Part shown: positions 1 to 64,000 of the stretch, piece after piece
Layout: each line of letters opens with the position of its first letter
Numbering within the stretch: the stretch's first letter is position 1
Source of the DNA: Watersipora subatra
Lineage: Eukaryota > Bryozoa > Gymnolaemata > Cheilostomatida > Watersiporidae
Reading direction: 5' to 3'
DNA length: 64,000 nucleotides
Assembly: GCF_963576615.1 (NCBI RefSeq)
Contig: NC_088711.1
Coordinates: forward strand, 9,418,869 to 9,482,868
Program-made: the position numbers and the translations under genes
The notes under the pieces: model-generated
Seen by the model: the letters and a program-made list of their open reading frames with translations, nothing else
Told to the model about the DNA's origin: nothing
Database searches by the model: none

Positions 1-450
1 TTTGGTAAAGAGAACCCTGTTATCATTCATCAATCTTTGAGAGAATAAATGATACATACTACATTTATTCAAAACAATACATATATTCATTTTCTTTATA
101 TTCTCTTCAAAACGAATACTTACCTATACCTACCTTAGTACAATTCCTCCATCTGTCCATTGGGCCTTCTTTTTTTTGCTCATCCCTCTATTTACTGGGC
201 AAGAGACTGTTATGGAATGGTTAAGCCAAACCAAACAGGAGAATTCCATAGGCAAGCCTAGGAAAACACTCAGGTCGATTGCCAAGGCGCTTGTCCACAC
301 GACAGCCTGAACACAGCGACACTCAACGAACTTAATCGCGAGTAGCCGGCTAACAGAATTCTAGCTGAAGCATACAAGCCTTATGGTATCAACGCTCGAT
401 TGCCCCAAAATCTCAATCTGTATATAAGTAGGCATCAGGAGCAGGACTAA

Positions 451-818
451 AGCCTGGTTCCCATATACGTCGCAAAGCACCGGCGACACACCGCAGGCTA
501 TTAGCGATGAAATGGGAACGTATGCGCCGAGGACCGCCGAGGATCGCCGGTAGTTGCCGGCGGCATCGCAATAGTTTAGCGCTGTTCAAATTTCGCAAAC
601 GGCCGCAGGCAAAACCTTCCCGAAATGCACTGTACGGGTAAAGGTCACCATTATAAGAACGGCATGTCGAGGGAACATTTTATTTGATTACGCAATTTTG
701 TTTACGATATTATTAACGATGTGGTTTTTATGTGAACATTAAACTGCGCCGAACACCGCAAGTGTTTTGCTGCGCGATATTACCGCCGGTGCTTTGCGAC
801 GTATATGGGAACCAGGCT
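451..818. mobile_element. MITE inserted in the left arm of the palindrome
   Basis: The 368-bp insert has perfect terminal inverted repeats (AGCCTGGTTCCCATATACGT at the left end) that pair from 450-485 to 784-819. The right arm of the palindrome lacks it and gives the empty site directly (reads GGACTAAGTGATG as reverse complement). The flanking 3-bp words are TAA on the left and TTA on the right, compatible with a TWA target-site duplication of the PIF/Harbinger type with one mismatch. The insert is more GC-rich than its host. No transposase frame is present. The superfamily is an inference from the TWA flank only. Confidence 0.85.
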
Positions 819-922
819 TTAGTGATGAAAAGGAAAATTACACTGAGCAAGCTTCTTATACAGAGTATTGAAGAATAGTGGCGTATCCAACAGAATCAAT
901 GAAGCGAAAATAGTAAACAGAT

Positions 923-1534
923 TTTCGCGAAATTGAATTTCGCGAAAGTGAATTTCGCGAAATTGGATTTCGCGAAATTACACATTGTATATATTATATA
1001 GTCAACTTTCGCGAAATTGAATTTCGCGAAAGTGAATTTCGCGAAATTGGATTTCGCGAAATTGGATTTCGCGAAATTACACATATATATTATATAGTCA
1101 ACTTTCGCGAAATTGAATTTCGCGAAAGTGAATTTCGCGAAATTGGATTTCGCGAAATTGGATTTCGCGAAATTGGATTTCGCGAAATTACACATATATA
1201 TTATATGTGTAATTTCGCGAAATCCAATTTCGCGAAATCCAATTTCGCGAAATTCACTTTCGCGAAATTCAATTTCGCGAAAGTTGACTATATAATATAT
1301 ATAATGTGTAATTTCGCGAAATCCAATTTCGCGAAATTCACTTTCACGAAATTCAATTTCGCGAAAGTTGACTATATAATATATATAATGTGTAATTTCG
1401 CGAAATCCAATTTCGCGAAATTCACTTTCGCGAAATACAATTTCGCGAAAGTTGACTATATAATATATATAATGTGTAATTTCGCGAAATCCAATTTCGC
1501 GAAATTCACTTTCGCGAAATTCAATTTCGCGAAA
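923..1534. repeat. Array of about 32 TTTCGCGAAA palindromes
   Basis: I count about 32 copies of the 10-bp palindrome TTTCGCGAAA (one reads TTTCACGAAA), spaced 15 bp apart in blocks of four to six. Blocks are separated by AT-rich spacers containing GTTGACTATATAATATA or its complement. The left arm has blocks of 4, 5 and 6 sites and the right arm 5, 4, 4 and 4, so units have been gained or lost since the arms became mirror copies. The 15-bp period keeps reading frames open on both strands; I do not call these genes. Confidence 0.9.
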
Positions 1535-2210
1535 ATCTGTTTACTATTTTCGCTTCATTGATTCTGTTGGATACGCCACTATTCTTCAATACTCTGTATA
1601 AGAAGCTTGCTCAGTGTAATTTTCCTTTTCATCACTTAGTCCTGCTCCTGATGCCTACTTATATACAGATTGAGATTTTGGGGCAATCAAGCGTTGATAC
1701 CATAAGGCTTGTATGCTTCAGCTAGAATTCTGTTAGCCGGCTACTCGCGATTAAGTTCGTTGAGTGTCGCTGTGTTCAGGCTGTCGTGTGGACAAGCGCC
1801 TTGGCAATCGACCTGAGTGTTTTCCTAGGCTTGCCTATGGAATTCTCCTGTTTGGTTTGGCTTAACCATTCCATAACAGTCTCTTGCCCAGTAAATAGAG
1901 GGATGAGCAAAAAAAAAAAGAAGGCCCAATGGACAGATGGAGGAATTGTACTAAGGTAGGTATAGGTAAGTATTCGTTTTGAAGAGAATATAAAGAAAAT
2001 GAATATATGTATTGTTTTGAATAAATGTAGTATGTATCATTTATTCTCTCAAAGATTGATGAATGATAACAGGGTTCTCTTTACCAAAAGTATTTTGTCA
2101 TGATTTTATCGAAAGATTGTGTATTATATATCACTTCACAGTCTTTTCCATATTTTGAAGATATCAGTTAGAATGTGATGCTAGCAAGTCTACTAGTTTA
2201 ATTTAATTAA

Positions 2211-5200
2211 AGATCAGGAGTGTTAATAAAGTACAGAGAATAAGTATATGTACAATTATTATAAAGTGCTGTAAGAGATCATCAAGAGTGTTAATAAAGT
2301 ACAGAGAATAAGTATATGTACAATTATTATAAAGTACTGTAAGAGATCATCAGGAGTGTTAATAAAGTACTGAGAATAAGTATGTGTACAATTATTATAA
2401 AGTGCTGTAAGAGAACATCAGGAGTATTAATAAAGTACAGAGAATAAGTATATGTACAATTATTATAAAGTGCTGTAAGAGATCATCAAGAGTGTTAATA
2501 AAGTACAGAGAATAAGTATATGTACAATTATTATAAAGTGTAGTAAAAGACCATCAAGAGTGTTAATAAAATACAGAGAATAAGTATGTGTACAATTATT
2601 ATAAAGTGTAGTAAGAGATCATCAAGAGTGTTAATAAAGTACAGAGAATAAGTATGTGTACAATTATTCTAAAGTGCTGTAAAAGATCACCAGGAGTGTT
2701 AATAAAGTACTGAGAATAAGTATGTGTACAATTATTATAAAGTGCTGTAAGAGAACATCAGGAGTATTAATAAAGTACAGAGAATAAGTATATGTACAAT
2801 TATTATAAAGTGCTGTAAGAGATCATCAAGAGTGTTAATAAAGTACAGAGAATAAGTATATGTACAATTATTATAAAGTGCTGTCAGAGATCATCAGGAT
2901 TGTTAATAAAGTACAGAGAATAAGTATATGTACAATTATTATAAAGTGTAGTAAGAGATCATCAGGAGTGTTATTAAAGTACAGATAATAAGTATATGTA
3001 CAATTATTATAAAGTTCTGTAAGAGTTCATCAAGAGTGTTAATAAAGTACAGATATTAAGTATATGTACAATTATTATAAAGTGCTGTAAGAGATCATCA
3101 AGAGTGTTAATAAAGTACAGAGAATAAGTATATGTACAATTATTATAAAGTGTTGTAAGAGATCATCAGGTGTGTTAACAAAGTACAGATAATAAGTATA
3201 TGTACAATTATTATAAAGTGCTGTAAGAGTTCATCAAGAGTGTTAATAAAGTACAGATATTAAGTATATGTACAATTATTATAAAGTGCTGTAAGAGATC
3301 ATCAAGAGTGTTAATAAAGTATTGAGAATAAGTATATGTACAATTATTATAAAGTGCTGTAAGAGATCATCAGGAGTGTTAATAAAGTACTGAGAATAAG
3401 TATATGTACAATTATTATAAAGTGTAGTAAGAGATCATCAAGAGTGTTAATAAAGTACAGAGAATAAGTATATGTACAATTATTATAAAGTGTATTAAGA
3501 GATCATCAAGAGTGTTAATAAAGTACAGAGAATAAGTATATGTACAATTATTATAAAGTGCTGTAAGAGATCATCAGGAGTGTTAATAAAGTACAGAGAA
3601 TAAGTATATGTACAATTATTATAAAGTGCTGTAAGAGATCATCAAGAGTGTTAATAAAGTACTGAGAATAAGTATAGGTACAATTATTATAAAGTGCTGT
3701 AAGAGGTCATCAAGAGTGTTAATAAAGTACTGAGAATAAGTATATGTACAATTATTATAAAGTGCTGTAAGAGATCATCAGGAGTGTTAATAAAGTACTG
3801 AGAATAAGTATATGTACAATTATTATAAAGTGTAGTAAGAGATCATCAAGAGTGTTAATAAAGTACAGAGAATAAGTATATGTACAATTATTATAAAGTG
3901 TATTAAGAGATCATCAGGAGTGTTAATAAAGTACTGAGAATAAGTATGTGTACAATTATTATAAAGTGCTGTAAGAGATCATCAAGAGTGTTAATAAAGT
4001 ACAGAGAATAAGTATATGTACAATTATTATAAAGTACTGTAAGAGATCATTAGGAGTGTTAATAAAGTACTGAGAATAAGTATGTGTACAATTATTATAA
4101 AGTGCTGTAAGAGATCATCAAGAGTGTTAATAAAGTACTGAGAATAAGTATATGTACAATTATTTTAAAGTGCTGTAAGAGATCATCAAGAGTGTTAATA
4201 AAGTACTGAGAATAAGTATATGTACAATTATTATAAAGTGCTGTAAGAGATCATCAGGTGTGGTAAAAAAGTACAGAGAATAAGTATGTGTACAATTATT
4301 ATAAAGTGTAGTAAAAGTCCATCAAGAGTGTTAATAAAATACAGAGAATAAGTATGTGTACAATTATTATAAAGTGTAGTAAGAGATCATCAAGAGTGTT
4401 AATAAAGTACAGAGAATAAGTATGTGTACAATTATTCTAAAGTGCTGTAAAAGATCATCAGGAGTGTTAATAAAGTACTGAGAATAAGTATGTGTACAAT
4501 TATTATAAAGTGCTGTAAGAGATCATCAAGAGTGTTAATAAAGTACAGAGAATAAGTATATGTACAATTATTATAAAGTGCTGTAAAAGATCATCAAGAG
4601 TGTTAATAAAGTACAGAGAATAAGTATATGTACAATTATTATAAAGTGCTGTCAGAGATCATCAGGAGTGTTAATAAAGTACAGAGAATAAGTATATGTA
4701 CAATTATTATAAAGTGTAGTAAGAGATCATCAGGAGTGTTATTAAAGTACAGATAATAAGTATATGTACAATTATTATAAAGTGCTGTAAGAGTTCATCA
4801 AGAGTGTTAATAAAGTACAGATATTAAGTATATGTACAATTATTATAAAGTGCTGTAAGAGATCATCAAGAGTGTTAATAAAGTACAGAGAATAAGTATA
4901 TGTACAATTATTATAAAGTGCTGTAAGAGATCATTAGGGGTGTTAATAAAGTACAGAGAATAAGTATATGTACAATTATTATAAAGTGCTGTAAGAGATC
5001 ACCAGGTGTGTTAACAAAGTACAGATAATAAGTATGTGTACAATTATTATAAAGTGTAGTAAGAGATCATCAAGAGTGTTAATAAAGTACAGAGAATAAG
5101 TATGTGTACAATTATTATAAAGTGCTCTAAGAGATCACCAGGTGTGTTAACAAAGTACAGATAATAAGTATGTGTACAATTATTATAAAGTGTAGTAAGA

Positions 5201-5468
5201 GATCATCAGGTGTGTTAATAAAGTACTGAGAATAAGTATATGTACAATTATTATAAAGTGCTGTAAGAGATCATCAGGTGTGTTAATAAAGTACAGAGAA
5301 TAAGTATATGTATAATTATTATAAAGTGCTGTAAGAGATCATTAGGAGTGTTAATAAAGTACTGAGAATAAGTATTTGTACAATTATTATAAAGTGCTGT
5401 AAGAGATCATCAGGTGTGTTAATAAAGTACAGAGACTAAGTATATGTACAATTATTATAAAGTACTGA
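2211..5468. repeat. Satellite array, 68-bp monomer, about 48 copies
   Basis: The monomer contains the words GTGTTAATAAAGTACAGAG and TATGTACAATTATTATAAAG and repeats every 68 bp (for example TGTTAATA at 2221 and 2289). Monomers differ by a few bases and by variants such as TGCTGTAAGAG, TGTAGTAAGAG and TGTATTAAGAG. Rare variants recur exactly 1768 bp (26 monomers) apart (2541/4309, 2881/4649, 3051/4819), which shows a large internal duplication; smaller 3- and 6-monomer steps also occur (3051/3255, 3493/3901). Every monomer holds an AATAAA. No gene is seen. Confidence 0.95.
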
Positions 5469-5880
5469 TAAAGATTGTACATGAACATTTTCTTATGTAT
5501 ATATTCAATGTTTCATTTATACTATATTATCTTTATTGTGTCCTATCTACTTGAATATTTTCATATATTTCAAGTTAAACATAAACTATTTTATTTTTAT
5601 TGAAACAAAATGATGATGGAAATAATGAATAATACATATAAATATATCTTTTAAAGTGAATAATTTTGTAATAAAACTGATCTTTCATTCAACATATTAA
5701 TTTCTCCAACAAATTTCAATCTTACATACAAAAAAATACAAAAAAAAAAACCGAAAATAAATTCCTTAAAATTCTTAACCATTCAAGGAGCTTCAACATT
5801 ACAAAATCATCAAATCTTCAAAAAATAACTTTGTACATAAACACTTTCTCATATATATTCAATGTTTCAAATATATAACA
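5469..5880. other. AT-rich non-coding stretch
   Basis: No gene is seen. Two related segments (about 5478-5515 and 5830-5870) share the words TTGTACAT, ACA, TTCTCATATATATTCAATG and TTTCA with small differences, so a short dispersed duplication flanks the stretch. Confidence 0.5.
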
Positions 5881-6340
5881 ATCTCCGGAAAATCAACCCC
5901 TCGGTGTCCCAGATATTAACCCCCTCACTCATCCGCTAGGTAATCTCTCGCTCTCCTCGATAATCCGCGAGATCCACTCCGGAAAACCATCCAGCCCTCG
6001 ATGTCCCAGATATTCACCCCCACTATTCCACCGATAATCGGCGACGATTCGCCCGACTAATCCGCGACGATTCCCCCGACTAATCCCCCGATAATCCGCG
6101 TTCAATCGGATGACTCATCCCCCGCTAATCCGATGACTCATCCACAGATAATCCGCCGATTACGCCAGGAGCGGATCCGTAACCCCTCGAATTCAACCCC
6201 CTACTCTACACCACAATTTCCCCCCAAACCCCAACATCTCATTCAACTCCACACGATTCAATCTACACCCCTAGCCAATTTAATTCACAACCCCCTTTTT
6301 CTATCCCCCCGCTGGATCCGTCACTTTTATGTGTAGATCT
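5881..6340. repeat. C-rich, strand-asymmetric island with degenerate repeats
   Basis: The plus strand is strongly C-rich and G-poor inside AT-rich surroundings. A segment starting CTCCGGAAAA and containing GTGTCCCAGATATT is repeated about 96 bp apart (5883 and 5979). Between 6020 and 6160 short words such as CCGATAATCCGC, CGACGATTC and CCGACTAATCC recur in a degenerate series. The 67-codon open frame here has no recognisable domain and I do not call it a gene. Origin unknown. Confidence 0.55.
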
Positions 6341-6425
6341 GCTCTCTATATACTACTCACAAGCTATAAAATATAATTACAATATGATTTTATAGGTTGC
6401 TTAAAAATTACCGCAAAGTTGCACA

Positions 6426-6614
6426 CAGGCCTGCCAATCCAAGAGTGGGGCAATGTGTGAGAGTTGGTTTTGGGGCATTTGATGTATCAATGATAGTATA
6501 CATAAAATTATGGAAATTGGGGCAAAAATCTCACGCATCTCTCACGCATTTTCATTTTTTCTTTAGGGTGATTGCGTGAGTCTCACGCCCAATGGGTGAG
6601 AATTGGCAGGTATG
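6426..6614. mobile_element. hAT-type MITE with 8-bp target-site duplication
   Basis: The 189-bp element begins CAGGCCTGCCAAT and ends ATTGGCAGGTATG: imperfect terminal inverted repeats starting CA and ending TG. It is flanked by perfect 8-bp direct repeats GTTGCACA at 6418-6425 and 6615-6622. An 8-bp duplication with CA/TG ends is the mark of hAT elements. It carries no transposase. It lies directly downstream of the pogo-type pseudogene and may have inserted into its 3' end. Confidence 0.85.
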
Positions 6615-6622
6615 GTTGCACA

Positions 6623-7640
6623 TCACTTCTGGTGGTGAAGTACACATATTGCAACCCTTTTTGTAAATTACTTTTCGCCCTCCACCATCCATTTATTTCA
6701 CTCTGAACGAATATTGTTTTAAAAGGATTTATTTAAACAAATATGGAGAGGCAGAGGCATCTCTCACCTAAAATTTCAGCAGTAAATATCGCTTCCCTGC
6801 AAGTGTTCCTTGATATTTTTTGTTAATTGTGAACGAAGCGTGTCTCATGCTAAAAATTTCTTTTCCCAAAGTAAACCACCTGGATGACTATTCCATACAT
6901 TGTTGATCCGTAAATCAACCTCTCCTTCATTCGTCCAACTGTTTTCATGTTGATGAACAAAAGCATTTATAGAAAACATCATTTTTTGCTTGGTTGTTTT
7001 TAATTTAACCATTGGTTTAAATTTTGTTCCATCTCCAAGGCAACTTAGAACATCTGTGAACATGGTTTTTTATGACCTACACTTTTTACAGAAATTGTCT
7101 TTTTGCCTTTTGTCTCAACTGTTTTTTGCGAAGTATACAAAAATCCCGAGGTTGCATCCATGTTACTGATCTGACACTATGGGCAGTCATACTCCTTCCT
7201 CAATCCAATGATGAATTTAAGAAGATTTGTAACTTTTTTGGACGTCTGCAGGGAGTTATTTTTATGCAATTTCAATCTTTTCTTTCAGCCTAAATCTTTT
7301 TCACAAACTGAGAACACCAGTTTACAGTTGCTGTAAATCCTTTTGTTTCATTTAGAGGCGCTTTGGTACATTTCAGTGTTTGAGTTCATGTACCATTTCT
7401 GGTAACTGTATGCCTATATTCAGTTTTCATTGACCAAGATTTTTAAGTCGTTTTCCACCTCAGGTCAGTGGCAAATACTTGCTCTTGCAGCACATTTCTT
7501 TTTAAGAAAAGCTGCATTTTTGTTCCAGTCAGGAACCAGCTTTTTATTCACTCCATGCTTCCTTGCTGCTGTATTGTTGTTTGAAGAGATCGTACACTCA
7601 ACTACCCTCAGCGTAAACCAGTGTCATATTTCATTTTTTT
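6623..7640 (-). pseudogene. Decayed pogo/Tigger-type DDE transposase
   Basis: Read on the minus strand, conceptual translation in changing frames gives a recognisable pogo-family order. An N-terminal helix-turn-helix segment lies near 7600-7480 (words VVE, NTAARKHGVNKKLVPDWNKN). A stretch near 7190-7080 reads LRKEYD, then SNMDATSGFLY, where the family has NMDQTP, then TKGKKTISVKSVGHKKP. An intact open piece at 6845-7063 reads VLSCLGDGTKFKPMV and VWNSHPGGLLWEKKF. A C-terminal part follows near 6700 (KWMVEGEK, FTKRVAI). Stops and frameshifts throughout show it is dead. Pogo transposases cut and paste DNA at TA sites. The 8-bp hAT duplication marks its downstream edge. Its own terminal repeats were not found. 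Confidence 0.8.
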
Positions 7641-7942
7641 GACGGTGGAGCCAAAGGGTTAAATAACCTAGACTTAGATAATATTTTAGTCACTGGTAGC
7701 TCAGCATTTTATTGGTCAACTTAGATGGCAGGCATAAGCCTAAGTCACAGTTTTCTGCTTAAAATCTTGAGGATGACTTATATACCAGGTTGACCCGCGT
7801 GCCACAACTTACGGTAGATTTATTTTTGTTTGTTTAGCGTGTTGCTATAAAATAGACACCGTATTGAAGAACACTCTTAACAATTGTGTAGTAATATGAT
7901 ATATATGAATGTAATATATCATAAAAAGGGTTGCTATAACAA

Positions 7943-8013
<71 letters not shown>

Positions 8014-8034
8014 CTCAGTGCTTGTCTTTTTGTT
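7641..8034. other. Non-coding stretch with a long TA microsatellite
   Basis: Only AT-rich sequence and an uninterrupted (TA)n tract at 7945-8010 are seen. The tract directly abuts the tail of the SINE that follows on the minus strand, as expected for a SINE with a TA-rich 3' end. Confidence 0.6.
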
Positions 8035-8152
8035 AAACCCTGTGTCCGGTTATAGCAATTAAAATCTAGCCATAAAAAATCCACATAGCACTGGATTTGA
8101 TCTCGGGACTTCTAGAGCTGAAGACAGCAAATGTAACCATTAAGCCACACCG
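8035..8152 (-). mobile_element. tRNA-derived SINE, copy 1
   Basis: The reverse complement reads as a degraded tRNA gene: GGTGTGGCTTAATGGTTAC with an A-box-like word (TGGCTTAATGG), an anticodon-arm-like middle and a B-box-like GAGATCAAATCC about 45 bp on. A T-rich segment (GGATTTTTTATGGC) and a (TA)n tail follow. The layout matches two further copies at 43.5 and 46.2 kb. It is not a functional tRNA: the acceptor stem is not paired. Confidence 0.65.
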
Positions 8153-8193
8153 AATGCAATGGATTCAATAGGCTCAATAGGATTCAATTCTAT

Positions 8194-8822
8194 ACCTCTA
8201 TCTATCCCTCTATCTCTATACCTCTATATATCTCTACATCTCTATATCTCTATATCTCTAAATCTCTATTATTATCTCTATATCTCTACATCTCTATCTC
8301 TCTAAATCTCTATATCTCTATTATTATCTTTATATCTCTACATCTCTATATCTCTATTATTATCTCTATCTCTCTACATCTCTATCTCTCTAAATCTCTA
8401 TTATTATCTATATATCTCTACATCTCTATCTCTCTAAATCTCTATTATTATCTATATATCTCTACATCTCTATCTCTCTATCTCTCTATTATTATCTCTA
8501 TCTCTCTATATCTCTATATCTCTAAATCTCTATTATTATCTCTATATCTCTACATCTCTATCTCTCTAAATCTCTATTATTATCTCTATATCTCTACATC
8601 TCTATCTCTCTATCTCTCTAAATCTCTATTATTATCTATATATCTCTACATCTCTATATCTCTATTATTATCTCTATCTCTCTATATCTCTATATCTCTA
8701 AATCTCTATTATTATCTCTATATCTCTACATCTCTATCTCTCTAAATCTCTATTATTATCTCTATATCTCTACATCTCTATATCTCTATTATCATCTCTA
8801 TATCTCTCTCTATATCTATCTC
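8194..8822. repeat. Low-complexity TCTCTA/TATTAT minisatellite
   Basis: About 630 bp of the words TATCTCTA, CATCTCTA, AATCTCTA and TTATTATC in irregular higher-order groups of about 40-70 bp. The plus strand has almost no G. It lies downstream of the ankyrin gene's stop codon. No coding signal. Confidence 0.9.
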
Positions 8823-9014
8823 TTTTCATGCTTCTCTCTCCACAAGCTCCAACTTATTGCCATAATACATTATTTCTCATTTCATAAGCCAGTGATAATG
8901 TTTTCATGATATAAGAGCCTTATTAAAAGGTATTTTTCCTAATAAGAATTCATCTTCAAAAGTTATCTTTAACAATAACAACAATAATATTAATAATAAG
9001 TGACAATAAAGCAC

Positions 9015-12000
9015 TCACCATTCTCCTTTGTTTTTGGAACTTGTACAATCCATAAACTTTACCAGTAAATTTCTCATTTCATTAATAGGTGCCAGATCTG
9101 CCGGTAACTCACCTTCCTGTTGAAATATCACAGCAGACAAAATATAAATAGCGAAGTGTCACTGAACAAACACTTCACTGGCTCCTGTAGACTAAACCAC
9201 CAAATGTAGGCAAGTCAAATATTTGCTAACGTGTTTTAACATGGATTACATGCAGAGAGTTCACTAATACCCGCTGGTGTGTGTTATAATTAAACAAGCC
9301 TGTTTATTTGGTCACACAGTACTAACACCCGCAGCCATCAAGCCTGCCTTCATGAACCCACTATAAAGAAGGTAAGCAAAACACACTACAATTTGTCTCT
9401 GTTGAGGAGAGGAAGATTTCTGTGCTTTGTCAAAAGATGGTGACACGAGCCATGGTTTCAGTGTTTTGTCATTTGTTGTGAGTGACACGCGCATCTAGTC
9501 TAACCTGTTGGTGTCTGCTTAGAGCGCTTTTGCATCACTTTCATTCGATTGATTAAATCTGTTAGCGATGAAAGTACAATTTTAGTTTTTAAAAGTTATT
9601 GACACATGACAAACATCATTTTCTATTCCGTGACTCCAACATACCACATCCACCATTGTATGTTTCAGTTTATAAACTTTATGTTACTACAACCTACAAT
9701 TCATTATCCTGGCTCCACAATACTATTAGATTACTAACTTTTAAAACACGTCTGTTCAACTCATTCAATAATTCCTGATTTCTGTCTTTTTATTTTTTCC
9801 TTTTGGCATGTAATTGAAAACATGATTTAGTTGATGATTACCAGTGTAAATAACAAGTTATACATCCATTAAAATAGTAGACATATAATGACAAGAATTC
9901 TTTTTACAACTAATAAAGATATAAGTGATCATGAAATATAGCCTCAGTACCTCAGTGGTCAAGTTACGACTATCACAGGCATTATTGAGAAGTTATGAAT
10001 TTATATAGAGCAAAATGAAGATAGCAACATTGTTTATGCTTGACATGTGTTACTTCTATAAGCAGAAGGTGCATTGTAACATCAACTGGCTTGGCCAATT
10101 AACTAATTGAAAGGGTGGTCTGTGGGGTCACCCCTTCAATTCGTAAACTTAAATTTAGGCGAATGAGTTCCGAATGATCTGTATCAGGTGTTTTTAGGTT
10201 AAACCATTTTAAGTAAGCCACAGGAGACATCGAAGGCTGTCTCAAACCATCTTCCACACATTTTTGTAGCATTAAAAATTGGACCTAGTCTTACCAAGCC
10301 AGCCAGGGTCGGGTCGGCTCCAGCTATGAGCAGCATCTCAGCTATCACCAAATGGTTGTTTATTGAGCAGTGATGAAGAGCCGTCCAACCATTCTAAATA
10401 ATTATAAACAGGAGAAAAAGGACCAGTAGTGGAAGAACGTAGCGTTAAACTAACAAAAAGATAAGAGACCATCTATTTGGAGCTGGCATAATATTAACAT
10501 GATTGTTTTTCATTAAAATTAATATTATTGAGCTGATTGGGCAAGTAAAAATTAATGGTTAACAAACAAAAATAAGCTTAAAAAGAACTGGTCACATGAT
10601 GAAACTAGTATACAAGAAATCCCTGTAATCACTGAAAAAAATTAATCGTGCTCTGCTATTGGTCAATTTGCTGAGTCAAATGCTACCAACTTAGCACTAA
10701 TGGAACTGCTCTCACTATAACACTAATATATAACAAATTATTAAATATTTGTCAAGATCTGCTATTGGTCAATTGGCTGAGTAAATCGCTTCAACCCAGA
10801 GCGAGTGGTCTTGCTCTCGTGTACGATAAGTGCAGTTTTCGTAACTCACAGATCTATTATTTTGGATTCTCGTAATGAGCTGTGTGAGGCCATAAAACCA
10901 CTCACAAAATTGATGAGGTAAAAGTACTCTAGTCATTTGGTCATAACAAAAGTACCCTAGTCTTAGTCAAAGTACTCTAGTCATATAGTCCTAGTCAAAG
11001 TACCCTAGTCATATAGTACTAGTCAACGTACCCTAGTGATATATTCCTAGTAGAAGTACCCTAGTCATATAGTACTAGTAGAAGTACCCTAGTCATATAA
11101 TCCTAGCCAGAGTACCCTAGTCATATAGTACTAGGCAAAGTACCCTAGTCATATAGTCCTAGTCAGAGTACCCTAGTAATATAGTCCTAGTCAAAGTATC
11201 CTAGTCATATAGTCCTAGTAAAAGTACTCTAGTCATCTAGTCCTAGTAAAAGTACCTTAGTCATATAGTACTAGTCAACGTACCCTAGTCATATAGTCCT
11301 ATTCAAAGTACTCTAGTCATATAGTCCTAGTCAAAGTACCCTAGTCATATAGAACTAGTCAGAGTACCCTAGTCATATAGTCCTAGTCATAGTACCCTAG
11401 TTATATAGTCCTAGCCACAAAGCTAAGCCATATGTACCAGCACAGATCTTATCCTGCTTTCTGATTCTTATGGCTAAATTATCATAATGCTATACTCTAA
11501 CAGAAAACTTACAAAAAGAGGACGCGGTTGACGCATTGAGGGTCAAGGTCGTTGTTGAAGATGGACCTATTGACACCTTTAGTTCAAGAGACTCTGATAG
11601 CCTCATCCAGGCATTTCTCTATTGCGGTGACGACCGAAACATTACAGAGGTATACGTAGCTGGTAGACAGATTTGATGCTGACATTGAAACCTTTTGGCA
11701 GTTGGCCAACTTTTCAGAGATGATTCAGTTGATTTCATTAGAGTGACAGTTTGCAGTCAAGTATTTTTTGAACTGATTGGATTTGAACTTGTAATGCCTG
11801 CTTGAACCTTATCAATTGTTCATGCAAAAGTTGACCTATTTTGATAATATATACAATATATATGTATGTATATATTATACTGTATACTAGTATACTATAT
11901 AATTATATAATATATATTGTATACTATATACTGTATACCGTATAGGCCTACATACTATATTACATGACTTGTATATAGCCTGTATATGCTTTCATTGGCA

Positions 12001-13364
12001 GCCCTAATCATTTTTGAATATTTTACATATGATGCCACAAAAATTTAATACTTCATCAGCCAAGTTCAAAACCACAAAAGCATTACTATTACCTATATTG
12101 TATTATTTTCCCCCAAATACAATATGGTAAATAACATATTGTCTAAGAAACCACTTTAAGCTGCCAAATGATTGGCAAATGATAAACTAGTATATATTTT
12201 GCTAGTGAGTTTGTCTTGTAGGAGCACTGGTTAGCAAAATACCTTATCCTGTGCGTTAAGGTTGCAGGTGTCTGAAGAAAGTAAAATCTCGACAGCCCCT
12301 ATATCCCCGTGCCTCGCTGCTAGATGGAGCGCTGTCATTCCATTCTAGACAAACACAGAATTGGGCAGCCTTTAAATTGCCATCTCAGTAGCAAAAAATG
12401 CATTTAGGTTCATCGGTGTGTCTAATTTTAGCAAACAAATGGATTGATTGGAATCTACATGTATGTCTTTTGTTCTATTTACAATATGTCATTGATTAAA
12501 ATATCTGTATACATATTTATACTAATTTTAACTTTTACAACCGTGAGAAAATGATATACACTAGTGACCGACAGCAATGATTTTTGATTTTCTTAACTAT
12601 GTGCATAATATAGGCAGGGGTTGGTAAACTTATACAAATTGCGTGCCACAAATTCATTTGAAATATTAATTAGGCAAATAGAATTTGATCTAACATTTAC
12701 AAAGGCTGGAGGCTTGAAGAGAAGTGTTTGCTTCTGATGGAAGTATTGATGCTCGGAAAAGTGGCCTATACGATACCGTGCCAAGCTACAAGTGTCCTAC
12801 ACACTACCGTGCTTAGCTACAAGTGGCCTATACAATACCATGCCAAACTACAAGTGTCCTACACGCTACCGTGCCAAACTACAAGTGTCATACACGCTAC
12901 CGTGCCTAGCTACAAGTGTCCTACACACTACCGTTCCTACCGCCCAAGTACTTACCCAGGTTTTTGTGTTGATGTCAACTCCCTTACTGACTAGTTGCTG
13001 ACATAGAGTGTATTGTTTCATCACTACCGCTCTGTGTAGGGCCGTGTAGCCTTGCTGTAACACAAAGCTGAGTCTGATGCACACCAAGTCATACATATAG
13101 CATCAAAAGCTAGAACTTTATTATTTCTAAATGCTAGGATGAACTATAGAGTCGCTATTGATGAGCCCTACCTTGTCTACACTGTTTAGGTGAGCATACT
13201 TGCTGCTTTTGGGTGGCTCCCTCGTGATTGGCTCGATCATATCCGCTTTTCGATTTACGACAGCAGATCTGCTACGCATCCTTTTCGCTTGTCTCTGCTC
13301 AAGAGACATTTTTGAGTCTTCTAGTATCTTTCCTTGCCTTCTTCTGTCCAAATAAACATACATG
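9015..13364 (-). CDS. Ankyrin-repeat protein, 3' part (five exons)
   Basis: Exons read on the minus strand: 13172-13364, 12956-13054, 12243-12344, 10295-10393 and 9015-9116 (ending in TGA). All four introns are phase 0 with GT-AG ends, and the last four exons are about 33 codons each, the classic one-exon-per-ankyrin-repeat pattern. Repeats read QGYTALHRAVVMKQYTLCQQ, NGMTALHLAARHGDIGAVEI, NGWTALHHCSINNHLVIAEM, then a capping repeat EGELPADLAPINEMRNLL. The first exon is basic (RQAKRMRSRS). The closing GELPADL cap resembles that of MYPT/PPP1R27-type ankyrin domains, but no RVxF motif was found, so no function is assigned. The first exon enters in phase 2, so an upstream exon is missing; the last exon could also splice on, since TGGTGAGT looks like a donor. 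The introns hold arrays of 28 and 31 bp. Confidence 0.75.
10930..11415. repeat. 28-bp minisatellite, about 17 copies, in an ankyrin-gene intron
   Basis: The unit reads approximately AGTCAAAGTACCCTAG followed by TCATATAGTCCT, with single-base variants and occasional AGTACT for AGTCCT. It lies in the intron between the exons at 10295-10393 and 12243-12344. Confidence 0.9.
12756..12942. repeat. 31-bp minisatellite beside a splice donor
   Basis: Six copies of a 31-bp unit containing TACAAGTGTCCTACAC and CTACCGTGCC. On the minus strand the array begins about 13 bp inside the intron, just after the donor of the exon at 12956-13054. The open frames on both strands are period artefacts. Confidence 0.85.
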
Positions 13365-15924
13365 CTGAGAAGAGATGAAATAACCAGTGTGTCCTACCCC
13401 AGGAATCTGCTGTGTTACTGGTGTTACTCGCGCCCTACAGCATTCTCCAGACTAAACTCTCAAGTACTCTCAGCTATTCACTGCTAGCCACCAAATGCAA
13501 TCAGACAGATTTAATTGCATAAAATTTTTAATTATTTCAAAAGGACCATCATGACTATTAACGAGTCGTTAAGGAGAAAGGCAGCCTTAACTAATTATTG
13601 TTAGGTTGGTGCTAACCATTGTGTGGAGACAGATCACGGCGAGCAATGTTCACTCACTTCTGCTTGCACACTAATAATAACAATTCTATAGACACAAACT
13701 TTATGTGTTAATTCATTTAGCTTGTGCAATTGAGTGCTTTGGCAACCGTTCGCGTCATTCAGTTCAAATGTAACATAAACAGCTTTATCAGGCAGCACTT
13801 CATAACATGAAGAAAGTGTATCACATTAGCATGATCATGGGATTTTAACTAGTTATGGACGGCTTACATACCTTTTACAGATATAGAAGAAAGTTTAGTC
13901 TATGGAAAAAAGTTTACTATGGTGCAAATTGTTTTTGCACTTTTAGTACTTTTAGTTTTAGTCAAGGTTCTAAGGGCATATATACAGCGATTATATTTTA
14001 TTTGGCATGTTCGATTCATTACGAAAAATAACATCTCATGCTGCATATCATCACAAACCTCAAACTAAGAACCTTCTCACAAGCACAAATGTGTGATCAG
14101 TCATTAAGTGAAATTCTAAAAAATGTTACACTATTATTGGAAGAGGCGTAGGTATATATACCCTGTCGTCAGTGTTAAGAAGTTAAGAGTGGAGCTGTGA
14201 GGTTCTATGGCCTATGAATGACATGTCTTTATATCAACACATCCAAAGGGATGTTTGTACAACTATAACAACAATAATGACAATGAGGATCAGATACTCA
14301 TAGACTACCATTCCTAGTCAAACAGTTGCATTGTAATCAGAAAAGCAATTATGTTTCATGCGACCTTGGACCTTGACTTACATCTATGTCTGCTGACTGA
14401 CGATTTTTTTTGTAAACTGTTAACAAATTCATCGCATATTTCATACACTATTCAATCACTTATAAATATATGTTTAATTGTAATACTATCATTGTAAATA
14501 TATATATACATGTATATATATAATAAACTTCACAAGCTACTTCACAACTTGCACAAGCTACTGATAAATATATTATCAGTAGCTTGTGCAACATCCTCTG
14601 CCTCCTCTAGCTTGTGCTTCATGCCTCAATTTGCGGTTTACCATAAACATAATCTTATTTTAATACGTAAATAGTATCATACTCATAATTTACTATGTTT
14701 TAAGTAAAATGACGAAGCCTCACTTAGTATTTTACCTTTAACAGTAGAAGTATTTGATACAAAACAAGAACACTCTTATAATCTAGTTACCCTTCTCGCG
14801 TCGGATGACAGGTATCGACTGCCTAGGTGAGTTTTATTCCACTCACTCTTGTTACCTGAGCAGAACAGAAAACATTGCTGATCGCTAATTAGCAAAGCAT
14901 TAAGTGACAGGGCGTCAGCATAGCCAACCCTCCTCATACACCCTTTTGCAATTGGATAATGATCTACAAATGTTGCTAAGGTCTTAGAGGTAACTCAAAG
15001 AACTCTGTGATAAGCTTATTTGCCCGGCTACTTTAACGACATTATCAATATATGGCATTTGTTTTGTACGCATTTATTTTATTCGACAGTAAAACGTGTA
15101 CACAGAATTAATTTGAGTCTGAAAGCAAATGTTTGTGTATTTAAAGCGCTGGCCCAATATTGCTAATGGGTGTCACTCATGGGAAAAACATACTCTACTG
15201 CAGTCAAGCAAATCAAAAACAATACATCAAAAAAAGTAAAAAAATGTTCAACAATAAATATAAAAATATTTATAGCAAAATAATCAATGCATTGTTAAGC
15301 CTTTCCTTTGTATATAATTGTTTGAGAAGCAGTTATAAATCAATTTGCTCAGTTCGGTTGCCTGCAAACGTTAGGCGATAAACTCTTGTCACCTTAATCT
15401 TCGAGCATGACACCAGCGACCTTTAATAAAGCTTGGTTTCCTTGAGAACGCCGACCTTTGCTTGAATCGATAGTCACTCCAATGTCTCGCCCACTAGTAG
15501 CACTCTGCCAACAAAGACTTTTGATATTTAGACAAATCCTCTGAGCAGATATTATTATTATTGCTTAGTTATAAAAGAGTAGAAAATGCAACTTTGGCTT
15601 TTATGAAGATCTCTACTTCCATCATATTTTATTCACTTGAGGCTATTATAACCAGCTGCCTTTAAACCACAGTTTAGGAAGTGGAACTTTGTGAAAGCTT
15701 TATAGCAGTGCTCTCAAAATCACTATGATGTATAGCAGTGCTCTCAGCAATTTAATTTGGCTGCTGTCGTTTCCAACCTTAGCAAAACAGATTGTAGCTT
15801 TAGTAGTTAAACAAAGCTTATCAATATACAAGTATGTACGCTGCCACACCAGTTATGGTTTCTCTTAATCGAGTGTTCTGGTGAGATGCTAAGATATTTA
15901 CAATGAGGTGAAGGTTTTTCGTAC
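13365..15924. other. Probable ankyrin-gene intron or 5' region; no exon recognised
   Basis: About 2.5 kb of AT-rich sequence between two likely exons. Because the exon at 13172-13364 needs a phase-2 partner and the candidate at 15925-16080 ends in phase 0, a further exon may be hidden here. A strong hairpin at 14550-14590 is the only structured feature. Confidence 0.4.
14550..14590. repeat. Perfect hairpin, 18-bp arms
   Basis: TGCACAAGCTACTGATAA pairs perfectly with its reverse complement across a 5-base loop (ATATA). The word CACAAGCTACT also occurs just upstream (14531). A non-coding inverted repeat, possibly a MITE remnant. Confidence 0.8.
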
Positions 15925-16080
15925 CTTGGCTCGTGCTACTTCGTACTGCTGCTCTGGAATGGGGCTAATGATTATTGGAGCAACGACATTACAACTTGGA
16001 CTTCTGGCTGACAGATTGGCACTCTTCCTCTGTGTTCGAAGTTTGTGAAAAAAAATACTCCCACCCACAAATGCCAGCAT
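15925..16080 (-). CDS. Candidate upstream exon of the ankyrin gene
   Basis: A 52-codon open stretch read on the minus strand from an acceptor (TTGTTGCACAG) to a consensus donor (GCCAAG then GTACGA). It begins ATG and encodes a hydrophobic start (MLAFVGGSIFF), then a basic and serine-rich part and a hydrophobic VVAPIIISPIP word. The open frame continues upstream of the acceptor with further hydrophobic residues, so it might instead be a first exon with a membrane anchor or signal. Phase does not match the next known exon directly. The link to the ankyrin gene is inferred from strand and order only. Confidence 0.35.
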
Positions 16081-16503
16081 CTGTGCAACAAAGATACATG
16101 GATAACAATATCTTGAAAATCGCCCATAGATTATTTCAAATGTCATTCTTACTGGTTCAAATACATATATCATTTTTAAATGATCTATGTCCAAACCATT
16201 AACAAATCACGATTTGCTAAGTGTGTGTGTGTTTTATTTCATCAATTAGTAGAAATATAACATAAAGCAAAAATAGAGATATAGTTATAATATTGATTAG
16301 GTTGAAAAAAATAATGAAGCTTAATTCCTATTGCTAAGGCGTGATGAGGTCCACATAGGCAGTAGCACTGCAGCTAGTCGAGGCACTTGGCCTACAAAAA
16401 TTGGCAAACTTAAACAGCAGGTCTTCCCTCTAGGAATCTAGGTTTAACAAATGGCTTTTCATATTAACTCTAAAACTAGTAAATGCAGAGGTTTTGCATA
16501 AGT
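16081..16503. other. Non-coding stretch
   Basis: AT-rich sequence between the candidate exon and the LINE remnant. Nothing recognisable beyond a short TG run near 16220. Confidence 0.4.
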
Positions 16504-16992
16504 CTATTGGAAGACTGTTCTATTGTGATGGTACGCTGTATTCGATTGTTTTTTGACCTGAAGCAGTATAAAATAATGGTAAAGATAGGTTTGTTTTTCT
16601 AAAACTTTGGTGTTATAGTGTGAATCCTTCATGGTTTTGTCATTACTTGAATAAAATTTTGAATGAGCTATCAAGAGAATTTTATATTGATAAAGTTTGT
16701 CAACAGGCAACACACAGCTGAACAAACAGGGACCGAGATGAAGTTAATGGCGGTTTCTTAAATATTATGCGCATTGGACACTTTTATGATATTAGTATTT
16801 TTTTAAATAACAAAATGGAGCATTTTCCCAGGACTTAAGATAGTAACTAACTTTTGAGTTAATAAACGCGTTGTATATTAGTTTCATAATACTTCTGGGT
16901 AAAAATTTAGAACATCTACTAATCAGGCCTGACATAGATCCTAAGTGCCTAACATAATCAGCCAATGAGGCTTCAGCGATGCAGAAGAGCAT
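16504..16992 (-). pseudogene. LINE reverse-transcriptase C-terminal remnant
   Basis: Two open pieces on the minus strand together read like the segment after the RT domain of jockey/CR1/L2-type retrotransposons: CSKFLPRSIMKLIYNAFI, then VSYYLKSWENAP and YLKKY in the first piece (16792-16992), and SCVLPVDKLYQYKILLIAH in the second (16504-16725). A stop and a short gap lie between them. The family pattern is a FLP..ILK.IY.A motif, a SY...W.N.. motif and a LPV.KLYQY motif in this order. It is 5'-truncated and dead. Confidence 0.7.
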
Positions 16993-17096
16993 TAAACAAT
17001 CGCCGACATGATGGGCATAGTGCTAACGCACTCAGTAGCATGTGCCACCCACATCAGTCTCAAGTACCTGCTTGAGAAGTCGCTCCTTTACTTTCC

Positions 17097-17617
17097 TGAG
17101 TGTGAGAATGGCTCATCAAACACATCTCATTGGTTCATTGGTCAATGGGTAATTGCCATCAACCAATGAGAACTGCTTAAGTGGTTTCCTCCTTGAATTG
17201 ACTGAGCAGATAACTTCTAGCGTGCCTGCATTATGATGCCAACTCATTTCCTTTATTTAATGTGCATTGGTCTGGCTTGCATATAATCATGAACTTATCG
17301 AAAAGGCACAGATGACAATTTTTGCTTGTATTTGAGTTTATATTATGTATTATGTTGATAAAGCTTAACTCAAATACAGACGAAAAATGTCACCTTAGCC
17401 TTTTTGAAAGGTTCATAATTATCTGCAAGCCAGACCAACGCGCATTAAATAAAAGAAGGGAATTTGCATTATTATGTAGGCTTGCTAGGAGTTATCTGCT
17501 CAGTCATTTCAATGAGGGAACCACATTCTCATGTGGTTCTCATTCCACGTTCTCATTGGTTGATGGCGATTACCCAATGACCAATGAACTGTGTTTGATG
17601 AGTCAATCTCACACTCA
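17097..17617. mobile_element. Foldback-type MITE, about 520 bp
   Basis: The sequence from TGAGTGTGAGAATGGCTCAT inward is matched by the reverse complement of the sequence ending ATCTCACACTCA at 17617. Nearly the whole element is two imperfect arms meeting near 17355; shared words include CAACCAATGAGAAC, TGACTGAGCAGATAAC, TTTATTTAATG and GGTCTGGCTTGCA. The arms look roughly 80-85 percent alike by eye. No protein. No clear target-site duplication was found, so the superfamily is unassigned. Confidence 0.8.
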
Positions 17618-18067
17618 CTAATAGCCTGCTTGTAATCCATCCTTCTAAACTATCACCTGATGAAAACAGACATATGTCTGCTTGAAACAGATCTGTTGTG
17701 AATAACCAACAGCTAAGTACTCTCCATATTACACATTATACTATATATACATAGTTTTGTTTGTATTTTTCACTAGAAACATTCAATAGAAACATTTTTC
17801 ACTAAAAACAGCAGCTTGTTAAGTCAGCAACTTATGTACTGACTAGCAGTCTGTTGTAAGTCTGGTGACGCCTGAGATTTTTTTCATTTACAATCAGAAA
17901 GTCAGCAGGTGGATGTTTAAGAGGTGCTCTGGAGCCAGACAGAGTTTTAAAACCAAATATTTTAGCGAGCTGGCAAAAGACAGAAGCTTATGAGTCTGAA
18001 GTTTGGAGTAAACCGCGGAAGAAATGTGTATCATTCACTAGAAATATTTAAAGTTATAACATACAAG
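17618..18067. other. 3' flank of the tetraspanin gene
   Basis: No gene is recognised. The stretch follows the tetraspanin stop codon (minus strand) and would contain its 3' UTR. A clear polyadenylation signal was not established. Confidence 0.35.
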
Positions 18068-21000
18068 TTAGCATAATAATTGGCATAAGCTTTCACAGAC
18101 ATTTTGTTCTGTAATACACAAACATGAGAAATAGAACACATCAAGTACCTGTATCAAGCCTGAGCTTACGAGAACTGTAACAAGGAGGGGGTGAACTTTT
18201 GCAGACTTGAAGTACGCGATGATTTCACTTGAGCATCCAACCTGCAATAAGCGATGACATTGGTAGACTTCATACACTCATTGTGATAGGCCTTAATACA
18301 TGACCATAATAGGCCTCAACATATTCAGCTTACTATGCCTCAATACACGCACCTTAATAAGGCCCGACACGTGCACCATCATAAGCCTCAATATATGCAC
18401 CTTAATAAGCCTCAATATGTGCACCATAATAAGCCTCAATAAATGCACCTTAATAAGCCTCAATAAATGCACCTTAATAAGCCTCAATATATGCACCTTA
18501 ATAAGGCCCAACACGTGCACCATCATAAGCCTTAATATATGCACCTTAATAAGCTTCAATATGTGCACCATAATAAGCCTCGATAAATGCACCTTAAGAA
18601 GCCTCAATAAATGCACCATAATAAGCCTCAACACATTCACCTTACTATGCCTCAATACACGCACCTTAATAAGGCCCAACACGTGCACCATCATAAGCCT
18701 CAATATATGCACCTTAATAAGCCTCAATATGTGCACCATAATAAGCCTCAATAAATGCACCTTAATAAGCCTCAATATGTGCACCATAATAAGCCTCAAT
18801 AAATGCACCTTAATAAGCCTCAATATGTGCACCATAATAAGCCTCAATAAATGCAGCTTAAGAAGCCTCAATAAATGCATCATAATAAGCCTCAACACAT
18901 TCACCTTACTATGCCTCAATACACGCACCTTAATAAGGCCCAACACGTGCACCATCATAAGCCTTTATATATGCACCTTAATAAGCCTCAATATGTGCAC
19001 CATAATAAGCCTCAATAAATGCACCTTAAGAAGTCTCAATAAATGCACCATAATAGGCCTCAACACATTCACCTTACTATGCCTCAATACATGTACCTTG
19101 GTAGCTATCATTGTATGCGTCGTAATAAGCCTCAATATGTTCACCATAATAACCTTCGATACACGCACCTTAGTAAGGCCCAACTCGTGTGCCGTAATAA
19201 GTCTCAATATATGCACCTTAATAAGCCTCAACACATGCACCTTAATAGGCCTCAATACATCCATCTATGGCTCCTTTCAGTTTTCCTTGCTTTTTAATTT
19301 ATATTCAACTTCTCAGCATTTTATTACTATAATAATATCAACAATAATAATAATGCAGAAAGGCTAGGATAGAGCAGCACACCAGGACAGCATGTTTATT
19401 ATAGAATGGGGAAGATAAGACAGTAAGCCATTTGATCAGTGAGTGAAGGTAAATGACACAAGCACAACACAAACACAGACATAAAATGGCTGCAGTTCTA
19501 CACAGAGGTACAGAGTTATATATGTAAGAGATATGAACTACCACATCCAGAGAAATGGTATGATTACTGGAGAAACAACCGTATAACAAATAGTTAATGG
19601 TTCTGGGGAACTTCTATATGCAGACAAATAGTGAGAGAGACAAGAAAACCTTGCATCATATTAGTGAAGAAACAGACAATCAAATGTCAAAGTATAAACG
19701 CAGCAATAGTTAGAAGATGGAAAGAGTGGTAAGGAAAGAACATGAGGTATGAGTTTTATTAGGGTAGCCTAATACTAAAAAGCCAATAAGACCTTTTGGC
19801 ACTATTTACTGCCTAAAGCCTATATTAGACCATATTTATGAACGTTTTATTGTAACAAATGACTCTTTCAATAAATAAAATCAAAATTAAACTTTTTAGC
19901 TTAAAAAAAGTCACAGTTTTGTTAACATTTAATTTTTAGAATTACAAAATTGAAGTTATCTACAGTTGTTTTATTCTTAGATCATTAAAAAGTGATCTCT
20001 AATTACTCTGTTGTCTTGCTGTCAGCTTCATTCATTCAGCTTTTTTATCTAGTAATTCTACAATCATCACTAAAAACAAGAACTTTTCAGATCAGAATGT
20101 TGATAAGTGCTTTTGTGCGAAATACAAGCATTAATGCTATGAATATGCTAATATGAAGGAAATGCTATGATAATGTCTCTGCACATCTACATGTTAATAG
20201 TCTTTTAAGTCAAAATACAGTCAAAATCAGCTATTTTAAGGTCAAAAAGTCAATTATTTTAAGTTTGTTTGACCTAAAAACTTACTGGACTTAAAGACCA
20301 GCAAGTTTTTAGCTCAAAATTTGAGTAGCCCTAGTTATTATTATTTAAATATTTAAAAAAGAGAAAATTTTTTAAAACCAAAGCTGAATTTTTGACTCAC
20401 TCATAATTTTGTACACTCAAACCTATAGATTACATGAATTGGCCTGCTTGCATGAGGTGTTCTGCTTACCTCATATATGGTACCGTTTGCCCCTCTGCAC
20501 ACTTCTGGCACATCAGACACAGAGTTGTATGTGTCACTCCAGGAGTCTAAACCGCAGCACTCCAACTACAATATCACAATTGTGAATGACATGAAATGAC
20601 ATGGCCAAATAAAATAAATACAATAAATTTGCTAAAAAAAACTTAAGGTAAGGCCACACGAGACAAAATTCTCACGAAAACGGCGAAATTTGGACGAAAC
20701 GATTCGTACGAATTGACATTTGGACGAATTCGTCCATCGTTGGTTGCGCACGATGAACGAATCCTGAATTGGACGAAACATCAGAAATTCCTACAAATCG
20801 TTGTTTGATTGGTCGGTTGAAAAGGTTAGTTGAATGTTTAGATTGTCACCGCAAAACCTCAAATCTCCCACAATGCATCTTAAATAATGCAATAACCAAA
20901 GCACCAAACCTTTAAAAAGCCCATAATTTACCATAGACTATATAAATATATAAGCAAATATTACTTAAATATAGCTACATGTATATAGTTTCTATATATA

Positions 21001-22840
21001 GAAAACTGCTATATAGCTGAAATAAGCCTGATATTCAAAACACTGTAAACCCCTACACGTAAGTGAATGATAGGCTTTTTGGTATATTTCTTAATTTTTA
21101 ATAACATTTGGACTACACTCAATTGCATTAAACTTTAAGACAATATAAACGCTTTAGAACCTCTAGCATGCATAAAATCACAAGCTAAATGTTAGAATAC
21201 CTGCTACATGTACATGTAGATACAAAACTGATCACCACATTGCACATATCACAGAAGAGTTGTCTGACCAGTCTGCAATCCCAAGAGGATGCAACTCCCA
21301 CATAAAAGCACATAACTTTGACTGTTGCCTAATATTGTTACTCACTGCATTTTCTGTCTGTTCAATGAGGTATGGGTTAGTCTCACGCCAAATTAGTTGT
21401 ACCACAGACTCCTCCTACAATCAAGTATCATATATTACATTAACTTTTGCAGTTTTTATAATCTACTATCTCTGAAATTAATTCCTGGATCTTGCAAAGC
21501 TTTGTCCAAGAATGCTCTGAGTTTAAAACTATACCATGACTTGACAATCGTAGCTAATTTCACACCTAAATACGTATGTAGCAAACATTAACATATCTGT
21601 ATGTAAAAAAGAGCTTTTTCTTTTAATACGCATAATTTTACTTTATTACTCATTATTTTTATCTCATGGTCTAATTTGCTTTGAATGCCCTTGACCGGTG
21701 TAAATAAAGTTCATATCTGTGTACCGACACCTCAATGGGCCTCTCTACAGGCACCTCAATGGGCTTCACTACAGGCACCTCAATGGGCCTCACTACAGGC
21801 ACTTTAATTAGCCTCTCTACAGGCACCTCAATAGGCCTCACTACAGGCACCTCAATGAGCCTCACTACAGGCACGTTAGCACACTACAGTTTACCTATAT
21901 ATTTTGTATGCTTGAACAAAGGCTTTTAAGATGGCTTCAACATCCGTGGATAGACTGGATTTTGCGAAAATAATATGAAATGGGTAATGTTGTAATTTAA
22001 CCACTATGTATAATTGTTGTCTGTAACATAACTAACATTACTAAAGGAATGATGCTACATTTTGGGTAATTAAAAAAACTTGAGGTAAAAACATATAGCA
22101 ATATTTTGTGTTTTGCACCTGATTATTAATTTTATTTTTTTGTATATGCAGCAGATAAATTGGTGTTTGTATTACGAAATCGTTAGGGAGTTTCGATAGC
22201 TTTGTAATATTTGAAAAAGCTCATTCTTTCATTTTCATTTATAATATGTAATAGGATATAATCACATATCTTTATTTATAAGCGCATTATGAGATAGAGA
22301 CATATATCAAAATAAATACGTAATATATTTTGCTGTTCAACTTACCGTCTTGTAGAGAGCATAGCAGCTGATGAGGAGGCAGATTTCAGCAGCAATCAGC
22401 AGTACAAATATCACTACGTACTACAATCATAGACATCATACCAGTTGTACTTATCCTAGTACATATTACAAACAAGTTTGTCTGTATTATTACTTTATTG
22501 GCAATAATTTCATTTCAAACAAAAATATTTTTTAAATTAGGATATACAAGAATCATGAAACCAAAAAGAAAAAGGGCAATAGTTAGCTACTAAAATTAAA
22601 TAACTGGTTTAATATATATGTATTGTACATTGTTGTTGTACATGTCTTGTATATGTTGTAACACAATAATAAATAATACTATGAAAAATAAACAAAATTA
22701 TATACTTTTTATGATTAGATACTTTTGTAAAACTTGTCGATCTCTAGTATTGTATAACATAACTCTACAGAAATATCTATTCATAGAAAGTATATTATTT
22801 TGTCTATTTTTCATATACCCTATATATCTATATATATAGC

Positions 22841-22901
<61 letters not shown>

Positions 22902-25900
22902 GCATACACTGAGCGGCATAATCATGTCGCAGGTATTGTGTATAGAAATCTATGTGATGAGTATGGCCTTAATAAACCACAACACTGGTGGGAAGCTCCT
23001 GGTAAGGTGAATGAAAATGACCGCGCTAAGATCCTCTGGGACTTCTACATCCAAACTGACAAGCATGTCCTAGCAAACCAACCAGATATAGTGGTGGTAG
23101 ACAAGGAGAACAAGAGGGCTACTATAATAGATATAGCAGTACCCAATGACTACAATATAGCCAGCAAAGAAAAAGAAAAGGTAAAGAAATATCTCCCTCT
23201 TGGAGAAGAAATTGAAAAATGCTGGAATGTAAGAACAACTGTAATCCCAGTAGTCATTGGGGCACTGGGCGCAATAACACCGGCGCATAAAATGTGGCTT
23301 GCCCAAATACCAACAACAATCAACTCAGGTGAGTTGCAGAAAAGTGCTCTATTGGGAACAGCTAAGATCTTGAGGCGAGTGCTCAAACTCCCAGGTCTCT
23401 GGTAGGAGACCCGAGTTAGAGCAGAAACTACCACCCATACGGGGTATCCGGGGTGAGGAAACAATTTTATATATATATATATATATAGTATAATATAGAA
23501 AGGACTTGGCTGTTAGTAATCGCGACATATCTGTTTCGAACAGACATAGGTCTGACATGTAAATATCTGTATGTAAATAAATACATTTGTGTAAACATAT
23601 ATTTATTTACATATATATAACAACAAGTTTGTAGCAGTTTTATATTTCTTATGATATGCACTCCTAACCTCATGTGCTCTGCCCAAACTGAACGAGACAA
23701 CAAGCAGTATTTGTGATACTCACCGCTGCCGCCATGGAGCAGCTGTTACTAAGGGAGGCCAAGAAACCAATAACACATACGATGAAAGCCACCAATGATA
23801 TTGCAAGCATTGAGTATGACACTTTCTACAAACAAATAAAACAAATAATTATTATCTGAGCTACTAAACATGTATTTAAATAGTCTTTATTGAGTCTGGC
23901 GCTTTCATTTCGCTTAAATTTAATAGAAAAAAACTTATTAATTGATAAAAGTTAACAGCTTCTATTGAATGCATTTTAATATCTAGCTGATCATCATATA
24001 AAAATAGAAATAAATTATCAAATAAAAAAACTCAAGGAATGAAATAGATTTCAGTTGATGCATAAATAGACCTCTAATGACTTATAAAATGCAGACGTTG
24101 AAGTCACAAGTCATCTTGTAGCAGTGGATATGGAACACTTTATGACATCACGACGATACTCACTTGACTTCCAGTTGTAAAGGATTCGACTGATCCTGAC
24201 ACCTGCCATATCGCTAAACCAAAGACTCCAATAGCAATAAGCTAAAAAAAATAAATATTGCTAAAGATGTATTTGTTAAACATCAATGTGTAATATATTT
24301 CCATACCTTTTAGATCACAGAAACCTAACTTACCTCATATTTAGCATGGTAAGCTTTTATTGATGTAGGTATATTAAACAAAATAATACAGAAATATTCT
24401 GTAATCATATCAAGAATGCAGATGCTAGAAACTAAGATAGCATTGTACAAAACTAGAGGAGCCATGATTCATAGCCAGCAAAACCATCACAACACGAATT
24501 TGAATAGCCATAAACAGACATCACACTGCGAAGACATACATAAAGCTTTGCATGCAGAGAACTAGCGCCAGAAGCACACACTGAAGAACACTAACAAATC
24601 ACAAGAGAAAAATCATAGACTATTGACTCATTATGACAGATTTACACCATTCTCTACTAGCTACATGTAGATGGTGTATAACTAACAAGTAAACACTCGA
24701 AGAAAAAGAGTTTCTAAGGAGTGTTTCTCTCCGTAGAAACACTTGAGAGAAAGTAGAAGCTTCCAAAAGACTGGGCTAAAAAGAAAAGATCAAAAGCGGG
24801 TGATAAAAGGTTGACCTCCCCATCACAATGGCTGCTGTTTGTAGATCGCAATTAGCAAATAAATAATATAGGACACAAAGCAAGTGTTGTCAAGTCCATG
24901 GTGCAAATGAGCCATGCCGTCAGCATCTGCGAGTCTGTTTACAAGACTGTTTTAGTAACGGCCATAACACAAGCAACGCAAACAGTATTAGGAATTCTTT
25001 ATATGCACTGTGTGCACTAATGCTTTCACTTATTTACCAAAGGCTTATTATTTTAGATTAAAAAGAAATTCTTTGTAATGGATGAAATGATTGATCATGG
25101 GTAGGCCAGGAAATATTCATAACGTCTTACAAGCCTTTACCAAAATAGTTTAATTATTTATTCAGAATGGATCGAAATTGTGAGTGATAAAAACAGCTTC
25201 GCCATAAAGTAATCGGCAGCCACAAGTTCTTAACTGGTTGGTCAACTCTTTCATAGCCAAAATGAGAACTAACACTATGCCAAGGACTTCTCACTTGCAC
25301 TCTATTAATGTTATAGTTGTTTCCACCTGAGCTTCTCAGCGACTCTTTATGCGTTTGAACAACCAAACGAATTTTAAATTAGTTCTCACAGACCTGAGGC
25401 TATAGTAGCAATGAACCTGAGGCTAAATATTCAATGTTATCTATGGATTTGTGAAAAATGGTTGGTAGGGAAAGTTTTTCGAATGGCACAGAGATGCAAG
25501 ATAGTTATGTTTAGTAGTAGTGCTATGGAAAGACGGTTATAGGATATTTTTGGAAAAGCATGAACCCTTTACCCAATTTTTTACTTATTTAAGCTTTTTA
25601 TAGCCTAAGATTGCCAGATACTGAGATTTTCATATACACTGTAGTTACAGAAAAAACCAGGATGTTTCTGTTATAAGGTAGCTTTGATTAAGTTAGCCAA
25701 ATGTAAGATCCAATGGATTCCTGTATCTGTAAATGCGAACCTGAACAATATGAAGTGTGATCAATATTTGAGTAAATGTATATGAATTCAATTAAATATG
25801 CAGAGCATTTGAAAAAAAGATAACTCCATGTAAAATAAGTTTATATAACATATTTTACGGTTTTTGATCATTTTTGTATCAATACTTTGCACACAGTTCC

Positions 25901-26634
25901 TACTAGCAATATCATGTACAACACTTGCTAGATACAGTTTCTATGTGTTCAAAAGATGTTTACGGAAGCACAACAACAAATCTCTTGTCAAAAAAACATC
26001 GCCGACTTTTTTATTCATTTGAGAAATTTTTACAAGGTTTCAGTGATGGTAGGAAATAAGAACTTCTCCAAAAAGTTCTGGAACAAGGTAAGAGCTGTTT
26101 TCCCTCTAAGCTAACAGTGGAAGAGGTTAGAAAATATATCAGGTGATTGCTTCCAGCCACTTTGAGACAAGTCAGTGTTCTATACAGTGTTCTATACTAT
26201 GTAATATGGCAAATTAGCAAAATCATGTGTAATATTTGACACGTTTGATCCAATAAAAATCATGGTATAGCCTAAAGAGATATGAACCGCTAATATTGAA
26301 TTCCAAAAGATACACATGTGGAGCTAATCACCCAGAACAGTGGGTTAAATATAGAAGCATAGAGCTACTCACCCAAAATAGTGAGTTTAATATGGAAGCA
26401 TAGAGCTACTCACCAAAAATAAAACTTTAATACAGAAGCACAAAGCTACTCATAAAAACTAATGAGTTAAATATGGAAGCATAGAGCTAATCACCCATAA
26501 CAGTGAGTTAAACATAGAATCATAGAGCTACTCACCCAGAACAGTGAGTTAAATATTCCAAAGAAGGTTTTTGTTGAACTACAGTCACTCTCTTTATGTT
26601 GAAGAGTGTCAGGTGTTAGTCTTTCTGAACTCAT
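18068..26634 (-). CDS. Tetraspanin, complete, 230 aa
   Basis: Seven coding exons, all phase 0 with GT-AG introns: 26536-26634 (ATG at 26634), 24164-24241, 23724-23825, 22346-22420, 21346-21414, 20470-20565 and 18068-18241 (stop). Tetraspanins are four-pass membrane organisers of the cell surface and endosomes. TM1 spans the first intron (FFGIFNSLFW then LIAIGVFGLAIW). TM2 reads LVAFIVCVIGFLASL and TM3 YVVIFVLLIAAEICLLIS. The large loop has the hallmark CCG (LECCGLDSWSD), then PEVC and GC, giving four cysteines. TM4 reads VHPLLVTVLVSSGLI. The loop before CCG is short (about 29 residues). A GTACTT after LIQ could be a donor, but read-through completes TM4 and stops after LCQLLC. Introns hold 24-bp and 41-bp arrays and an RLE-type LINE. 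The subfamily is not assigned. Confidence 0.9.
18290..19262. repeat. 24-bp minisatellite with variable higher-order units
   Basis: The unit reads approximately GCACCTTAATAAGCCTCAAT plus ATAT, about 40 copies, in the last tetraspanin intron some 50 bp upstream of the final exon's acceptor. A marker variant (TACTATGCCTC) recurs at 18331, 18643, 18907 and 19075, spaced 13, 11 and 7 monomers apart, so higher-order blocks of unequal length have been copied. Because the period is a multiple of three, long frames stay open on both strands (355 codons on plus, 221 on minus). These are not genes. Confidence 0.92.
20650..20860. mobile_element. Possible end of a DNA transposon
   Basis: A GC-richer stretch in a tetraspanin intron begins AAGGCCACACGAGACAAAAT and contains several GGACGAA and ACGAATT words in both orientations around 20690-20770. 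This looks like the terminal region of a DNA transposon or MITE. No matching inverted end or duplication was found, so the call is tentative. Confidence 0.3.
21723..21874. repeat. 24-bp minisatellite, second array in the tetraspanin gene
   Basis: Six copies of a 24-bp unit (GGCACCTCAATGGGCCTC plus ACTACA). It aligns to the 24-bp unit at 18290-19262 with about 18 of 24 bases equal, although another intron of the same gene holds it. Open frames on both strands are artefacts of the period. Confidence 0.88.
22843..22900. repeat. (TA)n microsatellite
   Basis: An uninterrupted TA tract that borders the 5' end of the LINE fragment. Confidence 0.95.
22907..23488 (+). mobile_element. 5'-truncated RLE-type LINE (R4/Dong-like) tail
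   Basis: An open frame from about 22911 to 23405 gives the C-terminal end of a non-LTR retrotransposon. It starts ERHNHVAGIVYRNLCDEYGL, like the end of the zinc-knuckle region, and continues KILWDFYIQTDKHVLA. It then has the restriction-like endonuclease signature PDIVVVDKENKRATIIDIAV (PD, then D after about 14 residues) and ends LLGTAKILRRVLKL. A 60-bp 3' UTR (containing GGGGTATCCGGGGTGAGG) follows and finishes in a (TA)n tract at 23468-23488. With the TA tract on the other side, the element appears inserted into a TA microsatellite. It sits in a tetraspanin intron in antisense. The frame has no internal stop, so it is fairly young. The clade is an inference. Confidence 0.8.
26319..26564 (-). 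repeat. 41-bp array containing the splice donor of tetraspanin coding exon 1
   Basis: Six copies of a 41-bp unit, starting at 26319, 26360, 26401, 26441, 26482 and 26523. The last copy overlaps the end of coding exon 1, and the true donor (CTGG then GTGAGTAGC) is inside it. Read on the minus strand, the other copies carry GG-GTGATTAGC, GG-GTGAGTAGC, TG-GTGAGTAGC, AT-GAGTAGC (GT lost) and GG-GTGATTAGC. Exon end plus donor has therefore been tandemly copied into the intron, leaving four further GT donors, two of them with the strong GTGAGT form. Confidence 0.9.
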
Positions 26635-28614
26635 GCTGCCGTCCTTCAGGTCATTTCCTCTCTAGCGGCAAATCTGGGAATCCAACCCTAACTGCGTATA
26701 TACAGGATTACAGTAGATGTCAAAGGACTTGGTAGTCACAAGCAACGACAGGCTTCATAGTAAGTAAAATACCAACGGCATGAATTGAAAATCAGCTCAA
26801 CTGTTTCTCTCCATCTTATTTGTCATGTTTACAGATATACTTCTACCTGTTATTGTGCAGTCAAATTCAAAAATAGAGCTCAATATACTACTTACAAAAC
26901 CAGTTATAAGAATAGTAAAATGCATTTTACTAAAATGGATTCGCAATACAATTCATAACTTGAATCAATTTTAGTAAAATATGCTTCACTTACATGTATT
27001 CCATATATATTTATAGAATAATTAGTAAAAACATACATATATATGTGCTATTATACAATACCTATAATATATTACTAAACAGTCCTCAAACAGTTAAAAA
27101 GCTGTCAGTATGCGATGCCGTGATATATAAATAACACTAATGCGCTACCAGCTTAGCAGCTAAATGGCTGGCGACAATACGATTCGCTGCGGCAGTGAAC
27201 TCTTATAGTGAGGAGACTGTTTAAAGACCAACCAACTAATTTAAATGAATAACAAAAGAGAGAGAGCAATTCTATACACCCTCTAACAACACGGTCACAA
27301 TGAGCATATTAGTTGTGAAAGGCTTAAGTTCTCCTTCCAATGTAAATGCTACCATATCCAACACAAACAAACCACTAATATGCTGTCAAGCAGTATTTAT
27401 TAATACTGTGCGGCAGCGAGAACAGAAAAGCATCGCTTTGAAGTAAACAAATTCAACCAGAAAGCATGTCAGTGTCCTTAATCAATGAGATAATAATATG
27501 CTATTACACCAGCTCACAAGACATGTGAATGTATATAGTAGGATCACCTAATGGTTCTATCAACACAGTTCTGCAGAAATTTTCGATAAACAATTCTGTA
27601 ATATGTGTACCTTTTCTTGTCATTTTATCATATTTGTACAACTATGACACCCTTTCAAAACTTTACAAAATCAGGCTTGTTGACAGAAGAATCCATTACA
27701 CTTTCATGTTTTAGTCAATTTACGACGAGAGTAATCACAAAAAATTGTTTAAACCTTTGAAGCCTAATCATGTATGGATAAGAATTGAAGCCTAATCATG
27801 TATGGATAAGAAGGTGCCCTGATTCTAGACAGTATTAACAACTTTCTAGTGACTGTGAAAGCACCTAAAGTTGCACAATTCCTTTTAACTGGATATCGTT
27901 TCGACGCTCTAAGCTTGTAGAATTCAACGAAAGAACCAAAATCAGTTAATGATGAGTTTTTCCACACTTTCTCAATATGTGATGTTTTAGAGATACATGT
28001 AATTGGAGAGAATTAACGATTGCGGCACGGTGTCTGATGATGGTGCATATCTGTTACAAATAAAAAACAACTAACTTTAGTGTAAAGATCTTGCTGCGAA
28101 AAAGCTTTTTAGCTTAGTCTATTTCCAAGCTTTTATTGCCAAAAATATCAATAAGTGAGTCATGAAAAACATGTCATGTCAGCAGCCATTTTTCGTTGCT
28201 CGTCCAGTTTAAAATGCTGTCAGTGTTTTGGTGATATCTTGCAAACTAGCAGCATAATCGACTTGAACCTTTGGAATTATACAGTAAACTTATGAAGCAC
28301 AAAACAATCAGAATTTCATGATTCTAGCTAAACTTGAAGTGGATAAAAACCAAACCAAAACTATGCAGCATATCAGGCATAGTATCAGGTGGAAAAAAAC
28401 TCCCCAAATTATCTTGGTCCAGGTAGAGGTGTCTGGATGAAGTATGATGTTAGGAGCATTAGTTGATCTATTTTATTCACAATAGCAGTCTAAGCTGCTG
28501 ATCTTCACTAGGCCGTCACACATGGACTAGTCAGGTACAAGAACAGGAAAAGCTTTCTGTATTAGAACTAATCGTATGAGCACTGCATTGTATAGCACTT
28601 ACAATATGTCTCTG
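26635..28614. other. Intergenic: 5' flank of tetraspanin, 3' flank of transporter
   Basis: AT-rich with no recognised gene. It includes the tetraspanin 5' UTR and promoter region (not resolvable) and a 30-bp direct duplication at about 27756-27812 (GAAGCCTAATCATGTATGGA repeated). Open frames here are short and match nothing I recognise. Confidence 0.4.
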
Positions 28615-28880
28615 GTGAGTCACTCATTTTATGACCAGCCTGTGGTTTATTATAAAACATGAGCCACTCATTTCATGGCAAGTCCGTGGTTTATTATAAA
28701 ACATGAGCCACTCATTTCATGGCAAGTCCGTGGTTTATTATAAAACATGAGTCACTCATTTCACGGCAAGTCTGTGGCTTATTATAAAACATGAGCCACT
28801 CATTTCATGGCAAGTCCGTGGTTTATTATAAAACATGAGCCACTCATTTCATGGCAAGTCTGTGGCTTATTATAAAACAT
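28615..28880. repeat. 44-bp minisatellite, six copies
   Basis: The unit contains GAGCCACTCATTTCATGGCA and GTCCGTGGTTTATTATAAAA and repeats every 44 bp (GGTTTA at 28644 and 28688). Copies differ by only a few bases. Intergenic, between the tetraspanin start and the transporter stop. Confidence 0.92.
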
Positions 28881-29143
28881 GAGTTTGAACACATGCTTCT
28901 GTCTGAACTTAAAAATATAACTGAATTTATTATAATGTATTATAATAAGTAAAAGTTTCAATATGTGCGGTATGACCTTCAAAATGTGTGAACACGTGTC
29001 ATAGGGTAACAAGAATACTTAGACGACCACGGAATTAAATAACATAAGAATGAATGTCTTATTTGTGGGATACAGAGTTTAGCACAGTGACACTATGTAC
29101 ATCAAATTTGGACGAAACAGATACTCTCAGTCGAAAGGAAATA

Positions 29144-32100
29144 CTAAAGAATTGCAGTGTCCGAGCTGTGCCCTAAATATATAATCCCACCTAGAAAATT
29201 CATGAAAGCGGCTATGATGAAAACAGGAAACCACCGATTGCCAGACTGTGTTACTAGTTCTGCGGTGAGCGGCCCGCAGAGTATTCCTGGGATGGTCGCC
29301 TACAAGAGAGAACATAGACAAATCAGTGAATTGAATAAAATTACATTTAGGAAACAGTGATAGCATTGAAAAATAAACTTCTAGCTCCTTGCATGTGCAA
29401 ACCTTATGCTTACGGGTATCACATGTAGTATTGTGAGTGGTATCATGCATGGTATCACACGTGTTATCATGTGTGATACCCTACATGGACATAAGGTTTG
29501 CACGAATGGTATGACACATGGTATGATGCATTGTATCAGGCAAGGTACATGGTATCACAAATGGTATCAGATAAGGTATGACGCATGGTATCCCACATGA
29601 TATCATGCATGATATTCCACATGGTATCATGCAGGCTTGCTGCATGAGATACACTGTATTTGTACATAATCCTAAAACAGCCATTTTTGGTGAAAAGTTG
29701 AATTTACTAAACCTTTCCTCTGAGTGCTGCTAGTCTTACGCCTCATGTTAGGATTAACCAAAATTAATTTGCACAATGCAGCACATATTTTTCTTTTTCC
29801 TTTCACTCATGAGTCAGTGAAGGTTACACAATTCTGGTTGCTGTTGACAATACAAATGAGCCTCACTGACAAAACAATATTCAAGGGGAATTGATAAAAC
29901 CAAACTTGTTGCCTCAGGAAAAAAAGATCATATACATGCAATTTATGAGAAGAGTTATTCGTTAACCTTGCATGACATGATCATGATGTACTTACAAATC
30001 ATGTGAGACCTTAGGAGATGCATGAAATCCAAGCTTAACTTAACTCCAGCAAAAGGGTGGACAGAGCTAGGTTTGTACCCGACTGCTGTGCCATAAGCAG
30101 TAACAACTCTGTCTACATCTGTCTAGTTACCCGAGACATATGCTGACAGTAAAGAGATTGGCTAGTAAGGAATCAATTGTTTCACACAAAAGTAATAAGT
30201 AACGAAGATTCATACCAGCGTATTAGATATAGCGAAGGTGGTTCCAGCAAAGTTGGGAGCTACATCAGCGTGATTACTCAAATGTCCCGCGGAGTTGCAT
30301 GCACTCAGTCCCATTGAAATAGTTACACAGCTACAAAAGTGCGTATGGAGCAGTAGAAAGTCAGCGCTGACAATGTGTATGGGAAGTAACTACAAACTTC
30401 ACAGACTCTGAATCAAACAAACCATATGAAAAAAGAGGGCTGAAGAGTAGAGATACAATCGGGGCTAAAAATGCCAAAAAAAGAAGCGATAAAGGTTAGA
30501 GAGAAAAGACAAAAGAGACAGACAATGAAGTGAATAATCGTTTATACTCACAATAATGCTAGCATGAGATTATCGATGACGCTAAACCATAGCATGAGCA
30601 CCCCAGGTCCAATCAGACCTATCCCCGTCATGAGACGCCTGACTTTTAGAATTGGCCACCTGTACTGAGAGATCAGCCTATCAGCTACATGACCGGCCGC
30701 TGTAAGACAATCAGCTGTGTGACAGACGAATCGTAATGCACAATTTTGGAGTTATTCTCCCAACAGATGTGCAGCGGTGGTCAAACAGTTTTGTGAGCAA
30801 ACTAATATAGAGAAGAAAATCCCATTCACCAGGTATATGACTAGGTATTGACGCGAGTACCAACAGATACATGAGAAGATAACTCCAAATCCATACTCAA
30901 TTATCCAGGTTTAAATGTTCAACTGTGGCTGCATTTTATTATGTGAGAGTAACAAGGCGACCAGAGCATAAAATTGACAAACAATTTTTTGCAGAGAATT
31001 AAAGGTACTTTTACACTAAGAAATTTTGTGGGTGATGACAAGTTTTTCATTGACTTTCAAAGAAATTACAATTGTAAAGAGCAAGTCATATCAGCTACAG
31101 CTGTGAAAATCATAAGCTATTCATCTCTGCTAGATTGCAGAAATATATTTCAGATGAGTAGCAAGTAGTGTATCATTTTCAGTGATTACACAGTTCTCAT
31201 ATAATAGTTTAAATTCGCATCCATACTTATTAATAAATATTTTAGCTTGTATAAAAGTGATGAATATACCAAACCTATGTTCATTCTTAACCCTGAAGGT
31301 TTAGCGGTGAATTTTATTAGCTGAAGCCAAAGATAACAAAAATAATAAACAAATCCCATAAAAAAGCACATGCATGCAAGAGTCACATATCCCAATCACC
31401 TCGTGTGAATTTACCCAAGTGCGGCTCAAATGCTCGATGTAAAAAGAAAATAAAATATTTTGCAAACCAACAGCAAGTAAAGTGATACAGAAACGCGAGA
31501 TGCCATTTCACTCAACTTGATAACACTATTATCTAGGTCAAAAGAGGTGATGCAAACACTCGCTACAGTACAACTACAGGTGATGCAAACACTCACAACA
31601 GCATAACTACAGGTGATGTAAACACTCTCTACAGTACAAATACAAGTGGTGCAAACACTCACCACAGTATAACTACAGGTGATGCAAACACTCGCTACAG
31701 TACAACTACAGGTGATGCAAACACCCACTACAGTACAACTCCAGGTGATGCAAATACTCACTACAGTATAACTACAGGTGATGCAAACACTCGCTACAGT
31801 ACAACTACAGGTGATGCAAACACTCATTACAGAATAACTACAGGTGATGCAAACACTCACTACAGTACAACTACAGGTGATGCAAACACTCACAACAGTA
31901 CAACTACAGGTGATGTAAACACTCGCTACAATACAACTACAGAACAAACTGACTACAACCCAGTTAACCAAAAATGCTGGTGACTATCATTGCTACCAGC
32001 TGTACAATGGTGAGTGAGACAGCTGTACAATGGTGAGTGAGACAGCTGTACAATGGTGGATGAGTCAGCTGTACAATAGTGAGACAGCTGTACAATAGTG

Positions 32101-35100
32101 AATGAGACAGCTGTACAATAGTGAGTGAGACAGCTGTACAATGGTGAATGAGATAGCTGTACAACGGTGAGTGAGACAGCCGTACAATGGTGAGTGAGAC
32201 AGCTGTACAATGGTGAGTGAGACAGCTGTACAATGGTGAGTGAGACAGCTGTACAATGGTGAGTGAGACAGCTGTACAATGGTGAGTGAGACAGCTGTAC
32301 AATGGTGAGTGAGACAACTGTACAATGGTGAGTGAGACAGCTGTACAATGGTGAGTGAGACAGCTGTACAATGGTGAGTGAGACAGCTGTACAATGGTGA
32401 GTGAGACAGCTGTACAATGGTGAGTGAGACAGCTGTACAATGGTGAGTGAGACAACTGTACAATGGTGAGTGAGACAACTGTACAATAGTGAGTGAGACA
32501 GGTGACAACTGAAATACGCTGCACACATCTGGAGTTTTCATGACTGTTTTGGGTGGATGATCTATGATTGAGTGATTCAACCAACACTTGAATTTTTTAA
32601 TCCGAAAACTAAGCTTTTTATATTATCAAAGGATTCCTCAATGGTTTGAATGGAATGCCAGTCTAATGTGCTCGAAGACTCGTTGTTTTAAAACTGTACT
32701 GTTAATCATAGGGCTTCCAAGCACTTATGTTAATAGGATATTAGGACAGAGAGATTTTTAATACTTAGCATTGGTTCCATAATTTGGTAACATAGACAAC
32801 ACAACTGTCTGCACTGGCAGAAAGCTTGTTTAGTATATATACTACATAACTGACCTTTGAATACCGCAAGATGAGTCTACCAGATGAATTTGACAACTAT
32901 CAACTAAAGCCGGCCATCTATAAATTGATTCCTTGTAAGTGACTTTTCAGATAATGAAATATTCGAATCATGCTATCCCTAAGCTAAACATGAATGATAA
33001 TTTATTTTATTGTTCATATTAGGCTGTCTGAATGAAAACATTATTCGGAAACCATTATCAGAATATAACTCTTTATTTGCATTTAAATGAGATTTCTATT
33101 ATTCAGGTGCTATCCTACACTTGGCAATGATCCCATATTTTGTAACATGTGAGCCCCCAAAATAAACAAAACTTTGTTTTCTGTCTTTAGTTAATTTGCA
33201 CTGGTAAAAGGTTGCATGCTTCACCTGGGTTACACCTACTACCTTCACCTCGAATATTTCCATTCCAGTAAATATAATAAAGCACAACATACCGACTCCT
33301 GTAATGCTGTTTAATATATAAGGAGCAGCTGTGTACATGATATCTCTGTGCTCAGCATTTAGGGAAGCCTTCATATATGTGGGCAACCAGTGCATGACTA
33401 TATAGTTGCTCCAGTTCATGGTGAAGTGTGCTATGTAGAGGGACCAGAGAGCCCAGTGCTGTACAAACTCTCTCCAGTGAGACAGCAGACTACTAGATGA
33501 CTGTAACAGCGCACGCATCATACTCAGCATCACTGTGACGTGAACAAGGTATACATACAGCAGATGTCGATATGAGAAAAATATGTGCTACCATTGAATT
33601 AAAACTGTCTTGGTCAAACATCAAGTGACTGCAGGCCTAGATTACGGACAAATGCAAACTTATTCCATGATAAATTGCCAGCACAGCAGGGACAGGCCAA
33701 ACTAAACAAACAAAAGGTTTTTCCTAATAATAGCCATGTACCTCCGAGGTAATCCAAGCGTAAACCAGGAACAGCAAATTCGGTGTTAAGCACAATTGAA
33801 CTGAGAGAATGTCACACTTTGCTAGGCAGTGAATTATAGTTGGCAACACTAGGTATATAATTCAAGTTATATACTAGAAGAGCCAACAATTGAAGACAAT
33901 GCGACCTAGTCTGCAGCTGCTCATGAACGATGTGCGCCATAACAACATGGCTATCAGTTTTCTGTGTCAGCTAGCTACCCTTGTATAACTGAGCAGACCG
34001 AAAAAAAAGTGAGGGACGGTCAAGCTGCCAACCCTCTTCTATACTCGTATGAATGCGGAAGGCTCAGGTTTTAAGATTTTTCATAGCTAAAATGAGGAGG
34101 GGTGTCTGTAGATGTGTGTGTGTGTGTGCGTGCGTGTCTCCCGCCCTCTCTCCCTACCTCCTCCCCTCTCTCTCGTCTATGTTATTACTATGTCAGCTAA
34201 ATAGGCTTGAACAGAACACAGAGCTGTAACTACATATGAAAATGTGAAAAACAGTGTAAGCTCTTTTTGTTGTCTAGGCTATTTACAAGTGAACCATAAC
34301 TGACTAGCCGGAAATGAAATTAAGCAATATTGTTTTCACACAACAGAAAGTCTATAAACATGTTCTCCATATAGCAAATCCATGAACTACTATATAGGAA
34401 AGATGTGAATATTAGATGAAAAAAACAATACTCAATATACTATCATGAAATTGGAGCCCATTCCAATGTTTCATGAAATATGATTAAAACTTTAATCCAA
34501 ATGGTAGAGCGTTCATCACATACAATGACAGGATATATGTACATATGTATCTAATACTGGTCAAACAAAATACATTTCCAATATTAAAAACTACTTCCTT
34601 CCTAGCTATCAGCAAAAAGTTTGTTACAAAAATAAGATGAAACGATTGACGATCAAGAAGGTTAAGGGAAAGAGAATCACACATGCCACAGTAGTTTTTC
34701 TTGAAATTAACCAATCATAGCCCACACCAAACAAGCCTTCTGGCTACGTATACCGATATAGCTCTTAAACATCTAGGTGATGCGAAGCTTAAGCTAGTCA
34801 AACATAACAACATATAGTTTCCTAGTAGGAGAAATGCCCTCAATATCGGCAATAATATTTTTGGAAATGCCTAGCCAATTGCAACATTTATCAAGTTGCT
34901 ACCAAATGAATTTATAACCTTTCAATGCTAAAGCATAAACCCTTATCAGTGAGTGGTATCAACACTAACCTACGCTATTGTAATACCCTGCAATAGCTGA
35001 TATGCAACCTGAAAAGATCTACTAAAGGGCAATGAACATCTGTACTCTAACACAAATAAATTTGAAGTGCATTTTCAAGATTACAAAACATAGACTATTT

Positions 35101-38100
35101 TTTAACGATTGCTTGTGCAAAAAGAAATGCAGGATATTGACAATAGAAACAGGAGAATCAGTTTACCTTGCTCGGGTCCTCAAACTGCTCTTCATACTCC
35201 TGTATTGATGCTGGATTTATGTCGATATAAAAGAGCAGCCAAAGAATACACCAAATAAAGCCTAAAGAACCAAATGCATAGAACATCCACTTCCAATCCA
35301 AGTGAGGACAAATCTAAAAATAAGGTATCTCAATTATTACTGCAGGGTGATAAGGAAGAACATAACTTAACGCAAATGCGCAGGAAGCTGAAGAGAGTCT
35401 AGATTGGAAGAAACAAGCTCAATCTTCAGCAGGCGGATCATATAAAACTGTTCAAACACGCAGTAGCTCCTCATTATAATTGACAACATCTGCACAAGCC
35501 TCAGCTGACAATAAGCTTTAGTTCAAACAATGCTTACTATAGATGAGAGAGTCTGTCCGATGGATCCACATGCTATTAGATATCCAAAGGCTGTTGATCG
35601 ATGCTCAGCTCCAATCGCGTGAGAGAATATATGAAATATGGTTGGAAGACCTGTGAACAATATATGTGACCAATACATATCCACGCTTGTTTTATTAAAT
35701 AAAATAATGATCACCAGATCACCATGCAACACTACCATGACCACAAGTACTACCATGACCACTAGTACTACCATGACCACTAGTACTACCATGACCACTA
35801 GTACCACCATGACCACTAGTACCACCATGCAACACTACCATGACCACTAGTACTACCATGACCACTAGTACCACCATAACACTAGTACCACCATGACCAC
35901 TAGTACTACCATGACCACTAGTACTACCATGACCACTAGTACTACCATGACCACTAGTACCACCATGACCACTAGTACCACCATGACCACTAGTACTACC
36001 ATGACCACTAGTACTATTATGACCACTAAGAGTACCATGACCACTAGTACTACCATGACCACTAGTACTACCATGACCACTAAGAGTACCGCTATGACCA
36101 CTAGTACTACCATGACTACCAACACTACCATGACTACCAACACTACTATGACTATCGACCAATTAAGTTAAACAAACTAGTACAGCTGTTGGTACAGTTA
36201 AATCTTGATATAAAGAATTGATACAGTTAAAAATTCTCTTTGCATGTAAAAATCTATATTGGAGCAAACACTTCTATCTATAAGAATACATGTATTTTGT
36301 TTAACTCACCCAAAAGCAAAATCAATAACAATAAATACATAGTTGTAATAATGAGATAACATATGTACCGAACTTAAAACCAACTCATTACATATAAATA
36401 CGTAAAAACTATAAAATATAAAAATTACATGCAAAAACTAAATATTTAAAGATCAGTAAAATGTTTTTATTGTTACTTTATCTTAGAGATAAATGAACAT
36501 AGGTGTAGGCAATAGGTATGTTCAGTGGTAGAGTGATAGAAATATGTAGTGTAACTTACACTAACTAACATGTACACTACATACAACAATGTACATTAAC
36601 AAAGTTAATGTACATTGACTTTTACATTTGATTTTTAAAAAAACTTTCAAATTTTTATTTTCAGTGTCAAATATGTGATCTTCCGACAATCTCTGGACAT
36701 TGTAGGTTACTTATGTTAATTAAACAAGTTATTGACTTTGTACTTACATTGTATATTACACATTGTACTTACACATGTACACTTACATTGTATGTTACAC
36801 ATTGTACTTACACATGTACACTCACATTGTATGTTACACATTACTTACACATGTACACTTACACTGTATGTTACACATTGTACTTACACATGTACACTCA
36901 CATTGTATGTTGCACATTGTACTTACACATGTACACTTACATTGTATATTATACATTGTACTTACACATGTACACCTACATTGTATGCTACACATTGTAC
37001 TTACACATTGTACTTACACACGTACACTTACATTGTATGTTACACATTGTACTTACACATGTACACTTACATTGTATATTATACATTGTACTTACACATG
37101 TACACTTACATTGTATATTATAAAATACCTTTGCATGTCGACAAAAATAACACACACTAGTTACCACAGTTCTATTTATCTCAATATTTACATTTATATA
37201 TATTTTACGCTGAATCAATATCAGCTTTTTTACTATAAGTAATGGGTAATGCTTCAGTCACCGCCGTATATTTGAAATTTAGAAATGATTGTAAGTCTAG
37301 GTTTGACTTTATGATGAAAGTTTTCAAAACTTAATAGTGGAACATTTTATAATATTTAACAATGTATAATATATATTAAATAACTGCATAAAATATAGTA
37401 TTATGAGGTATAATAAATAGGCCAAGAGTTACTATAAACTATAAACATAAGCAAGGCCCAAACTTAGAGATAGACATCAAACACAAGTATGAAAACTATT
37501 CTATCACGTAAATTATTGCTAGAGTCAGTAGAGTATCCCTTGCATGGACAAGCATTATCAACATAGCCTTACAGACCTAAGCCCTCGCCGATGCCCAATA
37601 AGACACGAAGCCCAATAAGTTTCCAGAGAGAATCAGCAAAATAAGGAGTAATAAATGTAGAAAGAGACCAAAGTAGGACAGCCACTAGTAAAGTAAACTT
37701 CCCTCCATAACGCTTTGCAGCACTGGCTCCAAGAATCTGTAACAAATAACAAATTTTTTATAGCTCATTATATATAGTAAAACATAGGCATTAATGTAAA
37801 CTGAAATGTATGCTGATGAAAGTATATGTCAAATTCTCATAATATGACTGATGGAAATGAAACTTGAGGTGCTAAAATAAGGACCTGCTGCAAATAAATA
37901 AATATTTGTATCAACCGACTTGCAACATACTTACACCACTAGCCATATAGCCAACAGAAAATGAACTGAGAATCCATCCTTGGCCATGTAACGACCACTT
38001 GAACTGCTGTGACATGGGTATGATAGCTGTTGGCATAATGACCCGATCAGCAGCATTGATAAAATTGGCTGCTGCGCATAGAGCCACTATAGTGTTCACT

Positions 38101-38126
38101 TGACTAAATCCATAAGAATTCAGCAT
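29144..38126 (-). CDS. MFS anion transporter of the SLC17/PHT4 type, complete, 412 aa
   Basis: Eight coding exons: 37935-38126 (ATG at 38126), 37577-37736, 35538-35650, 35167-35313, 33293-33500, 30552-30699, 30216-30330 and 29144-29299 (TAG). Phases agree across every junction. The family moves anions such as phosphate, glutamate or nucleotides with H+ or Na+ coupling through 12 membrane helices. Visible marks: AADRVIMPTAIIPMSQQFKW after TM1; GWILSSFSVGYMASG in TM2; GIGEGLGLPTIF at TM4, where the family has G.GEG...P; AEHRSTAFGYL where it has ERSRA.G; NYIVMHWLPTYM at TM7; SAGHLSNHADVAPNFAGTTF and ISNTLATIPGI near TM10-11. The order resembles plant ANTR/PHT4 and animal SLC17A9, and the length is right. 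The donor after coding exon 2 is weak (GTCTGT). An acceptor just upstream of the ATG (38139) implies a non-coding first exon. Substrate unknown. Four minisatellites lie in its introns. Confidence 0.92.
29405..29640. repeat. Degenerate GGTATCA(N) minisatellite
   Basis: About 15 irregular copies of words like CATGGTATCACACATG with a loose 10-15 bp period. Many copies are locally self-complementary (CACATGATATCATGCATG). It lies in the last transporter intron, roughly 105 bp from the final exon. Confidence 0.7.
31553..31945. repeat. 33-bp minisatellite, about 12 copies
   Basis: The unit reads GATGCAAACACTCGCTACAG plus TACAACTACAGGT, with few differences. It lies in the transporter intron between 30699 and 33293. 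The 181-codon minus-strand frame (repeating CITCSCTVVSV) is an artefact. Confidence 0.92.
31998..32505. repeat. 23-bp minisatellite, about 22 copies
   Basis: The unit reads GTGAGTGAGACAGCTGTACA plus ATG. The 23-bp period shifts frame every copy, and all three minus-strand frames stay open (171-207 codons of the same SLTIVQLSHSPLYSCL word), which shows these frames are not selected as protein. It lies next to the 33-bp array in the same intron. Confidence 0.93.
32871..33165 (+). CDS. Possible two-exon 40-aa gene antisense in the transporter intron
   Basis: On the plus strand ATG at 32871 opens 64 coding bases to a strong donor (CCTT then GTAAGTGAC) at 32934. An acceptor (TTTCTATTATTCAG) at 33106 starts a 59-base coding exon 33107-33165 that joins in phase and ends TAA, overlapped by AATAAA at 33161. 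The 40-aa product has an acidic start (MSLPDEFDNYQ) and one hydrophobic segment (IPCAILHLAMIPYFV), like a small single-pass membrane protein. I recognise no family. The intron is 172 bp. Chance is quite possible for so short a frame; the fitting splice sites and polyadenylation signal are the only support. Confidence 0.25.
35723..36150. repeat. 15-bp minisatellite, about 28 copies
   Basis: The unit is TACCATGACCACTAG. It lies about 75 bp from the acceptor of the transporter exon 35538-35650, inside the intron. Open frames in both directions (TSTTM, SGHGS and VVMVV repeats) are artefacts. Confidence 0.93.
36590..36614. repeat. Short perfect inverted repeat
   Basis: TGTACATTAAC and GTTAATGTACA separated by three bases, in a transporter intron. 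Possibly the relic of a MITE. Confidence 0.6.
36745..37119. repeat. 39-bp minisatellite, about 10 copies
   Basis: The unit contains ACATTGTACTTACACATGTA and CACTTACATTGTATGTT, spaced 39 bp apart (CATTGTACTT at 36761 and 36800). It lies in the same transporter intron as the 15-bp array. Three overlapping plus frames of 136-159 codons are artefacts. Confidence 0.9.
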
Positions 38127-38138
38127 CTTCAATATTTT

Positions 38139-39684
38139 CTACAAAGCGATAGACTGTCAGCAACTAGTTATACGTAAGTTGATCTTTCACCAAACAGCAT
38201 ATTAAGCAACGAAAAAATTATCTTAAAACGGTAACTGCCGCAAAATGACACAAAAGTAAAAATAACTAGCAACGATTAAATTATTTTCATTGTTCCTTAT
38301 AAAACGTACAAGAGAGTTTACCTTAACAGTAAGATGAATCACTGGTACTCAGTTAACTGCACCCAATTGGTTCTTCATTGTCACAGCTGCATCTTTCTGT
38401 ACGAGATGTCTGTTGTATGTTATACTGTGTATATTTTTGGGAGGGAAATAACTACTACGGGAAAAAGCGGTACACACTACTCTGCGTTGGAACGGAAATT
38501 ATAACATACCTGGTTTCCTATGTTACGCGTGGCCCCATAAGCTATACCCCTATGTTAGTTGTATTAAAAAGATAAAGCTATTAATTAGTGAAAAGGGTTT
38601 GGCATGTTTTCAGAGAAGATAACTCCAAAAGTTGAGTAAACTCGACCGAACCCTGCTGCAATTTGGCTTATATTTAATTTATTGTTCAACGATTTTGCTT
38701 ATTAATAACATTTAATAAAAATATTTTTTTCTGTTTCAATATGTTTGTCATGCCATCACTCATAAGTAGTTTCATATTTTTAGCAAGTGTTTGAATTCAA
38801 TCATAATTATCACTATATAAGAAAAGGGTCGAGCTAGATTGCTGCAGTTACATAATTTACTCTCGGATGTAACAAACCAGTTGCTAGTGAATTGATACCC
38901 ATATTTATTTGAGACTCAATTTGTTTAAAAAACTATACTTCATTCCAAAAACACATTTTGCTGTTCTACATGGGAACAGTATTAATCTTATTACAATTCC
39001 TACCATATTGGCATGCCTTTGTGTGTATATTTTTGTGCAAACTTTTTTGATGTTGAGTTTTATGTTTTAACTGAATGTCGTTAGCTTTAGAGCTAATTAG
39101 TCAAATGATAGATCAGCAGGTCCTTATTTCAGCATCTCGAGTTGCATCCGCAACATCGTCAACAGTCATTTTAGGTGAATTTGACATTCACTTTCATCAA
39201 AATCTATTTCGGTTTGCATTAGTACCTGTTTTACTAAATATAATGAGCTGCAATGAGAACTGCTGACAGGCACTTCTAAAAATAGATATGATAAGCCAAC
39301 AATTTACTACATATACACTGTATATTTTCAGAACAGCACATGTGAATTAGGGTAGCAATAAGTAGACACAGCCTTACCCTTGAATACACGAAGAGGGGCG
39401 AAGATACAGTGAATTTATTTTAAACAGAAATATTTAATTAAGCTTTAGTTAAAAATATGCAGAATGCTTATTGATCAGCACTTGATGTCTTTCTATTTTA
39501 CAAATAAACTTGAAAGATAAATGAGTAATCGTCTTAAAAACAATTAATATCATAAATTTTAGTATTTTCTAAACTTAAGATCCCAAAAATGAAGTGTATA
39601 ACAGTAACATGTGCTGAATCTATAAAAATAAACCCTGAAAGAGGATATGTAAAAAAGACAGTACATAAATATAGCCGCTTATTT
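38139..39684. other. Intergenic: transporter 5' region and IQCE 3' region
   Basis: No gene recognised. The transporter's non-coding first exon and promoter should lie here. A minus-strand polyadenylation signal for IQCE (TTTATT on plus at about 39413) lies some 270 bp past its stop. The short open frames (38378-38575, 39075-39266) match nothing I know. Confidence 0.4.
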
Positions 39685-42600
39685 TTACATCATAATGTCA
39701 TCATCATCCTCGTCATCCAACTCTACAGCAGCTCTCTGCAATGAGCGGGAAGAATGCCGACGATCATACTTGACGGGCGTTGATCTCTTCAAAGACCCTG
39801 AGTTTCTTCGAGAGCGAGGAGTTATCAGCTCATCACTGATATTTTCTTCCTCTCCTGCTGAATCCAATGATGACCGCCTTCTCCCTATGGCGAATTATTA
39901 GTTATTGATTGGAATGATAACGATTGATAACATTGAAGATGGTGTCACAAAAAGAACCAACAAACACAAAAATCAACTTTCAAAGGTATTTTATCCAAAT
40001 AAATTTTGAAGATTGGTAGAAGTTTACATAACCCTAAAATGATAAAAGTCGTAAGAATTGCCGTGCCGCTTATAAAGGCCAGTGTGAAGTTGCAGCGTGC
40101 AGCCTACTTGAATAACTTGTGTCATTCATTACATAGAATCACTATCGCTAAGCTACATTTATCCAAAAGGTAAAACCAATATTACTTAACCACATTGAGC
40201 AATTTGTGTATTATGTAATGGATAGCATCACTATTACTGGACCACATCTAACAACTTGTGCGTTATCCAATAGATACAGTCACGATTGTCGATCAAATGA
40301 GACTTACTTGGACTAGACGCAGCTCGCTGTGTGTTTACAGAAGATCGTGGAGTTGATCGAACGCTTGGCGGTCTACAACACAGGAAGCATGGGTTATGTT
40401 CACCTAACATATGCAGACAGTAAAACACATGAGTACATAAAGCGAGTCCACTGCACTCTCACCTAGAAGAGGTAGAATTGTTTAGATAGTGTTTGCGAGC
40501 GCTGTGCCCCCGTAGCGATGATTGTATTTGCATGGCTGCTTCATCTGAGTCATAGCCCTCTGAATCCCGGTCTGCTGAACTTGGCCGTGATCTAAAAAAC
40601 AATAAATTGCTGCTTACGTTCCTAATTCTTCAAATTTAAATTTTAAACTCTTTAAATTACTGCTTCTTATATTGTTGGCAGAAATTAAGAACTAGAAAAA
40701 ACACGCTGTATTTATCTACCCAGTGGCATAGCAGCACCAACACTGAACAACACTAGCGCTGGCATAGCACTGTAATATCTGGTACAGATGCCAAAAATGC
40801 TGAGTAATGCGGTTTACTGTTTATATGAAAAAATAACAACTTTTACAAACATCTGCAAAATATAAATATAAATAAAATTGCCAAGTTTGTCAGTCTAAAT
40901 TATGTTTTAGGGCTACATACCTTGTATTCACATACTTCTGGCGGCTCCAATGACCTCTAACAGTAGATTGTAGAAGCTCTACAGCGTCGCTTAACTCCTC
41001 TTCTTCCTCTTCTTCCTCGTACCTTCGTAGCTGACGCCTGCGGGCGTCGTTTCCTCGTGCCGCACTTTGAATGACCATCGCTGCCTATTAAGAGGTGAGC
41101 AATGATGACAGCTGAACCTTTTAATGCAGGTCAATGAATGATAGGTACTGATGGCCAATAAAACTACAGACAGCAGGTCAATAAACTAACAAAAGATAGT
41201 GCAGTCAAATAAGCGGTTTTAATGGATACAGTCAGATTCATGGATAAACTGTCTAGATTCCTTAGTCTGGTTTACATTCTAATGAGATCACATAAATAGT
41301 AATTTTACCAGACAGGATACCGAATTTTATTGTGAGTGAGTTTTAAAATTAAATATACATCTTAAAACATGTCATGCAACAAACAGAAACCAACAATTGA
41401 TATCTATACTGAGATTTTCCGAGAGTTATACATCAGAGCAGAGTTTTAAAGAAAAAGCCCATTAAAGAGTTTGGTTATTAAAGTAAATAGCAAACACTGA
41501 TAGAAAAAACATCAACAGCTTGAAGCGTGCAGGTGGGACTAGATAGAGTGTGCCATACTGCTTTAAGCGATAAATTGTGCATCATATCTATAAGCTAGAA
41601 AATAGAACTATCTTCACCTCTATCTACGAGCTAGTTAATACTGTGTGCGTGGCTCTGCCCCTTATAAAAACTCAAGCTATACGATGTCAGGCGACCATAT
41701 TAAGGCCTTTAATACTCCATACAATACAAGAGGATGCAACGTGTGACAATATATAGCAAGACTTTGCGGTTGCGGTGAGCAGCTCGTACCTTCCTAGCCT
41801 AACGGCGAGTAACTCAACACTCGCCAATAAATATATGATACTATCCCCTGAATGCAGCATTTCTTTATGGCAGATTTTGTACGTGTGCACAAAACAGGAT
41901 CAACCAAATTTAGGCAAACAGAGTGTTCAAGCACTCGGTTTAAAATGGATAATTATACTGCAAGGCCAAAGTGAACTCCGTGGAGGCCATAAAAGTCCGT
42001 GTTGTATTTATACACCCCACATTAACTTTCGAGTGGTGATTATACAATTACACCTACTGGCTTGCATGTACATTTATGGAGTGCGGTAACAAGAAATTTT
42101 CTTTAAAATAAATAATTAATTAAAAAAATTCTCTGTGACAGTTAGCTAATCCATTTAAAACCTTTTAATACATGATCTGATTTCAAAAATAAGAATTTTG
42201 AATAAAAGATTTTCAGACAATCATGTTAAAAACTAAGCGCTTTTAATATAGCGTTGCAGCTGTTTCTTGTTTACACAGTTTAAACACTGGGTGGTTAAAA
42301 TGGCTGATGTTAAACACTTTTAAATACACTTATTTATTATTTTATATTTAATATTTAAAATGAGTGTAAGTAAAAAAAAGACTTTATTTTATATTACAAC
42401 TTGCAGTAACTGATATGCGTCATGTAATGAGTAGAACGAAGTATAATATGGCGGAGTTCCAAGTAAACCTCACTATGTAATTTTTAAAAGTAAATGAAAA
42501 AAGGAACACAACTCCCAACTTCCTTGTAGAGCTATGTAGCAACTCGAAAGGGCTAAGAAAATTGTCAGCTGAGCCTAGACTATACGTTGTGGTGACTAAT

Positions 42601-45600
42601 GTGGATGGGAACTAGTAACTAAGTAACCTTCTTGAACAGATTAGTTTTGGTTATGTAGGTAAATCCTAGGAACAATGACTATTATTATCACATTCTAGCA
42701 CCAGAGTTGGTTTATATGAGGTTTTTGTTTGATGGCTGGACAAAATTGAATTTTAGCCAGTTAATGTTAAACTTTAAAAAAATAACACTATCTTTACAAC
42801 TGAAATCCATGTAAAATGACTACAATAAAAATAAGTAGGTATGAAGGTAAGCTTCAACAACTAAACAGCATTACCTAGCCCTGAGCTGGAACTGAAATTA
42901 TGTCATAAACGAGCTAGTTTTAGAAAAAGTATACGAAGGCAACTGGGCCAACAGACAATAAATAGGAATGAAAAGATGCTACATACATCATTCAGTTCCT
43001 CCTGCTCATGCCGATGCTTATTCCACTGGTGCTGAATTTGCCTAGCGGCTCTATTTGTCCGGAATTGCTCTACCTTGGCATTATGCTCTGCCAGCTAGTA
43101 CAAACAATAAAATACGTCTAATAAACAAAACTAGAAAAAGCGGCTAAATGTGAAACTACAGCAAGCCAGACAATAACAGCATAGGCGTGTGATAGAGACA
43201 ATACACAGCGCTGAACGTGAAATTTAGTAAGCGGAGTAGAAGGATAGAAAATAAACCTTAGCTAATAGCAACATGCAAATAACAGTTTATAAGTTTGTAG
43301 CTATTTGTCTGTCTTTACTATATACAAACCAATAAAACCTACAAAATGTAACATGAAAATCTTCCAGAAATATCCTCCAAGGTCGTAAAATAAATAATTT
43401 TTACTATAATAAGAGCAGTGTCCGTCCGTCTCTCCGAAGTCACGCTAAGAGTGTTGGGAAAAAAGATTGTCTCGCATGGGCTCTGAACCTTGGGCATCAG
43501 ATTCAGAGGCAAGCGTGCTACCACTAAACCACTCAGGTGCCTTACTAGTAAGGCTCCCACTACAGCACTCAGGCAAGCGAACTAGTAATAATAATACAAG
43601 TGGATGTGCAACAGCGCAATGCTACTTGTGATTAGCACGAATACAGAGCATATAACTGTAACTGCATATACAACCTATTCCAGCGCAGCTGTGTCATTGG
43701 TTGATCATCATAAATGGAAATTTTGTTTCTTTAAAATTCGCTTTTAAAAGTGACTGTTATATAATACTGTTTTTTTGTTAACTAAAAGAGATTCTAAATT
43801 TAAATAACAGAAAATCTGAAAATAATTGATCAGTCTCAAAGTTTCGAAAAAAACCGATTTAATTAGTACTTTAAATCAGATGGATATCAGTCATTGGTAT
43901 TGGTAAAGAAAGCCTAATGACCTAACAGTTTACAACAGAGCGAGAACAACAAACACCTTCCCCTTCCTTCTAGAATATTTAGTCTAATAACCTAACAGAT
44001 TAGGATGGAGCACGAACAACAAAAACTTTCGAGCTTACTTCCTCCTCTTCATGCTTATGCTGTCTCCAGCCTCTTTGGATTGTTTTAGCAGCGTGGTTTT
44101 CCCTGATGTCCCTGAGCCTCCTGTCTCGCCTCTCATTCTCCCTTGCTCTTGAGGATACTGGCCGATCTCGCGCAGAGGTTAAATGATCCCGTGGAGAAGC
44201 AGGTCGCTCTCGTGGAGAAGGAGGACGGTCTCTGAGAGACATTTGTCTCGAGCTATGGGGAGAGCTGTAACAGAACAACATTGCTTAGAGATGTATTTAA
44301 CAAAAGCGTTGAATAAGAACACATCGACCTTTATATATAAAACGACTGGATAGATGAACAGCACTAGATGAATTCCTGGCGTTGCCCGGATAATAAAAGT
44401 CTTTGCAAAGAAAATTTTATTTTTATTTAACATATAACAACAGCTACGATTCTAACTTTCAAACTTCATATCATGAGAAAAGTGTTTTTTGCAGTTTAAA
44501 TAAATTAAGAGAAAAAATAAATCAACTGTAAAGGTTTTCAAACTTTGTCAAACAATTGTAACTTTCAAACTTCATACCTTGAAAAAAATGTTTTGTGCAG
44601 GTCAAATAAATTAAGAAACAAAATAGAACAACTATAAAAGTGTTTAAATGTAAATGTGAAATAATTAGTTAATAAACAAGTAATAGCTAAATTAAATCTG
44701 TTTTGCTACGATTACAATAAAAGATGATTTGGCAATGATACAATTTATGTGAACTGAGAAAACAAAACGAAAATCATGTATATGTTGAATTATTAATAAC
44801 AATTCGTGCATAGAAGTGTGTGTATAAAAAAGTTACTGTTCCACCAGAAGCTAGCAATCAAAACTTTGAATATGACAATACTGGTACCTCTCGATACTGG
44901 TACAAATGTAAAAATGAGATATCAGACTGTTTCTGTCTGACCAAACAAAGAGAGAGAGAATGTAGAAGCTATGCCTATTAGAGATAATACAATTGTGAAA
45001 AGCCTTGACCGCGATTTAGCAATTTAACCTGACGAAAAACCGGAAATAGAAGTTCGCGAAAACATGAAAATCTTCGCGTTTCACAGAGTTTCAATTAATA
45101 CGTCACTTAGCGCGTGCAATCAAGGAAAAGGTGTATACAGTATATAAGAGCTATGAATCATAAGAGACGTCGTACACTTGTAGTTAGACAATTGTATTAC
45201 TAATCTTCAGTTGTGTTCTACGAGGGTTCAAACTCAGCAGAATGCAAGCTTTTAATTTCAAAATTTTAATAGCTATAGCCAGACATACCGAAGGACATAC
45301 ACACATAGAGATGACAGACTTTGCGATTTATATATAGATGAATGTGGAAGTAGCTAGAATTCTACAAACTGTGTTTGTTAGTAGTAAATTTACTTTGCAC
45401 ACAAAAGCAATATTTTTGTTAGAAAACTAGAAAACCCAAAGTTAAGGCAGCTCAATGAATGAGGGTGCTGACAGCCAATAAAAGGTCACTGTAGATAGCG
45501 GGTCAATAAAAGGTCACTGTAGATAGCGGGCCAATAAAAGGTCACTGTAGATAGCGGGTCAATAAAAGGTCACTATAGATAGCGGGTCAATAAAAGGTCA

Positions 45601-48600
45601 CTGTAGATAGCGGGTCAATAAAAGGTCACTGTAGATAGCGGGTCAATAAACTAATCAAAGACGCTTTAGTAAAATTCAAATAAGCAATTTTAATGGATAC
45701 ACAGCGTGGTGAACTTACTTAGTTTTGCGTTTGACATCCTTTTCATGCAAATGCTCCAATTCAGCTAAAAGATCAGCTATTTCCTTCTTAAGCCCTTTGA
45801 TCTCTTTACTGAAATTACCATAAAACATAAGCAAACAAAACAGGAGGTGCGTTTAAAGCGCACGAAAACAAAAAGAAAACTCATACCTTTTTTCATCTGA
45901 TTTTTGTCGGAAGTGCTGTCGATCTTCTTTGATTTTTTTCATTGTAGATTTCAGCCGCTTTATTTCTTCCAGAAGCTCCGTCTCGCGCTTGTCTAGAAGT
46001 TCTAGTCGTTCAGCCAGACTTCCGTCAAGCTCGAGTTTGCCTGCCGTTAAAGTAAATCCAGCATTCATCTCATAAGCTCTGCATACTACGTGTTATACCC
46101 TTTACCTTTACCCTTTACTTTATCTCTCTGTCTACCTGTCTGAAGCTATGGCTCGATGTTAGTATAAAAGATTGCTTTGTATAGGATTTGAACTCATGAC
46201 TTTCAGCTTCGTAGACTGACAGTCTGAGCTAAGAGAACACCTTCTTACCTCCTCAGAATGTTTATGCAAATAGTTATTCTTTGTGTTTTATGATGAAAAA
46301 TATGAACAAAAATCGGCACGCCTGATAATATCTCACATCACACTAGACAAGGTACTAGCGAGTATAAAAACCCACTTAAATTATAATATGCTATCGATAA
46401 ACCACAATAAGTCCACATGTCCATTTCACGGAAAATTGTATGTCTAAGATTTCAGCCCGAATTCTAACAATAAACAAGGTAGCTAATATGCTTTAACTTT
46501 CAAAAACTAAGCATTTACATCGATAGTCTTTACTTTCCTAGTAGTTTTGATAGAATATCACAGTTATAGTAATATTCTATCAAATAATATTATTTCTTAA
46601 CAATATAATAATAATATTATTATAAATAAGTAATATTATTTTTGTTCTGACATCAGCTAACCTAATGTATCAGCACGAAGGCGAGTGCTTCCCGTGTCTT
46701 GCGAGATGAGTGAAGCGCTGTCACCCTTTGACTTCTGACTCTCCAGCTTTCCTTCTAGCTTAGCGAGTTTTGATGCCAGCTCCCTTTTACTCATGTCCTC
46801 GTATTCCACTGAAAGGTACGAGTTGCCATGGCAGAATACACCGAATTGAAACGTTCAGGTGATATTGAAAAATCTAGTAGAGCAAAATGACTCAAAGTGA
46901 ACGCGGAGAGAAGAATCAATGAAATAAGAGAAGAAACAATAGTTAAACCCCCAGCCTTGTGAAACTCTGTGTGGAAAAAAAATTATAGTCAACACTAAAC
47001 TTGAACCACATATTTTTAATATTGTTTTCGGTAAGGTAGCCATCAAAAGCTACTGTTACAGTAGTTGACATAAAAAATAACAGTAAGTTAATTTTTCTTC
47101 CTCTTCACCTTCATACTATTTATCATGTGAAGGGAAAAGGTCAATTCTTAACCAACTCTGGAGTATCAGACTTAGTAGTTTATAATCCTCATTTATAATC
47201 CGTTTTATAACTTTATTTTAAATCTTGTTAATTCCCAGTGAGAAACAATGAATGTGTGAACAACCAGTGGAGATCGAGTATGACATCCGCTTAGCTTAGC
47301 GCAAACAGAGGCCTATGGATGTTTTTAAGAGATATTGTTGCACAACCAATGGCACTGTGAGCTTGGCTGGACATGTCTGAGTCCAGTGGCAAAAGATTGA
47401 CGACGTCTGGAGATACACCCAGTAACAGTAATTTAAGATTTAATGTCATTCTTATCACCACCAGTGGTCTTTTTTGAAAATTCAACCCGACCTGTTGATT
47501 GCAGGTTCTAGACCACTATATGTATTGATCTCTATTGCAATGAAAATTAATATAATGAAGGAGTTTGAAGATAGACTCTTTTAACTGCTTGTACTTTGAC
47601 ATCACATAACATAAAGCACTTATATATATTTCATTTACAAATGTTTACTATATCAAATTAAATAATTTATTACTGAGTTATAGCTTTAAACAACAAAAAA
47701 TAATAAACTTTGGATTTAAAATAAACCATAGTAAAATTTGTGAAGAAAAATAATGATATTTTGGAAGTTATATATATTTTATTATTATATATATTTTATT
47801 AGAACAATAGTGTCTGCTTATTTACAGTTCATTGTATTACAATATTGACTTATTAATCTGCAATATATTATGTTACAACTTGCAGTAAAGTGATCAATAA
47901 TAAATACAAGCTTGTTTTACAAATGAATAAAGAAAGAACATACTTTGATAACAAATAAAAATGTGTCGGCTGCAGCACCATACTGAAAAGTTGGCTCGTA
48001 TAAGAAACAACCAACACTGGCTGAGGTTCCAAGTAGTTGAAACTTTACATGATTCAGGAAAAGATGATTTGCGAGATACTCACATTTTCGTTCCTTAGTG
48101 TCAGCGACTTGGGCCATAAGTTGCTCCAAGTCCTCTTTGAGAGATTTGTTTTCTGCGGTGAGCCTTACATTTTTTTCATTCATGCGCAGAATTGTATCAT
48201 TGAGCGCTTTTATCTTAGATGGGGTTTCCTTTGTTTCCTTGCTAGCCCTGTAAAGCACACGCAATTTCTTTATAAGTTCATGAGAAAACTTGTAAGAACA
48301 CATGCAATATTATGCAGTTTCTAGGCCTTCTGCATGATGGTAAATGCCACAAAAACATATCTAATTATCCTTGAGCATCGGGTGTCATAGCGGCGACCCT
48401 GAAAAAATATCTATCAAGAGTAGAGGCTATTAACTCATCCACCTGGGTCTGGGCCTGTTACTGACTCCAGCCCAACTACCCTAGCATCTGATTAGTGTTT
48501 CAACTTTGACTGGTAGAAGATAAAGCTGGCAGTTCATTTGCCAATAGTATTTGCTGGTAAAACCTTGATTCTACGGCAAATTCTAAGCAACAGCTATAAG

Positions 48601-51600
48601 AAGATGAGCATCAGTCAAGGTGGTCCTCTTGGTTGGTTGAAGGTTAAAGGTTAAAGGCTAATTAAAAATCTAACAAGACTCGTGTTACCTCAAAATACCA
48701 TACTTCACCTTTGGTTTATAGCATTTAACTATGTCAACGATGTTTTTAAACGTATGATATGATAGGAGTAAACTTCGGAGGTGAAAATAAATGGGTAAAA
48801 CACAAGAAGAACAGAGCAAAGGAAGTGAGAGCAAGTGAAAATGGAAAATCTAGAAAATGTGAAGTGAAAACAAAGAGATATCAAAAGGAAGGCAAGAGAC
48901 AGTTCACTTTGAGTCTGTTTAATAGCGGGTCACCAGAACAAGAACTCTAAATTGCTACCTGGCTGACTTTGGAGGTTGCCTCGGGGTTGTTGCGGTTTTC
49001 ATCGATCGAAGTCTTATTATTTCCTGGTAGAACATTTCCATTTTTAGCCTAAGTTCTTCAAGGTTAGTCGCACGCACATCAGATTTCATAGTGCTGAAAT
49101 GACCATAATCAAGAGAGTTAATTAAACTATGGAAAGCAAATTTTCATCTGTTGGTGCTGAAAACATTTTTTTTGTACCTGAACCTGATGAGAATACCAAA
49201 GAATGTTTATTCCAAAAATGATAAAAATTTGGTTCAACACTCTACTAGTGAGGCCATGACTCTTATCCTTAACGCATCACTACAATGCCAGCATCATGAT
49301 GATGAAGTACAGACCTATAGCATAAATATCCAAATATAGAGAATTTCATACTACCTGGTTTGACAAGCTATTCCAGTTTAACCAAAAATCAACATCAACT
49401 GTACTACAGGTTCACCATACAGCCAGCACTATTGTGGTGTCACACAAACAACTTTATGATGCTTTCAAGGTTTATTACATTAGTAAAATTAAGCATCTCA
49501 ACATGCAATAGATAAAGTCAAGCTTATTTTTAGTATAGCCCTAGGTCATCTTGATAGGTGGCGGTTGTTACCTAATCGATTGCTCTTTCTCTCTAACTTG
49601 CTGTTCAAGTCTCATGATCTTCTGCTTGAGACTGTGTACCACCGCACTTGAGTCGGGCTTCCTGTCGGTTAAAGTCCGTCGCAAGTCCCCGCTCTATGTA
49701 AATCAACCATTACATATGATTAGTTCATCCGATACCACAAGATGCGTGTAGAGCACTAACAAGTACAAGCTAACAAGTTTGACAAGTACAAAATCTATAC
49801 CTCAGAGAAGATGCTACCGACAGGTAACTGATGTGTTATGCTGAACTGGTATCACTGATGACCCAACTCCAAAAAGGTGTTTATATAATTATTTAAAACT
49901 TTGTTTAGCTTTGCCTTGATAACTGGAAGCTAAGAAAAATTTCAAAATAGAAACACTAAAAATGCGAAAATGCAATTCACTTCATGTGTTTATGCTCTCA
50001 GGATGTAATGTAGTGGAACAATCAGCGTCATTTGTCTGCTTAACGGAATAATTCTGAACTGAAGAATGAGGAAGATAATGTTGCCAGAGTTTCCTTGCTT
50101 AGGTAAACGCTCAAAGGCTATGGCTATACTATAGGCATACCATACAATCCTAGCTCAAAACTCAGGCAAACTATGGTACTTATAGAATAGATTAACCAAC
50201 CGATATGTTTTAAAATGAAAAGTCTTTCAATTACATAAAACTTTTATATCAATGCCAAAATTTAATTTGATATTTTTGTATTCGTGTGCAGATGATTATG
50301 TGATAGTAAGGAACACCTTTCAGCAAAGTTCTTTTCAGGATAGCCACAGTGGAGTAATCTGCATTGCTCATTTGAGAAGAGAAAGAGAGATAGAGGGAGA
50401 GAGAGATAGAGGGAGAGATAGAGAGAGAGATAGAGGGAGAGAGAGAGATAGAGGGAGAGAGAGATAGAGGGAGAGAGAGATAGAGGGAGAGAGAGATAGA
50501 GGGAGAGAGAGATAGAGGAAGAGAGCAGGAGGGAGAAAAAAAGAACGAGAGAGAAAGCGAGAGGAGAGAAAGCAATTAAAGGTTAGGTGCCCTTCCTGCC
50601 ACTACTTGTGTGAGAATCAAACACGAATCTGTATTTCCTGGATCAGAGGCTAAAATCTATGGCAAATGACAACAAGATACTACATGCCATAATTTTTAGC
50701 TCTACTAAAAAGAGTCAAAGTAAACTCTGGTACACAGATATATGCTGTCATTATTGAGAGCGTTAAAAAGTAAAAACCATTCAAATGGGCTAGTTAGAAG
50801 TTTAACCGCTGTTACAAGAAATAACGTTAAATCTAAACCTTTGTAGGATCCATTAGAGATTCAATTTCTTTCTCTTTTTTCAAATTATCCTCCTCGACAC
50901 GACGAAGCTTTGCTCGCAGCAAACTGCTGTCTTTATCCAAAACTCCGATCTGTTTCCTGAGTTCCAAAACTTCATCATAATATTCTTCTGGTGTTTTATA
51001 GGCTGGGGTGCCCGGAGCAGCTCGCACTGTCAATGAAATATGTTTTTTTTAATACTTTAAACATTTTGAAATCTTGCAAAGACTGTCAAACAACTAATAA
51101 CAATATGACATAGCGAGAATCAGACAGGTAAAATGAAGCAAAAGAGACACGCGAACACAGATTTTAATCTTACTGTCGACGCCGTTTGATGAACGTTTGG
51201 AACTTTTCTCTGTGCCAACTCGTTCACGCAGATAATGACTAGTGCTGAGGTAGGGCACTGACTCCCCTGATGGCCCTCCCTTTCCAAATGTGTCCATCGC
51301 GGCGATCTCACTTTGCAGCCCTGATCACAGATGAGACATTCACTCGGTGTATGAAACTTTCAAAATTGAGAAATCAAAACTGTTTAGTTGTGCCCTAAAA
51401 TGCTGTCTGCTGTTGAATATCAAGAAGCGAGGGCATAAAGCTTAATAAAACAGATTTTGTTGGATATGGACACAACATGCAAGTGAATACTGAACAGCTC
51501 CTACAATGTACAAAGGAATAATATGGAGTCTACTGCAAAAAACCTACATAATATTTCTTATAATAAAAAAATTAGATAATTGTTCTTACAGTGAGAGAAT

Positions 51601-52912
51601 TAGATGAGATGATAAATACTATAATAAAAAAGTTGGTCAATAGGTCCTACAGTGAAAAAACTGGGCATTAGATACTATGGTGAAAAGTTTCATAATACAG
51701 CGAAAAAATTGGATAAATCAAACAACTCTAGAGATGTACGCCAACAAGCATGTGACAAACAACTCTAGAGATGTACGCCAACAAGCATGTGACAAACAAC
51801 TCTAGAGATGTACGCCAACAAGCATGTGACAAACAACTCTAGAGATGTACGCCAACAAGCATGTGACAAACAACTCTAGAGATGTACGCCAACAAGCATG
51901 TGACAAACAACTCTAGAGATGTACGCCAACAAGCATGTGACAAACAACTCTAGAGATGTACGCCAACAAGCATGTGACAAACAACTCTAGAGATGTACGC
52001 CAACAAGCATGTGACAAAAAGGATCAAAATAATTTTGTAAGTTTAAAAAGGGATTGGATCTGTCGAAATAATCACAGCAGGTGAAATGGAAGAGATTAGC
52101 TCATAGTTCAGATATGCATCCATCTTCGGAGTGATGCTGGCTCAGATATTGTCATTGTTCATTTAGCATATTCCCTCCACAACTATGTTAACTTCTCTAC
52201 ATTGAATGATGGTAGCAAACATAAGAATAGCATGCCTTTTAGAAAATGAAAAAGGCCGTTATTCAATGTTTACTGACTGTTCAGTGATAAAATTGTTGCA
52301 CACTTCACCGCTATCCGGCTACCAAGTTCCTCGCAGTTAAAGATACAAGCTCTAGGCCCAAACACGCATGTTATGACTGATGCATATAACTAGTACTACA
52401 TAGTGACTTAGTATTATACTATAGCTATAGTACTATACTATAACTACAGTACTATACTATAGATACAGTACTATACTATAGCTACAGTACTATACTATAG
52501 ATACAGTACTATACTATAGCTACAGTACTATACTATAGATACAGTACTATATTATAGATACAGTACTATACTATAGCTACTCTAATATACTATAGCTACA
52601 GTACTATACTATAGCTACAGTACTATACTATAGATACAGTACTATACTATAGCTACAGTAATATACTATAGATACAGTACTATACTATTGTAATATACTG
52701 TAACTAGTATTGCCTACTAAAGTTTACCAAAGCCTACCTTGACTACGCCTCAGAGTACCGACCCAGTACTCACTAGGAGACTTCTTAGTCGTAGACAAAC
52801 CAGTACGTCTGTTGTCACCTGAATGTACTGCCCTGCCCTTGACTGCTTGTAGCCACATCTCCCTAGCAGATACATTTTGCTTAGCGGCAGGTACTCTTTT
52901 AGCCCCCGGCAT
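39685..52912 (-). CDS. IQCE: IQCE, IQ-motif protein of the ciliary EVC zone, complete, 749 aa
   Basis: Fifteen coding exons with fully consistent phases (2250 nt in total): 52738-52912 (ATG), 51174-51320, 50839-51026, 49572-49693, 48959-49093, 48084-48247, 46662-46808, 45887-46076, 45719-45808, 44039-44264, 42987-43094, 40921-41084, 40463-40591, 40308-40372, 39685-39884 (TAA). IQCE with EFCAB7 anchors the EVC-EVC2 complex at the base of the cilium in Hedgehog signalling. The match to vertebrate IQCE is clear in order: GTPAYKTPEEYYDEVLELRK, LRAKLRRVEEDN, LMDP, a VVHSLKQKIMRLEQQ coiled coil, ATNLEELRLKMEMFYQEI, TAENKSLKEDLEQL, more coiled coil, then IQ motifs, and an acidic tail DDEDDDDI near the stop. 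I see five IQ-like motifs (AAKTIQRGW, AARQIQHQW, AAMVIQSAARG, LLQSTVRGHWSRQK, AAMQIQSSLRGH). Exon 10 has RDRPPSPRERP repeats and exon 12 a run of eight glutamates. A 5' UTR acceptor at about 52964 implies an upstream non-coding exon. Confidence 0.95.
41125..41232. repeat. Dispersed intronic repeat, copy A
   Basis: A roughly 108-bp segment (words GGTCAATGAATGA, CCAATAAAA, GGTCAATAAACTAA, CAAATAAGC and TTTTAATGGATAC) that is also found at 45443-45712 in another IQCE intron. Here the central unit occurs once. It lies about 40 bp from the acceptor of the exon 40921-41084. Confidence 0.75.
43385..43545 (-). mobile_element. tRNA-derived SINE, copy 2
   Basis: The reverse complement reads GGCACCTGAGTGGTTTAGTG, an A-box-like region (TTTAGTGGTAGC), then GCACGCTTGCCTCTGA and a B-box-like AAGGTTCAGAGCCC, about 70 bp in all. 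A T-rich link (AATCTTTTTTCCCAACA) and a tail with GAGACGGACGGACAC follow. The link matches copy 3 (AATCTTTTATACTAACA). It lies in an IQCE intron, same strand as the gene. Not a functional tRNA. Confidence 0.75.
44364..45338 (-). mobile_element. Non-autonomous Helitron, 975 bp
   Basis: Read on the minus strand the element starts TCTATATATAAATCGCAAAG at 45338 and ends with an imperfect hairpin CCGGGCAACGCCAGG, nine more bases and CTAG at 44364. The flanking bases are A before TC and T after CTAG, the AT insertion site of Helitrons. There is no terminal inverted repeat or target duplication, as expected for rolling-circle elements. No Rep/helicase is encoded. It lies in the IQCE intron 44265-45718, same strand as the gene. 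A tRNA-like segment lies near its 5' end. Confidence 0.75.
45176..45245 (+). other. tRNA-like segment inside the Helitron
   Basis: On the plus strand TTGTAGTTAGACAATTG resembles an A box, and GAGGGTTCAAACTC about 45 bp later resembles a B box. The spacing suits a tRNA-derived SINE head captured by the Helitron. No cloverleaf can be formed convincingly by eye. Confidence 0.35.
45443..45712. repeat. Dispersed intronic repeat, copy B, expanded
   Basis: Homologous to 41125-41232, but the central 28-bp unit (AATAAAAGGTCACTGTAGAT plus AGCGGGTC) is present six to seven times at 45477-45655. The copy ends six bases from the donor of the IQCE exon 45719-45808. The flanks of the array (CTCAATGAATGAGGG before, CAAATAAGCAATTTTAATGG after) match copy A. 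Confidence 0.8.
46100..46248 (-). mobile_element. tRNA-derived SINE, copy 3
   Basis: The reverse complement reads GGTAAGAAGGTGTTCTCTTA, with an A-box-like CTTAGCTCAGACTG, then GAAAGTCATGAGTTCAAATC with a B box (GAGTTCAAATCC). The link AATCTTTTATACTAACA and a tail with GACAGGTAGACAGAGAG follow. It lies in an IQCE intron, same strand as the gene. Confidence 0.75.
50370..50575. repeat. GAGAGATAGAGG microsatellite
   Basis: About 200 bp of purine-only words GAGAGAGATAGAGG in an IQCE intron. The open frames (LSLSLSP and REREIEG words) are artefacts. Confidence 0.93.
51719..52014. repeat. 37-bp minisatellite, eight identical copies
   Basis: The unit CAAACAACTCTAGAGATGTA plus CGCCAACAAGCATGTGA is repeated eight times from 51719 to 52014 with no base difference that I can see. 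It lies in the first coding intron of IQCE. Complete identity points to very recent expansion or homogenisation, or to an assembly effect. Confidence 0.95.
52405..52690. repeat. 19-bp minisatellite, about 15 copies
   Basis: The unit is TACAGTACTATACTATAGC or with A at the end. It lies in the first coding intron of IQCE, ending about 45 bp from the donor of the first coding exon (52738). Confidence 0.9.
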
Positions 52913-52963
52913 TCTCTCTTTCCACTCAGCTTAGAAGCTGAGCTCCTAACTTACTGCTCACAG

Positions 52964-54724
52964 CTGAAATAATGAAGTATTTTAAGAAGCGAGATATGTA
53001 GTTATAGCTCAATGATGGTTAAAATATGGACAGACATGAAGGCCTGGAAGTTCAAGTATGCAAATACAAAGCAATGTCGGTATTAAATACACAGGGCTCG
53101 ATAGGTAAAATCAAAGACATTCAAAATTTCTATTTTCATTCAACTTGATTGCATCACTGCTAGATGAAAACGTTAAACAAGAACAGGTTCCTGCAACAAC
53201 AGAATAACAAAAACATGTTGCTCCTTTCTAAATTAAAAAAAATTTACATTAAAGCTTTGGCAATTATTTTATATTGAAAATCTTCACAAGAAAACTTGGT
53301 TTCACCAAAATCTTGATTTGCACATATTAAATCTACATTTAATATATCAAATAAACATCTAACATATTAAATATAGATTTAATATATTAAATATATATTT
53401 AATATATTAAATATAATAATTAAACCTTTAAAGTGAGCTCTTCTTTCGACAAAAATGTTCAACAAGACAACTTCATACAATGTTTTATGTACAGACTTAT
53501 AATGACAGCCATATAATTTTCAACACAAACTCTCTACAGAATATTGTCGGACATCTAACAATTTTTGCAATAAACTTACCAACAGTTTTCGATCTATAAA
53601 GCAAATCATGTCAAAACCAGAACCAAACAGGTTTGTGAATTGTTAAAGCTAGAGAGAGGTTTTTGGTTAAATCATAGGTTTAACTCAACCTCTTTCAAAA
53701 ATATATGTAAAGCATCAGCACAGAAACAGGGTTTTACAAAAAAGTCAAAAATACAATTGTCTGCTCGATTGAAAAACTCAGCCAATGTTGGAGCAGCCAA
53801 TTAAAATTACATGACTCTACTACTACTCATTTAGTATGATGACCAGAAAAGAAGAACAATGAAAAGTTGTTTACACGTTGAGATACTTAATCCTAGAGCC
53901 TTGTCCAGCTACCAGTTCATTCTTTAGCACTCCAAAAAATCAGCAGACTTAGTTTTTTTGTAGCTGCAAATCCAACATAACATAAATTTAGTATAAGATG
54001 AAGTGATGGTATTTATGGTTTGGAATTAGTACTGTACTAGAGATACTGCTGAGTTGACGTCTAAATAAAAGTACTGTTTCAAGTTTCTTGCCAAAAATTA
54101 TTTGAGTATTTGATTTTACACACTCTTACAAGTTATTAGTCCTGTCACACACTCTACTGATTTAGCACCTATCAACACAAGTTTTGCGAAGTGGAAAACT
54201 GCTTATGAACGAAATGTCTTACTTTAATACAATTGGTAAAATTAACCTACAAAATAAAACACAAGATAGATTACAAATATAATGAGAAATTTTTTCGTAT
54301 GTCTATTCGGATTTTGCAATTAATTCTCAGGTGATGTTAAATTGATGCGTCTAACACGAAATGTAGCGTAAACTAGAATTACTTATAAGTGAAAACATAA
54401 GATCGAGAATATCGATATTGTAAACAATTCTGCAAAACAAATTGATGTGAGCCATACGCTACTTTCTCTCTAAAAATTAAAAGACCGGGAAGACTAGTTC
54501 TGCAAATTTAAAAGAAAAACAAAGCAATGCGCGACTCTATTCAACTAGTAAAACAAAGCGTGCATGCCAACGGCCGTCAGAGAGCGCTTGTATAGTTATT
54601 TTTGCTCAATATTATAATTTTGTTGCAAATTACGTTTTGTAATTATTTAAAATTGAATTTAAAATTTATATTAAATTCAAGTGTTTAATAAACTTGCCAC
54701 TTCTTTTACGGTTATAAACAAAAG
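52964..54724. promoter_or_regulatory. Divergent IQCE-SNX8 intergenic region
   Basis: The 1.8 kb between two head-to-head start codons. An acceptor (ATTTCAG) at 52964 shows IQCE has an upstream non-coding exon, so its promoter lies further right. The part nearest SNX8 (about 54480-54600) is the least AT-rich and has several CpG (AATGCGCGACTC, AACGGCCGTCAGAGAGCGC), a plausible shared promoter core. A TTTAATATATT-type AT repeat lies at about 53330-53420. No TATA box or ciliary X-box could be established by eye. Confidence 0.45.
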
Positions 54725-57700
54725 ATGGCCGTTGATATGACGTTTGGTGAGTTTTCTTCTCTACACCCACATTTAATAGGAAGTTAAGCCTGATATGAGT
54801 AGTCCCGCTTATCTCTGATCCTGCAATGAACTTTGATTCGCTATCAATTTTACCCACCTCAGTCAACGCAATGAATTGCTTAACAAAAATGGATGGAAGG
54901 TTTCGTTAGTGTGCATGCAGCGTATAAGGTTAATTACACTATTTTAGCTGTGCAGCACTATATTTATATGTTATTGACTAGCTTCTCAGAATACTTATCT
55001 TCGGGCTTGTAATTAAATTAGATTCTATTTTTATGCAATAAATGTTTGAACAGCTTCAATTCGATCTGGCATTAACATGTAACAACCTTTTTAGTAGGTC
55101 TTTGCCTGATAGTTACAGACATATCCTAACGATTTTTCAAGTTGTGCTCATCTGTTGTTATACGCAGTACTATTTAGTTTTGGTGGGAGATGTTGTGATA
55201 ATAGTTATAAATTTCAGGGAACTTTCAGCGCACTTTCGCCTAATGATTGATAACCAATGTTTAAAGTGCATCAGCTTTTTAAGGTGGATACGATTTGAAC
55301 TGAAGATCAGGACGCCGGTGGATGGGGTGTTGATTTACCCTAATAATGTAGATTATTTGGGTGTGATGGGGTTGTAGGAACAAAAGCTTGCAAAATAAAC
55401 ATTTTTAATTTTTCGGAGGTGTGAGATGCACAAAAAACAATTGTAGTACTTTTGTCTAGTTTATGTGGGAAACTTTTCTAGGGCACCAAAAATATACGTG
55501 CATATGCAGACATGTTCTAACACAAAAAACCATAATAGAACAGTTGAAAATATAAATATTGCTGGCTTTGGGTGAAGTACATATAGCTGTGAAATATGTA
55601 AAATTAAATACAGACCTATCACCATAGTACACGCATTCAAGAAATAAAAACTGTTTTAGTTTGCAGCAATTGCTGATTTAAGCCACTATTGTAAAAAGAT
55701 TAGGTTCAGTCCAAATACCTTGACACATGAGTGTCCTAACATATGAGAAATTTGAGATTCGGAAAAAATTCTGAGCAAAATTTTGTCCTGAAATATGAGA
55801 CAACTTTGAGCTACACGTCAGTTCCCGATGCGACCGCTAAGTGGCTGAAGATGCGAGAAGCTGCTTGTGAGAACGGCATCACTTGGTCTTTCTCATTGGA
55901 GCGATTTGCATATCTTGCGTTTTTTGTGTGCATTAATCAGTGCTAATAGGGGAGACAATTGAAATGACATACAGTCAAACATGGATAACTCGAACTTCAA
56001 GGGACCGAGCAAAAGTGTTCGAATTATCAGAGCATTCAAGTTATCAGAGCACTGTCACAAGTCCATATATTTACTTATTTATTAGTAGATACATGTACAT
56101 ATACAAACTATAATATAAATCAAAAGCACAAATGGCTTGTTTCAAATTAAATGCTTCTAATGTAAAGTTTAAAACGTTTTCATGAAAAAGTATAGAGATT
56201 TTTCTATCACTTGAGATTGGTTTGTTGTTTGAGGTGATGTTATTGCCAAGACGTTTTTCAGATTGACATTGGCAAAACTTGATCGTTGTTGAAATGCTCA
56301 AAAGAAAAGACTTTTTTTTGGGGGGTTTTACCCACGATCAATTTTGCCGTTTTTTCTTGAAGTTTATGCAGATTACCTTACTTTACCTGGGATTCGTTAA
56401 GAGCAACACTCTGAGGCAGTTCAATTAGAAGTTTTACGAGGTTTTACGGTACATTCTATATCACTCACGCTTTTTTAATAGATACTTATTGAATGTACAC
56501 ACGTATTCTGTGTTTAGGTCAAACGATGAATAGTTTTTTGTAGCTCAGACAACGTATACTTTTAATTACAACATTTTTTAAGACGTTTTAAACATTCAAC
56601 ATTCCGACGTTGATTCAACACGGAATCAACGTCGGAAAACTATTCATCACGGGCTAGCCGAGTCACGCACTCAAGGATTTTCGCCACGCACATTTAAAAC
56701 AACATGCGATTTTTGTTTTGTATGTGCGTGGCGAAAATCCTTGCGCGCGTGACCCGGCTAGCCCGTGCTATTCATCGTATCGCAGTATAAATCAAATTTT
56801 ACCAAACTTCTAGAAAAGTCGTTGACAAAAATATTTTGCCGATGGTGGTAATAACGACGCTTATGAATTACGAAAAGATGAAGTTTACCTCTATGGCTTT
56901 GAATAAAGTGATTTTCTAAAGCGAAAACAACCGTTTCGGTAGCTGTTGGGCAAAAAAACAGTTCGAATTAACAGTGTTGAGTTCGAGTTATCTATAGCAA
57001 TTTATCATTACGTGGGAACGGACCAAAGGAAATGTTCGAATTAACCATGTGTTCGAGCTATCCGTGGACGAGTTATCCATGTTTGACTGTACGAAAAAGG
57101 TTATGTCTAACCTGTCTGTTAGGAATCTATCTAAGACAAACAACCCTAAATAGATTTCTTTTTAAAAGGTTTGCTAAAAGTGAAGGTGAAAGCGGGTCAA
57201 AAAGTCAGGCAAAAATAACCGAACTGGAAGAAGAAAAATGGGAAAATGAAAACATAATTAGAATAAAGTTTTGTGTAAAATGAGATTAAAACTCATTTGT
57301 AAGTTTGTGTGTATAGTAAGCTAAGTTTAATTAAGTTTTTTTAAGTCTATGTTATGTTACGTAGTGTCACAAAAGTGTAGTGTTTTGCCGTTAGCCACTA
57401 CCGTTGGTCTCAAAGGTCATAACTCAATACAGTACTCTACATAACAATGCCACATTTGATTGCTGTCCATAACCACTACATAGGTATTTGTTACTTTGTG
57501 ATCATAGGTAGTGAATTAGAACAATTAAAACATGGTTTCCCATTGCAATAGTCTGTTTTTGGGTGTTTTTTTTAGAGGGTGGGAATGGGTAATTTGTATT
57601 TAGTTGTTTTAATGGGGAAAAATTAATTTGAGATGTGAGTGAATTGATACGTGACCTGTGGTCTCGGGAATGCATTTAGCTTGTATCTCAAGGTGTTATT

Positions 57701-60463
57701 GTATTTTGATAGCTTAGAAAACTTGTGAAAAATATGAGTTGGTTAGAACCGACTCTATTCGAGTCATTGAGGCCATTACCCAACTAAGTTGCGAACTGTT
57801 GGATCACTCACCTTACAGCCTTTTTCTTACACCTTCGTGTTGGTTACTCATTCATTAAATTATGACCCTAGTTACCTGGTTGTCAACCAAAACATTGGTT
57901 TTTTTTCGTTCTTTGATGATTAACATACTTAAGTTAGGGTAGCCAACACCTAAACGCTTTGTAATTTTGCAAAGTTGCTCTAAAAGAGTATTTTGCTGAT
58001 AATTCACCTAAATAGCTTATTTTAGTGTTGCCTAGTATTGTTTTTTTTGTACCGTAATCTATTTACGTAGTATGGTACTAAAAGGCACACTGCTCATATG
58101 CTAGTGGTTGTTTGTACAATGTTTCAGGGGCAGTGCCGTCTTTCTATCGTGAATTGTATGAAGTTGTGTGTCCTAATCAGGAGAGCCTCTCAAAAGAAGC
58201 ATTTAACCATATTTTCAGTTCTTCTAGCGGTCTTACATCTGGAGCATTAGTACAGGTAGATCTTTGTACACTAAACGAGTAGTTCATATTTTGTAAACAT
58301 CATAACCTTGTAAAAATGCTAGTGTAATCTTATCAAGCCCTCAGTCATTCCATTGGAGTTAATGTTCCAGTCTTCCGGTTATCTGTTTTTATCACAATCA
58401 CAATGGTTAAAATTAGCTGTCTCAAGTCTCCAACTTGTAGAGCATATATTGCAATCTCCGTACACCTCTATATTTTTACTACAGATATTCGAGCTCGCAA
58501 GCAATGCTCAAGGGCAGCTCAACAGAACTGGACTCTACAAAGCTCTAGCCCTTTGTGCATTAGCTCAGCTTGGTAAAACCATCAACGATAAAATTTTAGA
58601 AAGTTTTTCAGACAAAGGTAAGTCTTTTATTTGTTAATAATATTAAGATTCTTTAAAAGACGGAAAGATACCCGAGGTTAGTACGTATGTCTGGTGATGT
58701 ACATACACAAAAGTAAAGAAACTTAACAGTTGAAAACAATACTGCTGTGTAGAAGCTGGTCAATCCTCTACTATATGCAGTGCCAAAAGACCAGATGCTG
58801 TTGTCAAATGGTTAATCCGGTCATCACAGAATTTTTTTTATTTATATAGATATTTCAATTGTATTTCGATTTCTAATTTTGCTCTATACCAGTGGAATTT
58901 GTCTTAAAATGAAAGTCATTTTACACACACAAGTTTTCAATTGTGTTCGGTTCTAGTCATCAAGTAGAGCAAGTTATAAACAAGAACTATATATAAGTTA
59001 CACTTTTACGGTACAAAAAGGTATAACTTGTTTAATGAGGAAATTATTTCTGATTGAAAGGTACGAACTACATGCATTTATTATCTACTTGACTAGTTAA
59101 AAACTTAATGCTTTGGACAACAGTTTACTGCGTCATTCTCTTTTGTTTTAGATTTTTGTAGAACTTTGACAATAATATTCGTTGTGAATACAAACTTCAC
59201 TGTCAATATGATCATGGCTGTGTTGTTATGGGGCTTCATTTTTAACTACTCATTGGTAAAGGTTTAAGCCCAGCCTATTGGGCTGTCATCAATACAAACA
59301 ATATTATATCAATGTTGGGATCAGCACGAAAATCAGCACTCTAATATTACATAAACTTTAGTTTTGTTTTTATCAAACTCGTTTAATCGTTAAAAAGATA
59401 GCGCATGCAAAGTTTCCCATTTTTGTTGGATTAAAAATATGCAAAAAAAAATTTGGCAGCAATCAAGATTTGCCATTGTATGAATTACAGACTTATGGTT
59501 TTTACATCAACTTACATGTGATAGTTATTTATGTTGAAAGTCTGTAAAACTCTTCTCACACCTCCTTTAAAGTTATGTGAATCTGTTTCCCTCCCTCACT
59601 ATCGTTGCTACATATGAACATATGAGAAGATGTAAACTAGCAAATCTTTGTCTGAGTCACAAATAAGGAAATCGTGTTTGGTGTGCGCCAACAATAAATT
59701 ATAAGTGAGCGAGCTGAACATTGGGCATGGAGGTTCAGTCTATGCTCCTTAGCATGTTTCTATTGTAGGAATATTTACTGTAACTTTTATGGTGATGAGA
59801 AATCCATGCTTTATATCGTGATTAATAATGAAAACTAGCCGCAGGTATCAACAAGCCCTCCTTTTAATCTAAAGAGTAAAGGTCTGTTTTAATATTCTTA
59901 CTCCAAACGGATGAGTCAATCATGCTTATTCTGATTAAAAAATACATGGCCATGCTTGCCAAGAGTAACCCAGGAAAATACTGTAAATTTCATATATCCT
60001 TAAAGTCATGCAGGTTGATTGTTATGTATTGTTATGTTATACTACCATATGTTAAGTACCATATGGTACTTATGGTTTGATTTTGACTGCTAGAGTATGT
60101 GGCTACGGCCATGCCTTTATACGCTTTACTAATTTGAACACGATCAACCATGTATATGCTAATTTCGTTAACTTACAGAGGTAAAGCAAAGTTGAATTGC
60201 AGCATTTGTTCAGCTTAAAGTTTGGGCTGACCGAATTTATAAGAGGTCAGTGGCAGCTTCCTATTGTAGATCTGCCAGTGCCAAGTCTAGCCGAGTTGAG
60301 TGAGCTTCAACGGTTGAGCACTGAGCAGAGGCGTAAGCAGAAAAACAGCATGCTGACCCTCAGTTTTCACGAACTTAATGAGCTTGACTCGGTCAAGGTC
60401 GACCTCGTGCCAGAAAAAAAGGGAGTGATAATAAAGCATGTAGAGTATAATGTCACCAGTCAG
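54725..60463 (+). CDS. SNX8: SNX8 (sorting nexin 8), 5' part, runs out of the window
   Basis: Four exons with matching phases: 54725-54746 (ATG), 58128-58255, 58485-58617 and 60270-60463. SNX8 is a PX-BAR protein that binds phosphoinositides on early endosomes and helps endosome-to-Golgi sorting. Exon 4 contains the conserved lead-in to the PX domain: HELNELDSVKVDLVPEKKGV then IIKHVEYNVTSQ, matching vertebrate SNX8 closely. Exons 2-3 encode an EH-like domain (FYRELYEVVCP, then SSSGLTSGALVQIFELASNA then GQLNRTGLYKALALCAL), which the shorter vertebrate protein, as I remember it, lacks. Exon 1 supplies only MAVDMTFG. The exon after 60463 (core of PX) was not found in the remaining 3.5 kb. Intron 1 holds nested DNA transposons; the intron after exon 4 a 16-bp array. 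Confidence 0.9.
55706..55960. mobile_element. Degraded mariner/pogo-type MITE end
   Basis: The segment CAGTCCAAATACCTTGACAC followed by ATGAGTGTCCTAACATATGAG and TTTGAGATTCGG has the rhythm of mariner-type terminal repeats (repeated CGAG/TGAG words in a decayed form). It directly precedes the intact pogo-like element. No partner end was found. Confidence 0.35.
56602..56637. repeat. Hairpin with 15-bp arms
   Basis: TTCCGACGTTGATTC pairs with GAATCAACGTCGGAA across six bases. The GTTGATTC/GAATCAAC word with CGTCGG suggests the core of a small palindromic MITE nested in the pogo-like element. Confidence 0.7.
56648..56767. mobile_element. 120-bp hAT MITE nested in the pogo-like element
   Basis: Begins CACGGGCTAGCC and ends GGCTAGCCCGTG, and the arms continue to pair almost to the centre (GGATTTTCGCCACGCACAT with its complement). 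The flanks are perfect 8-bp duplications CTATTCAT at 56640-56647 and 56768-56775. The CA/TG ends and 8-bp duplication fit hAT. Confidence 0.9.
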
Positions 60464-61834
60464 GTTAGTTTCTTCCTCTCTTTCATATATCGGTTTAGCC
60501 ATGAGCTTCCTTCTTGGTCTCAAAATAGTTGGACAGGCTGGGCACCTCTGATAGAGCTACAGCTGTACACGTGATATAGTCCGACCTCGGTTGGCGGGCC
60601 GTTATCCATTATAAGGAAGTTATTTGAAAAGAAAATTGCAGGAATTTTGAGGCGGCTTTTCCTATTACAAATAATGTAAATAATTTTAATTTGTTTCCAA
60701 GCCAATTAGAGAACTATCGAAGCATTTTATCCTATTTTGTACCACAAATGGATCTTAAAAAAGATGGTAATATATAAAGTACTAAAATTCTCATAAATAC
60801 TCTACTTATAGATTTGGTGTAGCTGGGAATGTATTACTGTACCTGTAGCAACTCGTAGTCCAGTGTCAGTTCCTTAGATGTTAGATGTTTGTATAAAATA
60901 AAAGCATAGAAAATAACTGATGCATTTTATTCGAATCAAATGAAAAAAATGATATGATGCACTAATACACGACATAAAATGCAGTCAGTATGTCATAACC
61001 ACAACGGAAGCATTTGCACACAATGGATGAACACTAAAAACACTGAGAAAGAGCGTCAGTAGGCAACTGAGCAGCATTGGGTTCCTTGACTCCCTAAAAG
61101 CAAGGAAGTCTCTGAAGTATTTGTGTGTCAAGTTAGTTTTCGTTTCAAGCCTGAAATTAAATAAATGGAATGTTTTTGTTTGAACTTCGATTTGTTTATG
61201 ATTTGAGACCTAAAAAAGCCAAGGTTGGACAGTACAGTCAAACCTCAACTTGTGATCACCTCTACTTACAGATTTTTTGACATATGATGGAAAGTTTTTA
61301 GTAAATATTTGACTTGACACGAGAATAATTGTATCGTACTACATACAAAGTTTGTTGATATACTACAGCTTTGTAAAAAACAATAAAAAGTTAGTAAAAA
61401 GCAAAAATAATATGGAAATAATTGAAAATATATTAAATAGATTAATTAAACTATATCTAGTGTTAGAGTAAGTTGCATCGCATAATTTCATCACTCACTT
61501 TACCCATGACCTCACAGATTGACGAGCCAATACCTTAGTTCATATGTCGAATAAATTAACATTAAAACTCTCATTTTACTGATTGTTACTTTATTAATTT
61601 AGTTTATGCATGTAATTTAGGTTTTTACATCTAGTTAGTTCTATAGTGTTATATATGCACCTCCCTTGATACTATATCTATCTACTTGAAGCATCGTATT
61701 TATCCTCTGATATAAATTCAACATCATACTATATATCCTTTAAGAATATTTGTTCCAACATTCTATGGTTTTGTAATATAAAATAGGCTGATAGTCTGAC
61801 ACTTCTAATTCACCCGAGCAAGCTACTTCAAGTG
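60464..61834. other. SNX8 intron sequence with a possible pogo-type end
   Basis: No exon seen. At 61235 the word CAGTCAAACCTCAACTTGTG, preceded by TA, is another pogo/mariner-type left end; its right end was not found. AT-rich otherwise. Confidence 0.4.
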
Positions 61835-62222
61835 TAGTCCACTTCTGGTGTAGTCTAGTTCTGGTGTTGTCCACTTCTGGTGTAGTCCAGTTCTGGTGTA
61901 GGCCAGTTCTTGTGTTTTCCACTTCTGGTGGAGTCCAGTTTTTGTGTTTTCCACTTCTGGTGTAGTCCAGTTCTGGTGTAGGCCATTTCTGGTGTAGGCT
62001 AGTTCTGGTGTAGGCTAGTTCTGGTGTAGGCTAGTTCTGGTGTAGTCCAGTTCTGGTGTAGTCCAGTTCTGGTGTAGTCCAGTTCTTGTGTAGGCTAGTT
62101 CTGGTGTAGGCCATTTCTGGTGTAGGCCATTTCTGGTGTAGGCCATTTCTGGTGTAGGCCATTTCTGGTGTAGGCCATTTCTGGTGTAGGCTAGTTTTGG
62201 TGTTGGCCACCTCTGGTGTAAC
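61835..62222. repeat. 16-bp minisatellite, about 24 copies
   Basis: The unit is CCAGTTCTGGTGTAGT with variants GGCCATTTC and GGCTAGTTC. The 16-bp period rotates the frame, and several minus-strand frames stay open (TPEMAYTRNGLHQKW words). They are artefacts. In the SNX8 intron after exon 4. Confidence 0.92.
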
Positions 62223-64000
62223 CCTGATAGCCAAGAGCAATTCAAATACATTTGTACGGCATTGCCCACACCACACCAGCTGTATTTTGTGTAACAAAAG
62301 TGATCGATCATCTGACCTCATATTCTATTGTCGTTGTCATTCACACGTTTATGTTATGCAGTAGGCTGGCAGGACACACAAACTGCCATTGGGAAACCCA
62401 TTGAACTTGCTATAAGAACTGTCAAATTAGTTTTAATTCAGATGGATGACGTGGTGGTCAAGATAGTAGGCATATTTGAAGTCTTTCATAATATCACATA
62501 TTTACAATATCGCAATACGTGTATTCGCAAATCTATTCTATTGAGTTCAGAGTGCCAGCAGGGATTAGCAACATTGTTTTCAAAGGGTGACGCTGTTCCT
62601 ACTATCACTAAAATCGGATTATCCTCTGTATCTGCTCTCAAACGCTTTAAATCTATAAACAATTACACTGTGATTATCAGTAATTGCACAACTACACCTA
62701 GATCAGTGTAATTACGTGTATATCAGTAGAGTGGCACATTATCGCCCACAAAAAAATTCTATCAACATTTGTAACAAAACATTAGGTAAGTCTTGGGGCA
62801 CATGTACATGTACAAGATATAAATATGGAGTGTGCCATTCGAGAGAAACTGGAATACCACCTTCTTATGCACAGAGCATGCCGATTTTTTTGGAGATGTT
62901 TTTACTCCTAAATTGTCAAAGCACTTGCAGTCTACATTTTACTAGTCAGAGTAGAGTCTGCTATCCGCACTGGCAGATTTTGGAGGAGATTGGTCTGCTG
63001 CAGTTTGGCCTTTTTCAAGTATGACAGCAGTTTCAAGGGCAGATCATCAGGAGCAACAATGAAAGTATAACTTCATTGATTGGATACACACATTTACATC
63101 GACACTTAGGTCAACTGCGTGTGGTTTTCATTAATTTCATTGCTGATGCTAATTGAGTTACAGTTGATCGCTGTATCCACATCGTGTGCTGTAATTATGG
63201 TCAACAGCTTAGTTGCTTGCAGTGACCAGCTTCTTTTGTGGTTCTGCGTTCCAATGACTTGAGTTGTTCAACTTTCTGCCAACCACAAGGAGACTCTTGC
63301 CCTATTCGATTTGAGTCTGAACATCAGTTATCGAAATTTGCTAGTAGCGTAGTAGAATGTTGCCCCTTTCGTTACACTGAGCCCATCAGTAATACTGTCT
63401 TTAGCACCCAAGAATGATATGCTTATGCTGTTGAATTTGGTTGAACTTGTCCTTGACTTTCAACAGACTCTCACCTATTTCTTTAAAGATTTAATAATAC
63501 TATATAAAATAAAATGCATATGACTAATAATATATTGTATAAACTCAAAATGAGCTGACATCTTTTACAGCTATATCCACAAAATGGCCACTGATATTTG
63601 GCTTTGTATGCTTTTCTGTATTCAATAAGAGGTCGTCTGTGGTATGAACAGTCATGCCATATCTCTGGTCTTCCAAGAGAAAGATGAACATTCTGTGGGC
63701 TAAATGCTGTCCTTACCTTACCATACAGCACACATGTCACAGCACCCCTTGCAGTAGATACCTCGAAGAGTTACTGTAAAGCACCCAGGAACCGCTTGTA
63801 TTGAAAGGGCATCCAATATTAACTAAGCTTGTCTGTAGCAGTATCAGAAGACTGGAATAAACATGTTGATACTCAAACTATTCATTATATTATTGTATTA
63901 TGTTCGTCTTGTAAGAGGATATTCAGACTATGACCTAGCGATGACCGACCAAACAACGCCGCTCTAGTTGATACTTCTGGATATGCCTCTGCATCCGTGA
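62223..64000. other. Unassigned end of the window
   Basis: No exon could be assigned. There is a 127-codon plus frame (62328-62711) and an 85-codon minus frame (63483-63740, basic and cysteine-containing, WHDCSYHRRPLIEYRK), neither with a family I know. If SNX8 continues, this is its intron. Confidence 0.3.

Follow-up and report, generated by a model that had tools for sequence, protein, structure and literature searches.

A minisatellite straddling the first 5′ splice site of a bryozoan tetraspanin gene carries copies of its donor

The 64,000-nucleotide stretch of Watersipora subatra DNA analysed here (hereafter the window; contig NC_088711.1, positions 9,418,869 to 9,482,868) carries on its minus strand a gene that, as far as sequence can tell, encodes a tetraspanin (PF00335). 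A degenerate 41-bp minisatellite of 236 bp straddles the border between coding exon 1 and intron 1 of this gene, taking in the 5′ splice site. The protein spliced from the first six exons matches PF00335 with 72.5 bits, against a cut-off of 32.1 (E=5.4e-20), and each of these exons has a length divisible by three and no internal stop. All six introns of the model are in phase 0 with GT/AG borders. The exon assignment behind a first-pass annotation of the locus is upheld by the Pfam match and by the borders and phase of the introns. Tetraspanins carry in their large loop a CCG motif followed later by a GC motif, and both are found, in exon 6 and probable exon 7 respectively (Table 1).

Exon 1 encodes the start of the first transmembrane segment (TM1). 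The end of TM1 aligns with FN..FWL of CD9 and with TSPAN15, both weakly (E=1.5 and 2.7), these being the only PDB matches at E<=10. A whole-genome protein search returned seven matches at E<=0.001, one for each exon of this tetraspanin gene, and no close paralogue from which the array could be dated. The open frame of exon 7 has no Pfam match when taken alone. An exon-by-exon search of the genome with the Pfam tetraspanin profile found 24 other places and did not list this gene among them, which fits its divergence. Two further features lie within its introns. A 24-bp array of about 41 copies (18286-19260) stops some 44 bases short of 18241, the probable exon-7 acceptor, close enough that it could affect the branch-point region. 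Intron 3 holds a plus-strand open frame of 186 aa (22845-23405), retroelement-like by eye and with no Pfam match.

Table 1. Features of the tetraspanin gene and its donor-spanning array, in window coordinates; a slash marks the exon-intron or intron-exon junction
Feature	Position	Strand	Remarks
Coding exon 1	26536..26634	-	MSSERLTPDTLQHKESDCSSTKTFFGIFNSLFW; unit 1 begins with its last 21 nt; open reading frame with upstream in-frame stop at 26664
Intron 1	24242..26535	-	
Exon 2, rest of TM1	24164..24241	-	tttttttag/CTTATT; phase 0
Exon 3, TM2	23724..23825	-	
Exon 4, TM3	22346..22420	-	
Exon 5	21346..21414	-	
Exon 6, CCG motif (LECCG)	20470..20565	-	
Probable exon 7, GC motif (VGC), TM4, stop codon	18068..18241	-	ttattgcag/GTTGGATGC; open to stop
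Unit 1	26516..26556	-	True exon end and true donor; first intron base 26535; TGG/GTGAGTAG
Unit 2	26475..26515	-	Weakened decoy donor 26494; TGG/GTGATTAG; contains in-frame TGA
Unit 3	26435..26474	-	Dead donor 26453; TTT/ATGAGTAG; GT lost; 40 nt
Unit 4	26394..26434	-	Decoy donor 26413; TTG/GTGAGTAG; exon-like half is the most diverged
Unit 5	26353..26393	-	Decoy donor 26372; TGG/GTGAGTAG; -3 to +8 identical to true donor
Unit 6	26312..26352	-	Weakened decoy donor 26331; TGG/GTGATTAG; homology peters out after GTGATTAGCTC
Predicted RNA hairpin over true donor	26530..26549	-	ACUCACU paired with GGUGAGU; -9.3 kcal/mol

Tandem Repeats Finder places the array at 26321-26556 (5.8 copies, 79% matches, 3% indels, score 281), and alignment of the units resolves it into six minus-strand copies of 41, 41, 40, 41, 41 and 41 nt, the first of which begins 21 nt upstream of the exon-1 end. 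Pairwise identity among the six ranges from 51 to 90%. The six-copy, 41-bp array over the exon end and its donor that the first-pass annotation had described is confirmed by both analyses, as are its counts of GT at the junction in five of six units and of GTGAGTAG in three. Beyond unit 1, a usable donor consensus is present as GTGAGTAG in units 4 and 5 and as GTGATTAG in units 2 and 6; around decoy 5, one base differs from the true donor among the 16 surrounding bases compared. Junction coordinates denote here the first base after the junction on the minus strand. On that reckoning the decoy positions given previously were each one base low (26493 for 26494, 26412 for 26413, 26371 for 26372 and 26330 for 26331), and 24241, previously named as the acceptor, is the first base of exon 2, with the acceptor AG immediately 5′ of it on the minus strand. 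A seventh, decayed unit past unit 6 was rejected, its best alignment being equalled or beaten by 95 of 500 shuffles. A further decayed unit elsewhere in intron 1 was likewise rejected (best score 17.0, below the shuffled mean of 18.2).

The direction of copying follows from the age of the intron site. Intron 1 interrupts the gene in phase 0, immediately behind the tryptophan codon of TM1. Eight tetraspanin loci were considered in all, two of which (L002, L005) are large-loop matches and fall outside the intron-1 comparison; among the other six, the TM1 exon starts with the corresponding codon after the acceptor AG in five (L001, L003, L004, L006, L007) and differs in L008. Ancestral tetraspanins are reported to have had six phase-0 introns, with intron 1 found also in Amoebozoa (PMC2650405), and the six phase-0 introns of the present gene agree with that reported pattern in number and phase. 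Since the intron-1 site is common to five of the six paralogues and fits the ancestral tetraspanin introns, we infer that the donor long predates the array, which grew from it. On this view the units further downstream are duplicates of the exon border, as opposed to an array that reached the exon by chance. The earlier proposal that the array had multiplied a genuine donor gains support from the conserved intron-1 site and from the Pfam-backed exon model.

When each decoy junction is joined in silico to the following exons, translation invariably ends early: 55 codons precede the stop with the junction at 26494, and 47 with any other. Offsets of 41, 122 and 163 nt shift the frame, in line with the earlier statement that decoy use would usually do so. 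That statement understated the outcome, for all decoys stop: the offset of 204 nt keeps the frame and yet ends prematurely because unit 2 carries an in-frame TGA. Under the exon-junction rule, messages with such premature stops would be targets of nonsense-mediated decay. Use of the decoys would be expected to give truncated TM1 fragments only, and no alternative tetraspanin. These uniformly early stops would suit a regulated switch, in which use of downstream donors lowers the tetraspanin through nonsense-mediated decay; a stop is also the likely outcome of any random intronic insertion.

The predicted strength of the decoys speaks for such a switch as well, in that strong donors are kept in units 4 and 5. 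With the human sequence taken for the U1 5′ end, units 1 and 5 have a predicted U1 pairing of -12.0; unit 4 reaches -10.8, units 2 and 6 share a value of -6.4, and unit 3 has the weakest, -4.2. Predicted donor accessibility is 0.23, 0.24 and 0.23 in units 1, 4 and 5, and higher in the weak or dead units 2, 3 and 6 (0.50, 0.34 and 0.35). Decoy 5 equals the true donor in predicted pairing, and in predicted accessibility decoys 4 and 5 both do, which counts against a preference for the first donor; given this equality, the local sequence offers no reason why the first donor should win.

The true donor can also form a stem, ACTCAC and GTGAGT lying eight bases apart in unit 1. Stems of equal or lesser predicted strength occur in units 2, 3, 5 and 6, and unit 4 has lost its own; all six pairs are kept in units 1, 3 and 5, and the stem is broken in units 2 (five pairs), 6 (four) and 4 (one). 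A predicted hairpin able to cover the donor in most units could in principle be regulated, as a switch would need. The unit-1 stem alone was matched by 14 of 500 shuffles, and folding of the whole array is only mildly better than that of shuffled sequence (z=-1.72; 10 of 200 as good). Of 186 GTGAGT sites in 264 kb of sampled DNA, six are preceded by ACTCAC at a distance of no more than 18 nt, counting that of the present array. Selection on the hairpin was not adopted as an explanation: three units are broken, the folding excess is mild, and the strong decoys and the true donor are alike in accessibility. The modelled hairpin is a curiosity and does not itself point to a function. In unit 3 (26435-26474) both arms have changed together (ACTCAT and ATGAGT), as hairpin template switching could produce.

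The pattern of decay among the units gives no sign of special retention of the decoys as donors. Mismatches to the unit consensus affect 3 of 30 positions of the donor hexamer and 32 of 174 elsewhere (Fisher p=0.43; with five decoys the test has little power), and mismatches to unit 1 affect 3 of 30 and 38 of 174, respectively (p=0.22, for the same five decoys). The array is among the more degenerate of its kind, its match percentage of 79 being undercut by 7 of the 78 sampled arrays with units of at least 15 bases (median 90). A DNA search of the 784-Mb genome, which skips very common words, matched the array at this locus only.

The genomic setting is rich in minisatellites. We sampled 264,000 bases, made up of the window and 20 stretches of 10 kb that all come from one contig (C1), and 83 non-redundant arrays cover 32,000 of them, or about 12%; outside the window, arrays cover 22,201 of 200,000 bases. 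Where arrays are this abundant, one falling across a splice site now and then is to be expected and should not astonish. At the eight tetraspanin loci (L002 and L008 overlap), no array overlaps a profile match, the nearest starting 21 bases beyond that of L002, which speaks against this kind of overlap being a common occurrence.

Seven of the 83 arrays contain GTGAGT on one strand or the other, where shuffled units predict 2.2 (p=0.006), an excess that we discount because four of the seven lie inside the window, itself chosen for the present finding. The corresponding figures are 4 against 1.2 among the 39 arrays that have three or more copies of a 15-100-base unit (p=0.016), and 3 against 1.6 among the 57 arrays outside the window (p=0.21); for GTRAGT, they are 8 of 83 against 5.1 (p=0.11). 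Over the whole genome, a pattern of three GGTGAGT motifs spaced 15-45 matched 2537+2337 times (4874) and its reversed control 1586+1625 times (3211). This 1.5-fold excess is no count of events, since each array is counted many times; the matches listed, all at the start of contig C1, amount to five arrays. Seeding of arrays by donors as a genome-wide rule is neither claimed nor dismissed, the hint of an excess coming from the set that contains the window and not from the arrays outside it.

Several other repeats occur in the window. Positions 1-2088 form a large inverted structure, with arms 1-177/1912-2088 (100%) and 166-450/1636-1920 (99%) around an TTTCGCGAAATT repeat array, which by eye resembles a foldback-type element. 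The longest array of the window follows at 2213-5475 (68-bp unit, 48 copies, 93% matches). Two adjoining arrays at 31545-32508, with 33-bp and 23-bp units, both contain GTGAGT, on opposite strands; these arrays with donor-like units (31545-31942 and 31997-32508) touch no exon end recognisable by eye, and the exons beside them have weak matches to MFS transporters, below the Pfam cut-off. A further array with donor-like units lies at 36871-37116.

Taken over these results, the regulated switch seems unlikely. Donors are not retained in excess, two decoys are weakened and one is dead, and there is neither a second genomic copy of the array nor a close paralogue that would show conservation. The first-donor rule drawn from a human library (PMC6783452) weighs against it too, while the reported use of repeat donors in human IFI6 (PMC4526556) provides it with a precedent. 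Decidedly improbable, in our estimation, is a copy-number rheostat, whose repeated donors would by their number and strength set the productive share of tetraspanin mRNA, each added unit would produce nonsense messages, and the shared hairpin (ACUCAC with GUGAGU) would gate access. We give a shade less credence to the extra donors acting near the transcript start as platforms for the binding of U1 snRNP, where they might aid splicing of the intron or suppress premature polyadenylation; the two strong and two weak additional U1-complementary sites predicted within 204 nt speak for this, the restriction to a single locus against it. Very little weight attaches to the exon assignment being wrong or the gene a pseudogene, in which case no donor would have been multiplied. 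The exon-7 frame without a Pfam match and the gene's absence from the 24 profile places could be read in that way; the six phase-0 GT/AG introns, the uninterrupted exons 1-6, the match of the spliced protein (E=5e-20) and the conserved intron-1 site point to a genuine gene. Tandem arrays can be misassembled, and yet units that differ by 10-49%, in an array of only 236 bp, make collapse or duplication error in the assembly a negligible concern.

We favour, with a probability of roughly three in four, a tolerated minisatellite accident: an ancient donor was copied, its units decayed, the first donor is used most and aberrant mRNA is probably degraded. A short tandem duplication of the exon-1/intron-1 junction would have joined 21 nt of TM1 codons to 20 nt of intron, and slippage or unequal exchange in a minisatellite-rich animal genome may have expanded it to six units, which would then have decayed without selection to keep the decoys. 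The first donor would be used most, being first and strong, and it alone yields the full protein. Units 2, 4, 5 and 6, if used, would add 41, 122, 163 and 204 nt, lead to a premature stop and probably expose the message to nonsense-mediated decay. The sequence itself shows the anatomy, the frame outcomes and the decay of the units, and the age of the intron site gives the direction of copying. First-donor use, loss of the aberrant mRNA and neutrality of the copies enter this account as suppositions, and low-level nonsense transcripts perhaps arise from the decoys. Between a tolerated hazard and a built-in switch, the two possibilities offered by the first-pass annotation, the truncated products, the lack of donor retention and the single degenerate array favour the hazard, and render the switch unlikely rather than refute it.

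The donor-spanning array is real and uncommon, and its explanation is modest. The locus provides a natural test of donor choice, with one acceptor and two donors identical from -3 to +8 and 163 nt apart, together with weakened and dead copies, in one intron. Should the decoys be in steady use, differences in repeat copy number would translate into differences in expression by way of nonsense transcripts; should they not be used, the locus would be a case from nature that position by itself can settle the choice between donors of equal strength. The result to be expected is a modest one.

Known systems offer partial parallels. In a designed human library of tandem donors, the first of two equally strong donors was reported to be predominantly used (PMC6783452), which by analogy supports the earlier suggestion that the first donor wins. 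The same source notes that older evidence was in conflict and that exceptions arise from the broader context; its donors are close, as they are here, but they are designed pairs in human cells, unlike the natural repeat of six units in the tetraspanin gene. Tandem duplication of splice signals has been reported to lead to intron gain or to changes in gene structure (PMC2891723, PMC2812944). Those cases, as described, concern new introns inside exons, whereas here the donor of an old intron has been duplicated within that intron, with no sign of an additional one. Minisatellite arrays are reported in intron 1 of earthworm metallothionein genes (PMC12783039), an invertebrate first intron with a minisatellite, as here; its units are not known to include the splice donor. 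Titles, abstract openings and passages from searches of an open-licence library gave no description of a donor-spanning minisatellite in a tetraspanin or in an invertebrate.

The closest parallel is IFI6. Its units are 12 nt long and add in-frame residues, unlike the 41-nt unit described here, in which every decoy leads to a stop. Keeping the reading frame is a detail of IFI6 and not essential to minisatellite donors of this kind. In both genes a minisatellite supplies several donors to one transcript, one per unit; the tetraspanin array, as this kind requires, spans an exon-intron border. Two downstream units of human IFI6 are reported to be used as extra donors (PMC4526556), whereas those of the tetraspanin gene are predicted decoys. 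The principle of minisatellite donors is already known; what differs here is the 41-nt unit and the obligatory stops.
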